From: Prochlorococcus sp. AG-402-K21
GTDB lineage: Bacteria; Cyanobacteriota; Cyanobacteriia; PCC-6307; Cyanobiaceae
Direction of reading: 5' to 3'
Length of the DNA stretch: 64,000 bases
Assembly (NCBI GenBank): GCA_003216775.1
Contig: QCII01000001.1
Location: 124,001-188,000 of the forward strand
Below are positions 1 to 64,000 of this stretch, piece after piece; within the stretch, counting starts at the first letter, position 1, and each line of letters starts with the position of its first letter. A program made the position numbers and the translations under genes. The notes beneath the pieces were generated by a model. That model searched no databases. It had not been told where the DNA came from and saw only the letters and a list, made by a program, of their open reading frames with translations.

Positions 1-711
1 GATAAACTTTACGAATATGGATCTCCAATTACATCTCTTGCAATAGAAAGTAATCATAATAAATACGAAGATATTTATGCTTTAAAAAATTTTATTAAAA
101 ACTATTTAAAAAATAAATTTCCAAATTCAAAAGTAAATATAAATTTTTTTGATTCAGAAAAAACATTTTATTTAAAAGATATTACTGAGATAAATAAAAT
201 ATATTCAACTCCAATCCTTTCATTATTAACTCTAATAAATTCTGAAAGTCATAATTTTACCGCTGAATCTCTCTTTAAAAATGCCTCAAATACATGGAAC
301 GATAATGACTATATAAAATTAAAAAAATGGTTAGAAAATAAAGGTCTCCCAGTTACTAATACATACTTTGCTGATGCTAGTGGATTATCTAGAAAAAATA
401 AAATTACCACAAAATTAGTTGTATTGTTTTTAGATAAAATGAGATATTCTAATGATTTTAAAGCTTATCAATCTACACTTGCAATTATGGGAGTGAGAGG
501 AACATTATCAAAAAGGTTTGTAAATAGTGAATTATCTGGAAAATTTTTTGGAAAAACTGGGACTCTTTCAAATGTCTTTGCATTATCTGGCTTTTTATAT
601 AAAAATGAAAAGCCAATAATTATAAGCATTATCCAAAATTCTAATAATATTGATAAAGAAAAAACTTTTAAATTATTACGTGATGTTTATTATTTGAAAT
701 CTTGTAATTAA
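1..711 (+). CDS. dacB: D-alanyl-D-alanine carboxypeptidase/endopeptidase (PBP4 type), 3' part
   Basis: The frame is open from the first base to the stop at 709-711, so this is the C-terminal 236 residues of a gene that starts outside the window. Two penicillin-binding motifs are visible: an SxN-type segment reading ADASGLSRKNK, and the KTG box in GKFFGKTGTLSNV near the end. The order SxN then KTG, and the DASGLSR context, fit the peptidase S13 (DacB/PBP4) family, which trims peptidoglycan stem peptides in the periplasm. The catalytic SxxK serine lies upstream and cannot be checked. It converges on coaD with a 16-bp gap. Confidence 0.85.
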   Translation, partial: DKLYEYGSPITSLAIESNHNKYEDIYALKNFIKNYLKNKFPNSKVNINFFDSEKTFYLKDITEINKIYSTPILSLLTLINSESHNFTAESLFKNASNTWNDNDYIKLKKWLENKGLPVTNTYFADASGLSRKNKITTKLVVLFLDKMRYSNDFKAYQSTLAIMGVRGTLSKRFVNSELSGKFFGKTGTLSNVFALSGFLYKNEKPIIISIIQNSNNIDKEKTFKLLRDVYYLKSCN

Positions 712-727
712 AATATTATTTAAAATA

Positions 728-1201
728 TTATTTAAAATATTCTTTTAAATCCCTTTCAACAGAGGGGGGTACCATGTGATTAATTTCACCCCCAAATTTT
801 GCAACTTCTTTTACTAAAGAACTACTAAGAAAACTATAATTTGTATTTGTCGATAAAAATATAGTTTCAATATCATTATTAAGAGATTTATTTGTATGAG
901 CAATCTGGAGTTCATACTCAAAATCACTCATTGCTCTTAAGCCTCTTAGAATAAGGTTTGCCTCTAGATCATATGCACAATCAACAGTTAGTCCGGAATA
1001 AGAAATAACTTCAATATTAGGTAAATGAGAAAGAGAATTTTTTATTTGTAATATTCTTCTTTGAAGATTAAATGTTGGTGTTTTAGATGTATTTTCTAAA
1101 ACAGCAACAACTAAATTGCCAAATATTTTTTCAGCCCTTTCTATTAAATCAATATGCCCATTTGTTAAAGGATCAAATGTACCTGGATAAAGAATTTTCA
1201 T
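728..1201 (-). CDS. coaD: Phosphopantetheine adenylyltransferase
   Basis: This 157-residue protein has the full length of CoaD, which adenylates 4'-phosphopantetheine to dephospho-CoA, the fourth step of coenzyme A synthesis. The N-terminus [20 protein letters not shown] holds the nucleotidyltransferase (T/H)xGH motif at [22 protein letters not shown] and the later [15 protein letters not shown] are typical of the family. It is transcribed away from the flavin reductase gene, with only about 60 bp of shared upstream sequence. Nothing looks unusual. Confidence 0.95.
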
Positions 1202-1260
1202 GAATTTATTATGATCGAATAAGAAATTTAGTTAAAATAAGTTTATTAGTTAAATCAATT

Positions 1261-1749
1261 ATGACATTAAATCTAGAAGCAAAAAAAATCTTATTAAGAA
1301 AAATACCTCACGGATTATTCATTTGTGGCGTCAGAGACGAGGATAAAAATGAAGTTAATGGATTTACTGCTAGTTGGGTGACTCAAGGATCCTTCACCCC
1401 CCCATTAGTCGTAATGGCAGTTAGAGCAGAGGGATCTAGTCATGAAATAATAAAGTCCACCAATAAGTTCTCATTAAATGTGCTCAAAAGTGATCAAAAG
1501 GATCTAGCAGCTGTTTTCTTTAAACCCCAAAAAGCATTAGGAGGTAGATTTGAATCTGTTGAATTCAATTTAGGTGAGCTTGGATTACCTATTTTAGTTG
1601 ATAGTGTGGGAGGAGTTGAATGTAATGTTGTTGGAAGTGTTATTCATGGAGACCATACCGTTTTTGTAGGAGAAGTTCAATCTGCTTATTTGAATAACGA
1701 TCTTGACTCACTAAATTTATCTTCAACTGGCTGGAATTATGGAGGTTAA
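1261..1749 (+). CDS. Flavin reductase-like FMN-binding domain protein
   Basis: The 162-residue protein is a single flavin_reductase-like domain. The signature GFTASWVTQGSFTPPLVVMAV is where this fold binds FMN, followed by FSLNVLKSDQKDLAAVFF and a C-terminal VGEVQSA strand. Such domains bind FMN and accept electrons from NAD(P)H. In cyanobacteria the same domain forms the C-terminal part of flavodiiron proteins, but here it stands alone without diiron or flavodoxin parts. Its electron partner cannot be told from the sequence. uvrC starts 10 bp downstream, so the two are probably co-transcribed. Confidence 0.8.
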   Translation: MTLNLEAKKILLRKIPHGLFICGVRDEDKNEVNGFTASWVTQGSFTPPLVVMAVRAEGSSHEIIKSTNKFSLNVLKSDQKDLAAVFFKPQKALGGRFESVEFNLGELGLPILVDSVGGVECNVVGSVIHGDHTVFVGEVQSAYLNNDLDSLNLSSTGWNYGG

Positions 1750-1758
1750 TCATCATAA

Positions 1759-3717
1759 ATGAGTAATTCCTCAATCGAAACAAAAGACAATAAATATAAT
1801 TTTAAAATTGAATATAAATTAATTAATAATAAGAAGTTATTAAAATCAAGATTATCCGAAATTCCAAAGTCATCTGGTTGCTATCTTTTTAAAGATATAG
1901 ATAATAATTTACTTTATATTGGTAAATCTAAAAAACTGCGCAGTAGAGTAAGTAGTTATTTCAATAATTTTTCAGATTTAACTCCAAGATTAAGTTTAAT
2001 GGTTCGTCAAATAACTGAAATAGAAATTATAGTTACAGATAGCGAATATGAAGCACTTAATTTAGAGTCAAATTTAATAAAAACAAACAAACCATACTTT
2101 AATATTCTTTTAAAGGATGATAAGAAATATCCATATCTTTGCATAACTTGGAGTGAAAAATATCCACGAATATTTATTACAAGAAGAAGAAGAAATAGAA
2201 ATAATTTAGATAGATATTATGGACCTTATGTTGATGTCGGATTATTAAGGAGAACATTATTTACGATAAAAAAAATATTTCCACTTAGACAAAGACCAAG
2301 GCCAGTCTATAAAGATAGAACTTGTTTGAATTATTCAATAGGAAGATGTCCAGGTGTTTGCCAAGAAGTAATATCATCTGACGATTATAAAAAAATAATG
2401 AAACAAGTATCTATGATATTTCAGGGAAGAAATGATGACTTAGAAATATTTTTACAAAAAAAAATGCTGCAATTTTCAAATGATCTAGATTATGAGAATG
2501 CAGCAAAAATAAGAGATCAAATTTCAGGTTTAAAATTATTAACTGAATCACAAAAAATATCAATACCAGATTCTTCAATTAATAGAGATATCTTTGGAAT
2601 AGTTTCAGAAAAAAATGTAGCTAGTATACAAATTTTCCAAATGAGATCTGGTAAGCTCATTGGAAGAATTGGCTATAGTCAAAAATTAAATAATGAAGAT
2701 GAAAATCTTATTCTACAAAAGGTATTAGAAGAGCATTATATGAATGTTGAAGGCGTAGAAATACCATCAGAAATTCTTATTCAATATAAACTTCCAAAGC
2801 AAACAACCATAGAGGATTGGTTAACGGAGCTAAGAAAAAAGAAAGTAAAAATCATAATCCCAAAAAGAAATAAAAAACATGAAACTGTAGAGATGGTTTT
2901 AAAAAATGCGAAATTAGAATTAGATAGAATATTAAATGGGATACAAGATAATGAATCATCAATTGAGGATCTTGCCCAAATACTTGAATTAAGCGAACAA
3001 CCTAAAAGAATTGAAGGTTATGATATAAGCCATATTCAAGGTACAGACCCTGTAGCATCTCAAGTTGTTTTTATTGATGGTATTCCTTCAAAACAAAATT
3101 ATAGGAAATATAAAATTAAAGATCCAAACGTTTTTATAGGACATAGTGATGATTTTGCTTCAATATATGAAGTAATACATAGAAGGTTTAGAAAATGGTC
3201 AAGATTTAAAAAAACAGGAGGCAATTTTTCAATATTAAATGATAAAACTAATAGCAAATTAGACAATGAACTTCTATCAGATTGGCCTGATTTAATAATG
3301 ATTGACGGAGGTAAAGGGCAGTTAAATGCTGCTATTAAAGCATTAAAGGAATTAAATCTTGAGGAAGAAGTTACTATATGTTCATTGGCAAAAAAAAATG
3401 AAGAAATATTTATTCCAGGCTTTACAAAGTCTCTTGATACTGATGAAAATCAAAAAGGAGTTCTCCTATTAAGAAGGATAAGAGATGAAGCACATAGATT
3501 TGCATTATCTTTTCATAGAGACAAAAGATCTAAGAGAATGAATAGATCACAATTGTCCCAAATCAGTGGATTAGGTCCATCAAGAATAAGAGAATTGCTT
3601 CAGCATTTTAAATCTATAGACGCTATAAGAATAGCTAGTAAAGAGGATTTATCAAAAGTTAAAGGACTTGGAAAAAATTCAGTAAATGATATATATGAAT
3701 ATTTTCATGAGTTATAA
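1759..3717 (+). CDS. uvrC: Excinuclease ABC subunit C
   Basis: UvrC makes both incisions around a DNA lesion during nucleotide excision repair, after UvrB has been loaded. The 652-residue protein has the complete order of domains: a GIY-YIG nuclease (SGCYLF near residue 40 and YIGKSK near 53-58), a Cys-rich segment (TCLNYSIGRCPGVC), a UVR coiled coil around 224-260 for UvrB contact, the RNase-H-like second nuclease (GYDISHIQGTDPVASQVVF from about 420) and C-terminal helix-hairpin-helix motifs (ISGLGPSRIRELLQHF, KGLGKNSV). The ATG start follows the flavin reductase stop by 10 bp. Confidence 0.97.
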   Translation: MSNSSIETKDNKYNFKIEYKLINNKKLLKSRLSEIPKSSGCYLFKDIDNNLLYIGKSKKLRSRVSSYFNNFSDLTPRLSLMVRQITEIEIIVTDSEYEALNLESNLIKTNKPYFNILLKDDKKYPYLCITWSEKYPRIFITRRRRNRNNLDRYYGPYVDVGLLRRTLFTIKKIFPLRQRPRPVYKDRTCLNYSIGRCPGVCQEVISSDDYKKIMKQVSMIFQGRNDDLEIFLQKKMLQFSNDLDYENAAKIRDQISGLKLLTESQKISIPDSSINRDIFGIVSEKNVASIQIFQMRSGKLIGRIGYSQKLNNEDENLILQKVLEEHYMNVEGVEIPSEILIQYKLPKQTTIEDWLTELRKKKVKIIIPKRNKKHETVEMVLKNAKLELDRILNGIQDNESSIEDLAQILELSEQPKRIEGYDISHIQGTDPVASQVVFIDGIPSKQNYRKYKIKDPNVFIGHSDDFASIYEVIHRRFRKWSRFKKTGGNFSILNDKTNSKLDNELLSDWPDLIMIDGGKGQLNAAIKALKELNLEEEVTICSLAKKNEEIFIPGFTKSLDTDENQKGVLLLRRIRDEAHRFALSFHRDKRSKRMNRSQLSQISGLGPSRIRELLQHFKSIDAIRIASKEDLSKVKGLGKNSVNDIYEYFHEL

Positions 3718-3804
3718 ATATTAATTAATTTTTGAAAAATTGATTTCTTGATATTGATAAATATAACTATATTGAATGTATATATCTATAAATTATCTAG
3801 TAAT

Positions 3805-4371
3805 TTGGCGGCTGAAGCATATCTCTGGTTTAAATCACTTCACATTATTGGTGTAATCGTTTGGTTTTCGGGACTTTTTTATTTAGTAAGACTTTTTATA
3901 TATCATGAAGAATCTAAAAATATGGAAAATCAATTAAAAATTGCCTTTAATAAACAATACACCTTGATGGAAAAAAGGCTGGCGAATATAATCACAACTC
4001 CTGGGATGATATTAGCTTTAAGTATGGCTATATGCATGGTTATTATGCAGCCAAGTTGGTTAAGTGAGAAGTGGTTGCAAATTAAAATTTCTTTTGTTTT
4101 GGGATTAGTAATTTATCATTCTTATTGTTACAAAATAATGTATGCATTACAAAATGGTGCCTCAACCATTTCAGCAAAAAACCTAAGGTTATTAAATGAA
4201 TTGCCTACTTTATTATTATTTATAATTGTACTTTTAGTTATTTTTAAAAATAATTTTCCAACCAGTGTCGCTACATGGAGTGTAGTTGGACTTGTTATTT
4301 TCATGTTGGCTTCAATACAATTATATGCAAAGATTAGAAAGAAAAATGAGAATTCATTAAGTAATGAATAG
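3805..4371 (+). CDS. hemJ: Protoporphyrinogen IX oxidase, HemJ type
   Basis: HemJ oxidises protoporphyrinogen IX to protoporphyrin IX in most cyanobacteria, the last common step before the heme and chlorophyll branches. The sequence has the family N-terminal helix AYLWFKSLHIIGVIVWFSGL with its conserved histidine, LVRLFIYH, the KQYTLMEKRLANIITTPGM segment and several membrane helices. The frame is open from a TTG at 3748. I placed the start at the TTG at 3805 because the family begins at about AAEAYLWF, but both are weak starts without a clear ribosome site. The last 8 bp overlap the PHP gene. Confidence 0.88.
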   Translation: MAAEAYLWFKSLHIIGVIVWFSGLFYLVRLFIYHEESKNMENQLKIAFNKQYTLMEKRLANIITTPGMILALSMAICMVIMQPSWLSEKWLQIKISFVLGLVIYHSYCYKIMYALQNGASTISAKNLRLLNELPTLLLFIIVLLVIFKNNFPTSVATWSVVGLVIFMLASIQLYAKIRKKNENSLSNE

Positions 4372-5011
4372 GGAAGACTTAATAATATTAACTTCCAATA
4401 TTAATAAATATAGTTGTCCTAAAAACATTAATTTTCACTGTCATACAAAATTTAGTGATGGAAGTCTAGAACCGCATGAAATTTTAGAACAAGCTTATAA
4501 AAATAACTTGAAATTTTTATCAATAACCGATCATCATACAATCAAAGCTCATGAATATATAAAAAAAAATAATATACTCAAAAAATATCCTAAAGATTCT
4601 TTTAAATTAATTTCGGGAATAGAAATTAATTGTTTGATTCTAGGATGTTTAGTACATGTAATTGGATTGGGAATAGATATAAAAAGTAGATATCTTAATC
4701 CATACATTCTTGGAGAATCTCCAATAGGTAATGATTTAAATATTAAATCTGTTATTAAAGCAATAAATTTAGCTGGTGGTTTATCATTTCTTGCACATCC
4801 AGCGAGGTACAGGATTCCCTTTTATAAATTAATTCCAGAGGCAAAAATACAAGGTATTGATGGAATAGAGGTTTGGTACGATTATGAACTTAATGAAGTA
4901 TGGAAACCTAGTTTATTTGTCTGTTCTGAAATAGATAAATTAGCAGATAAATATTCAATGCTAAAAACATGCGGAACAGATAGTCATGGACTTTCACTAT
5001 TAGGCAGATAA
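4364..5011 (+). CDS. PHP-domain metal-dependent phosphoesterase
   Basis: This 215-residue protein is a single PHP domain. It carries the first metal motif FHCHTKFSDGS, the second motif SITDHHT, a central glutamate in SGIEIN, and late motifs FLAHPARY and CGTDSHG, so the metal ligands look complete. PHP domains of this size hydrolyse phosphoesters such as nucleoside bisphosphates or short oligonucleotides; the substrate here is unknown. The ATG overlaps the end of hemJ by 8 bp, which implies translational coupling. It converges on cobN with almost no gap. Confidence 0.85.
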   Translation: MNREDLIILTSNINKYSCPKNINFHCHTKFSDGSLEPHEILEQAYKNNLKFLSITDHHTIKAHEYIKKNNILKKYPKDSFKLISGIEINCLILGCLVHVIGLGIDIKSRYLNPYILGESPIGNDLNIKSVIKAINLAGGLSFLAHPARYRIPFYKLIPEAKIQGIDGIEVWYDYELNEVWKPSLFVCSEIDKLADKYSMLKTCGTDSHGLSLLGR

Positions 5012-5012
5012 T

Positions 5013-8000
5013 TCAGAATTCATTCTTTTCAATAATCGAATCAGTATTAATAATTATGTTCTTTAAATTTTCAATAACATCAGAAGAACAATTATTCCAC
5101 ATTTTTCTATTGACAATTTCAAGAAATCTTTGCGCAATATCTCTTAAAGCCCATGGATTATTCTCTAGAAAGAAATTCTTAAGATCACGATCACATAACC
5201 ATGATTTATAAACTTCCTCATAACACCAATCTGATACTACTTCAGTCGAAGCATCAAAAGCATATAAGTAATCTAGTGTCGCTGAAAATTCAAACGCTCC
5301 TTTATAACCATTATCCTTCATTCCATTTATCCATTTAGGGTTAAGAATTCTTGATATAACAACTTTATTAATTTCATCTTGTAATTTTGAAATTTTAGAT
5401 AATCCAAATTTAGATAAATCACCATGATACATTTCAGGTAATTTACCGCTCAATTTTTTTACTGCTGAAGATAAACCACCCTGAAACTGATAATAGTCAT
5501 CAGAATCTAAAATATCATGTTCCTTATTATCTTGGTTATGAACAACTAACTGCACATTTTTAAGAGCATTTTCTAATGATATTTTGTCCTCTATAGGTTC
5601 AAGATTATCACTGTAAATCCACTTACTCCAATTAAGAAAAGAATCTCCAAAATCATCAATATTTTCCCAATTAGAATTTGAAATTAGTTCTTGTAAACCA
5701 GCTCCATATGAACCTGGCGCTGACCCAAATATACGATTAATTGGATCACCATCCTTTAATGCTTTAGCAAGAGGGTTGAATTTATCATTTTCATTAAGGT
5801 TAGAAATAAGATTTATTGCTTTAGAAGTTAATTTAACTAACTGAGGAAATGCATCTCTAAACATTCCAGAAATCCTTAATGTAACATCTACCCTTGGCCT
5901 ATCGAGAACAGATAAAGGAATGATTTCTAAATCAATTACTCTTCTTGAGGGTCCATCCCAAATAGGTTTTACGCCTAGTAAATATAATATTTGACAAATG
6001 TCTTCGCCACCATTTCTCATTGTCGATGTTGCCCATACAGATATTGCTATATTTCTTAAATCTTCTCCATTGTCTTGTTTGTATAAATCAACTATTTGAG
6101 ACGCAGATTTACAACCAACACTCCAAGCTGATTCAGTTGGCAATCCTCTCGCATCAACTGAAAAGAAATTTTTACCAGTGGGTAAAGCTTCAGTTTTACC
6201 TCTCGTAGGGGCTCCAGATGGACCACTTTTTACATATTTGCCATTTAATGAATTAATAAACGATAATTTTTCATTATGTGAGGAATTTATTATTGGATTA
6301 AGGATCTCATTTTTTAATAATAAAAAATAATTATTATGTTTTTTATCATTAAAAAAATAGTCTATTATTTTCTGATTTTTATATTTTTCTAGATATTTTA
6401 TATTGGTAATATTTTTGTAAAAAAACAAATATATTAGATATTTTGCTTGTCGTTCCAAAAATTCAATAGCCATTCTAAAGTTTAATATTTTTTTGTTTGT
6501 AAACCTCAATAAAATTTTTTTATCCTTTTCAGTTAACTTTTGATCATATTTATTTGTCCAAGGATTCAAATCTAGTTTTAAATTTTTTGCTATATATTGA
6601 ACAACACCAATTCGGCTGGAATTTGGAACTCTAGCAATACACAAAAATAAATTTATTTCATTAATATTATTCTGCCTATTTCCAAAAACATGTAAACCTG
6701 TTCTAATTTGAGATTCTTTAATTTTGCAAAGAAAAGAATCAATTTCTTCTATTTGATTATTTTTATTATTTAAAGTAATTTCATCAAAATCTTTTTTAAT
6801 TAATTCAAAAATTGACTTTTCTATTATTTCAATACGATTAGAATTTAATAATTTTGCTTCAAAATATTCGTCTAAATAATTTTCTAATATTGAATATTTT
6901 CCATATAATTCTGACCTATCCAAAGGAGGAGTTAAATGATCAATAATTGTAGCAGCAGTTCTTCTTTTAGCTTGGGATCCTTCGCCAGGATCATTTACGA
7001 TAAAGGGATATATGTTTGGTATAGCTGGACAAATAATATTTGGGAAACATTTATTACTGAGACCTATAGATTTGCCAGGTAACCATTCAACAGTTCCATG
7101 TTTACCAATATGGCATATAGCATTTGCTTTAAAAACTTTTTCAATCCAAAAATATTGTGCTAAATATCTATGGGGAGGTGGAAGATCAGGCGAATGAATA
7201 TCTCTATCATTGTATGCGTCATAACCTCGCTGAGGTTGAATTAATAATGTTATATTTCCAAATCTAAGACCATTTATTGAGAAGCCTTCATTATCAAGAT
7301 CGATCGCATCAGATGGTTTGCCCCAACGATTAACAATAATATTTTTTGGCTCAAGTTCTAAGTAATTCCAATATTTTAAATATTCACTTAGTGGTAAGTA
7401 ATCTAATGGTTTATTATTTTGAGATTCAATATCATTAGTTCTAGTTTTTATAAGAATTGACATTAATTCCGAAGAATCTTGAGGATAATTACAAGATCCA
7501 AGGTCATAACCTTCTTCTTTTAACCAGTTAAGAATATTTATTATCGAAGATGGTGTATTAAGACCAACACCATTACCGATTCTTCCGTTCTTTACTGGAT
7601 AATTACTTATTACTAAACAAATTCTTTTATCAAAATTATTAAGTTTTTGAAGTTTCACATAATTTGTTGCAAATTTTGAAATCCATTCAATACCTACTTG
7701 ATCAGCTTTGTAACTAGTTATTTCACTGTAAAGTGTATTTTTTTTTGAAACTATTTCTTTAAATGCAGAAGGACAGGTAGTAATTCTTCCATCAAATTCG
7801 GGAATAATTATTTGCATTAATAAATCAGATGCATTCATTCCAATGGATGAATTTAACCAATTTTTTCTTGATATATTAGAAGAAAGAAGCTGTAAAATTG
7901 GGATTTTAAGAGAAGTAAAAATATTTGTAGAATTTTCAATTAAATCATTATTTTTGATTTGAGATGAAGAAAATGAAGTTGTGGTAATTATTATTTTAAT

Positions 8001-8750
8001 ATCTTCTTTTTTACAAATTTCTATTAATTTCTTTTGAATAATATGATCTTTTAGAGTTGAAATAAAAAATGTTTTAGGGGATAGTCCACATTTTCTTAAC
8101 TGCAAGTTAAGTTTGTCGTTTAATTCAATTTCATTAGCCAAAAAAAGCGATTTATAGGATATTATTCCTATCTTTTCACCTTTTTCAATTTTCCAATCAT
8201 AGAAATAAGGATCTGCATAAAAAGAAATCTTCAAAAACTTATCTGGAATTAATGTTTCATCCTTCTTTATATAAGATAAACAATTTAGAAATTTTCTATA
8301 ATTATCAAGTCCTCCAGATCTTAGTAATTTAGAAATATTTAATGCTAAATCTTTATCTATACTACTTATTTCACATAAGGAAACTTCCTGATCAAGAGTA
8401 CCTGATAGGATTACTAGCTTCCTTTTTTTATCAACTGCTTGCCAATTTAAAAGTTGTTCAATTCCATAGTTCCATGTACCTTTATCTCCGAATAATCTTA
8501 GTACGACAACTTTTGCAAAATTAATTGTTTTTAATAGATAATTATCTACTTGAGATGAGGAATTTAAATTAGAAATTTCTAAAGCTCTAATATTATTTTT
8601 TAATGAAGCAAATTCTTCTTCTAACAATAAGTTTGATAAGAGATTTAAATCAGCTTTGACACTTGTTATAAAAATAAAATCTGCAACTGGTTGCTCTATT
8701 AAATTTTCCTTATTCTTTTCATTTCCTGCTATATTTAATATCCTGTGCAT
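5013..8750 (-). CDS. cobN: Cobaltochelatase large subunit CobN
   Basis: CobN is the large subunit that inserts cobalt into hydrogenobyrinate a,c-diamide in the aerobic cobalamin pathway. The 1245-residue protein shows the CobN/BchH domain, including HIGKHGTVEWLPGK at about residue 540, the run DPGEGSQAKRRTAA, and VWATSTMRNGGEDICQ. It is a paralogue of chlH elsewhere in the window, but its GKHGTVEWLPGK and NYPVKNGRIGNGVGLNTPSS segments are of CobN type. Cyanobacteria are thought to use the ChlI/ChlD AAA subunits with CobN; neither is in this window. Together with cobU it indicates cobamide synthesis. Confidence 0.95.
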   Translation of the reverse strand: MHRILNIAGNEKNKENLIEQPVADFIFITSVKADLNLLSNLLLEEEFASLKNNIRALEISNLNSSSQVDNYLLKTINFAKVVVLRLFGDKGTWNYGIEQLLNWQAVDKKRKLVILSGTLDQEVSLCEISSIDKDLALNISKLLRSGGLDNYRKFLNCLSYIKKDETLIPDKFLKISFYADPYFYDWKIEKGEKIGIISYKSLFLANEIELNDKLNLQLRKCGLSPKTFFISTLKDHIIQKKLIEICKKEDIKIIITTTSFSSSQIKNNDLIENSTNIFTSLKIPILQLLSSNISRKNWLNSSIGMNASDLLMQIIIPEFDGRITTCPSAFKEIVSKKNTLYSEITSYKADQVGIEWISKFATNYVKLQKLNNFDKRICLVISNYPVKNGRIGNGVGLNTPSSIINILNWLKEEGYDLGSCNYPQDSSELMSILIKTRTNDIESQNNKPLDYLPLSEYLKYWNYLELEPKNIIVNRWGKPSDAIDLDNEGFSINGLRFGNITLLIQPQRGYDAYNDRDIHSPDLPPPHRYLAQYFWIEKVFKANAICHIGKHGTVEWLPGKSIGLSNKCFPNIICPAIPNIYPFIVNDPGEGSQAKRRTAATIIDHLTPPLDRSELYGKYSILENYLDEYFEAKLLNSNRIEIIEKSIFELIKKDFDEITLNNKNNQIEEIDSFLCKIKESQIRTGLHVFGNRQNNINEINLFLCIARVPNSSRIGVVQYIAKNLKLDLNPWTNKYDQKLTEKDKKILLRFTNKKILNFRMAIEFLERQAKYLIYLFFYKNITNIKYLEKYKNQKIIDYFFNDKKHNNYFLLLKNEILNPIINSSHNEKLSFINSLNGKYVKSGPSGAPTRGKTEALPTGKNFFSVDARGLPTESAWSVGCKSASQIVDLYKQDNGEDLRNIAISVWATSTMRNGGEDICQILYLLGVKPIWDGPSRRVIDLEIIPLSVLDRPRVDVTLRISGMFRDAFPQLVKLTSKAINLISNLNENDKFNPLAKALKDGDPINRIFGSAPGSYGAGLQELISNSNWENIDDFGDSFLNWSKWIYSDNLEPIEDKISLENALKNVQLVVHNQDNKEHDILDSDDYYQFQGGLSSAVKKLSGKLPEMYHGDLSKFGLSKISKLQDEINKVVISRILNPKWINGMKDNGYKGAFEFSATLDYLYAFDASTEVVSDWCYEEVYKSWLCDRDLKNFFLENNPWALRDIAQRFLEIVNRKMWNNCSSDVIENLKNIIINTDSIIEKNEF

Positions 8751-8822
8751 TTTTATATATAAATAAGGTTTAGAATACGTAAGTAAGATAAAACAAGTCT
8801 ACCTTAATTAAATAAATTGAAT

Positions 8823-9737
8823 ATGCATGAATTTCTTCCATACGCCTGGTTCGAAGGTAAATGTATTCCATTTAAAGAAGCAAAAATATCAATAGCTACT
8901 CATGCACTACATTATGGAACTGCAGCATTTGGAGGAATGCGAGCAATACCTAACCCTACAAATAAAGAAGAATTCCTTTTATTTAGAACTGATAAACACA
9001 TAAAAAGATTATCTCAAAGTGCAAAATTACTATTAACTGATATTTCTGAAGAATATATTTTTAAAGCCTTAGAGGAAGTTATACAAAGAAACAAACCTGA
9101 AAAACCTATTTATATAAGACCATTTGTATATACCAGCGATTTAGGTATAGCTCCAAGGTTACACAATATTGAAACAGATTTCTTTATTTATTGTATTGAA
9201 CTAGGAGATTATCTATCACCAGATGGTGTTTCTTGTAGAATGAGTAGCTGGACTAGACAAGAAGATAGATCTCTCCCTTTGAGAGGAAAAATAAGTGGAG
9301 CTTATATTACTAGTTCATTAGCTAAAACAGAAGCAAGTTTATCGGGTTTTGATGAAGCCTTGTTATTAAATTCAATCGGTAAGGTAAGCGAAGCTAGTGG
9401 TATGAATTTATTTATTGTAAGAAATGGAGACTTAATCACTCCAGGTGTTGATCAAGATATCCTTGAGGGGATTACTAGAGCTAGTGTAATTGAATTAGCA
9501 AAATCATTTGGAATAAATGTAATTCAAAGGCCTGTTGATAAAACAGAATTATTAATAGCAGATGAAGTTTTTCTAACTGGTACAGCAGCAAAAATTACAC
9601 CAGTTAAAAAAATTGAATCAACTGAATTAAATGTTGAAAGACCAATAATGAATAAATTAAAAAGTAAGCTTATAGAAATAACAGAAGGTCGTTCTCAAGA
9701 CTATGATAATTGGGTAACAAGAATTTCTCTACAATAA
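8823..9737 (+). CDS. ilvE: Branched-chain amino acid aminotransferase
   Basis: This class IV PLP aminotransferase performs the last step of Ile, Leu and Val synthesis. The sequence has THALHYGTAAFGGMRA near the start, the PLP lysine in SSLAKTEAS at about residue 168, and EASGMNLF and LTGTAAKITPV in the C-terminal half. A TTG at 8817 would add two residues, but the ATG at 8823 gives the usual start MHEFLPYAWFEGK. The D-amino acid aminotransferase branch is less likely given ALHYGTAAFGG and the 305-residue length. metH follows after 19 bp on the same strand. Confidence 0.94.
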   Translation: MHEFLPYAWFEGKCIPFKEAKISIATHALHYGTAAFGGMRAIPNPTNKEEFLLFRTDKHIKRLSQSAKLLLTDISEEYIFKALEEVIQRNKPEKPIYIRPFVYTSDLGIAPRLHNIETDFFIYCIELGDYLSPDGVSCRMSSWTRQEDRSLPLRGKISGAYITSSLAKTEASLSGFDEALLLNSIGKVSEASGMNLFIVRNGDLITPGVDQDILEGITRASVIELAKSFGINVIQRPVDKTELLIADEVFLTGTAAKITPVKKIESTELNVERPIMNKLKSKLIEITEGRSQDYDNWVTRISLQ

Positions 9738-9756
9738 ATTTGATTTTTACCTAAAA

Positions 9757-12700
9757 ATGGAATCTTTCAGAACCTATCTAAATAGAGAAGAAAAGCCATT
9801 AATAATTTTTGACGGAGGTACTGGAACATCTTTTCAGAACTTAAATCTTACTGCAGATGACTTTGGAGGAAAAGAATTAGAAGGTTGTAATGAAAACCTT
9901 GTTTTATCATCACCAAAAGTAGTTGAGAAGGTTCATAATTCGTTCTTAGAAGCAGGTTGTCATGTTATAGAAACTAATACTTTTGGAGCCTCATCAATAG
10001 TTCTTGATGAATACGATATTGCGGATAAGGCATATGAGATAAATAAAAATGCTGCTTTAATAGCAAAAAACGCTGCTTCCAAATTTTCATCAGTTGATAA
10101 ACCAAGGTTTGTTGCTGGTTCAATTGGACCAACTACTAAATTACCTACATTAGGACATATAGGTTTTGATGAATTAAAGCAATCATACAAAGAACAAATA
10201 TATGGTCTTATAGATGGAGGAATTGATCTACTTTTAATTGAAACTTGTCAAGATGTATTGCAAATTAAAACTGCCTTATTAGCATCAAAAGAAGTACTTG
10301 ATTCTAAAAATATAGATATACCCATAATGGTATCTATAACAATGGAAACAACAGGTACTATGCTTGTTGGATCTGATATAGCATCTGCATTAACAATATT
10401 AGAACCATTTAATATAGATATCCTTGGACTTAATTGTGCAACTGGTCCAGAACAAATGAAGGAACATATTAAATATTTGTCTGAAAATTCACCCTTCGCT
10501 ATAAGTTGTATTCCAAATGCAGGACTACCTGAAAATATTGGTGGTGTGGCTCACTACAGATTAAAGCCAATAGAATTAAAAATGCAGTTAATGAATTTTA
10601 TATATGACTTTAATGTTCAATTAATAGGTGGATGTTGTGGGACGACACCTGATCATATTAAATATCTTTCTTCAATAATTGATGAAATTATTTATAAAGA
10701 AAGGACTAACAAAAATTGTAAGAACGATTCAAGTGGATATATTCCTTCTGCCTCATCTATATATAATTCTGTGCCATACAAACAAGATAATTCAATTTTG
10801 ATTGTAGGAGAAAGATTAAATGCAAGTGGATCAAAAAAGGTAAGGGAGCTGCTAAATAACGACGATTGGGATGGCCTAGTTTCAATTGCCAAGCAACAAC
10901 AAAAAGAAAATGCACACGTTCTTGATGTGAATGTTGATTATGTGGGGAGAGACGGAGTGAAAGATATGAAAGAAATAACTTCAAGACTCGTAACCAATAT
11001 AAATTTGCCATTAATGATTGACTCTACAGATGCTGACAAAATGGAAAGTGGATTAAAGTCAGCTGGTGGTAAATGTATTATAAATTCAACCAATTACGAA
11101 GACGGTAATGAAAGGTTTGATCAAGTTCTAAATTTAGCCTTGGGGTATGGTTCAGGTCTTGTTATCGGGACTATTGATGAAGATGGAATGGCACGCAATG
11201 CAAATAAAAAATACAACATTGTTAAAAGAGCGATTAATAGAACAAGAGAATCTGGTTTGTCTGATTATGAGCTCTTTTTTGATCCATTAGCTCTGCCAAT
11301 ATCTACTGGGATAGAAGAAGATAGATTAAACGCTAAAGAAACAATTACTGCTATTTCGAAAATTCGCGAAAACTTCCCAGAGATTCATATCATATTGGGG
11401 ATATCAAACATTAGTTTTGGTCTTTCACCTTTATCTAGAATTAATCTAAATTCAATATTTTTAGATGAATGCATTAATGCAGGATTGGATTCTGCTATCA
11501 TCGCACCAAATAAAATTTTGCCATTATCAAAAATTTCTGAAGAAACTAAAAAGCTTTGCTTAGATTTGATATACGACAAAAGAGAATTTGAAGATGACAT
11601 TTGTATTTATGATCCATTAGTTGAATTAACAAAGGCTTTTCAAGATTTATCTATTCAAGATTTCAAAAAAGCATCTTCAGAAAATAAAAACCTAACTCTC
11701 GAAGAAAGTCTAAAAAATCATATTATTGATGGAGAAAAATTAGGTTTAGAAGATCAATTAAATAAAGCGTTAAAAAAATATAAACCTCTTGAAATAATTA
11801 ATACCTTTTTGCTAGATGGGATGAAAGTTGTAGGAGATTTATTTGGCTCAGGTCAAATGCAATTACCATTTGTACTCCAATCCGCTGAAACAATGAAATT
11901 TGCTGTTTCAATCTTAGAACCATATATGGAAACTGTAGATGAAACTATATCAAATGGGAAACTCTTAATTGCAACTGTCAAAGGCGATGTTCATGATATT
12001 GGAAAAAATTTGGTTGACATAATACTTACAAATAATGGTTATGACGTAATAAATCTTGGAATAAAGCAAGATGTTTCAGCAATTATAGATGCACAAAAGA
12101 AGCACAATGCAGATTGCATCGCTATGAGCGGATTACTTGTTAAGTCAACTGCTTTTATGAAGGATAATTTAGAGGCTTTTAACGATGAAGATATTAGTGT
12201 ACCAGTAATATTAGGAGGTGCAGCCTTAACCCCAAAATTTGTAAATGAGGACTGCAGCAAAATATATAAAGGGAAAATATTGTACGGAAAAGATGCGTTC
12301 ACTGATCTTAAATTCATGAATGAATATATGCAAAATAAAAAAAAAGGTAATTGGTCAAATACAAAAGGGTTCATTAACAATGAGGGTATAAATATTAATT
12401 TAGCCTCATCAAAATCCAACTCTCAAGCTGTTAAAAAATCAATATCCATAAATACCGAGACCTCTAAATTAAATTTAAAAGAAAATTTTATAAGATCAAA
12501 ATTTATAAATGAAGAAGAACCAATTCAAGCTCCTTTCTTAGGAACGAAAGTCTTGAATGACGTTGATATAGATTTAAATAAGTTAATTTTTTATTTAGAT
12601 AAAAAAGCACTATTTAGCGGACAATGGCAAATAAAAAAAGGAAAAAACCAAAGCGTAGATGAATACAATAACTATTTGGATTCATACGCTAACCCATTGC

Positions 12701-13323
12701 TGGATAAATGGTTAGAGACAATTATTGAAAAAAAACTTATTTCACCCAATGCAGTTTATGGATATTTCAGATGCGGGAGAAAAGATAATAGTATTTTATT
12801 ATTTGATGATAAATCATTAAATAAAATTTCCCACTTTAATTTTCCAAGACAAAAATCTGGGAATAATCTATGCATAGCTGATTTCTATTGTGATTTAAAA
12901 AATGATAAACCGATAGATATATTTCCTATGCAAGCAGTAACTATGGGCGATATTGCTAGTGAATATTCTCAAAAATTATTTAAGGAAGACAAATATAGCG
13001 ATTATTTATTATTCCATGGACTTACAGTGCAGTTAGCAGAAGCTCTAGCTGAGTATGTCCATGCATTAATTCGTATTGAATGTGGTTTTAGGGCTGAAGA
13101 ACCAGAGAAAAATAGAGAAATACTAGCTCAAAAATATAGAGGAGCGAGATATTCTTTTGGATATCCTGCATGTCCAAAAGTATCTGATTCAAACATACAA
13201 TTATCTTTGTTGGATGCAAAAAGAATAAACTTGACCATGGATGAATCTGAACAACTTCATCCAGAACAAAGTACTACAGCTATCATTTCACTACACTCAA
13301 AAGCTAAATATTTCAGCGCTTAG
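9757..13323 (+). CDS. metH: Cobalamin-dependent methionine synthase
   Basis: MetH moves a methyl group from methyltetrahydrofolate to homocysteine through a cobamide cofactor. The 1188-residue protein has all four modules: a homocysteine-binding domain (residues 1 to about 315) with zinc cysteines in LNCATGP and GGCCGTTP, the pterin domain (about 345-600) with LMIDSTD, the B12 module with its cap and the DVHDIGKN lower-ligand motif near 744-751, and the C-terminal reactivation domain ending in the RGARYSFGYPACP S-adenosylmethionine-binding segment. No cobalamin riboswitch can fit in the 19 bp between ilvE and metH. The presence of MetH explains a need for CobN and CobU. Confidence 0.97.
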   Translation: MESFRTYLNREEKPLIIFDGGTGTSFQNLNLTADDFGGKELEGCNENLVLSSPKVVEKVHNSFLEAGCHVIETNTFGASSIVLDEYDIADKAYEINKNAALIAKNAASKFSSVDKPRFVAGSIGPTTKLPTLGHIGFDELKQSYKEQIYGLIDGGIDLLLIETCQDVLQIKTALLASKEVLDSKNIDIPIMVSITMETTGTMLVGSDIASALTILEPFNIDILGLNCATGPEQMKEHIKYLSENSPFAISCIPNAGLPENIGGVAHYRLKPIELKMQLMNFIYDFNVQLIGGCCGTTPDHIKYLSSIIDEIIYKERTNKNCKNDSSGYIPSASSIYNSVPYKQDNSILIVGERLNASGSKKVRELLNNDDWDGLVSIAKQQQKENAHVLDVNVDYVGRDGVKDMKEITSRLVTNINLPLMIDSTDADKMESGLKSAGGKCIINSTNYEDGNERFDQVLNLALGYGSGLVIGTIDEDGMARNANKKYNIVKRAINRTRESGLSDYELFFDPLALPISTGIEEDRLNAKETITAISKIRENFPEIHIILGISNISFGLSPLSRINLNSIFLDECINAGLDSAIIAPNKILPLSKISEETKKLCLDLIYDKREFEDDICIYDPLVELTKAFQDLSIQDFKKASSENKNLTLEESLKNHIIDGEKLGLEDQLNKALKKYKPLEIINTFLLDGMKVVGDLFGSGQMQLPFVLQSAETMKFAVSILEPYMETVDETISNGKLLIATVKGDVHDIGKNLVDIILTNNGYDVINLGIKQDVSAIIDAQKKHNADCIAMSGLLVKSTAFMKDNLEAFNDEDISVPVILGGAALTPKFVNEDCSKIYKGKILYGKDAFTDLKFMNEYMQNKKKGNWSNTKGFINNEGININLASSKSNSQAVKKSISINTETSKLNLKENFIRSKFINEEEPIQAPFLGTKVLNDVDIDLNKLIFYLDKKALFSGQWQIKKGKNQSVDEYNNYLDSYANPLLDKWLETIIEKKLISPNAVYGYFRCGRKDNSILLFDDKSLNKISHFNFPRQKSGNNLCIADFYCDLKNDKPIDIFPMQAVTMGDIASEYSQKLFKEDKYSDYLLFHGLTVQLAEALAEYVHALIRIECGFRAEEPEKNREILAQKYRGARYSFGYPACPKVSDSNIQLSLLDAKRINLTMDESEQLHPEQSTTAIISLHSKAKYFSA

Positions 13324-13332
13324 GCTAAATCA

Positions 13333-13551
13333 TTAGTTATTTTCTAAATATTCAATAATTTCTTGCTGTAGTTCTTCCATCGTTTCATTATCACCGAGAT
13401 CAAGTCCCTCACCCGCAGCGTCCTGTGTTAACTCAAGATAATATGAAGCACCATCACTAGATAAAAATTCTAATGCGGAAGATTCATCACTATCTTTAAA
13501 AGCATCATAAAGAGCTTTAAATGCTATGTTTTCAGTAAAGTCCCAATCCAT
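13333..13551 (-). CDS. Small acidic conserved protein of unknown function
   Basis: I do not recognise a named family. The 72-residue product is strongly acidic (many Asp and Glu, few Lys or Arg), soluble and probably helical, with a tail rich in Glu (TMEELQQEIIEYLENN). It has no signal peptide, membrane helix or cysteine. It sits 9 bp after the end of metH on the opposite strand and has its own upstream region of about 100 bp shared with the DUF2237 gene. The regular codon use and clean frame suggest that it is a real gene. Confidence 0.7.
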   Translation of the reverse strand: MDWDFTENIAFKALYDAFKDSDESSALEFLSSDGASYYLELTQDAAGEGLDLGDNETMEELQQEIIEYLENN

Positions 13552-13650
13552 AATGAAAAAAACCTTATTAGAATTATTACCTCCTTACCCCCCATACTCG
13601 TCAACCTTTTTTAAAGAAATGTTGGTGTTTTATTATTATTAAAAAAATCT

Positions 13651-14034
13651 ATGACCATAAATAATCAAGATCAATTGAATGTCCTAGGAGAAAAAATGGA
13701 GGTTTGCAGTTGCGCACCTATGACAGGCTGGTTCAGAGATGGATTTTGCAACTATGACAAAAATGATGGAGGGAATCATTCTATATGTTGTGTAATGGAT
13801 AATAATTTCCTGAAATATAGTAAATCACAAGGTAATGATTTAATTACTCCAATGCCTATTTATTCCTTCCCAGGACTAAAGGATGGTGATCATTGGTGTA
13901 TTTGTCTTAATAGGTGGAAGCAAGCACTATTAGACGGTCTTGCACCAAAAGTCATATTAGAATCAACGAATATTGTAGTCTTAGAATCAGTACCTCTAGA
14001 AAAATTGAAAGAATATCAATTTAATAAAAAGTAA
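13651..14034 (+). CDS. DUF2237 family protein
   Basis: The 127-residue protein matches the DUF2237 pattern: LNVLGEKMEVCSCAPMTGWF at the N-terminus, GFCNYDKNDGGNHSICCVM, FPGLKDGDHWCICLNRWKQA, and the C-terminal APKVILESTNIVVLESVPLE. The conserved cysteines (CSCAP, SICCVM, WCIC) suggest metal binding or redox chemistry, but no function has been established for the family as far as I know. It stands alone, 49 bp before the Ap4A phosphorylase-like gene on the same strand. Confidence 0.85.
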   Translation: MTINNQDQLNVLGEKMEVCSCAPMTGWFRDGFCNYDKNDGGNHSICCVMDNNFLKYSKSQGNDLITPMPIYSFPGLKDGDHWCICLNRWKQALLDGLAPKVILESTNIVVLESVPLEKLKEYQFNKK

Positions 14035-14082
14035 TTACAAATTCATTATTTTTTTTAGAATGATTATGATTATATTTTTTAA

Positions 14083-14913
14083 ATGAGTTTAGAAATATAT
14101 TGGAAAAAAGCACTAGAACAAACTCGATTATCAATTGATGAAGAATCATTATATCCTCTCAAAACTGATATTATTACAAGCGATTTATATGAAAAAGACG
14201 ACTTCATAATTAGGAAACTCGATACTTCAAAATTTAATAAAAAAAAATTTTATGGTCCAAAGCAGAATCCATTTTGTCCTTGGGAGAAGATACTAGAAAT
14301 TGATAAAATTGGTGATAATCATCAACTAATATTAAATAAATACCCTGTACAAAAAGGACATATTTTGCTGATAACAAATGAATGGAAACCTCAAAATGGA
14401 TGGTTAGATATTAAAGATTGGAGAGCGATCCAACAAGTTAATAAAGATACTAGTGGATTATGGTTTTTCAATAGTTCTCCAATTGCTGGAGCAAGTCAAC
14501 CTCACAGGCATTTTCAACTTCTGCGTAGATCTAAAGGTGAGATATCATGCCCAAGAGAAAAGTGGTTTTTAGAAATGAACTCTTATCAAGATATAAATAG
14601 TAAGCTTAAAAAAAATATTATTGTATCCAAATTTAATTTTTTAGAAAATTCATCATCTCTTTTTGAATTTTATTTAGAATTATGCAAGAAATTAGGACTT
14701 GGGGATCCTATTAGTGATAAGAAACCGATATACCCTTACAATATTTTAATAACAAATAAATGGATCGCTATTATCAAAAGAAAAAATGATCATATTCATG
14801 GTTTCAGTATTAACGGTTTAGGATTTGCAGGATATCTATTAGTAACTGAAAAATCAAATATTAATTACTTAAAGAATTTTGGACCTGAAAAACTTCTTGA
14901 AAGTTTTGTTTGA
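14083..14913 (+). CDS. ATP adenylyltransferase (Ap4A phosphorylase) family protein
   Basis: The 276-residue protein fits the Ap4A phosphorylase group of the HIT-related fold, which splits diadenosine tetraphosphate with phosphate to give ATP and ADP. The key sequence is GASQPHRHFQLLRR at about 145-158, the HxHxQ catalytic motif in which the middle His attacks the nucleotide. The N-terminal FYGPKQNPFCPWE and the C-terminal YPYNILITNKWIAIIKR segment match the DUF4922 and C-terminal domains of the family. A small opposite-strand gene converges on it. The role, clearing Ap4A, is inferred from the family. Confidence 0.82.
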   Translation: MSLEIYWKKALEQTRLSIDEESLYPLKTDIITSDLYEKDDFIIRKLDTSKFNKKKFYGPKQNPFCPWEKILEIDKIGDNHQLILNKYPVQKGHILLITNEWKPQNGWLDIKDWRAIQQVNKDTSGLWFFNSSPIAGASQPHRHFQLLRRSKGEISCPREKWFLEMNSYQDINSKLKKNIIVSKFNFLENSSSLFEFYLELCKKLGLGDPISDKKPIYPYNILITNKWIAIIKRKNDHIHGFSINGLGFAGYLLVTEKSNINYLKNFGPEKLLESFV

Positions 14914-14916
14914 ATA

Positions 14917-15096
14917 TTAGTTAGTTACCTCAACTTCTTTATCCCTACTTATTTGGCTTTCTAAAACTTCTATAGAAGCTTTTACAGAGGCTATTTTACG
15001 TTCAAGTGAATCCTTAATATAATTGAGCATTTCTAACTTCTTATGTTGATAAAAACTCTTTTTTTCTTTAGAAGACTTTAAATAACAATTAAACAT
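14917..15096 (-). CDS. Small Lys/Glu-rich coiled-coil protein, unknown
   Basis: This is an uninterrupted frame of 59 codons from an ATG (CAT on the plus strand at 15094-15096) to a TAA at 14917-14919. The product starts MFNCYLKSSKEKKSFYQHKK and continues with a heptad-like helix containing LERKIASVKASIEVLESQI. It has no membrane helix. I recognise no family. Its end lies three bases after the stop of the convergent Ap4A phosphorylase gene, and the fit between the two stops supports a real gene. Short charged helical proteins of this kind are common in this type of genome. Confidence 0.55.
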   Translation of the reverse strand: MFNCYLKSSKEKKSFYQHKKLEMLNYIKDSLERKIASVKASIEVLESQISRDKEVEVTN

Positions 15097-15240
15097 TTTT
15101 ATTTTTATTATAAAAAGATACTTAATTGACTTGTGACATGAAATTAAGTTGGTTTTAATTTAAAAACAATATTCCATATGGACTTTCAATTTTTTTTGAA
15201 TAAAATTAAATAAATTCATTACTATTCAAGAAAAATATTA

Positions 15241-16254
15241 TTGTATAATCCTGAAAATTCAAATACAAAAAGAATATCAATTGATTTGCCTGAGGAACTG
15301 ATTTCTAGGTTTGATCAATTACGAAAAGAGTGGGGATTTAGAGCAAGAGGACCAGTAATAGAAAAGATACTTAAAGAACTTCTTCAAGAAGATGATTTAC
15401 TACCTAAGAACCAACAGCAAGAAATAGACTTTAAAGAGAAAAAGAATAATAATGAAAATTTAAATATTGATGAAAATACTGCCTTGGTTTTAATTAAATC
15501 AGACATTAAAAAAGAGGTGAATAAGATATCTTTAAATAAAAGAGTTTCAAATAACGATCAGTATAAAGAAAAAATCAACTCAAACATAAGCCTTCCCAAT
15601 TTTGTAGAAAAAAAAGTAAAGAATTTAAGAAGAAGTATTAATAGTGAAAAATTAAAGGAGAATATTAATGATATTCAAATTAATACAATAAAAGAAACTG
15701 AATTAATAAAATGTCGAATAGCGTTAATTAGTCATTGGAAAACCTTATATGGAACAGTTCCTAATGATCATGTAGTAGAAGCTTCGATGGATTGGTTTGG
15801 AAGGGATATATGGCCAAATCTTGATGGAACAGAAAATTTACCCTTTACGTGGAGTGCAGCCAATAAATTTATGTCTGAATTATGCCCATTTTGGATCAAG
15901 AAAAATCCATCCCTTGAAATTGTTTTATTAATGATTGGGGTTTTAGAAGACCCTTTTGCTACATCAGATTTAATTAATAGGATACCAACACTAATGAGGA
16001 GGTTTGTAAGTAGATTTAAGCGAAATAACAGGTCAAATTCATTTGAAACTTTGGACTCAACAATGACGGTACATGGAGCACTTAAATTATTGAATTTATC
16101 CACATCCGCAGGATCAGCTCATACATTACGTAAAATTAGGGAGGCCTATAAATCAATAGCCTTAGAGATTCATCCAGATGCTGGAGGATCAACAGATCAA
16201 ATGAGGAAATTAAACGAAGCTTATCAATTGCTAAAAAATCTATATAAGAATTAG
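15241..16254 (+). CDS. Ribbon-helix-helix / J-domain fusion protein
   Basis: The 337-residue protein has an unusual order of domains. Residues 10-50 look like a ribbon-helix-helix DNA-binding domain (KRISIDLPEELISRFDQLRK, then PVIEKILKELL). A charged linker of about 110 residues follows. A middle region of about 165-270 is rich in Trp and of unknown fold (ISHWKTLYGTVPNDHVVEA). The C-terminus is a short J-domain with the HPD motif at about 311-313 (ALEIHPDAGGS) and the last helix LNEAYQLLKNL. J-domains stimulate Hsp70 (DnaK). The start is a TTG at 15241; no ATG or GTG is in frame before it. A palindrome covers its stop codon and dyad repeats follow. The function is unknown. Confidence 0.75.
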   Translation: MYNPENSNTKRISIDLPEELISRFDQLRKEWGFRARGPVIEKILKELLQEDDLLPKNQQQEIDFKEKKNNNENLNIDENTALVLIKSDIKKEVNKISLNKRVSNNDQYKEKINSNISLPNFVEKKVKNLRRSINSEKLKENINDIQINTIKETELIKCRIALISHWKTLYGTVPNDHVVEASMDWFGRDIWPNLDGTENLPFTWSAANKFMSELCPFWIKKNPSLEIVLLMIGVLEDPFATSDLINRIPTLMRRFVSRFKRNNRSNSFETLDSTMTVHGALKLLNLSTSAGSAHTLRKIREAYKSIALEIHPDAGGSTDQMRKLNEAYQLLKNLYKN

Positions 16255-16271
16255 TATACTAATTCTTATAT
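16242..16271. repeat. 30-bp perfect palindrome over the stop codon of the RHH-J gene
   Basis: The 15 bases at 16242-16256 (starting ATATAAGAATTAG) are the exact reverse complement of 16257-16271. In RNA this gives a 13-bp stem with a UAUA loop that contains the TAG stop codon. It has no GC-rich core and no T-tract behind it, so it is a poor classical terminator. Its right arm runs into the first 12-bp dyad of the neighbouring repeat family (TCTTATATGAGA, 16264-16275). Confidence 0.7.
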
Positions 16272-16310
16272 GAGACCAATGCTAAGTCTATTTAGTAGTC
16301 TTATATAGGA
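16264..16310. repeat. 47-bp paired-dyad repeat, copy 1
   Basis: The copy is a 12-bp near-palindrome TCTTATATGAGA (16264-16275), a 23-bp spacer containing AGTCTA and ending in TAG, and a second dyad TCTTATATAGGA (16299-16310). The two dyads start exactly 35 bp apart, as in the other two copies. This is the most diverged copy: its second dyad has AGGA in place of GAGA or AAGA. Confidence 0.75.
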
Positions 16311-16452
16311 TAGGTGCGAATACCAAAAATTTTTGACCTTCATCAATTTTTTATTTTATTGGCCAATATTAATTGATAAAATTATTTGATTAAGTAGAAA
16401 TACAAATAAAATTTAATATGCAAAAATATATAAAATTCACTTGTATAGTATT

Positions 16453-16499
16453 TCTCATATAAGACTTAGTAATAGTCTAATATATAGTCTCATAAAAGA
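16453..16499. repeat. 47-bp paired-dyad repeat, copy 2
   Basis: The dyads are TCTCATATAAGA (16453-16464) and TCTCATAAAAGA (16488-16499), with starts 35 bp apart. The 23-bp spacer holds AGTCTAATA and ends in TATATAG, matching copy 3 closely. An additional AGACT...AGTCT inverted repeat lies at the left edge of the spacer. Confidence 0.75.
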
Positions 16500-16669
16500 T
16501 AAGTAAGATAGCATATTTTATCAATTTGAATAAACCATGCTCATCAAATCGCTTAATGCCCGAAAAAAAATAAAAATTGATTAATAAACCCATAAATAAC
16601 GTCCTTTAATTGTCCAGAAAAGAAACAATGTCTAAAAATTATGTCTACAAAAGGCTTTTATATCTACCC

Positions 16670-16690
16670 GTACTGCCTTATAGACAGTAC
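16670..16690. repeat. Short inverted repeat at the end of the small secreted-protein gene
   Basis: GTACTG at 16670-16675 is matched by CAGTAC at 16685-16690, with a 9-nt loop. It overlaps the stop codon of the minus-strand gene that ends at 16690, so it could end that transcript, but no T-run follows on the minus strand. This is weak support for a terminator. Confidence 0.4.
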
Positions 16691-16938
16691 TACCTTACTT
16701 GAAGCTTTTCTATAGCAGTTTGTTTATCAACGCTAGGAACATCGCTTAGGCCGTTGGCATCAAACCAAGGGGCGTTAGCCCAATCAAAACCTTCGCCAAA
16801 AGTGTTATCAGGTGCAGTTATATACCAATGACAAGAGGCATCAGGAACATCAACAGCGCATTTTGACCAATTATCCGACCATTGGGGAACTTGAACCCAT
16901 AACACTGAAGATAGCAATAGAGATAGTAAATTGATCAT
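16690..16938 (-). CDS. Small secreted Trp-rich protein, unknown
   Basis: The 82-residue product begins MINLLSLLLSSVLWVQVPQW, which resembles a short signal peptide or anchor. The mature part has two cysteines (KCAVDV, SCHWYI) that could form one disulfide outside the cytoplasm, and many Trp and Asp residues. I recognise no family. Its coding sequence looks visibly richer in G and C than its neighbours, as in the stretch around 16741-16800, which suggests either a different origin or strong codon selection. It sits between copies of the 47-bp dyad repeat: copies 1 and 2 beyond its stop, and copy 3 upstream of its start. Confidence 0.65.
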   Translation of the reverse strand: MINLLSLLLSSVLWVQVPQWSDNWSKCAVDVPDASCHWYITAPDNTFGEGFDWANAPWFDANGLSDVPSVDKQTAIEKLQVR

Positions 16939-16984
16939 GAAGTATATAATACAACATTATTTAGTTTTATAGGATTATAGAATA

Positions 16985-17031
16985 TCTTATATGAGAATCA
17001 ATTATAGACTAATAAATAGTCTCATATGAGA
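16985..17031. repeat. 47-bp paired-dyad repeat, copy 3
   Basis: This is the most regular copy. TCTTATATGAGA (16985-16996) and the perfect palindrome TCTCATATGAGA (17020-17031) start 35 bp apart. The spacer carries AGACTA and TAG, so AGACTA...TAGTCT forms an inner inverted repeat with a 5-nt loop. It lies between the end of pheT and the start of the small secreted-protein gene, 46 bp before that start codon, so it may act as an upstream control site for that gene. Confidence 0.75.
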
Positions 17032-17043
17032 TTGGCGATACAT

Positions 17044-19488
17044 TTAATTTCTCATTTTAGTATTAAAACTCTCTTCAACTTTAGAAATGATACTTGAGTG
17101 TATTGATTTAATATCAGAGTCTAGTAATGTTTTATCTTTATCTCTATAAGATAATCTAAATGTATAACTTATAAAATCATCCCCAAGTTTAATATCTTCA
17201 AAAACATCAATCAAATATACATCCTCTAGAAGACTTTTTCCTGTTTTTCTTATTTGTGATGTTATGTCACTAATTAAAAATTTCTTATTAAAAACAAAAT
17301 TTATATCCCTTTCCATTTTCGGAACAATTGGATATTGATTAAATATAGGAATCCATTTATTTTTTCTTGTACTAGCTTCAAGGAGTTTAACTACATTTAT
17401 GCTAAATAAATAAACTTTTTTTAATGACTTCTTCTCTAATATTAGTTTGGGGTGAATTTCACCAAAATATCCTGCATCTTTTCCTTCAATAATTAATTTC
17501 GCTGTTCGTCCTGGATGAAGAAAATCATATGTATCAGTTGGTTTATCATCAATTTTTATATTCAAAGATGATAAAGCTTCTTTTAACTTTCCTCTAGCCT
17601 GGTAATAATTGAGATCATTATCCTTACCCGAATTTACCCATTTCCCAAATTTTTTATTTCCAAAAATTGCACCATTCAGGACTTCTTCTTGATTAATATC
17701 AGTATTCTTATAAAAAACATTTCCAATTTCAAATACATAACAACTTGTTTGTCCAGCTTTTATATTACGGTTAACAATTTCCAAATGTTCTTTCCAGATA
17801 TTATTTCTTAAGCAGCTAGTTTCTATTAACAAAGGATTAGAAATCTTTATAAGTGTTTCTTTATCATCTGGAACAAGAGAGTAGGTAAGCACCTCGTTAA
17901 AACCATTTTCTGTAAAACCAAGTTTTACTTTTCTCAATGCCAATTGCTCTGATGTCAATTTTCCTGGCTTAATTGGATTAGGAAGGTTTAAGTCGAATCT
18001 GTCATACCCTATTAATCTCGCAATTTCTTCAATTAAATCTATTTCTCTAATTAAATCTTGTGATCTATTAGGAATTACTGCTACATCCCAACCATAATCT
18101 TTACTTTTTAATGAACAACCTATAAGTGTTAATTTATCAACTATTTCACGATCAGATAAATTTCTTTTTTTAAATTTATCATTAATGATTAATGGACCAA
18201 GAATTTTATGTATTCGATTTCTTCTTAATTTAATAAAAATATCCTTATGACTTATTAAATTCGAGGTATGTATGATTGGTAAATTAATAGCAAAATATTC
18301 TTCTAAAAGATTAATTGCCCTAGCAACTGCACCTATTGTATTTTTAGATGAAATTCCTTTTTCATATCTACTGCTAGATTCTGTTCTTATGCCAACCGCC
18401 TTTGAAGATTTTCTTATAGTAACAGGATTAAAAACAGCGCCTTCAAGGTAAATAGATGAGGTAGAATTAGTTACAGAAGTTTCTAAACCACCAATAACCC
18501 CTGCAATAGCAATGGGGTTATCACAACAGGTAATTATTGTAATATTTTCATTTAAATCATATTTTTTACCATCTAAACATACAAGGCTTTCGTTATCTTT
18601 GGCTTTTCTTACAGTGAAGTCTTCAGGAGAGACTTCTTTTCCAATTAAGCTTGATAGTTTATCTTTATCAAACGCATGCAATGGTTGCCCTTGCTCTAAA
18701 AGAATATAGTTTGTTAAATCAACTAGAAGATTAATCGATTTTATACCTGATTTTTCTATACGGTCCTTAAGCCATTTTGGCGATAATTTCTCTCCATTTA
18801 CTCCATCAATACAGGTTATTGTATATATGCAATCAGATGTTATGGCCTCTTGGCAAAGTTGAATTCCTTTAATTAAATGGATATTGTATTTTTGGTTTAC
18901 TTCCGGAAAATTTAATGTTGATTCTAAAAGAGCAGAAATTTCCCGTGCTATACCTGTAACCGACATTCCATCAGGTCTATTAGCTGTAATTGCCAAATCA
19001 TATATAAAATCATTTAATTGAAGCAAATTTGACCCTGGAGTGCCCAATTCATGTTTTAAGGCTAAATCTTCATCAATAATCTCAATCCCTTCGCTAGATT
19101 CCTCTAGTCCCAATTCTTGAAGTGAGCATATCATTCCTTCACTTATGACACCTCTAATTTCACTTCTTTTAATAGTTAAACTAACTGCACTTAATTTCGC
19201 ACCAACAGTAGCAACATAGACATAAATATTCGGTTTAATATTTCTCGCTCCACAGATAATTTGTAAATTCTTTGAATTACCAATATCGACTTGGCAAATA
19301 GAGAGTTTGTCAGATCCTTCGTGTTTTAAAACAGATAAAACTTTACCTAAAACGACACCATTTATATTTTCTGAGCAATCTTCTAATGATTCAACCTCAA
19401 ATCCACCAATAGACAATTTCTCAGAGAGATCTTCAGGAGTAGAAGTAATTTCTACTAAATTTTTCAACCAATTATGAGAAACTTTCAT
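17044..19488 (-). CDS. pheT: Phenylalanine-tRNA ligase beta subunit
   Basis: PheT is the large subunit of the tetrameric enzyme that charges tRNA-Phe. The 814-residue protein has the N-terminal EMAP-like tRNA-binding domain (VVLGKVLSVLKHEGSDKLSICQVD), the B3/B4 editing domain (ANRPDGMSVTGIAREISALL), the B5 domain, the catalytic-like core (DLIEEIARLIGYDRF) and the C-terminal anticodon-binding FDX-ACB domain (IPIFNQYPIVPKMERDINF). The full-length bacterial form is present with no gap. It is divergent from rpmG, with about 100 bp of shared promoter space. pheS is not in the window. Confidence 0.97.
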   Translation of the reverse strand: MKVSHNWLKNLVEITSTPEDLSEKLSIGGFEVESLEDCSENINGVVLGKVLSVLKHEGSDKLSICQVDIGNSKNLQIICGARNIKPNIYVYVATVGAKLSAVSLTIKRSEIRGVISEGMICSLQELGLEESSEGIEIIDEDLALKHELGTPGSNLLQLNDFIYDLAITANRPDGMSVTGIAREISALLESTLNFPEVNQKYNIHLIKGIQLCQEAITSDCIYTITCIDGVNGEKLSPKWLKDRIEKSGIKSINLLVDLTNYILLEQGQPLHAFDKDKLSSLIGKEVSPEDFTVRKAKDNESLVCLDGKKYDLNENITIITCCDNPIAIAGVIGGLETSVTNSTSSIYLEGAVFNPVTIRKSSKAVGIRTESSSRYEKGISSKNTIGAVARAINLLEEYFAINLPIIHTSNLISHKDIFIKLRRNRIHKILGPLIINDKFKKRNLSDREIVDKLTLIGCSLKSKDYGWDVAVIPNRSQDLIREIDLIEEIARLIGYDRFDLNLPNPIKPGKLTSEQLALRKVKLGFTENGFNEVLTYSLVPDDKETLIKISNPLLIETSCLRNNIWKEHLEIVNRNIKAGQTSCYVFEIGNVFYKNTDINQEEVLNGAIFGNKKFGKWVNSGKDNDLNYYQARGKLKEALSSLNIKIDDKPTDTYDFLHPGRTAKLIIEGKDAGYFGEIHPKLILEKKSLKKVYLFSINVVKLLEASTRKNKWIPIFNQYPIVPKMERDINFVFNKKFLISDITSQIRKTGKSLLEDVYLIDVFEDIKLGDDFISYTFRLSYRDKDKTLLDSDIKSIHSSIISKVEESFNTKMRN

Positions 19489-19589
19489 ATATATTTTTTA
19501 ATCATTGATGATAAAAGAAATGAGTAAATCTTCAAAAAAGTTTGTTGAAGATGTACAATAGAAAATTATACAATAAAGTATTAATTAAA

Positions 19590-19784
19590 ATGGCTAAAAA
19601 AGGGACAAGAGTTGTAGTGACCCTGGAATGTACTGAAGCTAGAACAAGCACAGATCCTAAGAGATCGAATGGAGTCTCAAGATATACTACTGAAAAGAAT
19701 CGTAGAAATACAACTGAAAGATTAGAACTAAAAAAGTTTAATCCTCACTTAAACAGAATGACAATTCACAAAGAAATTAAGTAA
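19590..19784 (+). CDS. rpmG: 50S ribosomal protein L33
   Basis: The 64-residue protein [20 protein letters not shown] is L33 of the large ribosomal subunit. The frame is open from 19542, but the ATG at 19590 gives the standard family start; the 16 residues before it are not part of L33. It is the first gene of an L33-S18-RNase II run on the plus strand. This form carries a single Cys in LECTE rather than the CxxC pairs of zinc-binding L33. Confidence 0.96.
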
Positions 19785-19801
19785 TCAAATCAAATTAAAT
19801 C

Positions 19802-20023
19802 ATGCCTAATTCAATTTTTAAAAAACAATTATCACCTATCAAACCCGGAGATCCTATTGACTATAAGGATGTAGAACTCCTAAAAAAATTTATAACTGAG
19901 AGGGGTAAAATCCTACCAAGAAGGATGACTGGGTTAACCTCAAAGCAACAAAGAGATCTTACATTAGCTGTAAAAAGAGCCCGAATTGTAGCTCTCTTAC
20001 CCTTCGTAAATCCTGAAGGATAG
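19802..20023 (+). CDS. rpsR: 30S ribosomal protein S18
   Basis: This is S18, a small-subunit protein of the platform near S6. The 73 residues contain the family core [20 protein letters not shown] and [20 protein letters not shown], then [10 protein letters not shown] near the end. The start is an ATG 17 bp after rpmG, so the two are almost certainly one operon, as in many cyanobacteria. Confidence 0.97.
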
Positions 20024-20068
20024 TTTCATATTAAATATAGCTGAAACGATAATTGATATCTAAAATAT

Positions 20069-21253
20069 TTGAAAGATTTAACTAATTTAAAAACATACAT
20101 TATTGACTCTGATGATCCACATGAGGTTGATGATGCTATTTCATTAGAAATAAAAGAAGGAAATATAAAAAATTTATGGATACATATTAGTAATCCATGC
20201 AAACTATTTTTATATGACTCTAATATAGATCTAGATGCAAGAAGGAGAAATAACAGTTTATATTTAACAGATCAATATGTCCCAATGTTACCTAAAGATA
20301 TTATTGAAAAGGCAAATCTAGCTAATAATAAAATTTCAGAAACAATTAGTGCATCAATAGAATTCAACGACGATGGATCAATAAATAATTATGAAATAAT
20401 TGAAGCAATAATAAAACCGAAATATCAATTAACATATGAAGATGCAAATGAAATATTAGAATTAGAACCTAAAGAGGAAATTGAACTAATTGAAATTAAG
20501 AATTTATTAGAAAAGAGTATTTCATTTAGAAAAAAACAAGGTGCGATAATTTTTGAAAATACTAATAGTAAAATATTATTATATAAGGATAAAGTAATAC
20601 TTAATAAATCAGAAAAAACGATATCACAAATTATAGTTGCAGAATCAATGATATTAATGGGTTATGTAACAAGTTTATTTATAAATAAGTATAATTTAGC
20701 AGCTGCATTTAGAATTCAGAAAATAAATTGTAATCCAACTGAAATACTTAATAGATATAAAGATAGTGAAATCAAATATATAATATTAAAACAATATATG
20801 GGGAAAAGTTATATTACAACTAAGCCTGGAAATCATGAATCATTAGGGCTTAAAATGTATGTACAATGTACTTCACCATTGAGAAGATATCTTGATTTAA
20901 TTATACAGAGGCAAGTTTATAATAAAATTAATAATTACGATCTTCTAAGTTTAAATGCAGTCTCTAAAATTATAGATTATTCAAAGAATAGGCAAACAGA
21001 GAATAATAATATCTTTAAAAATGATAAATTAAAGTATTTAAGATTATTTTTTATCGAAGAAAATAAATCTATCTATAAAATAATATTTGTTAAGTGGATT
21101 AATTATAAAAAAAATATTGCTTTAGTTTATTTCCCAGATTATTCACTAGAACTACTTATTACTCTATTTGTATCAATAGAAATATTTAGTAATAAAATAT
21201 ATAAGGTTAAATATATTATGAATGATAGTAATTTCTTAGAGTTTATTTATTAA
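20069..21253 (+). CDS. rnb: RNase II family exoribonuclease (minimal RNB domain)
   Basis: This 3'-5' exoribonuclease has an intact RNB active site: DSDDPHEVDDA at residues 13-23 supplies the metal-binding aspartates, and CTSPLRRYLDLIIQRQ near 266-281 supplies the arginines. LDARRRNNSLYL and AAFRIQ also match. At 394 residues it is shorter than E. coli RNase II because both N-terminal cold-shock domains are absent; no clear S1 domain is visible in the last 80 residues. The only usable start after the upstream in-frame stop is the TTG at 20069, so the short N-terminus appears real. It follows rpsR by 45 bp. Confidence 0.9.
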   Translation: MKDLTNLKTYIIDSDDPHEVDDAISLEIKEGNIKNLWIHISNPCKLFLYDSNIDLDARRRNNSLYLTDQYVPMLPKDIIEKANLANNKISETISASIEFNDDGSINNYEIIEAIIKPKYQLTYEDANEILELEPKEEIELIEIKNLLEKSISFRKKQGAIIFENTNSKILLYKDKVILNKSEKTISQIIVAESMILMGYVTSLFINKYNLAAAFRIQKINCNPTEILNRYKDSEIKYIILKQYMGKSYITTKPGNHESLGLKMYVQCTSPLRRYLDLIIQRQVYNKINNYDLLSLNAVSKIIDYSKNRQTENNNIFKNDKLKYLRLFFIEENKSIYKIIFVKWINYKKNIALVYFPDYSLELLITLFVSIEIFSNKIYKVKYIMNDSNFLEFIY

Positions 21254-21321
21254 TAAAATAATAAATATAATAGGTTATTATTAGTTTAAAAAATATCTGT
21301 TAATATTAATAAAAAAGCTTT

Positions 21322-22857
21322 ATGACTTTTGTCATTACTACCCCTTTATACTATGTTAATGATAAACCTCATTTAGGAAGTGTATATACAACAATAATTT
21401 GTGACTCAATTGCTAGGTATAAAAGGCTTATAGGTGAAAACGTTATTTTCATCACAGGTGTTGATGAACATGGTTTAAAAATACAAAGAACCGCTAATGA
21501 AAAGGGTATTGAACCAAAATCACATTGTGATGAAATTTCAGAAATTTTTAATATTAATTGGAAAAATTGGAATATTTCCTTTGATAAATTTATAAGGACA
21601 AGTTCAAAAAATCATGAATTTATTGTTAATGAATTTTATGAAAGAGTAAAAGCATCAGATGATATCTATATGGGAGTACAAAAAGGTTGGTATTGTGTCG
21701 GTTGTGAAGAATTTAAAGATAATCCAGAAAATTCATCAACATATAAATGCCCCATACATCAAAAAAATCTTGAATGGAAAAATGAAGAGAATCTCTTTTT
21801 TAGGCTTTCGAAATATCAAAAAGAAATTGAGAAAATAATCAATGAACCTTATTTCATAGAGCCAATAGAAAGAAAGAATGAAATAATAAATTTTGTTTCT
21901 AGAGGTTTAAAGGATTTTTCAATTTCAAGAACAAATGTATCATGGGGAATACCAGTACCTGGTTACGATAACCATACCTTTTATGTATGGTTTGATGCTT
22001 TACTTGGATATGTAAGTGCAATTAGTTCTGATGCAACAGATTATTCATTGGAAAAATCAATTAATGGAGGATGGCCCGCAGATATTCATTTAATTGGTAA
22101 AGATATACTCAGGTTTCATGCCGTATATTGGCCTGCAATGCTTATTTCCGCTGGAATGAATGTTCCAAAAAAAGTTTTCGGACATGGATTTCTCACTAGA
22201 GAAGGTCTAAAAATGGGTAAAAGTTTAGGAAATGTACTAAACCCCGATTTATTACTTTCCAAATATGGAAATGATGCTGTTAGGTGGTACCTAATTAAAG
22301 ATATATCCCTTGGTAGTGATGGAGATTTTCAAGACAGAAGATTTGTGGACATTATCAATAATGACTTAGCTAATACAATTGGTAATTTACTAAATAGAAC
22401 ATCATCTATGTCAAGAAAATGGTTTAACAACAAAGTACCAAATATTAAAAAAATATTGAGTGATAATAAATTAGAGAACATTTCTAAAATTTCTGTAGAA
22501 AACTACATTAAAAATTTCAATTCTTATAAATTAGATCAAGCGGCTAATGAGGTATTGAGGCTTGCAATCAAAACAAATTTATATTTAAACGATCATCAAC
22601 CATGGATATTAATAAAAGAGAAAGATAACTTAGCTGAAGTTAATGAAATAATTTATAGCGTATTAGAAAGTACTCGAATAATAGGATTATTATTACTACC
22701 ATTATTGCCTGAATTATCAGCAAAAATTAACGAACAACTTGGTTCAACATACCAAAAAGAAGTTTCTTGGATTAAACAGCTAAAGTGGGGTTTGTTAACT
22801 AGTAACTCAAGCCTCCCTGTGCCCTCTCCAATAATAAATAAACTTGAATATGAATAA
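21322..22857 (+). CDS. metG: Methionine-tRNA ligase
   Basis: This class I enzyme charges initiator and elongator tRNA-Met. It carries the HIGH-type motif PHLGSVYT at about residues 16-23 and the KMSKS-type motif KMGKSLGN at about 298. A zinc-knuckle-like insertion is present (CVGCEEFKDN then YKCPIHQ). The 511-residue length fits the form without the C-terminal dimerisation domain. fmt and an elongator-like tRNA-Met are also in the window but not adjacent. The lptC gene begins inside its last codons. Confidence 0.96.
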   Translation: MTFVITTPLYYVNDKPHLGSVYTTIICDSIARYKRLIGENVIFITGVDEHGLKIQRTANEKGIEPKSHCDEISEIFNINWKNWNISFDKFIRTSSKNHEFIVNEFYERVKASDDIYMGVQKGWYCVGCEEFKDNPENSSTYKCPIHQKNLEWKNEENLFFRLSKYQKEIEKIINEPYFIEPIERKNEIINFVSRGLKDFSISRTNVSWGIPVPGYDNHTFYVWFDALLGYVSAISSDATDYSLEKSINGGWPADIHLIGKDILRFHAVYWPAMLISAGMNVPKKVFGHGFLTREGLKMGKSLGNVLNPDLLLSKYGNDAVRWYLIKDISLGSDGDFQDRRFVDIINNDLANTIGNLLNRTSSMSRKWFNNKVPNIKKILSDNKLENISKISVENYIKNFNSYKLDQAANEVLRLAIKTNLYLNDHQPWILIKEKDNLAEVNEIIYSVLESTRIIGLLLLPLLPELSAKINEQLGSTYQKEVSWIKQLKWGLLTSNSSLPVPSPIINKLEYE

Positions 22858-23473
22858 TTTCTATAAATTTATAATTTTACTTCCAATTGTTATTCTTGGA
22901 TGTGCTCCTAATGGAATTGAAGACAATAAAGTAACAAAAAGAATAAATAGTTTAGATATGAATATTTACTCAAAAGCTGGAGAGATTATCTACACAATTG
23001 CCAGTCCATATTCAAGTTACGATAGTGTTAAAGACAAATTCAGATTAAAAAAAACGACTATAAATATTTTTAATGATGGTAAAACAAAATATATTATCAA
23101 TTCTGATGAGTCAACTTTATCAGACAACAATAAAGTCGTAGAACTTAAAGGTAATGTAAAATTAAAAACTATTAAGGAAGATGAGGATAATTTATATGGA
23201 GATAATTTTATTTGGAATATAGATCAGACTAAATATTTATTAACGGGAAATATAAGATTTGAGAATAAAAATGTTGTTCTAACTTCAAGTAAAGCAAAGT
23301 TGGGTTTTGATAATATAATTGAATTTTTTAATCCAGTAGAATACATAATAAAAGATGAATATAATGAGAATAAAACAAAAACTAAGTCAGAGAATGCATA
23401 TTACAATTTAGACAATGAATCATTGAGTTTTAAATCGAAGAATAAAAGAGTTCGCTCAAAGATTTATTTTTAA
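22850..23473 (+). CDS. lptC: LptC-like lipopolysaccharide export lipoprotein
   Basis: LptC bridges the inner-membrane LptBFG transporter and periplasmic LptA during LPS export. The protein begins MNNFYKFIILLPIVILGCAP, a lipoprotein signal with the lipobox cysteine after ILG. Beta-strand repeats of the OstA/LptC type follow (STLSDNNKVVELKGNVKLKT, KYLLTGNIRFENKNVVLTS). A TTG at 22844 is in frame, but the ATG at 22850 is the better start. It overlaps metG by 8 bp and overlaps the convergent CCB-like gene by 4 bp. Confidence 0.85.
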   Translation: MNNFYKFIILLPIVILGCAPNGIEDNKVTKRINSLDMNIYSKAGEIIYTIASPYSSYDSVKDKFRLKKTTINIFNDGKTKYIINSDESTLSDNNKVVELKGNVKLKTIKEDEDNLYGDNFIWNIDQTKYLLTGNIRFENKNVVLTSSKAKLGFDNIIEFFNPVEYIIKDEYNENKTKTKSENAYYNLDNESLSFKSKNKRVRSKIYF

Positions 23474-24096
23474 AAATTATTTTTTGAAAAAATATTATTA
23501 ATTTTCTTCGACCAATTATTTATCCATTTTTCATCAGACTTAGTAAAACATTTTGCACTCCAACCTCCTATTAATATAAATGCCTTGTCATTTATGGGGA
23601 TAATTAAAATAGATGGTAAATCGGGACAAAAATCTTTGAATTCATCTCTGCCTGGGTAAAATTTAGTGTTTGCTAATGATATTGTCTTCATATCTTTTAT
23701 TGATCTCTGACATGTATCTCCAGGGTAAAAATCATTACTTGAATTAATTCCCCTTCTCAATATATTTTCACCATCATTGTGTATTAATATTGAAGCAGCG
23801 GCAGTAGAAGTTAATATTGCTTCAGATCCCCATGCAAGTTCATCAATAACTTCATCCGGAATGTTTTTGTCGAAGATAAACTTATTTTCGCCTTTAAGAT
23901 CAGCTTTCTCCCCAGCTAAAGGTTCAAATTGTTTAAATAAGAATCCTATCAAGATAATAATCAATGAAGCTATTGCTGCCAGTACTTGAGCTCTTTCAAG
24001 CTCAGGGGTAATTGTCTCTATTGAATAGAAATTTGCTATTTGAAAGATAAAAAGTATTATACCGATTAATATTAAAGATTTACCATTGAATCCCAT
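23470..24096 (-). CDS. CCB2/CCB4-like cofactor assembly protein
   Basis: The 208-residue protein matches the cyanobacterial and plastid CCB2/CCB4 family (cofactor assembly of complex C, subunit B), which helps attach heme c-i to cytochrome b6 of the cytochrome b6f complex. It starts with two membrane helices (SLILIGIILFIFQIANFYS and QVLAAIASLIIILIGFLF), then EPLAGEKADLKG and ELAWGSEAILTSTAAASILI, and ends in ILIGGWSAKCFTKSDEKW. The role is taken from plant homologues; no direct evidence is in the sequence. It is convergent with lptC. Confidence 0.8.
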   Translation of the reverse strand: MGFNGKSLILIGIILFIFQIANFYSIETITPELERAQVLAAIASLIIILIGFLFKQFEPLAGEKADLKGENKFIFDKNIPDEVIDELAWGSEAILTSTAAASILIHNDGENILRRGINSSNDFYPGDTCQRSIKDMKTISLANTKFYPGRDEFKDFCPDLPSILIIPINDKAFILIGGWSAKCFTKSDEKWINNWSKKINNIFSKNNF

Positions 24097-24206
24097 ATAA
24101 AAAATATTTAAATTCTACTTAATTTTTGCAAATATTATCTTAGTGAGTAAGTCTTATAATAACAAACATATCATTTTTAATATATAATTAATCAAAACAA
24201 TTAAAA

Positions 24207-24518
24207 ATGAATCTAAAAATAAATAAATATCTTTTTTCTTTTTTCATAACTGGCTTAATATATATTCTCATTCCTTCCACTACATACGCAGAGGGCGTCA
24301 GTAATATAAATCAACTATTTTTGGATACACAACAAAAGATTGTTATAAATTATGAAAAAAGTCAGCCTTCATCTATTGATAACCCCGTAGTTGATCCAAA
24401 TTTTAATGTCATGAGATCGAGTGATACTGAAAGTTCAACTGCTACTTATATAGTTATTGGTTTGTTAATTGCTGCTACTATTATTCCTTTAGCAACATGG
24501 TGGTACTTCTCTAAATAA
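24207..24518 (+). CDS. Secreted single-helix membrane protein, unknown
   Basis: I do not recognise a family. The 103-residue product has a signal peptide (hydrophobic YLFSFFITGLIYILIPS ending near TYAEG), a short extracytoplasmic stretch rich in Ser, Asn and Gln, and a C-terminal membrane helix (YIVIGLLIAATIIPLATWWY). It would sit in the plasma or thylakoid membrane with its loop in the periplasm or lumen. It lies 11 bp before cobU and may share its transcript. Confidence 0.65.
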   Translation: MNLKINKYLFSFFITGLIYILIPSTTYAEGVSNINQLFLDTQQKIVINYEKSQPSSIDNPVVDPNFNVMRSSDTESSTATYIVIGLLIAATIIPLATWWYFSK

Positions 24519-24528
24519 AAGAGAATTT

Positions 24529-25089
24529 ATGAATTCTAAAGGTTCAATAATTAGTGAAGATTCATCAGATATTATTTTTATTACAGGAGGAACAAAGAGT
24601 GGTAAAAGTGAATTTGCAGAACACTTAGCAAAGAAAATAAAAAATTTATCATATATTGCTTTATCAGAAAACGATAAAGAAGATAAAGATTGGCAAGAAA
24701 AAATTAATTTACATCAAAAAAGAAGGCCTAGAGATTGGAAAACTATAGAGACAACAGATTTATTAAATACATTAAACAAGGAAGAAGGCCCATTATTAAT
24801 TGATTCGATAGGTGGATTTGTTATGGAGAGTATAGATAAAGATAATAAGGAATGGTTACGAAAAGTCCATTCACTAATAAGTCTTTTAAAGAAAAGAAAT
24901 AGCTTAACGTTAATTGTTGGTGAGCAAGTAGGCTGGGGTTTGGTATCAGAATATAAAATTGGAAATAATTATATTGAAAGAATTGGCGAGATACAAAAGA
25001 GAATAACCAGAATATCCAAAGATAATTGGCTTGCAATAAATGGCAGAGCAATCAAAATAGATGAAATAAGTTTAGAAATACCTACTTAA
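24529..25089 (+). CDS. cobU: Adenosylcobinamide kinase / adenosylcobinamide-phosphate guanylyltransferase
   Basis: CobU phosphorylates adenosylcobinamide and then adds GMP, preparing it for nucleotide-loop assembly. The 186-residue protein has the P-loop FITGGTKSGKSEFAE at about 17-31, LHQKRRPRDWKTIET, LLIDSIGGFV, and the late segment VGWGLVSEYKIGNNYIERIG. These match CobU/CobP. Together with cobN and metH in this window it supports a complete cobamide route; in marine picocyanobacteria the product is usually pseudocobalamin, which is established knowledge and not visible here. Confidence 0.93.
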   Translation: MNSKGSIISEDSSDIIFITGGTKSGKSEFAEHLAKKIKNLSYIALSENDKEDKDWQEKINLHQKRRPRDWKTIETTDLLNTLNKEEGPLLIDSIGGFVMESIDKDNKEWLRKVHSLISLLKKRNSLTLIVGEQVGWGLVSEYKIGNNYIERIGEIQKRITRISKDNWLAINGRAIKIDEISLEIPT

Positions 25090-25091
25090 AA

Positions 25092-25574
25092 TTGGAAATT
25101 GCTCTTTTTGAACCAAGAATACCTCAAAATACTGGCAATATTGCCAGATCTTGTGCTGCATTTGACATTCCTTTAAATCTAATAGAGCCATTAGGTTTTA
25201 AACTAGAGGATAAATATCTAAAAAGAGCAGGATTAGACTATTGGCCTTTAGTTACTATCAATAGGTATGGAAATTTTAACAAATTTTCAGAGTCAAAATT
25301 AACAAAAAGGATAATCTCTTTTAGTAAAAAAAATGGTTCATATCTAAAGGATTTTAAGTTTCAAAAAAAAGATGTATTGCTTTTTGGGAGAGAAGACTCA
25401 GGACTTCCAGATTACGTTATTGATAAAAGCGACTTTTTAATATCAATATTTATGCCAAATTTACAAACCGGAATTAATGATAAGAAAGGGGTTAGAAGTT
25501 TAAATCTTTCAGTGGCATGTGGTATTGCTATATATGAGGCTCATAAACAAATTAATTTTCAAAATGGCAATTAA
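25092..25574 (+). CDS. trmL: tRNA (cytidine/uridine-2'-O-)-methyltransferase, TrmL type
   Basis: This is a SPOUT-fold methylase that modifies the wobble ribose of certain tRNA-Leu species. The 160-residue length, N-terminal IALFEPRIPQNTGNIARSCA, LIEPLGFKL, the knot loop LFGREDSGLP, and C-terminal GVRSLNLSVACGIAIYE are all family signatures. The start is a TTG at 25092, two bases after the cobU stop, with no better alternative. Which tRNA it modifies cannot be told here. Confidence 0.9.
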   Translation: MEIALFEPRIPQNTGNIARSCAAFDIPLNLIEPLGFKLEDKYLKRAGLDYWPLVTINRYGNFNKFSESKLTKRIISFSKKNGSYLKDFKFQKKDVLLFGREDSGLPDYVIDKSDFLISIFMPNLQTGINDKKGVRSLNLSVACGIAIYEAHKQINFQNGN

Positions 25575-25604
25575 TGTACTAACTATGTCTTACAATATTC
25601 TCAT

Positions 25605-25678
<74 letters not shown>

Positions 25679-25686
25679 TTTTCAAA

Positions 25687-25842
25687 TTAATTGATATAAG
25701 AGAGTTTAAGAGGAATAGTTTTAAATACTTTCCCTCCATATTGTCTACTCATTTTATTTTGCAAAATACGAATATCATTATTTTTAAGTTTCTCTATACT
25801 GCAAATTTTCAAGAAGATGACATATTTGATCTTGCGTGTCAT
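25687..25842 (-). CDS. Small basic protein, unknown
   Basis: This is an open frame of 51 codons from an ATG at 25842 to a TAA at 25687. The product begins MTRKIKYVIFLKICSIEKLK and later contains MSRQYGGKVFKTIPLKL. It is basic, without a membrane helix. The C-terminal GGKVFKTIPL faintly resembles the end of CpcD-type linker domains, but the match is too short to name it. It lies directly after tRNA-Met on the opposite strand. Confidence 0.4.
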   Translation of the reverse strand: MTRKIKYVIFLKICSIEKLKNNDIRILQNKMSRQYGGKVFKTIPLKLSYIN

Positions 25843-25916
25843 CTAATTAGGTACTTCCATAAAAAAAGATGTAATTTCTAAATTTAATATCGAAGTTAAG
25901 ATAAATGTTTATGGTA

Positions 25917-26129
25917 TTAATATGTTTTTATTGCTATTTTTTTAATGCGGGCTAGGTTCATTTCTCCACGAGGATATAGTCCGCTTAACTTTAAATATTT
26001 TATTAATATTAGGTCCATTATTATTATTAATTCAGAAATGCTTTCAGAAATGCTTTCATAAATATTTATGTTTAACTTCTTTACGGCTAAGGACAAGTAA
26101 TAGATAAAACATAATAAGTGTGACACCAT
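25917..26129 (-). CDS. Small protein downstream of the RHH regulator gene, unknown
   Basis: The 70-codon frame starts 3 bp after the RHH gene stop on the same strand. The C-terminal half (YLKLSGLYPRGEMNLARIKK) looks protein-like. The N-terminal half includes ESIS twice, produced by a 12-bp tandem duplication at 26032-26055. An internal ATG at 26018 would give a 33-residue protein that skips the duplication, and this may be the real form. An AGTGT-ACACC dyad like those before the RHH gene overlaps the start of the longer frame. No family is recognised. Confidence 0.4.
   Translation of the reverse strand: MVSHLLCFIYYLSLAVKKLNINIYESISESISELIIIMDLILIKYLKLSGLYPRGEMNLARIKKIAIKTY
26032..26055. repeat. 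12-bp tandem duplication
   Basis: TCAGAAATGCTT occurs twice in direct tandem (26032-26043 and 26044-26055). It keeps the reading frame of the minus-strand small gene and encodes ESIS repeated. It looks like a recent slippage event. Confidence 0.7.
26117..26127. promoter_or_regulatory. Dyad site (AGTGT-N-ACACC), putative RHH operator 3
   Basis: AGTGTGACACC matches the perfect dyad before the RHH gene at all positions but the last and the central base. It lies between the RHH gene and the downstream small gene, where an operator for that gene would be expected. Binding by the RHH protein is inferred. Confidence 0.45.
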
Positions 26130-26132
26130 TCA

Positions 26133-26495
26133 TTAGATAATATTATCATTTTCTTTCATGACTTTTTTGAAATGCTTAAACTCAATAAATTCATGCATCA
26201 TTTTGATGTCATCGGAAAATGATTTTTTATTTACTTTATAAATATCACTATTACATGATGATTTATTATTAAATGATATTGATACTTTTTCAAATGAATC
26301 ATTTATAAGATCATTCATTAGTCTAGTTTTATTTGAAAAAGATTCGCTTAATGCTCCCCTAGCCCTTAATGCCTCCTCAACTAACAGACCTGTAATTTTT
26401 GACTGACTATATTTATTAGTTTTACATAGTTTCTCAATAATGACATGAACTTCTTCACTCGGTAAAAACCCAATTCTTTTTCTCTGAGAGGGCAT
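26133..26495 (-). CDS. Ribbon-helix-helix-like putative regulator
   Basis: The 120-residue protein has an N-terminal segment that resembles a ribbon-helix-helix fold: the strand RKRIGFLPSEE, helix VHVIIEKLCKTNK, then SQSKITGLLVEEALRARG as the second helix. The remainder is charged and of unknown fold (DDIKMMHEFIEFKHFKKVM). RHH proteins bind DNA as dimers at short inverted repeats. Two such dyads lie 15 and 36 bp upstream of its start codon, one more lies behind it, and a small membrane-protein gene diverges from the same 77-bp gap. Self-regulation is therefore likely but inferred. A toxin-antitoxin role was considered; no toxin-like neighbour was recognised. Confidence 0.65.
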   Translation of the reverse strand: MPSQRKRIGFLPSEEVHVIIEKLCKTNKYSQSKITGLLVEEALRARGALSESFSNKTRLMNDLINDSFEKVSISFNNKSSCNSDIYKVNKKSFSDDIKMMHEFIEFKHFKKVMKENDNII

Positions 26496-26509
26496 AATAA
26501 TTAAATTTT

Positions 26510-26520
26510 AGTGTCACACT
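26510..26520. promoter_or_regulatory. Dyad AGTGTCACACT, putative RHH operator 1
   Basis: A perfect inverted repeat (AGTGT, one central base, ACACT) lies 15 bp before the start of the RHH gene, in the gap shared with the divergent small membrane-protein gene. Its centre is 22 bp from the centre of the next dyad, close to two helical turns, so both would face the same side of DNA. Confidence 0.55.
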
Positions 26521-26530
26521 TGCATATTAT

Positions 26531-26543
26531 TAGTGTTGCACTA
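26531..26543. promoter_or_regulatory. Dyad TAGTG-TTG-CACTA, putative RHH operator 2
   Basis: A perfect 5-bp inverted repeat with a 3-bp centre, similar to operator 1 but with one more base in the centre and a shifted half-site. It lies between the RHH gene and the divergent small gene starting at 26573, so a bound regulator could control both. Confidence 0.5.
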
Positions 26544-26572
26544 TATTTGATTTAAGTCAACTAATTTATGTT

Positions 26573-26725
26573 ATGCATGTTTTAATATTGCCTGTAGGAT
26601 TATTTCTCTGGTACTTAGCATATAAAGCAAAGCCCATTATTAATGATGAAGTAACACTTATTTGGGAAGAGGAGAATACAAATAAAAGGACTAAGCTCTT
26701 AAATATAATTAATGAAAAATATTAA
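26573..26725 (+). CDS. Small single-helix membrane protein, unknown
   Basis: A 50-codon frame from an ATG at 26573 to a TAA at 26723-26725. The product starts MHVLILPVGLFLWYLAYKAK, a single N-terminal membrane helix followed by a charged cytoplasmic tail (EVTLIWEEENTNKRTKLL). It is divergent from the RHH gene and shares its 77-bp dyad-bearing promoter region. No family is recognised. Confidence 0.55.
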   Translation: MHVLILPVGLFLWYLAYKAKPIINDEVTLIWEEENTNKRTKLLNIINEKY

Positions 26726-26726
26726 A

Positions 26727-26900
26727 CTAGCTGCCAACAAATTTTGACCATTCCTTGTGCTTATTATCTAGATCTGAAATTAATTGTTTTTGATATATAT
26801 ATTTAAGTTGATTTTCGTTAAGAGATGTCTTTGTAATAATCATCTCATTAGAGTAAAAATAAGGAGTTTTAGAACTCACAATCTTTTTTTTGATATCCAT
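26727..26900 (-). CDS. Small soluble protein, unknown
   Basis: A clean 57-codon frame from an ATG at 26900 to a TAG at 26727. The product starts MDIKKKIVSSKTPYFYSNEM and ends KEWSKFVGS. It looks like a small charged helical protein without membrane segments. It ends one base after the stop of the small membrane-protein gene on the other strand, which is typical gene packing here. No family is recognised. Confidence 0.55.
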   Translation of the reverse strand: MDIKKKIVSSKTPYFYSNEMIITKTSLNENQLKYIYQKQLISDLDNKHKEWSKFVGS

Positions 26901-27061
26901 TAAATAAATTTAACTATTATTTTTATATGATTTAACAGCCTTTAGTTCTATTTTTTTTATATTTTATTTATATTTCCTTAATATATTTTATTTTGCAACT
27001 TTGTAAAAATTATATATTTTTTATTAAAAGTAGCTATATTAAAGAAAATAATAAATTTATT

Positions 27062-27253
27062 ATGAATCTAAAGGAGAGGGGAATAACTGTGGGGGATTTA
27101 CTATTAACTATAATAATAATTACAACTGTTACAATACTTGTTAAAACATTCAACAAAGACAAGAAAACATCATTAAATCTAATAAATCGAGATGAAATAT
27201 CACACAAGGTAACCCTTTTTAAAATGATAGACGAATGCAATTTTAATATATAA
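27062..27253 (+). CDS. Small single-helix membrane protein, unknown
   Basis: The frame is open from 26993, but the ATG at 27062 gives a sensible 63-residue protein: MNLKERGITVGDLLLTIIII, a membrane helix, and a basic-then-polar tail (KDKKTSLNLINRDEISHKV). The first 23 residues of the longer frame look unlike a conserved start. The N-terminal part also resembles a short prepilin-like leader, but no prepilin cleavage site (G followed by FTLIE-like) is present. Function unknown. Confidence 0.6.
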   Translation: MNLKERGITVGDLLLTIIIITTVTILVKTFNKDKKTSLNLINRDEISHKVTLFKMIDECNFNI

Positions 27254-27383
27254 TTTAGAGTTCAATTTTATCTACAGAAAAATATTTTGTACTTGCAATT
27301 AATTTAAATAATTATTATTAAACTTCTTAAAAATCACTATATTTAGAATAACTATAAACATAGCTTTAGATAATATATGGGAC

Positions 27384-27551
27384 TTAATGATAAGGATTAG
27401 AACTTTCCCATTTTAAATTATCTTTTAAATCATTAATATCATTCGATAGAGAGACTAAATCAACCATTTGAAGTATTTGACTTTTATTTAGCCTGTCAAT
27501 AGCTATAAGTTTATTAAGCATTTCAAGAACAGATTTATCATTAATATCCAT
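27384..27551 (-). CDS. Small helical protein, unknown
   Basis: A 55-codon frame from an ATG at 27551 to a TAA at 27384. The product MDINDKSVLEMLNKLIAIDR continues with DLVSLSNDINDLKDNLKWE, so it is an acidic, probably fully helical soluble protein. No family, signal or cysteine is seen. Confidence 0.55.
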   Translation of the reverse strand: MDINDKSVLEMLNKLIAIDRLNKSQILQMVDLVSLSNDINDLKDNLKWESSNPYH

Positions 27552-27643
27552 TATTGAAGTTCAAAAAAATACATTGATAAGATAAATTTAGTCTATATTA
27601 AAAATTTAAATTTCAAGGCTAAGTCTTTTAATAGAAATAAAAA

Positions 27644-27666
27644 ACATTTGTATGTTACACAAATGT
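27644..27666. repeat. 8-bp stem-loop
   Basis: ACATTTGT (27644-27651) pairs with ACAAATGT (27659-27666) around a 7-nt loop. Read on the minus strand the hairpin is followed by a T-run, which is terminator-like, but no minus-strand gene lies close to the right of it. The role is open. Confidence 0.45.
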
Positions 27667-27739
27667 AAAACCTTAAATATAATTTACAAAACCTGAACCT
27701 CACTTTCTTATAAATTCGTTTATTGTAAAAAAAAAAAAA

Positions 27740-27910
27740 ATGAAAAAAAGTTCTACCAAAGAATTTCTAAATAAAGAAGAAGTTAATGAGATGATTGAAT
27801 CAGCTATTAGGAGACATAACAGAAGATCTACAATTATATCAAGTGTTCTTGGCTGGATCCTAATAGGTGGTTATTCATTCGGACTTTTTCAAGCAGTACA
27901 AAACGTCTAA
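27740..27910 (+). CDS. Small single-helix membrane protein, unknown
   Basis: A 56-codon frame that begins directly after a run of about 14 A residues. The product has a charged N-terminal helix (LNKEEVNEMIESAIRRHNRR) and a C-terminal membrane segment (IISSVLGWILIGGYSFGLF). The poly-A run just before the ATG leaves no Shine-Dalgarno sequence. Proteins of this shape often regulate or anchor larger complexes, but nothing identifies a partner. Confidence 0.6.
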   Translation: MKKSSTKEFLNKEEVNEMIESAIRRHNRRSTIISSVLGWILIGGYSFGLFQAVQNV

Positions 27911-27972
27911 TAAATCTTTCCATTTAGTAGTCCAAGCTAGATGATAAATTATTATTAGATTAATTACTTTTC

Positions 27973-28194
27973 ATGAGAGAATATATAGAAACAAATCTAA
28001 CAGAAATCAGAAAATATCTAAAAAAACGAAAAAAGGTTATTTCGAGTTTGGATAATAATTCGATAATGGAAGAGTTCAAAGAATGGAGTAAGGATCCAAT
28101 ACCTGAAAAAGAATCAATATGGACTTTACCTGACTTAACGAGCAATGAAAGACTAAAAAATTTTTGCCGTTCAATTAAAAAGGAAATAAGGTAA
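27973..28194 (+). CDS. Small charged protein, unknown
   Basis: The 73-residue product is highly charged and predicted helical: MREYIETNLTEIRKYLKKRK, later EEFKEWSKDPIPEKESIW, ending in a basic helix CRSIKKEIR. No membrane helix or known domain is seen. The opposite-strand frame over the same bases is a shadow. It is followed by a convergent small membrane-protein gene. Confidence 0.6.
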   Translation: MREYIETNLTEIRKYLKKRKKVISSLDNNSIMEEFKEWSKDPIPEKESIWTLPDLTSNERLKNFCRSIKKEIR

Positions 28195-28198
28195 GTTA

Positions 28199-28357
28199 TT
28201 AACTACCTAGTTGAATATGATTCATCTTTAAGTAAAAATAACCTGCAAATCCTACAATATTTAATATTAAAACGAAAATCCAAGCTCCAATTGGCTGATT
28301 AGAGTCAAACTTTTTTATTTTAATTTTATCTTTTAGTCTTTCAATATATTTAGCCAT
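28199..28357 (-). CDS. Small single-helix membrane protein, unknown
   Basis: A 52-codon frame from an ATG at 28357 to a TAA at 28199. It has a basic N-terminus (MAKYIERLKDKIKIKK) and one C-terminal membrane helix (PIGAWIFVLILNIVGFAGYF). The layout resembles short thylakoid or plasma-membrane peptides, but the family was not recognised. Confidence 0.55.
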   Translation of the reverse strand: MAKYIERLKDKIKIKKFDSNQPIGAWIFVLILNIVGFAGYFYLKMNHIQLGS

Positions 28358-28435
28358 AATTAAAATTACTAAAAAGATTAATTCTAATTATAGATAATTG
28401 AATTTAAAGGAATCTTAAATAAAAAAAAATTTCTT

Positions 28436-28561
28436 TTAATTTGAATTTTTATTATCAAGCCTGTTAATGGGATATTTGATTAGCTCCTTTTTGAGATTTT
28501 TTAGAAGTTTATTATGATTCAAAATTGTAAACTTCCTAGTAAAAGAATAATGCCATTTCAT
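28436..28561 (-). CDS. Very small basic protein, doubtful
   Basis: A 41-codon frame with ATG at 28561 and TAA at 28436. The product (MKWHYSFTRKFTILNHNKLL and a Lys/Asn-rich tail) is basic. It is short enough to occur by chance in AT-rich DNA; it is listed because it fills the gap between two genes and uses typical codons. Confidence 0.3.
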   Translation of the reverse strand: MKWHYSFTRKFTILNHNKLLKNLKKELIKYPINRLDNKNSN

Positions 28562-28660
28562 TGAATTAAAAAAAAACTTGCTAATTTATTATCAATAAAA
28601 TTATAATATCTACTACGGTCAATTAGACCATACATAATTTAAATAAGGACGAATTTTTTC

Positions 28661-29245
28661 ATGAGCTTAAGAGTTGGCCAAGAAGCACCAGATTTTAGTG
28701 CTACAGCAGTATATGATCAAGAGTTTAAGGAGATTACACTTTCAGGTCTAAGAGGTAAATGGGTTGTTCTATTCTTTTACCCATTGGACTTTACATTTGT
28801 ATGTCCAACTGAAATCACTGCATTTAGTGATAGATATCAAGATTTCTCATCACTTAATACGGAAATACTTGGCGTATCAGTGGATAGCAAACACTGCCAT
28901 TTAGCTTGGATACAAACACCAAGAAATGAAGGTGGAATAGGTGATATTAACTACCCATTAATTTCTGACCTAAAAAGAGAAATTTGCCAAGCATACAATG
29001 TTCTTAATGATGATGGAGAGGCGGATAGAGGTTTATTTCTCATCAATCCTGAAGGAATAGTTATGCATATGACTGTTAACAAGGCTCCTGTAGGCAGAAA
29101 TGTTGATGAAACATTAAGAATCCTTCAAGGTTATCAATACGTTGCTGCAAACCCAGATGAAGTATGCCCGGCAAACTGGACTCCCGGTGAGAAAACAATG
29201 TTAGAGGACCCCAAGGGTAGTAAGGAATATTTTTCTGCGCTATAA
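28661..29245 (+). CDS. 2-Cys peroxiredoxin
   Basis: This thiol peroxidase reduces hydrogen peroxide and organic peroxides, using thioredoxin-type donors. The 194-residue protein has the peroxidatic cysteine in FVCPTE (Cys48) with [17 protein letters not shown] around it, and the resolving cysteine in EVCPANW (Cys169), so it is a typical 2-Cys Prx of the Prx1/AhpC group. The C-terminal tail after the resolving cysteine is complete. It has its own upstream region of about 100 bp, which fits a separately transcribed stress gene. Confidence 0.95.
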
Positions 29246-29260
29246 AAGTATTAGTAACTT

Positions 29261-30013
29261 TTAAGTGAGTATTGAGTAGTAAATAATTATAAAAAAATAA
29301 AATATAGATATATTCAAAAAGGGGTTGGCATCCCCTTTATTGGGTATTTGAACAGCCCAATCACTTAAATTAGTTTTATAAGATAGAAAAGACCACGTAA
29401 AATATGTAATTTCAACAGCAACTAGGATAGAAACATTAATTAAATTTAAATTATTTAAACCAAAATATCTATAAATATGAAAATGATCACCAACATTAAA
29501 ATTATTAACTTGAAGATACCAAATGTAAAAAGAAATCAAAATAAAATTTCCTAATATTAATTTTTTAAATAAAACCATAGATTTCTTGAAAATTAAAAAA
29601 ATAGAAATTAAAAGTGTAAACAACCAAAACTGAAAAATATCAGGTTGTTGCAAATTAAATCCTTCGATAAATAAATTAGTTAAGAAATCAAGATTTATAT
29701 ATATATAATCAATTGTTAAATAAGAGAGAAATATCAAATTTAATGCTACTAAGAATAATAAAAATTTCCCTTTAATTTGTTTTTTACTTAAAAATTTATT
29801 CTTATTAAATTTATAATATGTAAAGTTATTTAAAGAGTTTAAACATATCAAAGATGGGCATATAGTACCGCTCAAATAGTAAAGAATTGAATAAAAAGAA
29901 ATATTTTTAATATTGAATAAGTACAAATTAAACCATTGTTTTTGAACAAATGGAAGAATAATCAAAAATGTAAGTGTAAGTAATAAACTTGTTGATCGTT
30001 TTTTAATTATCAA
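29261..30013 (-). CDS. Polytopic membrane protein, unknown
   Basis: The 250-residue product is very hydrophobic with about six membrane helices (for example LLLTLTFLIILPFV, FLLFLVALNLIFLSYLTI, FWLFTLLISIFLIF). Conserved-looking polar spots are GTICPSLICLNSLNNF and NVGDHFHIYRYFG. I cannot assign a family. It converges on the peroxiredoxin gene with 15 bp between stops and is followed upstream by the FtsH-like gene on the same strand. Confidence 0.65.
   Translation of the reverse strand: MIIKKRSTSLLLTLTFLIILPFVQKQWFNLYLFNIKNISFYSILYYLSGTICPSLICLNSLNNFTYYKFNKNKFLSKKQIKGKFLLFLVALNLIFLSYLTIDYIYINLDFLTNLFIEGFNLQQPDIFQFWLFTLLISIFLIFKKSMVLFKKLILGNFILISFYIWYLQVNNFNVGDHFHIYRYFGLNNLNLINVSILVAVEITYFTWSFLSYKTNLSDWAVQIPNKGDANPFLNISIFYFFIIIYYSILT
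29318..29338. terminator. GC-core stem-loop downstream of peroxiredoxin
   Basis: AAAGGGG at 29318-29324 pairs with CCCCTTT at 29332-29338 around a TTGGCAT loop. A 4-GC core is rare in this sequence. It lies 73 bp past the peroxiredoxin stop and inside the 3' end of the convergent membrane-protein gene. It could end the peroxiredoxin transcript, though no T-run follows on the plus strand. Confidence 0.4.
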
Positions 30014-30052
30014 GAATAATATTTATTTTTTATTTAAATTAAAACAATTTAA

Positions 30053-31807
30053 TCAAACTTTCAACAATTTTGAACTTGTTAATTTAAATACTTGTTTATC
30101 TATAGTTTCTAGGTTTAAAAGTATATCAACTAATTTATCAAGTAACCCTCTATTTTTGTTTAATATTTCTATTGAATTATTTAATGAGATTTTAGAAATT
30201 TTTATGATTTCATTATCAATTCTAGAACTGGTATTTTCTGCTATGAGTGGCTTTCTTCTAAATAATCCATCTCCCAAAAACATTTCATTATTATCAGATT
30301 CCATTGAAATTGGACCAATAATTGAAAATCCATATTTTGTAACCATTTCTCTTACTATTTTTGTCGCATAAGAAATATCGTTTATGGAGCATTGTGTAAT
30401 TTCATTTTCGCCAAAAACTAATGTTTCTGCAGCTCTTCCTGCAAGAGCAATTTCAATTTTTGTAAATAATAATTTTTTTGAAATCAATCCGCTAGAAATT
30501 ACATCTTCATCTGGGCATATTTTTGTATAACCTCCTAAAGATCCTGATCTAGGTAAAATTGTAATTTTATCAACTGATTCAATTCCATTTCTCACGGCAG
30601 ATACAATTGCTCTTCCTACTTCGTTGTATGCAATAATTTTTTTCATATTAGGAGAAGTTATCAAAGAGCTTCTTAGCCCAATAGTAATTTTATCTAGAGC
30701 ATTTTCTATATGAAGATCACTAATGGATTTAGATTTATCTCTTACACAGTGAATAGCACTCTCGTTCATTAAATTTGCAAGATCTGCTCCCGAGAATCCA
30801 ATGGTTCTTGAAGCCCAATATCCTAAATCAACTTTGCTTGAAAGTGGCTTAGAAAGAGAATGAACTGAAAGAATTTTCTTTCTTCCAACTAAATCTGGAA
30901 GCATTACTTCTATTTTTCTATCAAATCTTCCTGGTCTTAATAATGCAGTGTCCAAAATATCTGGTCTATTTGTTGCTGCTAGAACAATGACCCCTGAATT
31001 ATCAGCAAAGCCATCTAATTCAGTAAGAAGCTGATTAAGGGTTTGCTCTCTTTCATCATTTCCACCTCCTATCCCAGAGCCTCTTTGCCTACCAATTGAG
31101 TCAATTTCATCAATAAAAATTATACAAGGAGCTTTTTCCTTAGCCTTAGAGAATAGATCTCTAACTCTACTTGCTCCAACGCCAACAAAAAGTTCTACGA
31201 ACTCGGATGCAGCTATTGAAAGAAAAGGAACCCCTGATTCGCCGGCAATTGCTTTAGCCAGTAATGTTTTACCTGTTCCAGGAGGACCAATTAAAAGAAC
31301 TCCTTTAGGAACTTTTGCTCCAAGATTTTCAAATTTTTTTGGTTCTTTTAAAAAAGTTATTACCTCTTTTAATTCCTCAGCAGCTTCAGGGACACCTGCT
31401 ACATCATCGAATCTTGTCTCTACATCATCAATGGTTACAAATTTAGGTTGATTTTTGGAAAAGCCAAAGGCTCTAGAAGCTAATTTTGATGTGCTCCTCA
31501 AGATTAAGACTATAGCAATTATAAAAATCAGGAATAGACTGATTGAAGCAAACGAATTAGCGGCTGAAGCTTCTTTTCTACTATTATTAACACTAAGTTC
31601 CACTTTGTATTCAGAAGCCTTTTCAAGGATTAATTGATCGTTGTAAAGAATAGGAATTTTAATTTTTTCGCCATTTTTATAAAGGACATCAATTTCTCTC
31701 TGCCTAGGATAGAAAAATATTGATTCTATGATTCCCGACTCTATATCTTCTAAAAGATCCGAATAACTTGATTTAGAATTTGAATATGTGAATTTTGATC
31801 TAAACAC
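30053..31807 (-). CDS. FtsH-family AAA protein lacking the zinc-protease motif
   Basis: The 584-residue protein has the FtsH layout: one membrane helix (about 88-105), AAA domain with Walker A GPPGTGKT (174-181), Walker B IIFIDEID (229-236), the second region of homology (ATNRPD near 278, [10 protein letters not shown]), and a C-terminal peptidase-M41 fold. The zinc motif HEXGH is replaced by NEVGR at about 395-399, so both histidine ligands are gone; the distal aspartate (about 477, in SINDIS) remains. The usual first membrane helix at the N-terminus is also missing. It may be an unfoldase or a regulatory partner of active FtsH, as proposed for plant FtsHi proteins; that role is inferred. 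Confidence 0.88.
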
Positions 31808-31938
31808 TAATCCTTATAAGTTACTAATAAAGCATATATGCTTATTTATAAAATTGAGGTATATATACAAAATATACTCAAAAGTTTTGGAGATAACCAC
31901 CTAAAGGTTATATTATTATAAGAAAACGTAGAAACAGA

Positions 31939-32106
31939 ATGGCTGTACCAAAGAAGAAAAAATCCAAGAGCAAAAGAAACCATAGGCACGCTGTCTGGAA
32001 AGGGAAAGCAGCATTAGCAGCTCAAAAGGCTATATCTTTAGGTAAATCAGTTTTAACTGGTAAAGCTCAAGGATTCGTTTACCCTATTGAAGAAGAAGAA
32101 GAGTAG
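31939..32106 (+). CDS. rpmF: 50S ribosomal protein L32
   Basis: The 55-residue product [20 protein letters not shown], followed by [19 protein letters not shown] and an acidic tail, is L32 of the large ribosomal subunit. The start is the ATG at 31939. It is the non-zinc form. It diverges from the FtsH-like gene, with about 130 bp between the start codons. Confidence 0.95.
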
Positions 32107-32109
32107 CTT

Positions 32110-32436
32110 TTAAGATCCTAATTTAAATGCCTCAAGTATAATCGCATAAATTGCACCGATTCTTAATTTATCAACTACCGACCATAGATCATAAAATCTT
32201 GAACTTGATGAGGGCTTAATTCTTATGATAATTTCAACAAGCACAATTATTATTGGAACCATAATTAACTCATTTTTACCCTCAGATATAAATTTTGTAG
32301 CAAAATTTGCAAACAAAAAATAACCTGTCAAAACAGAAATTAAACCAATAGATTTTGACTTCCAAGTATCACTTAAAAAACCAAAAAATAAATTATTTAT
32401 TTGATAGGTAATCCTTAAGAAATTAGTCTTTTGCAT
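32110..32436 (-). CDS. ycf20: Ycf20-like membrane protein (DUF565)
   Basis: The 108-residue protein has the Ycf20 pattern: an N-terminal segment leading to two membrane helices (IGLISVLTGYFLFANFAT and LIMVPIIIVLVEIIIRI) and a C-terminus RIGAIYAIILEAFKLGS that closely matches the family end. Ycf20 is conserved in cyanobacteria and algae, and in plants homologues affect non-photochemical quenching; the biochemical role is not established. It is convergent with rpmF and overlaps the HAD gene by 14 bp on the same strand. Confidence 0.85.
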   Translation of the reverse strand: MQKTNFLRITYQINNLFFGFLSDTWKSKSIGLISVLTGYFLFANFATKFISEGKNELIMVPIIIVLVEIIIRIKPSSSSRFYDLWSVVDKLRIGAIYAIILEAFKLGS

Positions 32437-33184
32437 TGCTAACGGTCATTAAATAATCACTTAGAAAGCTGTGATCAACATATGATTGTTTTAGTTTAGG
32501 ACCTTTAATTACATTTGCCATATTGTTTTCATCACCTAAACTGTCCAGGATACAATGTAACTTAATATTTTCTTCAATAACTATTGGGATGTTAGAAGGA
32601 ACAAAAATTGTAGGTAAGTTAGCTGCTAAGGAAGATTTCAAACCTGGATTGGAGTCTTCAAATACTATTGAATTATTTTTTTTTATACCACTTAATTGAA
32701 CTGCCTTTAAATATGGTAATGGATGTGGTTTTTTAAATTCAACATCCTCACTTGAAATAATGAACTCAAATGGATTGAATCCATTAAATAAATATTTAAT
32801 AAGTAAATCTACTTGATTTCTTGAACTTGAAGTGACAATAAACTGTCTTACATTCTTTCCATGTAATTCATTTATTAATCTAAAAACTCCAGTTTTAAGG
32901 TTAACGGATTTTTTTTTAATTAATCTTAAATAATGAAACTGCTTTTTCTCATGAATTTTACAAATTAAATCATCTGTAAAGTGATCATTATTTATTTTTG
33001 AATAATGAGCAATTCTATTCTTGCCTCCATTTATTCTCAAAAGTTGAATGTATTTATAAGTGTCCCAATTCCAATCGATAGCAAGATCATTAAATGCATT
33101 ATTAAAAGCAGGCAGATGAGCCTCTAATTCTGTATTTGCAATAGTGCCATCTAAATCCCAATAAACACCCTCGAGATAAGTCAC
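32423..33184 (-). CDS. HAD-superfamily hydrolase (CbbY-like)
   Basis: A 253-residue HAD phosphatase or phosphoglucomutase-like protein. Motif I is YWDLDGTIANTE at residues 8-19, motif II is VTSSSRNQ, the motif III lysine is in EDVEFKKPHP, and motif IV is FEDSNPGLKSSLAA. The cap domain between motifs I and II and the E-DSNPG pattern fit the CbbY/beta-phosphoglucomutase subgroup. The substrate is not clear. It overlaps ycf20 by 14 bp and both read leftwards, so they are co-transcribed. Confidence 0.85.
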   Translation of the reverse strand: MTYLEGVYWDLDGTIANTELEAHLPAFNNAFNDLAIDWNWDTYKYIQLLRINGGKNRIAHYSKINNDHFTDDLICKIHEKKQFHYLRLIKKKSVNLKTGVFRLINELHGKNVRQFIVTSSSRNQVDLLIKYLFNGFNPFEFIISSEDVEFKKPHPLPYLKAVQLSGIKKNNSIVFEDSNPGLKSSLAANLPTIFVPSNIPIVIEENIKLHCILDSLGDENNMANVIKGPKLKQSYVDHSFLSDYLMTVSNAKD

Positions 33185-33197
33185 CAGGGAGATTTTC

Positions 33198-33275
33198 TTA
33201 TTTACGATAAAAAACTAAAGCAATTATTGCTGGACCTGCTAGCGCAACTACAGCTAAAGGAATAAGTGTTGCCAT
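33198..33275 (-). CDS. psb30: Psb30/Ycf12-like photosystem II peptide
   Basis: A 25-codon frame encodes MATLIPLAVVALAGPAIIAL followed by VFYRK: one membrane helix with the AGPxII...R end that marks Psb30 (Ycf12). Psb30 is a one-helix subunit at the edge of photosystem II near PsbE and PsbJ. The frame is short but the AGPAII core and basic C-terminal end match well. The N-terminal extension seen in other Psb30 proteins is missing. Moderate confidence because of the length. Confidence 0.7.
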   Translation of the reverse strand: MATLIPLAVVALAGPAIIALVFYRK

Positions 33276-33357
33276 GATTAATGAATATGTTTTGTGATAC
33301 TATTTTTACAAATAAAAGATAGAACTGTACTAATACGTTACAAGATTGAATTAAATT

Positions 33358-33705
33358 ATGAAATCATGGACATGCATAGAAAATTGTGGAGCTTGTTGTA
33401 AATTCAATATGAAAGAGAGAAGTGATTTAACAGACAAACTTAGCAATGAAGATTTAGATTTAATAAACTCAATGACATCTAAAGATGGTTGGTGTAAAAA
33501 TCTAGATAGAAAAAATAAAAAATGCTTAATTTACGAAAGTAGACCTCATTTTTGCCGGGTTAGTGAATTTTCAACTGCTTTTAAAGGATATTTGAGATCT
33601 GGTGATAAATTTCTTATAGATTGCTGCAAACAGCATATTTCATCAAATTATGGGTACAAAAGTAAAGAGATGAAGAGTTTTAAAAAGGCAGTTTTAGGTA
33701 AATGA
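33358..33705 (+). CDS. YkgJ-family cysteine-cluster protein
   Basis: The 115-residue protein contains the zinc/iron-chelating cysteine cluster of the YkgJ (UPF0153) family: CIENCGACCKF at the N-terminus, WCKNLDRKNKKCLIYESRP in the middle, and FCRVSEF. Such proteins bind a metal through this cluster; the molecular function is not known. The final ATGA overlaps the start of the first UPF0016 gene, so it is coupled to a metal transporter pair, which fits a link to metal handling (inference). Confidence 0.85.
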   Translation: MKSWTCIENCGACCKFNMKERSDLTDKLSNEDLDLINSMTSKDGWCKNLDRKNKKCLIYESRPHFCRVSEFSTAFKGYLRSGDKFLIDCCKQHISSNYGYKSKEMKSFKKAVLGK

Positions 33706-34028
33706 CTAGTAAATTAGAAAAAAAAGAGAAGACTATAGAAAAAAGTTTCTTATCTATATTCATTACAACTTTTACAACAATTTTTATTGCTGAACTTGGG
33801 GATAAGACGCAAATTGCTACTCTGATGCTTTCTGCCGAATCGGGGAAGCCAATAATTGTTTTTCTTGGTAGTTCCCTAGCTTTAATAAGCTCTAGTGTTG
33901 TAGGAGTTCTTATAGGTAAATGGTTATCAAAAAAAATATCCCCAAGCAAATTTGCACTATTTACTGGTGCTTTAATGATAATTATCAGCGTAGTTTTAGC
34001 CTATGATACTTTCAAAAATTATTTATAA
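33702..34028 (+). CDS. UPF0016/Gdt1-type cation transporter, half 1
   Basis: UPF0016 (TMEM165/GDT1) proteins move Mn2+ or Ca2+ with proton exchange. The full family has two copies of the motif ExGD(K/R)(T/S) in one six-helix chain. This 108-residue protein has one copy (FIAELGDKTQIATLML at about 28-43) and about three membrane helices. The second copy is encoded by the following gene. Its start overlaps the YkgJ stop as ATGA. The Mnx protein of Synechocystis is the one-chain equivalent and exports Mn to the thylakoid lumen. Confidence 0.85.
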   Translation: MTSKLEKKEKTIEKSFLSIFITTFTTIFIAELGDKTQIATLMLSAESGKPIIVFLGSSLALISSSVVGVLIGKWLSKKISPSKFALFTGALMIIISVVLAYDTFKNYL

Positions 34029-34339
34029 TGATTTTAAGTTTATTGATTTCAACATTTTTAACTGTTTTTATAGCTGAATTAGGTGACAAGACCCAATTAG
34101 CGACTTTAACAATAAGCGGTACATCAAATAAACCCTTAGCTGTTTTTTTAGGATCTTCTTCTGCACTTGTTTTTGCAAGTTTACTCGGAGCCTTGACTGG
34201 TGGTTCAATCTCAAGTTTTCTACCCGAAGTTGTTCTTAAATCAATAGCATCCATAACATTTTTTATTATTGGTATAAGGCTTTTTATAAACTCACTCTCC
34301 ACCGACAAAGAAGAAAACGAAGACAAAGAAAAAAAATAG
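34028..34339 (+). CDS. UPF0016/Gdt1-type cation transporter, half 2
   Basis: The 103-residue protein carries the second family motif FIAELGDKTQLATLTI at about 14-29, followed by two more membrane helices and a charged tail. Its ATG overlaps the stop of half 1 by one base (TAATG), so both are translated together. The two halves are expected to pair into a six-helix transporter; that pairing is inference. Both copies of the ion motif are intact. Confidence 0.85.
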   Translation: MILSLLISTFLTVFIAELGDKTQLATLTISGTSNKPLAVFLGSSSALVFASLLGALTGGSISSFLPEVVLKSIASITFFIIGIRLFINSLSTDKEENEDKEKK

Positions 34340-34411
34340 TTTTAAGCTTGGATAAAAGGTGTAATAATGGAATATAAATAAACTACTTAATTTATAATTT
34401 TCATCTATATC

Positions 34412-36634
34412 ATGTTCACGACATCTTCAATAATTGATAATTTGAATCAGTCAGAGGGGTTAGAATATAAAAAATTATGTAGATCATTAAAAATAACAAA
34501 GAAATCTGATAAAGAAAAATTAGATATCGCTTTAAGAGCACTTGAAAAACTTGAAATTATAAATAAAAATGCAAATAATGAATATACTTGCACAAATGAT
34601 GGCAATCATATTGTCGCCAAAATAAGATGCAGCAGCAAAGGTTATTGTTTTGCAGTAAGAGAAAAAAATAAAGAAGATATCTACATTAAAGAAAATTTAC
34701 TTAATTATGCATGGAATGGTGATAAAGTTTTAGTGAGAATAATAAAAGAAGGATACAGAAGAAGATCACCCGAGGGGATTGTTGATTGTATTCTTGAAAG
34801 GTCAAATCAGATACTTCTTTCTAAAATTGAATTAATAAACGATGATGTATATGCCATTCCTATCGATGATAGGATTCTTTCCAAAATAAAACTTCCTAAA
34901 GAGGATAAAAAATACACATACAAACCAGAGAATAAAAATATAGTTAAGGTTGAGATTGATAGATTTCCCATTGCTCAAGAAGAAGGATTAGGTCATGTGG
35001 TACAAGAACTTAAGCTGAATAATAATGAGGAATTAGATACAGATTTTGTTTTATCTAAAAGCAATATACTCAAGTTAGGCAATAATAATCTTATTGAATC
35101 GAAGAGGATTGAAAAAAGGGAAAGAATAGACTTATCAGATAAAAACTCTTATTTGTTCAAAAGCTGGAATTCTGATAATTCTCCAATGCTCCCAATGATT
35201 CAAGTAGAAAAGGGAGAAGATAAAAGTACTAAATTATGGTTACATACAAATAATCTTGCAGAAAGAGTAGAGCTAAACAGTAAAAAATCATTGGAAATAT
35301 TCTTTACTGCCTTTGAAGCATTACCATTACTACAAGATTGGCAAAACTACCTTGGAGAAGCAATAAGAAATGCTTCTGAATTCAAATTAGGTGAAAAAAA
35401 TGAAGCAATAAGCCTCTGCATATATTTAAATAGCGATAATGAAATAACATCATGGTCATTTCATCTTACTTTGGTTAAATGCTCTTTAATTGTTGGAAGT
35501 GACCATACTGATGCACTTTTATCAAGAAAAAGTAAAACCAGAATAACCTCACGCATATTAAAACCTATAAAAGAATATATCGAGGATTTAGATAAAATAC
35601 TTGAAATTTCAACTTCATTCAGACAAAGGCATCTTTTGGAAGGTAAGGTAGAAATCCCTGCACCAGTTAATAAAATAGAATCCTTAGATGAATTTTTTAT
35701 TCACAACCCAGCTGAATATTCAAAAGGATATTTTGAACCTTTAAAAAAAGAAGATTGCCAAACTTATCTATCTTCAATAATACACGAAGGCAATTTACTA
35801 TGGTTTAAACATTCAAATCAATTAAGTATAAAGAGTGTAGGATACAACTTAAATGGATTAGATTATATAAACGCAAATGAAATTATCAAATATTCAGAAT
35901 TTATAGAAAATGATATTGAGCTAAATGAAGATGGCAATTTGACATTTAGTCAAATAATTAAGTTATGTAATGATGATAATAAAAAAAGAATCTTACATAA
36001 ACTTTTAATTAATGAATTTAAAGAAAATGAAGTTATTTTAATTCCTCAAGATTCAGATAATGATCAATTAGAAAAAACATTTATATCTCCATGGACAATG
36101 CCGGGTTATGACTTTACCAATCTTATGAATCAATATTGTCTTTTTAACATGTTAATTAATGGGAAGAAATCAAAGAAAAATAATATTGAAGAAACAAATA
36201 TAATTGAGAGTAATGCATCTAAATTAGTCAATTTGTATATATTTAATCCAACAATTTCAAAGAATATAGATATGTTATTTAATAACTTTGTTATAGATAA
36301 AATTAACGAATATAAAAAGAAAGGGAGTCAATATAAATCCAACATGATCAGTATAAAAAAAGTAAGAGAGGCAGAAAAAACGTTAGGTAATAAATATAGT
36401 GGGCTAATATTATCAGTGCAAAGTTATGGTTTTTTTGTTGAGATATCAGAACTAAATGTAGAAGGTCTTGTACATGTAAGCACTCTTAATAATGACTGGT
36501 ATGAATATAGATCAAGACAGAATTTATTGATTGGAAGAAAATCAAAAAAATCTTATAAAGTGGGAGATCAAACAGAAGTAAAAATTATTAAGGTTGACAT
36601 TTTAAAATATCAAATCGATTTGGAATTAGTATAA
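34412..36634 (+). CDS. RNase-R-like protein with a degenerate RNB active site
   Basis: The 740-residue protein has the RNase R order: N-terminal winged-helix and cold-shock-like domains (about 1-200), a long RNB-like core, and an S1 RNA-binding domain (KYSGLILSVQSYGFFVEIS, about 659-738). The four aspartates of the active site are not visible where expected; the region near 238-280 reads RIDLSDKNSYLFKSWNSDNS and then LWLHTNNLAERVEL. The SP(I/L)RRY segment has become SPWTMPGYDFTNLMNQYCL at about 559-577. It may bind RNA without cutting it. A short RNase II with a complete active site is elsewhere in the window. Confidence 0.8.
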   Translation: MFTTSSIIDNLNQSEGLEYKKLCRSLKITKKSDKEKLDIALRALEKLEIINKNANNEYTCTNDGNHIVAKIRCSSKGYCFAVREKNKEDIYIKENLLNYAWNGDKVLVRIIKEGYRRRSPEGIVDCILERSNQILLSKIELINDDVYAIPIDDRILSKIKLPKEDKKYTYKPENKNIVKVEIDRFPIAQEEGLGHVVQELKLNNNEELDTDFVLSKSNILKLGNNNLIESKRIEKRERIDLSDKNSYLFKSWNSDNSPMLPMIQVEKGEDKSTKLWLHTNNLAERVELNSKKSLEIFFTAFEALPLLQDWQNYLGEAIRNASEFKLGEKNEAISLCIYLNSDNEITSWSFHLTLVKCSLIVGSDHTDALLSRKSKTRITSRILKPIKEYIEDLDKILEISTSFRQRHLLEGKVEIPAPVNKIESLDEFFIHNPAEYSKGYFEPLKKEDCQTYLSSIIHEGNLLWFKHSNQLSIKSVGYNLNGLDYINANEIIKYSEFIENDIELNEDGNLTFSQIIKLCNDDNKKRILHKLLINEFKENEVILIPQDSDNDQLEKTFISPWTMPGYDFTNLMNQYCLFNMLINGKKSKKNNIEETNIIESNASKLVNLYIFNPTISKNIDMLFNNFVIDKINEYKKKGSQYKSNMISIKKVREAEKTLGNKYSGLILSVQSYGFFVEISELNVEGLVHVSTLNNDWYEYRSRQNLLIGRKSKKSYKVGDQTEVKIIKVDILKYQIDLELV

Positions 36635-36698
36635 ATTAAAAATTAAAAGTTTATAATGAACAATAATATAATCAAAAGATGAAAATGTCCTTAGTAGT

Positions 36699-37142
36699 AT
36701 GAACTCTAAAAAAAAATATTTAATAATTTCTTTTTTTTTAATAATAATTATCCAAATTTTATTATACGTAAATAATAATCAGAAGTCTTCATTTAGATAT
36801 TTCAAATGGACTTTTCAAGAAGTAAGTATAGGAAAGTTAATAAGTATTTCATTTTTTTCTGGTTTAATTATAAGTACCATTTTGAGTAATTCAATTACTA
36901 ACTGTAAAAAAAATAATCACGAAAATATAGAAGAAAATTATACACCTTTAGATTATGAAGAAGAGATGAAAACTAATGTTGAAATGCCGCCACAAAGGGA
37001 CATTAGGGACGCTCAACCAACTATATCTGTTAATTACAGAGTAGTTAAAAATAACGAAGGGAATAATTTGGATAAAGATCAAAATTATTCAAATAATTCT
37101 TACGACAAAGACGACTGGGATAAAGATGATAATGAATGGTAG
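36699..37142 (+). CDS. Two-helix membrane protein with an acidic tail, unknown
   Basis: The 147-residue protein has two membrane helices (KYLIISFFLIIIIQILLYVN and IGKLISISFFSGLIISTIL) and a long hydrophilic C-terminus with repeated Asp and Lys (YDKDDWDKDDNEW). The two-helix hairpin resembles LapA-type proteins, but this is not strong enough to name it. It follows the RNase-R-like gene by 64 bp and precedes DUF2996. Confidence 0.65.
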   Translation: MNSKKKYLIISFFLIIIIQILLYVNNNQKSSFRYFKWTFQEVSIGKLISISFFSGLIISTILSNSITNCKKNNHENIEENYTPLDYEEEMKTNVEMPPQRDIRDAQPTISVNYRVVKNNEGNNLDKDQNYSNNSYDKDDWDKDDNEW

Positions 37143-37209
37143 AAAACTAGATAATAAAATTTTTAAAAATGTTTTTTTTATTTATAATAAAAAAAAATGG
37201 TAATTTTTT

Positions 37210-37806
37210 ATGGAAGAAAATTTAGATCAAAAAAAAGAAATTAGTAATGATAAATCTAGTAGTACTAATAATTCAATTACAAAAGAAATAAATGAAGTTA
37301 AAGCAGAAAAAACAAATAATGAAGTAAAAAAAATTAATTTAGATAAAGAAGGCAATAATTTAGCAAATGATCCTCTTTCTAATATTGAAAAAAAAGCTGA
37401 TACTGAACCAACAGTTAAAACTGTTGATAAGCCAAAAAAAGAAATTCCTCTAGAGAAAAAGCCATTCCAGGAATTTATTAATAATCATTTAATTCCTGCT
37501 TTAGTACAAGAAATTAATCTTAGGGGATTTGAAATAACCAATATTAATCTCAAAAACACCAATAGACCCATTGCTGGAGATAAATGCTGGGTAATCAATT
37601 GTGAAATTAAAAATACATGCAGCTTTTGGCTATCTTTTGAGAACGAGGACATAACTTCACTAAAAAGTATTTCTTTATCCAAACCAGATCAACAACCTAG
37701 CATTATTGAATCATTCCTTATTGACGAAAAAAGAATAACCCTTAAATTAATTATTTCAAGAATACTGCAGAGATTAAATGGACAAAAACTAATAGGAGTT
37801 AATTAA
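37210..37806 (+). CDS. DUF2996 family protein
   Basis: The N-terminal 80 residues are a low-complexity charged region rich in Lys, Glu and Asn. The C-terminal 115 residues form the DUF2996 domain of cyanobacteria and plastids: FQEFINNHLIPALVQEINLR, GDKCWVINCEIKN, and a terminal RLNGQKLIGVN. The plant member (LPA3-like) assists photosystem II assembly by acting on PsbC insertion; that function is carried over by homology. It is upstream of acsF with about 80 bp between. Confidence 0.8.
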   Translation: MEENLDQKKEISNDKSSSTNNSITKEINEVKAEKTNNEVKKINLDKEGNNLANDPLSNIEKKADTEPTVKTVDKPKKEIPLEKKPFQEFINNHLIPALVQEINLRGFEITNINLKNTNRPIAGDKCWVINCEIKNTCSFWLSFENEDITSLKSISLSKPDQQPSIIESFLIDEKRITLKLIISRILQRLNGQKLIGVN

Positions 37807-37886
37807 AAAAACAATAACACCAAGTTAACTTTTTCCTCGAAAACACAAATCATGGTAAATAATAGTATTAACAAGTCAAACAAAAG

Positions 37887-39059
37887 ATGTCTCAATCAAC
37901 TATTGAATCTAAAAATAAAAAAGAAGTAAATAATGGAAAGATCCCTGCAAAGGAAACAATTTTGTCTCCAAGATTCTATACAACAGACTTTGAGGCGATG
38001 GAGAATATGGATTTATCAATTAATGAGGAAGAATTGGAAGCTATATGTGAAGAATTTAGAAAAGACTATAATAGGCATCATTTTGTAAGAAATAGCGAAT
38101 TTGAGGGAGCTGCAGAAAAACTAGATCCCGAGACAAGAGAACTTTTTGTTGATTTTCTTGAAGGAAGTTGTACTTCAGAATTTTCAGGTTTTTTGCTTTA
38201 TAAAGAGCTTAGTAGGAGAATTAAAGACAAAAACCCTCTTCTTGCTGAATGTTTTGCTCATATGGCCAGAGACGAAGCCAGACACGCAGGTTTCTTGAAT
38301 AAATCAATGAGTGACTTCGGATTACAATTAGATTTAGGTTTTTTGACCGCCAATAAGGATTACACCTATTTCCCACCAAGAAGTATTTTTTACGCAACTT
38401 ATTTATCTGAAAAAATAGGATATTGGAGATACATCGCAATTTATAGACATCTTGAAAAGAATCCAGACAGCAAGATTTTTCCACTATTTAATTATTTTGA
38501 AAATTGGTGTCAAGATGAAAATAGACATGGAGATTTCTTTGACGCACTAATGAAAGCACAACCTCGTACTGTCAAATCTTTAAGTAAAAAAATAACCATT
38601 GGAGGCTCTACCTTTACACATCCACTTTTTGACTATTTTCATAGATTTAGATACTTTTTGAACAATCTTCCATTGACATCTAAATTATGGTCGAGGTTTT
38701 TTCTTCTCGCTGTATTTGCAACTATGTATGCAAGGGATCTAGGTATCAAAAAAGATTTCTACAGTTCATTAGGGTTAGATGCTAGAGATTACGATCAGTA
38801 TGTTATAAATAAAACAAATGAGACTTCTGCAAGAATTTTCCCTGTAGTACTTGACGTATATGATGAATCTTTTTATGGAAGATTAGATAAAATAGTTGAA
38901 AATAATAAGCTCCTTTCTGATATTGAGAACAGCGATACAAATAAAGTATCTAAAACTTTAAAGAAATTACCTACCTATCTATCAAACGGTTATCAGCTAT
39001 TAAGACTATACTTATTAAAACCTCTAAATAGTAAAGATTTTCAACCTTCGATTAGATAA
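37887..39059 (+). CDS. acsF: Magnesium-protoporphyrin IX monomethyl ester aerobic cyclase
   Basis: AcsF forms the fifth ring of chlorophyll from Mg-protoporphyrin monomethyl ester, using oxygen and a diiron site. The 390-residue protein has the ligand motifs [25 protein letters not shown] near 129-136 and DENRHGDFF near 210-218. With chlH and hemJ in the window this is a second chlorophyll step encoded here. The N-terminal 30 residues are a Lys-rich stretch, as usual in this genus. The long upstream gap (37807-37886) probably holds the promoter. Confidence 0.96.
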
Positions 39060-39090
39060 TCTTTTACACAGAGTGAATTTATAGATTAAT

Positions 39091-40515
39091 ATGCTTTCCT
39101 CAAAAATCAAATCAAATAAAATCGAATTCGGTAGTTGCAACAAAGATTTATTAGAAGAAATAATTTTCTATGGGATGGGACTTGGAGCTGATTTTGTAGA
39201 AATTTTTTTAGAAAATAATGACAACGCAGGGGTGCTTGCTGAAGAGGATCACATTACAAGTGTAAGTCCATCATTTGGAAGAGGTGCTGGGATTAGAATC
39301 TTCAAAGACAAAAGGGATGGATTTGTAAGTACTAATGAATTATCAAAACATGGCTTGATGAGAGCATTATCTCAAGCTATTGAGATGCTAGACATAACTG
39401 ACAAAAATAATAGGGAGGTGTTTAACGGTCTAAATGAACATAAGGACTATACTTTATCCAAGAAAACGTGGATTGATGAAGTTCCATCAATTCATGAAAT
39501 CAGTGAAAAACTATTAGTTAGCACTAATTCTCTTAAAAAAAATAACAAAATAATAACTAGAAAAGGAAGTTATTCTAGAAATCTTCAAGAAGTAATTATC
39601 GCCTCTAGTGATGGAACCTATGCCTCCGATATTAGGTTGCATCAAACAGTTGGCCTTAACGTAATTGCTAGTGATGCCCAATACAGGTCTAATGGAAGTA
39701 GAAGGTTCGGATCATCAGGAATGCCTAATGAATTTAGATACTGGGATCATGAAAAAGCAGCAAATGATGTGATTGAAAGTTCAATGAACATGTTGTATGC
39801 CGATTACGTTGAGGCTGGACAAATGCCTGTTGTATTAGCTAATAAATTTGGTGGAGTTATATTTCATGAAGCTTGTGGACATTTGCTTGAAACTACACAA
39901 ATTGAAAGAGGTACAACACCCTTTCATAATAAATTAAATGAAAAAATTGCTCATGAATCTGTGACAGCAATTGATGAAGGGATATCAGAAGGATCCTTTG
40001 GTTCATTATCAGTAGATGATGAAGGTATGGAACCGGAGAAATCAGTGCTTATAAAAGAAGGGATTTTAAAAAAATTCATATCTGATAGGGCAGGTGAATT
40101 ACGAACTGGCCATAAAAGAACAGGGAGTGGAAGAAGGCAAAATTATTCATTTGCAGCAGCTTCAAGAATGAGAAATACTTATATAGCTAAAGGTGAGTAC
40201 TCCAAAGAAGATTTAATAAATAGTATTAGTGATGGCCTTTACTGCAAATCTATGGGTGGAGGCAGTGTAGGTGCTACAGGACAATTTAATTTTGCGGTAG
40301 AAGAAGGATATCTAATTAAAAATGGAAAATTAACTAGCCCAGTAAAGGGCGCAACTTTGATTGGTGAGGCTAAAGAAGTTATGCCAAAAATATCAATGTG
40401 CGGAAATGACCTTGAATTAGCCCCTGGATTCTGTGGATCTATTAGTGGAAGTGTCAACGTAACTGTTGGTCAACCTCATATTAAGGTTGATTCAATTACT
40501 GTGGGTGGAAGGTAG
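39091..40515 (+). CDS. tldD: TldD family metalloprotease
   Basis: TldD is the active half of the heterodimeric TldD/TldE zinc protease, which unfolds and cleaves small peptides (such as microcins in E. coli). The 474-residue protein has the zinc motif FHEACGHLLE at about 258-267 and a C-terminal region with SMGGGSVGATGQFNFAVEEG and AKEVMPKISMCGND. pmbA (tldE) follows after 3 bp, as expected for an obligate pair. Its natural peptide substrate in cyanobacteria is not known. Confidence 0.95.
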   Translation: MLSSKIKSNKIEFGSCNKDLLEEIIFYGMGLGADFVEIFLENNDNAGVLAEEDHITSVSPSFGRGAGIRIFKDKRDGFVSTNELSKHGLMRALSQAIEMLDITDKNNREVFNGLNEHKDYTLSKKTWIDEVPSIHEISEKLLVSTNSLKKNNKIITRKGSYSRNLQEVIIASSDGTYASDIRLHQTVGLNVIASDAQYRSNGSRRFGSSGMPNEFRYWDHEKAANDVIESSMNMLYADYVEAGQMPVVLANKFGGVIFHEACGHLLETTQIERGTTPFHNKLNEKIAHESVTAIDEGISEGSFGSLSVDDEGMEPEKSVLIKEGILKKFISDRAGELRTGHKRTGSGRRQNYSFAAASRMRNTYIAKGEYSKEDLINSISDGLYCKSMGGGSVGATGQFNFAVEEGYLIKNGKLTSPVKGATLIGEAKEVMPKISMCGNDLELAPGFCGSISGSVNVTVGQPHIKVDSITVGGR

Positions 40516-40518
40516 GAT

Positions 40519-41871
40519 ATGAATTCAAGAAAAATTACAACTCAAATCTCAAAAGCTGCAGATTCCCTAAATCTTAAAAAATGGGATTATGGAGCAAGCC
40601 TTTCTAATGATTATTCTGTGCAAGTTGATAAGGGCGAGGCTAAACAACTTAAGGCATCACAAAAACAAATTTTAACATTAAGAGTTTGGAACGAATCTAA
40701 TTTAGTTGGTATTACTACAACAAGTGATTTAAGTGAATCTGGAATTAAAAAGGCTCTAAATCAAGCAAATATTGCTTCTGATTTTGGCAACAAGAATGAA
40801 AGTACAGAATTTTCACCACTATCAAAAGATCCTATTAATGTTAAAGACGTAAAGAAAAGATATCCTGCTGGAATTAAAAAATTACTTACTCTTTTAAGAG
40901 AAGCAGAAGTAAAACTATTAGATAGTCATGAATCCATCAAATCTGTTCCATATAATGGTCTATCTGAAAGTTTTTATGAGAGAGTTTATGCTAATAGTGA
41001 TGGTGCCTTTCGAAGTTATTCGAAAAGTCAAGCTGCACTCTATTTATATGCAAGAGCGGAAGAGAAAGAAAAGAAACCTCGTAGCTCAGGTTCCGTAAAA
41101 CTTGGATATGGAGTCGATGATATAGACATAGAGTCCTGTATTAAAGATGCTTCGAATAAAACAGTTTCTCATTTAAATTATTCATCCATTAAAACTAACA
41201 AATATTTAATATGTTTTTCCCCAGATTCTTTTTTAACGATCATTAATGCCTTTAGCTCAATGTTTAATGCTAGAAGCATTTTAGATGGAGTGAGCTTATC
41301 TAATAAAAATTCTATTGGAGAGCAGCTATCTACAGAAGCACTTAATATTTATGATGATGGTCTTCACGAAAAAAATATTTCTTCATCGCCATTTGATGGA
41401 GAAGGAACGCCTACGAAAAGATTATGCATAATTAATAAAGGGAAAATTGAAAATTTTATACATTCTGAATCAACTGCAAGAATATTTAAAACTATACCTA
41501 CTGGCCATGCTGGACTAGGATCAAAAGTCTCAGTATCTCCTGATTGGATAGTAGTTGAGAAATCAAAGGAAAATTATGATCTCAAAACATCATTAGATCA
41601 TTCTACTTATGAGGGAGAATTTGTTTATATTGAAGAACTAAATGCAATCCACGCAGGTGTCAGAGCAAGTCAAGGTTCATTCTCTCTTCCATTTGATGGA
41701 TGGCTTTATAAAAACGGTGAAAAAATCTCTATAGAATCTGCAACAGTCGCAGGGGATATAAAATATCTTTTAAAAAACATAGTAAATATTGAATCAAACG
41801 AAGAGGTAACAACTAGTGGGATTTCTCCACATATATGGGTAGATGAATTATCAATAACTGGTGACGCGTGA
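40519..41871 (+). CDS. pmbA: TldE/PmbA family protein
   Basis: The 450-residue protein is the non-catalytic partner of TldD. It has the same fold but no HExxxH motif, as normal for TldE. Family-type segments are GEAKQLKASQKQILTLRVW near the N-terminus, SSSPFDGEGTPTKRLCIINK, and a final GISPHIWVDELSITGDA. It lies 3 bp after tldD and overlaps the GTG start of fmt by 4 bp. Confidence 0.93.
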   Translation: MNSRKITTQISKAADSLNLKKWDYGASLSNDYSVQVDKGEAKQLKASQKQILTLRVWNESNLVGITTTSDLSESGIKKALNQANIASDFGNKNESTEFSPLSKDPINVKDVKKRYPAGIKKLLTLLREAEVKLLDSHESIKSVPYNGLSESFYERVYANSDGAFRSYSKSQAALYLYARAEEKEKKPRSSGSVKLGYGVDDIDIESCIKDASNKTVSHLNYSSIKTNKYLICFSPDSFLTIINAFSSMFNARSILDGVSLSNKNSIGEQLSTEALNIYDDGLHEKNISSSPFDGEGTPTKRLCIINKGKIENFIHSESTARIFKTIPTGHAGLGSKVSVSPDWIVVEKSKENYDLKTSLDHSTYEGEFVYIEELNAIHAGVRASQGSFSLPFDGWLYKNGEKISIESATVAGDIKYLLKNIVNIESNEEVTTSGISPHIWVDELSITGDA

Positions 41872-42854
41872 GAATTATATTCTGGGGCACACCTGAATAT
41901 TCAATTGCGAGCCTTGATATTTTTATTAAATCTAAACATGAGGTAATTGCAGTAGTTAGCCAACCGGACAAGAAAAGATCTAGAGGAAATAAATTAATAT
42001 CTTCTCCTGTTAAAAGCTTTGCCGAGAAAAAATCGATAAAAACTTATACTCCAGAAAAAATAAGGGAAAATATACATTTTATAAATGAACTTAAATCACT
42101 ATATTGTGATTTATTTATTGTTATAGCTTATGGGAAAATTTTACCCAAAGAGATATTAGAAATACCAAAATTTGGATGTTGGAACGCACATGCTTCATTA
42201 CTTCCAAGATGGCGTGGTGCCGCCCCAATCCAATGGTCCCTAATGAATGGCGATGAATTTACTGGAGTAGGAATTATGAAAATGAATGAGGGACTAGATA
42301 CTGGAGACTTATTGTTGGAGAAAAAAATTAAAATCGATAATAACGATAATTTAAATACACTTAAGGAAAAACTTAGTATATTATCAGCAAAATTATTTTT
42401 AAATGCTACATCTTTAATCGAAGAAAATATTAATAAACATACTAATTCTCAATTAACAAAACAAAATACCTTTGGAAGAGAAATTACATACGCAAGAATG
42501 ATTGAAAAATCAGACTATAAAGTGGATTGGGGCAATGATGCAATTAAAATTTCTCGAAAAATAAAAGCGTTATACCCACGAGCAAATACAACTTTCAGAG
42601 GTAAGAATCTAAAAATAATTAAAATTAAAGTTTTAAGTAGTGAAGAAATTAATAAGGAAAAATATTGTTTTATGAGCAATTTTTCAAAACCAGGTATTAT
42701 TCTTGCTGTCATAGAAAATAAAGGAATAATAATTTCAACTAAAACTGATCCGATTATGTTGTTAGAAGCAAAACTTGAAGGTAAAAACACATCTGAGAAA
42801 AAGCAATTGATACAACAGTTAAAGCCATCAGTGGGTGAATATCTCTCAGATTAA
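41868..42854 (+). CDS. fmt: Methionyl-tRNA formyltransferase
   Basis: Fmt formylates the initiator Met-tRNA with 10-formyltetrahydrofolate. The 328-residue protein has the catalytic region NAHASLLPRWRGAAPIQW and GLDTGDLLLEKKI, and a C-terminal OB-type domain with ALYPRANTTFRGKNLKI. The start is a GTG overlapping the pmbA stop (GTGA), consistent with coupling. The folP and metH products feed the same folate pool. It converges on terC with a 4-bp overlap. Confidence 0.95.
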   Translation: MRIIFWGTPEYSIASLDIFIKSKHEVIAVVSQPDKKRSRGNKLISSPVKSFAEKKSIKTYTPEKIRENIHFINELKSLYCDLFIVIAYGKILPKEILEIPKFGCWNAHASLLPRWRGAAPIQWSLMNGDEFTGVGIMKMNEGLDTGDLLLEKKIKIDNNDNLNTLKEKLSILSAKLFLNATSLIEENINKHTNSQLTKQNTFGREITYARMIEKSDYKVDWGNDAIKISRKIKALYPRANTTFRGKNLKIIKIKVLSSEEINKEKYCFMSNFSKPGIILAVIENKGIIISTKTDPIMLLEAKLEGKNTSEKKQLIQQLKPSVGEYLSD

Positions 42855-43561
42855 GTTTTAGATTCTTTTTTAGAGAATCCCCAGATAAAAGCAAAAATAA
42901 TCAAACTATAAAAATAATAGTCTGGAAGAATAGATTCTTTAATTAAAGTATTTAGTAAAAGTTTAATCCCAACAATTAAAATTGCTACGTAACCGGCTGC
43001 TTCTAATCTAGAAAAAATATCCAAAAGTTTTAGAAAAATTCCCGATGTAAATCTCAAGGCTAATACGCCAATTACCGCTCCAAATATTATTAATATGTAT
43101 TGATCGCTGATAGCTACTGCAGTAGTGATACTGTCTATGGAGAATGCAAAATCAGTAATTGAGAGAAGTGCCACAACCCTTAAGAACTTAAAGTTATTTT
43201 TATTTTCCGCGCCATTTTCATTGATTTCTATTTCAGAATTTAAAAAAACATTTGAGAAAAATAAATATATTAAATAAAAACCAGCAAAAACCCTAATAAA
43301 AATAAACTTGAGAAGAACATTAGACAATATTATGAGAATAATTCTAAATAATAAAGATATTGTTATACCAATATTTAAGGCTCTTGACCTTAATTCCGAA
43401 CTTTCGAGGGATTTAGTAAGAGAAGCTAGTGCGACAGCATTATCAGCCGATAATAATAATTCTAGTGCAATTAATATTGGTAAAAGTGTAATGATTTCAT
43501 ACCAACTATCTACCTCATCTAGTGTGGGGATAAAAGAATTTATTGCGGCTGAATCCATCAA
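42851..43561 (-). CDS. TerC family integral membrane protein
   Basis: The 236-residue protein has about seven membrane helices and the TerC hallmark acidic spots: LELLLSADNAVALASL near the start and ITDFAFSIDSITTAVAIS in the middle. In plants TerC is needed for thylakoid membrane protein insertion, and bacterial members are linked to metal ion export, particularly Mn. Which of these holds here cannot be told. It converges on fmt and diverges from mfd with about 70 bp between. Confidence 0.9.
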   Translation of the reverse strand: MMDSAAINSFIPTLDEVDSWYEIITLLPILIALELLLSADNAVALASLTKSLESSELRSRALNIGITISLLFRIILIILSNVLLKFIFIRVFAGFYLIYLFFSNVFLNSEIEINENGAENKNNFKFLRVVALLSITDFAFSIDSITTAVAISDQYILIIFGAVIGVLALRFTSGIFLKLLDIFSRLEAAGYVAILIVGIKLLLNTLIKESILPDYYFYSLIIFAFIWGFSKKESKT

Positions 43562-43632
43562 ATATTATTCACAAACAATATAAAATCTAATATAATATGG
43601 CAGATATGCGTAATCAAGATTGATAACAATAA

Positions 43633-46600
43633 ATGAGTTTAAATACTTTAGTTAATTATATTTCAAACTCAAATATTACTTCTGAATTAATAAAAAGAAT
43701 TTCAACAAATAACGAATTAAATATTGTTGGTTCAAGTAGATATGCAAAATCACTAATCATTGATAGCATCGCAAAAAAAGAAGATAAAAATATATTATTA
43801 ATTTGTCCTAATATAGAAATTGCCTATAAGTGGATTGGTTATTTTGAAAGTATAAATAATAAAGCAGTTTTATACTACCCACCAACAGAACATCTACCAT
43901 ACTCATCAATTAATAAATCAAAAGAAATTGAATTTACTCAGCTAACTGTTTTATCCAAATTAATAAAAAAAGAAAGGGAACAACATAATATTGTTATTTC
44001 AACAGAGAGATCACTACAACCTCATCTAATAAATAAAAAATTATTAATAGAAAACATATTAGAGTTACAAAAAGGTGTTCAAATTGAGATTCAAGAATTA
44101 GCAAATAAACTTACTTTGCTTGGTTATATAAGGGAAAATGTAACTTCTAAAGAAGGTTTTTGGAGTAGGAGAGGGGAAATAATAGATATTTATCCAGTTA
44201 ATAATGAGTTTCCTATAAGGTTAGAATTCTTTGATAATGTAATTGAGAAAATCAGAGAATATGATCCTCAGTCTCAAAAAACACTAGAAAGTATTGATGA
44301 TATTGAAATAATACAGGCTGGATTTGATTTACTAATAAAAAATAAGTTAAATAATTTATCTAAGAACAGTATTTTTAATTCAGAAGATATAAATAAAAAT
44401 AATCTTGATCGTTATTTAGGAATAATAGAAAAAAAGCCCTCAAATATAATAAATTTCATAAATAAGGAAACTATCCTTGTCATTGATGAATTAGAAGATT
44501 GTAAAAAATTTGCCAATAATTGGTATCTAGATTCAGAAAGTAATTTTGATAATTGTGAGTTTGAATTAAATGAAAACCTTAAAAATAATTATATTAATTT
44601 TAGGGCTAAGCCAAATATGCATTTGAAGTTTGATATAATATTAAATTCACTTAGTAATTTTAATTTAATAAAATTATATGAATTTGAATCTAAAGATAAT
44701 ATTGATAACAGGTTTTTATTAAACGATAAAAGATTAAATTCATACTCTAAAAATATAGGAAAATTATCAAACGATATAAATAAAAATATAAAAAATAAAG
44801 AAAAAGTATGGATATTATCAGCACAACCATTAAGAACTAAAACGTTACTTTTTGAGCACGAATGTAATTCAAACTTATTAAGTAATCCTAATAATATTGA
44901 TGAAGCATTTAAGTCAATTAATAATTCAACGCCTTTAATTATAAAAAATAAGAATAATTATGAAATCGAGGGTTTTTATCTTCCGATATGGAAAGTTGTC
45001 CTCATAACAGATAAAGAATTATTTTCACAACAATCTCTTTTTAATAATGTATTCATAAGAAGAAAAAAAAGAAGTGTTAATTCAAATATAAATGTTAATA
45101 AGATTAGTCCAGGTGATTTTATAGTTCATAAAAATCATGGAATAGGAAAATTTTTAAAAATAGAAAAAATTAATATAACTGGAGATTCAAGAGATTATTT
45201 AGTCATTCAGTATCAAGATGGGAAGATAAGTGTTGCGGCTGATCAACTCGGTAGTGTTAACCGATATAGATCAAGCGGAAAATTAAAACCAAAAATTAAT
45301 AAATTAGGAGGGACAGAATGGGAAAGAATAAAAGATAAAAATAAGAAACAAATTAAAAAAGTTGCTGTCGATATTTTAAAACTTTATGCGCAGAGAGAAA
45401 AACTAAAGGGACATACATACCCAGAAGATGGTCCTTGGCAAGATGAATTAGAGGAATCATTCCCTTATCAACCAACACCAGATCAAATTACCGCTGTAAA
45501 AGAAATAAAATCTGATATGGAAAGCGATAAGCCAATGGATAGGCTAGTTTGTGGAGATGTAGGTTTTGGTAAAACAGAAGTTGCAGTAAGGGCTATTTTC
45601 AAAGCTATTACATCAGGTAAGCAGGTAATATTACTAGCACCTACGACAATCCTTGCTCAGCAACATTGGAGAACAATTAATAATAGATTTTCACCTTACC
45701 CAATAAAAGTTTCATTACTAAATAGATTTAAAACCGTTAATGAGAGAAAGGAAATCTATGCAGGATTAAAAAATAACAAAATTGATTTAGTTGTAGCAAC
45801 TCACCAGATTTTAGGAAAAGAAATAGAAATAAAAAATTTAGGACTACTTGTTATCGATGAAGAACAACGATTTGGAGTAAGGCAAAAAGAGAAAATTAAA
45901 AAATTAAAAACCAATATAGACGTTTTAACACTTTCGGCAACTCCAATTCCAAGAACTCTTTATATGAGCTTATCTGGACTGAGGCAAATGAGCTTACTAA
46001 ATACTCCTCCTCCCTCAAGAAGATCAATAAAAACATATTTAGCTGAAATAGATATGGATGTAATAAGAACCGCGATCAATCAAGAAATTGATAGGGGAGG
46101 TCAAATATTTTATGTTCTTCCAAGAATTTCTGATATTGATCAAGCTGTAAACAAATTAAAAAATATGTTTCAAAGCTTAAAATTTATTGTAGCTCATGGA
46201 CAAATGAACGAAACAGAGCTTGAAAATGCAATGATTGCTTTTAATAACGGAGAAGTAGATCTGATGATATGCACAACAATAATTGAAAGTGGATTAGATA
46301 TCCCTAGAGTAAATACAATAATTATTGAGGATTCTCATAAATTTGGGCTATCACAACTTTATCAACTTAGAGGAAGAGTTGGCAGAAGCGGTGTACAGGC
46401 ACATGCTTGGTTATTTTATCCAAATGTAAATAAAATTAATGACGCTGCAAAACAAAGATTGAAAGCGATTAAAGACTTTTCGGAACTAGGAAGTGGATAT
46501 CAACTAGCAATGAAAGATATGGAAATAAGAGGTGTTGGAAGTTTATTAGGAGAAGAACAAAGTGGAAAGGTTAATGCTATTGGATATGATTTATACATAG

Positions 46601-47145
46601 AAATGCTCCATGAGGCTATTTCAGAAATCAGTGGGCAAGAAATACCAGAAGTTAGCGACACGCAAATTGATCTCCCAATAAATGCTTTTATACCTGCATC
46701 ATGGATATTAAACAGGGAAGAGAAGCTTGAGGCATACAAATCAGCTACTGAATGTTCTAATAATAATGAATTAACTGAATTGGTCACAGACTGGATTAAT
46801 AGATATGGAACGTTACCCAAACCTGTTGAGTCATTAATTATGTTGATGAGACTAAAATTACTTACCAGGAGATGTGGCTTTAACAGAATTAAACTAAAAA
46901 AACCCAACATTGTTATAGAAACCAAATTAAAAATATCAACTTTTAAAATACTTAAAAATTCATTACCTAGTAGTGTTCAAAATAAATTTAATTTTGAGGA
47001 AGGGGAACAATGGTCCTTTATAACTATAAGAGGTTTAGGAGTTACTGAAATTCAAAATCAAATTGATCAATTGATGTTTTGGTTTGGTTCATTTGTTGAA
47101 GAAATAAATAATTTTGATAAAGATCTTCTAGTTAAAAAAGAATAA
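43633..47145 (+). CDS. mfd: Transcription-repair coupling factor
   Basis: Mfd removes RNA polymerase stalled at DNA lesions and recruits UvrA. The 1170-residue protein has a UvrB-homology region (about 1-330), the RNA polymerase-interacting domain ([16 protein letters not shown] at about 492), a RecG-like helicase with Walker [12 protein letters not shown] at about 642, DEEQRF in motif II, and the C-terminal TRCF domain ([12 protein letters not shown]). With uvrC in this window it forms part of the excision repair system. Full length, no gaps. Confidence 0.97.
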
Positions 47146-47217
47146 ATTATTAAATAATTATTTAAAATCCGCGAAATAGTATAAATTCGGTTAGGTTGGT
47201 AAAAATTTTTTATTTAA

Positions 47218-47379
47218 ATGGGTGAATATATAGACATAGGGATTCACAATTCGATTTTTCCATTAACAATAATTTTATCTTCTCTAATACTTGGTATCTA
47301 TGCACTTTTTGGAGTTGAAACCGAAAATGATGATGATGATTCTGATTCTGGAAGCGGTGGCTTAATGCAACCAATCTGA
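47218..47379 (+). CDS. Small membrane protein with an acidic tail, unknown
   Basis: A 53-codon frame from an ATG at 47218 to a TGA at 47377-47379. The product MGEYIDIGIHNSIFPLTIIL continues as a single membrane helix (SSLILGIYALFGV) and ends with a strongly acidic, Ser/Gly-rich tail (ETENDDDDSDSGSGG). It resembles one-helix photosynthetic peptides in size but matches none that I know. It lies 72 bp after mfd on the same strand and converges on a two-helix protein gene. Confidence 0.55.
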   Translation: MGEYIDIGIHNSIFPLTIILSSLILGIYALFGVETENDDDDSDSGSGGLMQPI

Positions 47380-47381
47380 AG

Positions 47382-47750
47382 CTATTTATAGTTTACTTGT
47401 TTGGACCTTCTCTTATAAACCCTAATCAATCTAAAGAAACAACCAGTTAATAAAGCCAAAACAGTAATAGAAGATATAAAAATAAAAACAACCAATAATA
47501 TTTCGTATAGATGCGATGATAGTTCAATTATTGATTTAAAAGATTTATTAAACGCAGAGGGTAAATTTTGTATCAGCAAATTTTTATTAGGAATTAAATA
47601 ATTTATATAAAATAATAAAAGACTAAAAACAGACAAAAAGAAAGACTCAGTTAGGAGTCTTCTTGTGGATTTTCTTCTTAAACTTAATTTTTTTTTAAAA
47701 ATATATTTATCAGATTTCAAATTCAAATTTGGGATGTTTAAATCTGCCAT
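47382..47750 (-). CDS. Two-helix membrane protein, unknown
   Basis: The 122-residue protein has a basic N-terminus (KKKLSLRRKSTRRLL) and two membrane helices (FFLSVFSLLLFYINYLI and YEILLVVFIFISSITVLALL) with a basic C-terminus. The family is not recognised. It is the last gene of a leftward cluster with DUF4335, DUF3038, DUF2949 and a UbiH-type gene. Confidence 0.65.
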   Translation of the reverse strand: MADLNIPNLNLKSDKYIFKKKLSLRRKSTRRLLTESFFLSVFSLLLFYINYLIPNKNLLIQNLPSAFNKSFKSIIELSSHLYEILLVVFIFISSITVLALLTGCFFRLIRVYKRRSKQVNYK

Positions 47751-47839
47751 ACTTCAATGCTCTATGAATAAATTAATAATCAATCTAAAAAGAAATTACC
47801 CTATAATATCGTGTTTGTATTTGCGATGCTAATTTGACT

Positions 47840-48427
47840 TTATTTTGCATTTATTAGTTCTTTTTCTTCCTTATCTTCAACAGGATTATAAAAATATATA
47901 AAAGTAGAGGAGAAGAGAACTAAAGAACAAATTGCTATAAAAGGCGGCATAAGCAAATTGAATATTTTAATTTTGTTTTTTAACCTAAATCTTACCTTTT
48001 CAGGAAAATTATAAGATAAAACATTTTTTTTAAATCTAACTTTTGATGATTCATTTAATTGATCAAAACAATTTATAGTGTCTGATAACAATGAATTACC
48101 AATCTTTAAAATCAATGGTTTTACATCTGGTTTAGAACTCTTGAGAACAATATTATGCATGTTTAAATTTTCAGCTTTTATATCAATTAATTTAGATTCA
48201 TATACTGGGATTTCGGTATTTATTAAAAGATTTGAATAGATATAAAAAGCATCCATAATAGGCTCTAAATGTTCAATTTTCCCTTCAATAAGTGGTTTAT
48301 TAATTATAGTTAATTTCCATTGTGAAATTATTGAAATTTGATCTTTATTTTCATTATTTGAATAGTCTGGTAATCCAATTATTTCGAGACTCACCGAAGA
48401 TTGATGAAAAGATAATTTATTTTGCAT
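47840..48427 (-). CDS. DUF4335 family protein
   Basis: The 195-residue protein fits DUF4335, a family found in cyanobacteria: an N-terminal beta-rich part (LSFHQSSVSLEIIGLPDYS, ISIISQWKLTIINKPLIEGK), a middle segment with an LTTLQLFDLVEALDQ-like counterpart (LLSDTINCFDQLNE), and a single membrane helix near the C-terminus (LMPPFIAICSLVLFSSTFIYFY). The function is unknown. It is adjacent to DUF3038, and the two are usually neighbours in cyanobacteria (from memory). Confidence 0.75.
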   Translation of the reverse strand: MQNKLSFHQSSVSLEIIGLPDYSNNENKDQISIISQWKLTIINKPLIEGKIEHLEPIMDAFYIYSNLLINTEIPVYESKLIDIKAENLNMHNIVLKSSKPDVKPLILKIGNSLLSDTINCFDQLNESSKVRFKKNVLSYNFPEKVRFRLKNKIKIFNLLMPPFIAICSLVLFSSTFIYFYNPVEDKEEKELINAK

Positions 48428-48431
48428 CCTA

Positions 48432-48812
48432 TTAAAAATCGTATAAAAAATGCTTCAGCCTTTGATAACCCTGACTAGAAATACAAAGAGATAAAGTAAC
48501 TAAAGACATTATAATAATTTCATCATTATCAGTTTGATTTAAAAGCTTTTTCACTCTAATACTATTCAAGTTAAATCTCTCTTTAATCAACTCGATAAAT
48601 CTCTTATTAAAATCATTCCAAATAATTGAATTCTTCTCAACATCTTCTTTAGATTGAAGTATCTCTCTCATATAAGGATATAAATATTTAGACATTTCAA
48701 CTGTTATTTTAATTAAGGCATCAAATTCATCTAGTTTAATATTGTTATTCACATAAGACTTTCTCAATGGATTATTGTTTCTTAATTTCCAAATAGTAAC
48801 TTTATTTGGCAA
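48432..48812 (-). CDS. DUF3038 family protein, start uncertain or broken
   Basis: The 126-residue frame from a TTG at 48812 encodes LPNKVTIWKLRNNNPLRK and SLCISSQGYQRLKHFL, typical of DUF3038. The frame stays open upstream to 48971 and reads as convincing family sequence (RQSIEKLDFLLLILETIDLN), but that part has no ATG, GTG or TTG. An in-frame TAA at 48972-48974 is preceded, two codons earlier, by a GTG (48978-48980). So the natural start may have been lost to a stop at codon 3, a rare start such as ATT may be used, or a sequencing error is present. The function of the family is unknown. Confidence 0.7.
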   Translation of the reverse strand: MPNKVTIWKLRNNNPLRKSYVNNNIKLDEFDALIKITVEMSKYLYPYMREILQSKEDVEKNSIIWNDFNKRFIELIKERFNLNSIRVKKLLNQTDNDEIIIMSLVTLSLCISSQGYQRLKHFLYDF

Positions 48813-48990
48813 AACATCATTTAAATCAAGTTTATTTGATAAAGCGTAAAGGGATTGTATACCATTTAAATCAATAGTCTCTAAGATTAATAATAAAAAA
48901 TCAAGTTTCTCTATAGATTGCCTTGATACCTGATTTTCTCTAGTTAAAACTCTAATTGTTCTTAAAAAATATTAATTCACTATAACAGAA

Positions 48991-49191
48991 TTATAATTCC
49001 ATTTTTTGAAATAAAAATGAATATAACTTATCAAGTTCTTCTATAGTTAGCATTCCATAACTCCATAATAAAATTGGTAATGGAGTGTTCTTTTCTATAG
49101 ATAGTTTTAGACCAAGCTCAATAGAGGACTCCTCTAAACCTATTTCATTCAATAAATAAATTATCATCTCTTTGTATAAATAATTATTCAT
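48991..49191 (-). CDS. DUF2949 family protein
   Basis: The 66-residue protein matches DUF2949, with the core ELGLKLSIEKNTPLPILLWS followed by YGMLTIEELDKLYSFL. It is soluble and helical. The function is unknown. It overlaps the UbiH-type gene start by 4 bp on the same strand and is followed by the DUF3038 frame. Confidence 0.75.
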   Translation of the reverse strand: MNNYLYKEMIIYLLNEIGLEESSIELGLKLSIEKNTPLPILLWSYGMLTIEELDKLYSFLFQKMEL

Positions 49192-50351
49192 GAATTTAAT
49201 TTGATTCTTGAGTAAATAAGAGATTTGGTCATTTGATTTAGGACTAATTTTCTTATAAAAAGAAAATTATTTAAAAGTAAAAATGAAAATTTTCTTATTG
49301 GAAATAAAAAAAGATTTTTATTTGCAAAAATTGATATCAATGAATCAGTTATGATAATAGTAAAAATAATATCTAAAATCCTGCTAGAAAAATACTTAAA
49401 TTTAAATAAGATCAAATGCATTCTAGTAATAGACATTTTTTCATTAAAAAGATCAAAAATTGTATTTACATCTCTCCAACAAATATTTAAGCCTTGACCA
49501 CCAACAGGATGAAATGTATGGAATGAATCACCAACAAAAATCAATTTTTTAAAATTTAAGACTGGTAAATTCAAGGATAATGAAACGGGAAATATATTAA
49601 ATTCGCCAATTATTTGATCTAACTTAAATTCATCAGGCAAGATAGTTGATAAATTATCCATCAAAAAATTCTTATCAGAATTTAACCTTTCAATAGACTT
49701 TAATGTACTGGAAGTCCAAATTACTTGATATAAATTATTTTCTAAAGGTAATAATGCAAGTGGGCCTTCTTTTCTAAAAATTTCATAAGCACATTTTTCA
49801 CAATTACCTCTAAGAGAAACCTTAAAAGTTAAGCAGGACTGATTATATGATTTTTTTATATCTACAAAATTTAAGAATTTTTTATCAAGTGAGTTTGCTC
49901 CGGTAGAAAAGAATTGATAATCAAACAATATTTTTTTAAGTATCAATTTTTGTGGCGTCATAAAAAAAATATTTTCAGAATTATCAATCTCTTGAAAAAA
50001 TACCTTCATAAGATCTGAATGTTTAACTACCCATCCAATATTTCCAGCAGAACTTATATCATCATCTAAATCGGAAATTGATAAGTGGGTAATGGCAGAA
50101 GTTACGCTATCTGATATTGAAAGGGTATCAAAGCCAAATAAGTAGGGTTCTAATTTGTCCCAAAGTCTGAATTTATATAAGATTTTTCTTGTTGAGTGAG
50201 TAATTGCATAAGTTTTATCTTTATCAATTAATCTATCTTTAGTTAATAAATCAGTTAAAAAAATATTGCAATCAAATTTTGAAAGTGCAATTGAAAGTAA
50301 TAACCCTGTTGGACCCGAACCAACGATTTTAAAATTGAATTTATTTTTCAT
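49188..50351 (-). CDS. FAD-dependent hydroxylase, UbiH/Coq6 type
   Basis: The 387-residue protein is a class A flavin monooxygenase. It has the FAD-binding GxGxxG motif (KIVGSGPTGLLLSIALS, residues 8-24) and the second FAD motif GDSFHTFHPVGGQGLNICWRD at about 278-298. The family hydroxylates aromatic rings of quinones. In cyanobacteria, which make plastoquinone, the target ring step is not settled. The carboxy-terminal 60 residues are hydrophobic, consistent with membrane association. The end overlaps the DUF2949 start by 4 bp. Confidence 0.82.
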   Translation of the reverse strand: MKNKFNFKIVGSGPTGLLLSIALSKFDCNIFLTDLLTKDRLIDKDKTYAITHSTRKILYKFRLWDKLEPYLFGFDTLSISDSVTSAITHLSISDLDDDISSAGNIGWVVKHSDLMKVFFQEIDNSENIFFMTPQKLILKKILFDYQFFSTGANSLDKKFLNFVDIKKSYNQSCLTFKVSLRGNCEKCAYEIFRKEGPLALLPLENNLYQVIWTSSTLKSIERLNSDKNFLMDNLSTILPDEFKLDQIIGEFNIFPVSLSLNLPVLNFKKLIFVGDSFHTFHPVGGQGLNICWRDVNTIFDLFNEKMSITRMHLILFKFKYFSSRILDIIFTIIITDSLISIFANKNLFLFPIRKFSFLLLNNFLFIRKLVLNQMTKSLIYSRIKLNS

Positions 50352-50370
50352 CAGATAATATAGATCTCAT

Positions 50371-51012
50371 CTATCTATTCAGATAAATATAGCAAATTTC
50401 TTCAAAAGCTGGTCTTAATAAATAGGGGTACTCACCAACCCATAAGTTAATTTCTGGCAACCAAGCATCGGTCAAATAAAAATCTCTGTCAAAACTAGGG
50501 TTATTAGATGTTAATAAACATCTAATATTCGAACCCATTCGAATTTGACTGTGCTTATTTTCCATAGGAAAACTTAACTTTTCTAAATAACCATCTTCAT
50601 CCTCTAATTCAAGTACTAACCAAGTCCTTTTATTTTCAATAACTTCTAATTGACCTTGCCTGTTAGATTGTTCCCTAGAACTCTCAATCTTTTCTGTTTT
50701 ATAGATATCTGATACGTAGCCATCAAATATAGAAAAAAATTTATACTTTCTAAATTGCATATTTTTTCTACTTGATTCAAGAATTGGGCCCCAGATGATA
50801 TACAAAAAGAAAGCTACACATAGCAATAACCAGAAATTATTTGTTTGATCTCCAGTTGAACTAATAATTAATGAGATAAATCCTCCAATTGAGGAAACTA
50901 TTACTCTTTGAAGAATTTTTCTTGGATTACCCAAAGTGTACTTAAATTGACTTCCTGTGCCTACTGCAGGAATAAGTTTTGAAATTTGATTAGGATTAAT
51001 TTGAATTATCAT
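50371..51012 (-). CDS. Conserved cyanobacterial membrane protein, unknown
   Basis: The 213-residue protein has an N-terminal soluble part, two membrane helices (VIVSSIGGFISLIISSTG and FWLLLCVAFFLYIIWGPIL), and a C-terminal soluble domain with RMGSNIRCLLTSNNPSFDRD and a final WVGEYPYLLRPAFEEI. I know it as a conserved cyanobacterial type without a reliable function. It ends one base before dapB on the same strand and is likely co-transcribed with it. Confidence 0.7.
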   Translation of the reverse strand: MIIQINPNQISKLIPAVGTGSQFKYTLGNPRKILQRVIVSSIGGFISLIISSTGDQTNNFWLLLCVAFFLYIIWGPILESSRKNMQFRKYKFFSIFDGYVSDIYKTEKIESSREQSNRQGQLEVIENKRTWLVLELEDEDGYLEKLSFPMENKHSQIRMGSNIRCLLTSNNPSFDRDFYLTDAWLPEINLWVGEYPYLLRPAFEEICYIYLNR

Positions 51013-51013
51013 T

Positions 51014-51862
51014 TTAAAAAATCAATTTTTCAAGTCCGTAAACTAAAGATTCATAATTACCTATTTTTTTAATAGCCTGTAAAACACCTGGCATATATGC
51101 CTTTCTATCAATAGTGTCATGCTTAATTGTATAAGTTTCACCTGGAGATCCCATAATTACTAACTGATGGGCTAATAATCCTGGTAATCGTACAGAATGT
51201 ATATTAATTCCTGAATCTCTGACGCCTCCACGCACACCTTTCAATGACTCAGACTCTTTTACTAAATACTGATTAAATTTCTTTGGATATTCTTCAATCA
51301 TTTCTGCAGTTTTTATACACGTTCCACTAGGAGAATCAGCTTTTTGATTATGATGCATTTCTATTAATTCAATATTTTCATAGAATCTTGCAGCTACTGA
51401 AGCTGCCTGCTGAAGAAGAACCATGCCTACTGAAAAATTAGGAATTATTGCACAACCAACAGATGCCTTCTGAGAAAAGTCAGACAAGTCTTTTATTTGA
51501 GAAGGAGAAAGTCCTGTTGTTCCGACTACTGGTGAAATACCATATGCGATAGCTGATCTGGTGTTTTCGTAAACAGAATCAGGATGAGTAAAATCAACAA
51601 GGACAGGTTTGATTTTTTCATTTCTATAATTTTGACTAACAGAACATAAAGTTCCTTCAAAATCATTTGAAACAAAAACATCAGAATTTTTTACCTTCAA
51701 TAATTCAGAAATATTTGAGCCATTGTTCTTTTCGTTTATATCAATTGCAGCAACAAGTTCACAATCTGTAGAATTTAATACAGTATTCACAACTTCGCTA
51801 CCCATTCTACCTAAAGCCCCAGATACTAGTACTGGTGTAGTTTTTTGAGAATTTTTAATCAT
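51014..51862 (-). CDS. dapB: 4-hydroxy-tetrahydrodipicolinate reductase
   Basis: DapB reduces the product of DapA in the lysine/diaminopimelate pathway. The 282-residue protein has the N-terminal Rossmann motif [21 protein letters not shown], the catalytic region [15 protein letters not shown] (here [16 protein letters not shown]) and C-terminal FTHPDS-type segment [11 protein letters not shown] earlier. The 1-bp spacing to the downstream membrane-protein gene suggests one operon. It diverges from chlH across about 100 bp. Confidence 0.95.
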
Positions 51863-51964
51863 TTTTGTGAAAAAATTTTTTTTAAAGGTTGTTACACGCT
51901 ATTTATATTGCACACAATAACGTCTTTTCATTCGTAGTCTGGTAGAAATACTTAAAGAAAATCA

Positions 51965-54900
51965 ATGTTTACGCAGGTCCGCTCAGCAAACCGCAGAGTA
52001 TCTCCTGTTGAGGATAACAAACACAAAGTTGTAATAAAAGCAGTTTATGTTGTCCTTGAGCCACAATACCAAAATTCCTTAACGGAAGCTGCAAAGTCAA
52101 TAAATGAGATGAATGGTCCAATAGGTATAGACCTTAGCGGCTATCTTATCGAAGAACTAAGAAATGAAAGTAATTTTGAAGATTTTAAAGAAGATATAGC
52201 TAATGCAGACATATTTGTTGCTTCCCTGATTTTTATCGAAGATCTGGCTCAAAAATTAGTTGATGCAGTTTCTCCATACAAAGACAAACTTAAAGCATCA
52301 ATTATCTTCCCCTCTATGCCAGAGGTCATGAGATTAAATAAGTTAGGTTCATTTAGTATGGCCCAGCTAGGTCAATCTAAAAGTATTATTGGAGATTTAA
52401 TAAAAAAGAAAAAAGAATCTGATGGAGCAAGTTTCCAAGATTCAATGTTGAAATTATTAAATACATTACCGTCAATACTTAAATATCTACCAGTAGAAAA
52501 GGCTCAAGATGCTAGAACATTTATTCTAAGTTTTCAGTATTGGTTAGGTGGTACTACTGAGAATTTAAAGAACTTCTTGTTAATGATTTCTGAAAAATAC
52601 GCAGTTTCAGAGAATATAAAAGATCAAATAGAAGAATTTAAAATTCAAGACCCTGAAACATTCCCAGATTTAGGAATTTGGCATCCTCTTGCTCCCTGTA
52701 TGTTTGAGAGTCTCAAAGAATACCAAAATTGGGAAAAAAATAGAAAAGATATAAATCCTAAAGACGACAAAACTCCAACAATAGGATTAGTGCTTCAAAG
52801 GAGTCATATAGTTACCGGAGATGATGCTCATTATGTTGCTGTTATCCAAGAATTGGAATATAGAGGAGCCAGAGTACTTCCTGTTTTCTGTGGAGGCTTG
52901 GATTTTTCTAAGCCAGTCAATGAATTCTATTTCGATTCAATTAATAAAGATATTCCAATTGTAGACGGAGTTGTATCTTTAACAGGATTTGCATTAGTTG
53001 GAGGTCCGGCAAGACAAGATCATCCTAAGGCTATTGAGGCTCTCAAAAGGCTAAATAGACCTTATATGGTTGCGCTTCCATTAGTTTTCCAGACCACTCA
53101 AGAATGGGAGGATAGCGACTTAGGATTACACCCAGTTCAGGTAGCTCTTCAAATCGCAATTCCAGAGCTGGATGGAGCAATTGAACCTATTATCCTCTCG
53201 GGGCGAGACGATGCTACAGGTAAGGCACATACACTTCAAGATCGAGTAGATGTGATTGCTGAAAGAGCCATAAAATGGTCAACTTTAAGGGTTAAGCAAA
53301 GAAAGGAGAAAAAATTAGCTATTACAGTATTTAGTTTTCCACCAGACAAAGGTAATGTTGGTACAGCAGCATACTTGAACGTTTTCGGTTCGATTTACAG
53401 AGTACTTCTTGAAATGAAATCGAAAGGATATCAAATAGATGATCTTCCAAGTAATTCAAAAGAATTAATGGAAAAAGTCATTAATAACCCAGAAGCAATG
53501 GATGGTTCTCCAGAATTAAATATTGCTCATAAGATGTCAGTAAAAGAATACGAAGAGTTCACACCATACTCACAAAGACTTGAAGAGAATTGGGGGAAGC
53601 CGCCTGGGAACCTAAATAGTGATGGACAAAATCTTCTTATCTATGGAAAACATTTTGGAAATGTTTTTATAGGAGTTCAACCTACATTCGGTTATGAAGG
53701 TGATCCTATGAGACTACTTTATTCAAGAAGTGCTAGTCCTCACCATGGTTTTGCGGCTTATTACACCTATGTAGAAAAAATATGGGGTGCTGATGCTGTA
53801 CTTCACTTTGGAACTCACGGTTCTCTTGAATTTATGCCCGGTAAACAAATGGGTATGAGTGAAACATGCTATCCAGATTCTCTCATTGGATCATTGCCTA
53901 ATTTGTATTACTATGCTGCCAATAATCCATCTGAAGCAACAATTGCAAAGAGAAGAGGATACGCATCAACTATTAGCTATCTGACTCCTCCAGCAGAAAA
54001 TGCTGGACTTTACAAGGGGCTTAAAGAACTCAGCGAACTTGTTGGTTCTTATCAACAACTAAGAGAAAATAGTAGGGGTATTCAGATTGTTAATGCAATA
54101 GTTGAGACTTCTAAACAATGTAACCTCGATAAAGATGTTGAGCTCCCATCAAAAGACGTAGAAGAACTTTCCCTAGATGAAAGAGATCTTTTTGTTGGTA
54201 ACATCTATAAACAGTTGATGGAAATAGAGAGTAGATTATTACCATGTGGTCTTCATACAATTGGAGAAGCTCCAACAGCAGAAGAGGCTGTAGCAACACT
54301 TGTAAATATTGCATCTTTAGAAAGAGAACAAGAGGGCTTAAGATCTCTCCCTGGACTACTAGCAGAATCCATAGGTCTAACTATAGATCAAATTTATGAT
54401 GGTAATAATAAAGGAGAACTCAAATTTGTAGAGTTAAACGAAAAAATCATAAAAACGGCAAGAGAATCTATTTTTGCGATGGTTAACTCTTTAAAAATTG
54501 TTGATGGCAGAGTTTATTTAGAAAAATCTATTATTTCCAAACTTTTTGACTTTCTTAAAGTATTCGGTCTAAATTTACCAACTCCATGGCTAAGAGTTTG
54601 CAGACTAAATGGATTTAACGAAATAAACCAGACAGACTTAAATAAATTATTTGATTATTTACTTTTCTGTCTAGAACAAGTCTGTGCAGACAAAGAAATG
54701 GATAGCCTTATTAAAGCATTAGATGGTAATTATGTTTTGCCTGGACCAGGAGGAGATCCTATAAGAAATCCAGGTGTTTTACCTAGTGGTAAAAACATCC
54801 ATGCACTTGATCCTCAATCAATCCCAACTACAGCAGCAGTTGCTGCAGCAAAGGCTGTTGTAGAAAAATTAATTGAAAGACAAAAGGAAGAGCAAGGCAC

Positions 54901-55975
54901 ATGGCCTGAAACAATTGCTTGCGTATTATGGGGTACAGATAACATCAAAACTTATGGGGAATCCTTGGCGCAAATCTTATGGTTTGTTGGGGTAAAACCA
55001 AAACCAGATTCTGTTGGAAGAATCAACAAACTCGAATTAATCCCTCTAGAAGAATTAGGTAGGCCAAGAATAGATGTAGTAGTTAACTGTTCTGGAGTAT
55101 TTAGAGATCTATTTATTAATCAAATGGCATTAATAGATCAGGCGGTCAAATTAGCCGCTGAGGCTGATGAACCTTTAGAATCAAATTTCGTAAGAAAACA
55201 TTCATTAGAACAATCAGAAAAAGAAGGAATTTCTATCAGAGAGGCTTCTTCGAGGGTATTCTCTAATGCGAGTGGGAGCTACAGCTCAAATGTTAATTTA
55301 GCCGTAGAAAATTCAACTTGGGAGGAAGAAAATGAATTACAAGAAATGTATTTATCACGTAAAACATATGCTTTTAATGCTGATAATCCTGGTGAAATGA
55401 ATCAAAAGAGAGAGGTATTTGAATCTGTAATGAAAACAGCAGATGTTACATTTCAAAACCTCGATTCATCAGAGATTTCATTAACAGATGTAAGTCATTA
55501 TTTCGACTCTGATCCAACCAAATTAATAAAAACATTAAGAGATGACGGCAAAGAACCAAGTAGCTACATAGCAGACACTACGACTTCTAATGCTCAGGTT
55601 AGAACACTTGGAGAGACTATCAGGTTAGACTCAAGGACAAAACTATTAAATCCAAAGTGGTACGAAGGTATGCTCAATTCTGGTTATGAAGGAGTTAGAG
55701 AGCTTTCTAACAGGCTTAATTACACTCTTGGTTGGAGTGCGACAAGTGGTCAAGTAGATAATTTTGTATATGAAGAGACTAATGAAACATTTATAAACGA
55801 TGAAGAGATGAGAAAAAGATTAATGGACCTAAATCCCAATAGTTTTAGAAGAATAGTAGGGACTTTGCTTGAAGTAAATGGTAGAGGATATTGGGAAACT
55901 TCAGATGAAAATATAGAACAGTTGAAGGAACTATACCAAGAGGTAGAGGATAAAATTGAAGGTGTTAAAGAATAA
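51965..55975 (+). CDS. chlH: Magnesium chelatase subunit H
   Basis: ChlH binds protoporphyrin IX and is the catalytic subunit of Mg-chelatase, the first step of the chlorophyll branch; ChlI and ChlD supply the AAA motor and are not in this window. The 1336-residue protein has an N-terminal DUF3479-type domain, the core [20 protein letters not shown] at about 612-631, and [17 protein letters not shown] and [19 protein letters not shown] in the C-terminal half. It resembles cobN of this window, as expected. The upstream gap of about 100 bp carries a small TATTG-CACA-CAATA dyad at 51906-51919 of unknown meaning. Confidence 0.97.
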
Positions 55976-55983
55976 TAATCTTA

Positions 55984-56838
55984 TTATTTTCTATAAATCC
56001 TATCAGCAACTTTTAGAATCTGATAGTTCAGTTTTACATTGTGCACTCTAACAATATCAATATTAAAACTCGAACAAAGACAACTTATTGCTAGTGTTCC
56101 AATATCCCTCTCTTTGGGATTTTGTTCATTCAAAATTTCCCCAATAAATCTTTTCCTTGACCCACCAATTAATAGTGGCAAATTCAATTTTTTAAAAACA
56201 TCCAAGTTTCTTAGAATTTTTAAATTTTGATTTAAATCTTTTGAAAAACCAATCCCAGGATCCAATATTATATTTTTTCTAGATATATTTTTCTCTAAAG
56301 CATTTATTATCAAAGTCTCAAGAGAGCACTTAACTTCGCTTAATACATCCTCGTACTTCGAAAGTTCATTCATATTTTGACTATTCCCACGACTATGAGT
56401 AATGACGAATGGGCAATTAAATTGTGATACAACATCCAAAATTTCCTTATCCCTTCTTCCCCCCGTAACATCATTTATCCAATTAGCACCATTTAGAAGA
56501 GCTTCGTGAGCCACCTCTGAATTAAATGTATCAATAGAAATTAAAATCTCTGGATATTTGGATCTTATTAATTTTAAATATGGAATTAACCTTTTTATTT
56601 CCATATTAGTCCCAACTTCTTCAGCCCCAGGCCTAGTACTTTGAGCACCGAGATCAATAATATCTACGCCATTACATAAAAAATGATTAACTTTTTCTAA
56701 AACTTTTTTGGAAGAACTTAAATCTCCTCCATCACTAAATGAATCAGGAGTTAAATTAATAACTCCCATAATTGAAGTTTTCCCCCCCCAGCCTATTGGC
56801 CATGGGTTTGAATTATTGATAATTTGCAATTCTCGCAA
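55984..56838 (-). CDS. folP: Dihydropteroate synthase
   Basis: FolP joins p-aminobenzoate to the pterin diphosphate to make dihydropteroate. The 284-residue protein has [59 protein letters not shown] and a C-terminal [10 protein letters not shown] and VRVHNV, the complete family pattern. The start overlaps the end of tpiA by 26 bp, so the two are coupled. An AT-only palindrome (55971-55988) lies between its end and that of chlH. Confidence 0.95.
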
Positions 56839-57538
56839 AACTCTTTGGATCTAATGAAGCCCCTCCAACTAAGACTCCATCTATATCAGTCATTGACATG
56901 ATTTCGTCAATATTATTTGATTTTACAGATCCTCCATATTGAATAATCACATCATCAAAACCAATTAATTTCCGAATTAATGCACATATCTTATTGGCAT
57001 CTTTAGCTTCACATGTTTTTCCTGTCCCAATGGCCCATATAGGTTCATAGGCAACTATAAGATTTGATGGATCTGTATTTTCTAGTCCTTGTTCAACCTG
57101 TCTAGTAATAACTCTATCTGCCTCACCTCTCTCCCTTTGATCTAATGTTTCTCCAACACAAACTATTGGAGTAAGTCCACTCGATTGTGCAAAAACTGCT
57201 CTTTTATTAATTTGTTCATCACTTTCACTAAAATATTTTCTAGGTTCACTATGACCAACTATTGCATATGAGACTCCATGTTCAAGGAGCATTTTGGGAG
57301 ATATTTCAGCAGTAAATGCACCTTGATCTTCCCAGTGAATATTTTGACTAGAAATATCTAAATAATCAAAATCAGAATGATTAGAAAAGGTTGAAATAGC
57401 TGTAAAAGGTGGAGCAATAACAATTTTACGATCATCCTTGATGTTTTTTATTAGCGGTATGAACTCTTCTAAGTAAGATTTAGCTTCAGCACATGTCATG
57501 TGCATTTTCCAATTACCAGCAATTACAGATTTTCTCAA
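56813..57538 (-). CDS. tpiA: Triosephosphate isomerase
   Basis: TpiA interconverts glyceraldehyde-3-phosphate and dihydroxyacetone phosphate, needed for both glycolysis and the Calvin cycle. The 241-residue protein carries the catalytic lysine in AGNWKMHM, the histidine in [10 protein letters not shown], the glutamate in [14 protein letters not shown], and the phosphate loop [10 protein letters not shown] and VLVGGASL. All are intact. It is upstream of folP with a 26-bp overlap. Confidence 0.97.
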
Positions 57539-57593
57539 AATACTATCTCCAAGAAAAATATACTAATATAAACTGTGGATCATAGGTGAACTA

Positions 57594-57767
57594 TTAAAAA
57601 ATTAATTCAATTTTTAGAAACATAACTTTATCTCCTTTATTTAATTTTCTTCCTCTTCTGGTTTCAATTACGCCATTAACCTTAACAGAACCAGATTTAA
57701 TAAAAATTTTTGCCTCTCCACCAGAAGATACCAAATTTTGCCATTTTAAAAATTGATCTAATTTCAT
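57594..57767 (-). CDS. S4-domain RNA-binding protein (YbcJ/YaaA type)
   Basis: A 57-residue S4 domain: MKLDQFLKWQNLVSSGGEAK, IKSGSVKVNGVIETRRGRKL and NKGDKVMF. Small stand-alone S4 proteins bind structured RNA and are often linked to ribosome or heat-shock recycling, but no exact role is assigned. The frame is open further upstream, but the family starts at the ATG at 57767; the extra 40 residues are hydrophobic and unlike the family. The gene diverges from the ABC exporter gene. Confidence 0.85.
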   Translation of the reverse strand: MKLDQFLKWQNLVSSGGEAKIFIKSGSVKVNGVIETRRGRKLNKGDKVMFLKIELIF

Positions 57768-57825
57768 TGTTTTTTTAATCAAAAGATATTGATAAAGTAG
57801 GATAAATAATAAAGTATATAATATT

Positions 57826-59532
57826 TTGAGATTAATACCTCCAATCAGACCGTATTCAAATAGGTTCATAAAGGGTTTCATATGCATGCTAATTTACGTA
57901 GCTTGCTGGCCTTTGTTAGCTTATTTAGCCGGAAACTTAATCCCGGCAATTGGCTCTGGTGATCTTTCAAAAGTTTTTAGCATAATAGTTAGGTCTTTAA
58001 TAGTATTTTTAATTCAAAAAACTGCTCAATTTGGACAAGATGTTTTTATCGCAAAACCATCTTTAGAAATTAGTGAATTAATGAGAGTAAATTTATTTAA
58101 AAAAATTCAAAAAATAGATATGCGTTCTGTTGAAAAGATTTCAGCTGGAGATTTCACATATAGACTGACAGAAGATGCAGATAGAGTAAGCGAAGTTATT
58201 TATAAAACAGCTCAGGATACTATTCCTTGTACCTTGCAACTATTAGCTGTAATAATATATATGTTTTACTTAGATTGGTCACTAACATTATCAACCTTTG
58301 TTTTGGCGCCTTTGATTATATTTTCAGTAAATAATTTTGGGAGAAGAGTTTTATTAGCATCTGAAAAAAGTCAAGAATCAACTAGTGACTTAGCAGGTTT
58401 AATAGGAGAATCTATAAATGGAATGTCAACTATAAGAGCTTTTGCTGCAGAAAATTGGATTGAGAATAGATTTTACAAAAGATTAAATGCTAATAAAATA
58501 GCAAAATATAAAACATTAAAATTACTCGCATTTCAACATCCAGTTGTAGGGTTTGTAGAAGCCTTCGGAATATTAGCAATATTAGGAATTGGAGCTGCAA
58601 GAATTAACCTAGGCCTTTTAACTAGTGAAGAATTTAGTAGTTTTTTTGCTGCAATATTGATGCTTATTGATCCAATAAGCCATGTAAGTACAAATTTCAA
58701 TGACTACAAACAAGCAGAAGCATCAATAAAAAGATTAAAAAATATCAATCAAGAACCTATCGAAGATAATAAAAAAGATCTAACAAGAATATCAAATATT
58801 AAAGGCAAAATAAGTTTTAAAAATGTTGATTTTGAATACAAAAAAGGTAATCCAGTTCTTAAAAATATAAATTTAGAAATTAAAAAAGGAGAAGTTACAG
58901 CTTTCGTTGGATCTTCAGGAGCTGGAAAAAGTACAATGGTAGCCTTAATACTAAAATTTATAACGCCAAAAAATGGAGATATTTTTATTGACGACAAAAA
59001 CTTAGAATTATTAAATACAAAAGATATACGAAATAATATTGCATTAGTACCACAACAGCCTTTTCTATTTTCTGGGAAAATAATTGATGTAATACGAATG
59101 GGTAGAAATTTCAACAAAAAAGAAGTTATAGAGTCAGCAAAGAAAGCAAATGCACACTCTTTTATTCAAAAGCTTCCTGATAAATATGAAACCAAGATAA
59201 CAGAAAGAGGATCAAATTTCTCAGGAGGTCAGATTCAAAGAATAGCAATTGCAAGAGCAATACTAGGTAATCCATCTATTCTTCTCTTAGATGAAGCAAC
59301 AAGTGCATTAGATGCAGAATCAGAATCAGAAGTACAAGAAGGTTTAAATAGAGCCATGAAGAGCAGGACTGTTATCGTAATTGCCCATAGATTAGCTACT
59401 ACTCAAGAAGCAGATAATATAATCGTCTTCGATAAGGGTAAAATAATTGAGGTTGGGAAACATTTTGATTTACTTAATAAAGGAGGAGTTTATAAAGAAT
59501 TATGTGAAAAACAATTGATAAAGAATTTATGA
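57826..59532 (+). CDS. ABC exporter, fused membrane and ATPase domains
   Basis: The 568-residue protein joins a six-helix ABC membrane domain (about 1-300) to an ATPase domain with Walker A VGSSGAGKST (near 362-371), signature FSGGQIQRIAIARA (about 465-478), Walker B LLLDEATSALD and the H-loop IAHRL. It belongs to the MsbA/lipid-or-multidrug exporter group; the cargo is unknown. The start is a TTG at 57826, because no ATG or GTG lies just upstream in frame. The N-terminal cytoplasmic part is short, as in many cyanobacterial half-transporters. Confidence 0.88.
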   Translation: MRLIPPIRPYSNRFIKGFICMLIYVACWPLLAYLAGNLIPAIGSGDLSKVFSIIVRSLIVFLIQKTAQFGQDVFIAKPSLEISELMRVNLFKKIQKIDMRSVEKISAGDFTYRLTEDADRVSEVIYKTAQDTIPCTLQLLAVIIYMFYLDWSLTLSTFVLAPLIIFSVNNFGRRVLLASEKSQESTSDLAGLIGESINGMSTIRAFAAENWIENRFYKRLNANKIAKYKTLKLLAFQHPVVGFVEAFGILAILGIGAARINLGLLTSEEFSSFFAAILMLIDPISHVSTNFNDYKQAEASIKRLKNINQEPIEDNKKDLTRISNIKGKISFKNVDFEYKKGNPVLKNINLEIKKGEVTAFVGSSGAGKSTMVALILKFITPKNGDIFIDDKNLELLNTKDIRNNIALVPQQPFLFSGKIIDVIRMGRNFNKKEVIESAKKANAHSFIQKLPDKYETKITERGSNFSGGQIQRIAIARAILGNPSILLLDEATSALDAESESEVQEGLNRAMKSRTVIVIAHRLATTQEADNIIVFDKGKIIEVGKHFDLLNKGGVYKELCEKQLIKNL

Positions 59533-59561
59533 TTATATTTTATTAATAAATAATTAAATCG

Positions 59562-59780
59562 ATGAATGAAAACACAAAAGATTCTACAAACCCAGTTTTA
59601 ACCTTTGAAGGAAAGAAATATTTGGTCAATGAACTTTCTAAGGACATAAAAGAAACTATAAAAGGGTTACAAATAGCGGATACACAGCTTAAAATGCATG
59701 AAGACACTTTGAAATTACTTTCCATCAGTCGAAATACTTTAGCCAATCAATTGAGAGAAAAACTCAAAGAATTAGATTAA
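59562..59780 (+). CDS. DUF6447 family protein
   Basis: The 72-residue protein starts with a short polar stretch, then LTFEGKKYLVNELSKDIKE and a helical coiled-coil-like part (LQIADTQLKMHEDTLKLL). It matches DUF6447, found in cyanobacteria and their phages, with no known function. It lies 29 bp after the ABC exporter and converges on carB. Confidence 0.75.
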   Translation: MNENTKDSTNPVLTFEGKKYLVNELSKDIKETIKGLQIADTQLKMHEDTLKLLSISRNTLANQLREKLKELD

Positions 59781-59784
59781 CATT

Positions 59785-62700
59785 TTAATAATTATGGATT
59801 TCTTGTAGCGAGTAGGTATCAATTTTATTCATTCGCAAAGCTTTGATTGCCTTAATAGCTGCCTTAGCTCCTGGTATGGTTGTAAAAGTTGGAATATTAT
59901 ATTCAAGAGCAGCACGTCTTAAATATGCATCGTCATGAAGTGCCTGAGAGCCTACTGGAGTATTTATTATTAACTGAACAAGTCCGGAACGAATGAGGTC
60001 CTCTATATTTGGTCTACCTTCATGAACTTTAAGGACCTCTTCAACTTGAATTCCTAAATTAACCAAATATGCAGCTGTTCCTCTTGTTGCTATTAACTTA
60101 AATTCTAAAATCAATAATTCCTTAGCAATTTCTTCGAGATTTTTTTTATCTAAGTTATTAGTAGACAAAAAAGCTACTCCCTCGGAAGGAACACCATTTC
60201 CAGCTGCCAATTCTGATTTAGCATAAGCAATTCCAAAATCTTCAGCTAAACCCATCACTTCTCCAGTAGATTTCATTTCAGGACCAAGAAGTGTATCAGA
60301 TCCAGGAAATCTTTTAAAAGGCAAAACAGCCTCTTTTACTGCTTGATATTTTGGAGAAAATTCATTTGTAAAATTAACATCTTTTAATGTAGAACCCTGC
60401 ATTAACTGTGTAGCTAATTTTGCAACTGGTTTGCCTATAGCCTTTGAAACAAATGGGACAGTCCTAGAAGCTCTTGGATTGGCCTCAAGAATAAATAATT
60501 TATTTTCTTTATTATTTAGATTTTTCACTGCAAATTGCAAATTAATTAAACCAACAACATTTAGTCTTTTTGCAATTAATTTTGTCCAGTTTTTTACACT
60601 ATCTAAAGTGGATTTTGAGAGAGAAACGGATGGCAAACAGCAAGCTGAATCTCCAGAATGAATTCCTGCTGGTTCCACATGTTCCATTAGACCAGCAATC
60701 ACAACAGATCCTTCTGAATCACATAAGGCATCAACATCTATCTCTATAGCATTATTCAAATATTGATCAAGAAGTATTGGATGCTCAGGCGATACCTTAA
60801 CTGCCTCTGAAATATATCTTGATAATTCATTCTCATCTTTTACAATTTCCATTCCCCTTCCACCCAAAACATAAGAGGGTCTTACAACTAAAGGAAATCC
60901 TATATTTTTCGCTACTATCTGAGCTTCATTTAAATTACGAGCTAATCCGTTTGAAGGTTGCCTAATATTTAATTCCTCAAGAATTTTTGTAAATTCCTCT
61001 CTATCTTCTGCTAAATCAATTGAGATGGGAGAAGTCCCAAGAATTTTCGAGCCAGTTGCAACCCCATCACTAGATTTAAGCCAATTAAATAAAGGTAATG
61101 ATAATTTCAGAGGGGTTTGACCTCCAAACTGAACAATTAATCCATATGGATTTTCCGCTTCTATTATATTGAGTACATCCTCCAGGGTTACTGGCTCAAA
61201 ATATAAAATATCGCTCGTGTCATAGTCTGTTGAAACAGTTTCAGGATTACTATTAACCATAATTGTTTTGTATCCATTCGTGGAAGATTGATATGACGCA
61301 TGACAACAACAATAGTCAAATTCTATTCCTTGACCAATTCTGTTTGGGCCTCCTCCAAGAATCATAATTTTTTTTGATTTATTATCTTTTGAAATCTCGC
61401 TATCGAGAGTTTGAGATTTAAGATTAATAAAAGATTCTTCATAGGTTGAATAATGATAAGGAGTTGAGGACGTGAACTCAGCCGAACAAGTATCAACAGT
61501 TTTATAAATGGGTATGATATTTAAAATTTTCCTATATTTTCTTACTTCAAAAAACTCAGAATTGGTTAATTTTGCTATCTGTTGATCTGAAAAGCCTAAT
61601 TGCTTAGCATGCAGCATTAAATCTCTATCTAGATCATGAAGTTGTTTTCCCTTCAAAAAATCATTTTCAAAAGTAAAGATATTACGCAATTTCTCTATAA
61701 ACCATAAATCTATATTCGAAACTTCATGAATAAAAGAATTAGTTTTCCCAAGCTGCATAGCTTTTTTAACTACGAGGATTCTTTCAGATGTAGGGGTTCT
61801 TAAATTATTCTGTAAGTCATTATCGTTTTTACATTCATTAAGTGAATCACATTCCCACCCAAAAATTCCCACTTCTAAAGATCTTAATGCTTTCTGAAAT
61901 GATTCCTCAAAAGAACGACCAATTGCCATTGATTCACCGACGGATTTCATAGCAGTGCTTAAAGTATTTGAAGTGCCTTTAAACTTTTCAAAGGCAAACC
62001 TAGGAATTTTAGTAACAACATAATCAATTGATGGTTCAAAACATGCAGGTGTTTTTTTTGTAATATCATTAATAATCTCATCTAGTGTATAACCAACAGA
62101 CAATAAAGCAGCAATCTTAGCTATGGGAAATCCAGTCGCTTTACTAGCCAAGGCTGAAGATCTACTCACGCGAGGATTCATTTCTATAACAATTACTTCC
62201 CCATTAGTTGGATTTATTGCAAATTGAATATTACTTCCTCCAGTTTCAACTCCTACCTCTCTAATGATTTTTAATGATAAGTCCCTTAATCTCTGATATT
62301 CCTTATCTGTCAAAGTCTGTGCAGGAGCCACAGTAATAGAATCTCCAGTATGTACTCCCATTGGATCTAAATTCTCAATACTGCAAACTATTACAACATT
62401 ATCTGCAGTATCTCTCATAACTTCTAATTCAAACTCTTTCCATCCTATAAGTGATTTTTCAATCAATATTTGATTACAAGGACTTTCCTCTAAACCTGTT
62501 TTACACAATTCAACAAATTCTTCGAGGTTATATGCAATACCACCTCCTACACCTCCTAAAGTAAATGCAGGCCTTATTATTAGAGGATAAGAATTTATAC
62601 TTTTTGATACTTCTTCAGCTTCCGTCAGGTTAGATGCTATTCCAGATGGGCATACATTAACATTTATTTTTTCCATCGATTCCTTAAACAATTTTCTGTC

Positions 62701-63081
62701 TTCAGCTTTATTAATAGCCTTTAAATCAGCGCCAATTAATTCAACATTATTTTTATTTAAAAAATCTGACTCTGATAATTTAACTGCAAGATTCAAAGCA
62801 GTTTGACCTCCCATCGTAGGAAGAATTGCATCAGGTTTTTCTTTCAAAATTATCTGAGAAACGATTTCAGTAGTTAAAGGTTCAATATAGGTTTTGCTAG
62901 CAATATCTGGATCAGTCATTATCGATGCCGGATTAGAATTTATCAAAATAATTTCATAACCAGCTTTTCTTAAAGCTTTACAAGCTTGAGTACCAGAGTA
63001 ATCAAATTCACAAGCTTGTCCTATAACAATCGGTCCTGAACCTAGAATAAGAATTCTTTTAAGATCACCTCTTTGAGGCAT
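59785..63081 (-). CDS. carB: Carbamoyl-phosphate synthase large subunit
   Basis: CarB makes carbamoyl phosphate from bicarbonate, ATP and ammonia delivered by CarA, feeding arginine and pyrimidine synthesis. The 1098-residue protein has two ATP-grasp halves: [20 protein letters not shown] and [20 protein letters not shown] in the first half, [20 protein letters not shown] and [19 protein letters not shown] in the second, and a C-terminal allosteric MGS-like domain ending near the stop ([12 protein letters not shown]-type region). It is full length. carA is not in the window. It diverges from the DUF3318 gene across about 110 bp. Confidence 0.97.
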
Positions 63082-63189
63082 AATTTAAAACCTTTATTTA
63101 TTTCATGCTACTTATAAATCATCAGATGTTAATCAAGTTACTTGAAAAGCAACATTTGTTTCTATAGTATTGAAAGAAATTAATTTTTT

Positions 63190-63828
63190 ATGAGCGAACT
63201 TCAGCGACTTAAAAATTTGTTGCCTGCAGAGAATGAAAGTTGGGTATTTATAGAAGCTTCTGCCTCTATAGACCCACCATTAATAACACTTGAGGAAATT
63301 GGTCGTGACGAAGTAGAAATTCAAATAGATTTAGATAAATGGGATAACTTTGCTATTGACCACAGAAATTTATTATTTTGGCATGAAGTCGGAAAAATTC
63401 AAAATGATTCTATTCCAAGAGATGGATGGGAAATGGCTGCTCTTGCCATAGGTCTTGGAGGGGCGATAGGTGAGTTATGGGTACAAGATGGATTACTATT
63501 ATTACTTGCTCTTGGGTTATCAAGTTTTGCAGGGTATAGGTTATATTTAAAAAATAATTCTGAAAAAAAACTCCAGGATGCTATTTTTGCCGATGAAAGA
63601 GCTATAGATCTTGCTTGTAGATTTGGATACAGTATTCCAAATGCTTATAAAAGTCTTGGAGGAGCATTAAAAGAGTTAATTGAGAAAACTAGAAAAAAGA
63701 AAAAAAGAAGTTTTTTTGAGGATAGATTAGAAGCGTTAAGAAAAAGTGCTGAAAAAGCAAGATCAGAATTGTCACAACAAGAAGGTTCAGAAAGTTCAGT
63801 CTCAAGTGAAAATGTATATGGACAATAA
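63190..63828 (+). CDS. DUF3318 family membrane protein
   Basis: The 212-residue protein fits DUF3318, found in cyanobacteria: SELQRLKNLLPAENESWVFI at the start, NLLFWHEVGKIQNDSIPRDG in the middle, two membrane helices (WEMAALAIGLGGAIGELWV and LLLLLALGLSSFAGYRLYL), and a charged coiled-coil tail. The WHEVGKIQ pattern is metallopeptidase-like in shape, but no activity is known. The rsfS gene overlaps its end. Confidence 0.78.
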   Translation: MSELQRLKNLLPAENESWVFIEASASIDPPLITLEEIGRDEVEIQIDLDKWDNFAIDHRNLLFWHEVGKIQNDSIPRDGWEMAALAIGLGGAIGELWVQDGLLLLLALGLSSFAGYRLYLKNNSEKKLQDAIFADERAIDLACRFGYSIPNAYKSLGGALKELIEKTRKKKKRSFFEDRLEALRKSAEKARSELSQQEGSESSVSSENVYGQ

Positions 63829-64000
63829 AAGTTTAGTTTTAATGGCGGCTAGAGCTTGTGATGAAAGAAAGGCAAAAGATATAAAACTTATAAAAATTGA
63901 CAAAGTTTCTTACATAAGTGAATGGATTTTAATCGCAGAGGGTTTATCTGATGTACAAGTAAGATCTATAACTAATTCGGTAGAGGGAGAGTTGCGAGAG
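63818..64000 (+). CDS. rsfS: Ribosome silencing factor RsfS, 5' part
   Basis: The frame opens with MDNKSLVLMAARACDERKAK and continues IKLIKIDKVSYISEWILIAE to the window edge (61 codons). This is RsfS (YbeB/Iojap), which binds L14 and prevents the subunits from joining under starvation. The ATG at 63818 follows the family; another ATG at 63812 adds two residues. The start overlaps the end of the DUF3318 gene, so the two are translated together. The 3' end is beyond the window. Confidence 0.9.
   Translation, partial: MDNKSLVLMAARACDERKAKDIKLIKIDKVSYISEWILIAEGLSDVQVRSITNSVEGELRE

Follow-up and report, generated by a model that had tools for sequence, protein, structure and literature searches.

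We propose, giving the idea about an even chance, that the locus between the gene for a ribbon-helix-helix and J-domain protein (RHH-J) and pheT in Prochlorococcus sp. AG-402-K21 is a chromosome-terminus site of its family that would work like dif, and that the half-site arrays around its core would be accessory sites, probably bound by RHH-J. The window, by which we mean the whole 64,000-nucleotide stretch of DNA that was analysed, had previously been read from its sequence alone, and that sequence-only reading had picked out three 47-bp copies of a double dyad, which it took for operators, recombination sites or small mobile repeats. The site that emerges from our comparison is a compound one, consisting of (a) an inverted repeat with arms of about 10-11 bp and a centre of 7-9 bp, (b) an upstream pair of GTCC direct repeats at a fixed distance from it and (c) flanking, helically phased arrays of half-sites, the last found in the genus and in some others (Table 1). 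The wider survey covered 151 genomes of a family that we take to be Cyanobiaceae, the genus labels being putative.

Table 1. Features of the locus, in positions of the window.
Feature	Positions	Strand	Remarks
RHH-J gene	15241..16254	+	N-terminal ribbon-helix-helix, family-specific middle, C-terminal J domain with HPD motif
Array 1, 47 bp	16264..16310	+	Starts 10 bp 3' of the RHH-J stop
Array 2, 47 bp	16453..16499	+	Orientation as array 1
GTCC-N7-GTCCA direct-repeat pair	16601..16616	+	Putative arm-type or accessory site
Palindrome GTACTGCCTTATAGACAGTAC	16670..16690	.	Putative crossover core (dif-equivalent)
Small protein gene, 82 aa	16690..16938	-	Signal-like N-terminus by eye; between palindrome and array 3
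Array 3, 47 bp	16985..17031	-	Apparent inversion relative to arrays 1 and 2
pheT	17044..19488	-	Convergent partner gene closing the locus

The coordinates of the three 47-bp copies were all verified. A genome-wide search for the double dyad with up to three mismatches returned these three places only in the 1.64-Mb genome (20 contigs), and the backwards pattern used as a control gave 0 matches in the same genome at the same tolerance. None of 60 random windows generated by a first-order Markov model contained any copy when scored on the plus strand with up to three mismatches, against the three observed. Single dyads were unremarkable, with 123 matches at up to two mismatches against 127 expected, and the signal of the copies is the 35-bp pairing together with the spacer, the single dyads being nothing special. 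Conservation in relatives was borne out as well, since 66 of the 80 best loci, all from records of Prochlorococcus or unclassified Synechococcaceae, contain at least three copies, 13 contain two and one contains a single copy, when each dyad may deviate by up to two mismatches.

Sequence logos built from these 80 loci revealed that the central AGTCTA (AGACTA in array 3) roughly equals the dyads in conservation, and that the dyads, this centre and the flanking GTATA are almost invariant; copies were assigned to logo classes according to how far they lay from the first match, which misclassed a few of them. The arrays are near-symmetric and their flanks asymmetric, and array 3 looks inverted because its GTAT-type conserved flank lies on the opposite side. 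The half-sites of the 47-bp copies fit a near-symmetric register of 0, 11, 23, 35 and 46, so that the 35-bp spacing appears to represent three steps of a helically phased array. Two loci (L062 and L094) carry an additional array 2 unit, with 167-178 bp between the copies. Outside the genus, at least four of the five half-sites occur in exact register in 7 of 20 loci (L212, L214, L215, L218, L219, L223 and L231) and in none of the shuffles; all five RGWCY half-sites are in register in L215 only among the 20 gaps, and exact-register arrays with at least four of five half-sites were not found in the other 13. Looser clusters, with at least four RGWCY half-sites within 48 bp, are present in 15 of the 20 other-genus gaps, several of them irregularly spaced, and we therefore rely on the stricter count of 7 of 20.

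These results bear on all three suggestions of the sequence-only reading. Small mobile repeats found no support, because the copies keep to one locus in relatives and were not found elsewhere in the genome, and a REP- or MITE-like element, which needs many dispersed copies, was rejected with three copies at one locus. Ordinary operators, through which the arrays would regulate RHH-J, pheT or the small secreted-protein gene, are not favoured either. For such a role speaks the position of array 3, which lies 46 bp ahead of where the small gene starts, a gene present in 80/80 loci of the genus in which the arrays are clearest, and RHH proteins are often repressors. However, arrays 1 and 2 are situated 3' of RHH-J, no dyad with up to two mismatches occurs between 12496 and 16263, which leaves none upstream of that gene, the small gene is limited to the genus and accompanies none of the seven exact-register arrays of other genera, and a terminus location would go unexplained; we consider regulation of these genes improbable. 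Recombination sites were the nearest guess, although the likely crossover point is a separate palindrome that had not been listed; the 47-bp elements on either side of this palindrome have the look of accessory arrays for protein binding.

This palindrome became apparent in an alignment of 80 gaps between RHH-J and pheT (81 including the window, one of which was dropped for length), in which non-coding conservation peaks at the GTCC-N7-GTCCA pair and at the palindrome GTACTGCCTTAWAGACAGTAC. Within the gap, the pair is present in 80/80 genus loci and the strict palindrome GTACTG-N9-CAGTAC in 63/80, and the distance from pair to palindrome is 69 bp in all 63 loci that have the strict palindrome. 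In other genera the palindrome takes a form close to TGCGTAMCTG-N9-CAGKTACGCA, which was found between RHH-J and pheT in 15 of 20 fetched loci and not in the remaining five (L223, L224, L225, L228 and L230). Among the 14 other-genus palindrome loci that could be read by script, eight have a GTCCA-N6-GTCCA pair, the second repeat of which lies 55 bp (57 in one locus) before the palindrome arm. In many genera the palindrome can be read as 11+7+11, with shorter arms in Prochlorococcus. An additional motif, AGT-N4/5-CAA, between the pair and the palindrome was discarded, as only 1 of 14 sites in hosts and 7 of 31 in viruses have it.

The small gene within the locus, the stop codon of which abuts the palindrome, shows codon-like conservation by eye, and its 82-aa product has no Pfam or NCBIfam match. 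It was matched by tblastn in every one of the 80 genus loci and in 0 of 20 loci from other genera, so that it cannot be the purpose of the compound site as a whole, and its presence there is probably incidental.

Searching the 151 family genomes for GTAMCTG-N9-CAGKTAC yielded 73 places in 71 genomes of 27 genera, and the backwards control was found in 10 of the 151, once in each. The exact family palindrome is absent from the other 80 genomes, among them all 13 of the window's own genus, in which the arms are one base shorter. In 67 of the 73 places it lies 221-1128 bp past the RHH-J match. Three of the remaining six are on stretches that bear pheT while RHH-J is on another contig, which probably represents the same locus broken by assembly, and three are extra copies, in G156, G148 and G168. 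The copy in G156 has genes for a T7-like RNA polymerase and an integrase nearby (L365, 3375-13802), in a region that looks like an integrated podovirus-like element; the terminus locus of this host is intact despite the second palindrome, and palindrome-bearing elements thus need not be integrated at the terminus. In G148, the contig with the extra copy is 10 kb long and has a replication gene of phage or plasmid type.

The RHH-J gene itself, the start codon of which is uncertain, is matched in 141 of the 151 family genomes, a count that includes a decayed copy in G042 and a weak match in G177; the 10 genomes without a match comprise seven of genus g5 and one each of g10, g13 and g27. Among 195 genomes sampled across the class, 23 from the family match RHH-J over its full length and 16 from outside the family match it in the J domain only. 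Profile searches at E up to 0.1 found the DnaJ domain in 21/21 diverse orthologs and RHH_1 in 17/21, the best RHH_1 match having an E value of 1.3e-5, and an AlphaFold2 model of the protein reached a mean pLDDT of 38.5 on a shallow alignment (24 sequences, each sharing 91-98% identity with the first). An open reading frame of 59 aa on the minus strand (14917-15096), situated between RHH-J and the Ap4A phosphorylase-like gene, gave no Pfam match above cut-off. Binding of RHH-J protein to the arrays is plausible. In G042, a genome listed as 100% complete, the gene is decayed, with 14 stops counted in the match (L155, 10134-10478), and all three arrays, the GTCC pair and the palindrome are retained. 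All seven sampled g5 genomes without an RHH-J match also lack the exact palindrome, yet keep the recombinase that is described below.

We used dnaN to place the locus on the chromosome, a gene that is reported to adjoin the origin in Synechococcus elongatus (PMC3480399) and that, in 8 of the 10 genus genomes examined, is found within 210 bases of the beginning of a contig. Expressed as a fraction of the chromosome, with lengths rounded to 0.1 Mb for most of the 60 genomes, the distance from dnaN to RHH-J has a median of 0.480 and a range of 0.33-0.50 (minimum 0.334; 20 genera); it is at least 0.45 in 51/60, at least 0.40 in 56/60 and below 0.45 in 9/60. The sample combines 55 genomes with 5 of 10 others examined, those left out being G000 (the genome that holds the window), G024, G039 and G060, which have dnaN and RHH-J on different contigs, and G042 with its decayed gene. 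At this distance from dnaN, RHH-J marks the terminus region. RHH-J and pheT are convergent neighbours in 55/55 genomes, their match starts being 2.4-8.0 kb apart. In five related, syntenic genomes (six were sampled, and G190 was dropped for want of a strict palindrome) the turning point of the keto-amino skew is about 20 kb away from the palindrome; plain GC skew was noisy and, in G041, for which 360 kb were profiled, turned about 100 kb away at about 0.99 Mb. Two of the more distant genus members, G015 and G022, have the block the other way round with respect to dnaN and still opposite to it. Judged by dnaN as origin marker and by one skew measure in one syntenic group, the locus is in the terminus region, roughly opposite the origin, in Prochlorococcus and the related genera sampled.

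Such a location would also suit a fork trap of the Tus/Ter kind, a system with polar, non-palindromic termination sites, in which the arrays block replication forks and arrays 1 and 2 oppose the inverted array 3. The apparent opposite orientation of array 3 agrees with this idea, but near-symmetric arrays are ill-suited to polar blocking, all of them lie within 770 bp while the keto-amino skew turns some 20 kb off, and the palindrome would be left without a role; a fork trap is therefore hardly probable in our view.

A site that works like dif would be expected to meet a recombinase, and we found a tyrosine recombinase of about 390 aa with a match in 150 of 151 genomes, 148 of them with E below 1e-98; the match is weak in G073 and G087, and there is none in G094. 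Many genomes have further, weaker recombinase matches. The protein belongs to the integrase superfamily, has the R, HxxR, H and Y residues as judged by eye, and finds its best NCBIfam match in XerA (E 1.2e-10, below the family cut-off). One of four orthologs has a match to an arm-DNA-binding domain (E 8.6e-4, just below cut-off), and the gene is located away from the locus. By contrast, a search for FtsK_SpoIIIE (PF01580) at E up to 0.001 found no match in any of 24 family genomes, while the same search matched 10 of 14 control genomes. If FtsK is absent, selectivity must come from elsewhere. Prediction of dif is reported to have failed for all five single-chromosome cyanobacteria included in one study, alongside remarks on divergent XerCD and weak skew (PMC3025954), and one survey calls xerC rare in this phylum (PMC5101192).

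Further evidence comes from viruses. Among IMG/VR contigs, 83 stretches contain the palindrome with GCGTA arms, against three for the backwards control, and the Prochlorococcus form gave 0 matches in viral contigs. The following counts refer to the 80 listed of these 83 stretches, which are parts of contigs and include several near-duplicates. A GTCC-type pair lies within 110 bp of the palindrome in 25/80 stretches, compared with 1/80 control windows, some of which are cut by contig ends; in 20 of the 25 the pair is 47 or 56-60 bp from the palindrome. Clusters of RGWCY near viral palindromes (15/80) were set aside because the comparison was made without a GC-matched control. Genus g3 shares its exact 29-bp site with two viral contigs, L305 and L337, and AP013539, a deposited uncultured Autographiviridae phage, carries the palindrome; in four named cyanophage isolates it was not found, being absent from the whole records of MED4-184 and KBS-S-2A and from stretches of 7.6-7.7 kb of S-RIP2 and NATL1A-7. 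In the 80 stretches, all of them partial contigs, tblastn at E up to 1e-4 found no encoded RHH-J, pheT or core recombinase. T7-like cyanophages are described as integrating with their own integrase at tRNA-Leu, which is a different site (PMC8776855).

For the large terminase of L288, the 12 best matches, at 82-93% identity, are from marine cyanophages and uncultured marine phages, and 10/80 stretches, L288 included, encode a terminase at least 84% identical to it; the terminase of L284 has its best matches in cyanophages at 42-45% identity. Terminases of the L288 or the L284 type occur in 49/80 stretches, in 48 of the 49 within 1.9 kb of the palindrome, and it is possible that the viral copies next to the terminase gene have another role in phages. 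Taken as copies of a host site, the phage palindromes suggest that a host factor acts on it.

The viral copies also help to judge whether the palindrome could be a transcription terminator, an RNA hairpin between convergent genes or an uncharacterised structured RNA. It does lie between convergent genes, abutting a stop codon, and in 66 of the 73 host places, counted by eye, the two arms agree at the variable base. Nevertheless, it has no T-run, its arms are conserved between AT-rich and GC-rich genera, the would-be stem is broken in 28/80 viral copies, and an Rfam scan of the 64-kb window returned one tRNA only at gathering score and nothing at the locus. Moreover, the viral arm variants (C/G 49, A/G 18, C/T 10, A/T 3) assort independently, as would be expected of two separate half-sites in DNA but not of an RNA stem, and we regard a terminator or structured RNA as very improbable.

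Alternatively, the palindrome could be an ancient phage-derived site that was captured in an ancestor and owes its terminus position to inherited synteny. This would account for cyanophage contigs that carry the palindrome, often with the pair, and for a recombinase of the integrase superfamily, and, as RHH-J and pheT stay together in all 55 genomes, the position could have been inherited with the block. On the other hand, the site, usually present once per genome and with its internal spacing fixed, is conserved across many genera, and the orientation of the block relative to dnaN varies between genomes while the distance stays near one half; we assign little probability to mere descent from a phage.

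We prefer to read the locus as a dif-equivalent because it is local to the terminus region, has two inverted arms, co-occurs with a conserved recombinase and has copies in phages. Against this reading weigh G042, which keeps the arrays despite its decayed RHH-J gene, the g5 genomes, which have the recombinase but neither an RHH-J match nor the exact palindrome, the exact-register arrays in only 7 and the palindrome in only 15 of 20 other-genus loci, the 80 genomes that lack the exact family form, the recombinase gene away from the locus, the four phage isolates in which the palindrome was not found, the viral copies next to terminase genes, the extra palindrome of G156, the turn of plain GC skew about 100 kb away and the nine genomes with a dnaN distance below 0.45. 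Conservation, spacing, position and co-occurrence are what we observed directly. In the mechanism that we envisage, the near-universal XerA-like tyrosine recombinase would cross over at the palindrome and so resolve chromosome dimers, and the N-terminus of this enzyme, which possibly binds arm sites, may touch the GTCC pair. RHH-J would coat the two arrays on one side and the single, inverted array on the other, and would fold the terminus in such a way that recombination is restricted to sister termini, thereby replacing the control that other bacteria obtain from FtsK. As a guess, the complex may be disassembled by Hsp70 that the J domain recruits. Both the pairing of proteins with elements and the recombination itself we infer from sequence; phased half-site arrays beside an RHH gene would be the expected look of an accessory, topology-sensing complex.

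A different division of labour is conceivable, in which RHH-J acts as a MatP-like organiser that marks or condenses the terminus through the arrays or tethers it to the division site, while the palindrome is bound by another factor and there is no recombination. The RHH domain of RHH-J, its additional J domain, which could serve a partner, and the confinement of the arrays to the terminus locus would all agree with such a function. We nonetheless think it rather unlikely, since three multi-half-site arrays within 770 bp differ from the many dispersed single sites of MatP, and since the palindrome, the pair at fixed distance and the viral copies would be left unexplained.

Returning to the dif-like reading, we tentatively extend it, with distinctly less confidence than the reading itself, to an FtsK-independent terminus complex in which a domesticated phage-type integrase would act at a core-plus-arm site, RHH-J on the arrays would give directionality, Hsp70 would possibly undo the complex, and cyanophages would exploit it through copies of the site. 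If this were true, it would represent an unrecognised phage-host interaction at the chromosome terminus. In our searches, which covered open-licence PMC papers only, no paper on the locus was found. How replication ends and chromosomes separate in cyanobacteria is an open question, and the terminus of Synechococcus elongatus is described as not clearly defined by GC skew (PMC3480399). The candidate crossover site, candidate accessory arrays and candidate proteins of this conserved locus make this question testable in Prochlorococcus and marine Synechococcus, and the cyanophage palindromes suggest that phages use the same host factor.

Compared with known systems, the locus is most readily set beside dif/XerCD, XerA/dif, XerS/difSL and XerH/difH, with which it shares that there is usually one site per chromosome, at the terminus, and that two inverted arms of about 11 bp surround a short centre and go with a tyrosine recombinase. 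Sites of the dif type are inverted repeats of about 28 bp with 11-bp arms and a 6-8-bp centre, and phages that use dif carry copies of it, just as phage contigs carry copies of the present palindrome. Unlike in dif/Xer, the GTCC pair and RHH-type arrays are added here and no FtsK was found; the arms look different by eye from E. coli dif, and their near-identity suggests a single recombinase, unlike dif/XerCD. The plasmid resolution sites cer and psi, which achieve selectivity without FtsK, combine a crossover core with accessory protein-binding DNA, as this locus putatively does, but ours is chromosomal, at the terminus, has accessory sites on both sides and would employ RHH-J instead of ArgR, ArcA and PepA. 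MatP is likewise an RHH-type protein with palindromic sites at the terminus, and RHH-J resembles it in its DNA-binding domain; however, matS occurs as many single 13-bp sites across the wide Ter domain, whereas RHH-J has a J domain and only three clustered arrays of multiple half-sites are present here. In ParR/parC-type centromeres, an RHH protein occupies helically phased half-site arrays, and the arrays beside the RHH-J gene are alike in arrangement, although they are located at the terminus. Lambda-type attachment sites, finally, also combine a core inverted repeat with direct-repeat arm sites at helically set distances and a recombinase with an N-terminus of the kind that may bind arms here, but the present site is one chromosomal locus that is kept across genera and has its recombinase gene elsewhere.
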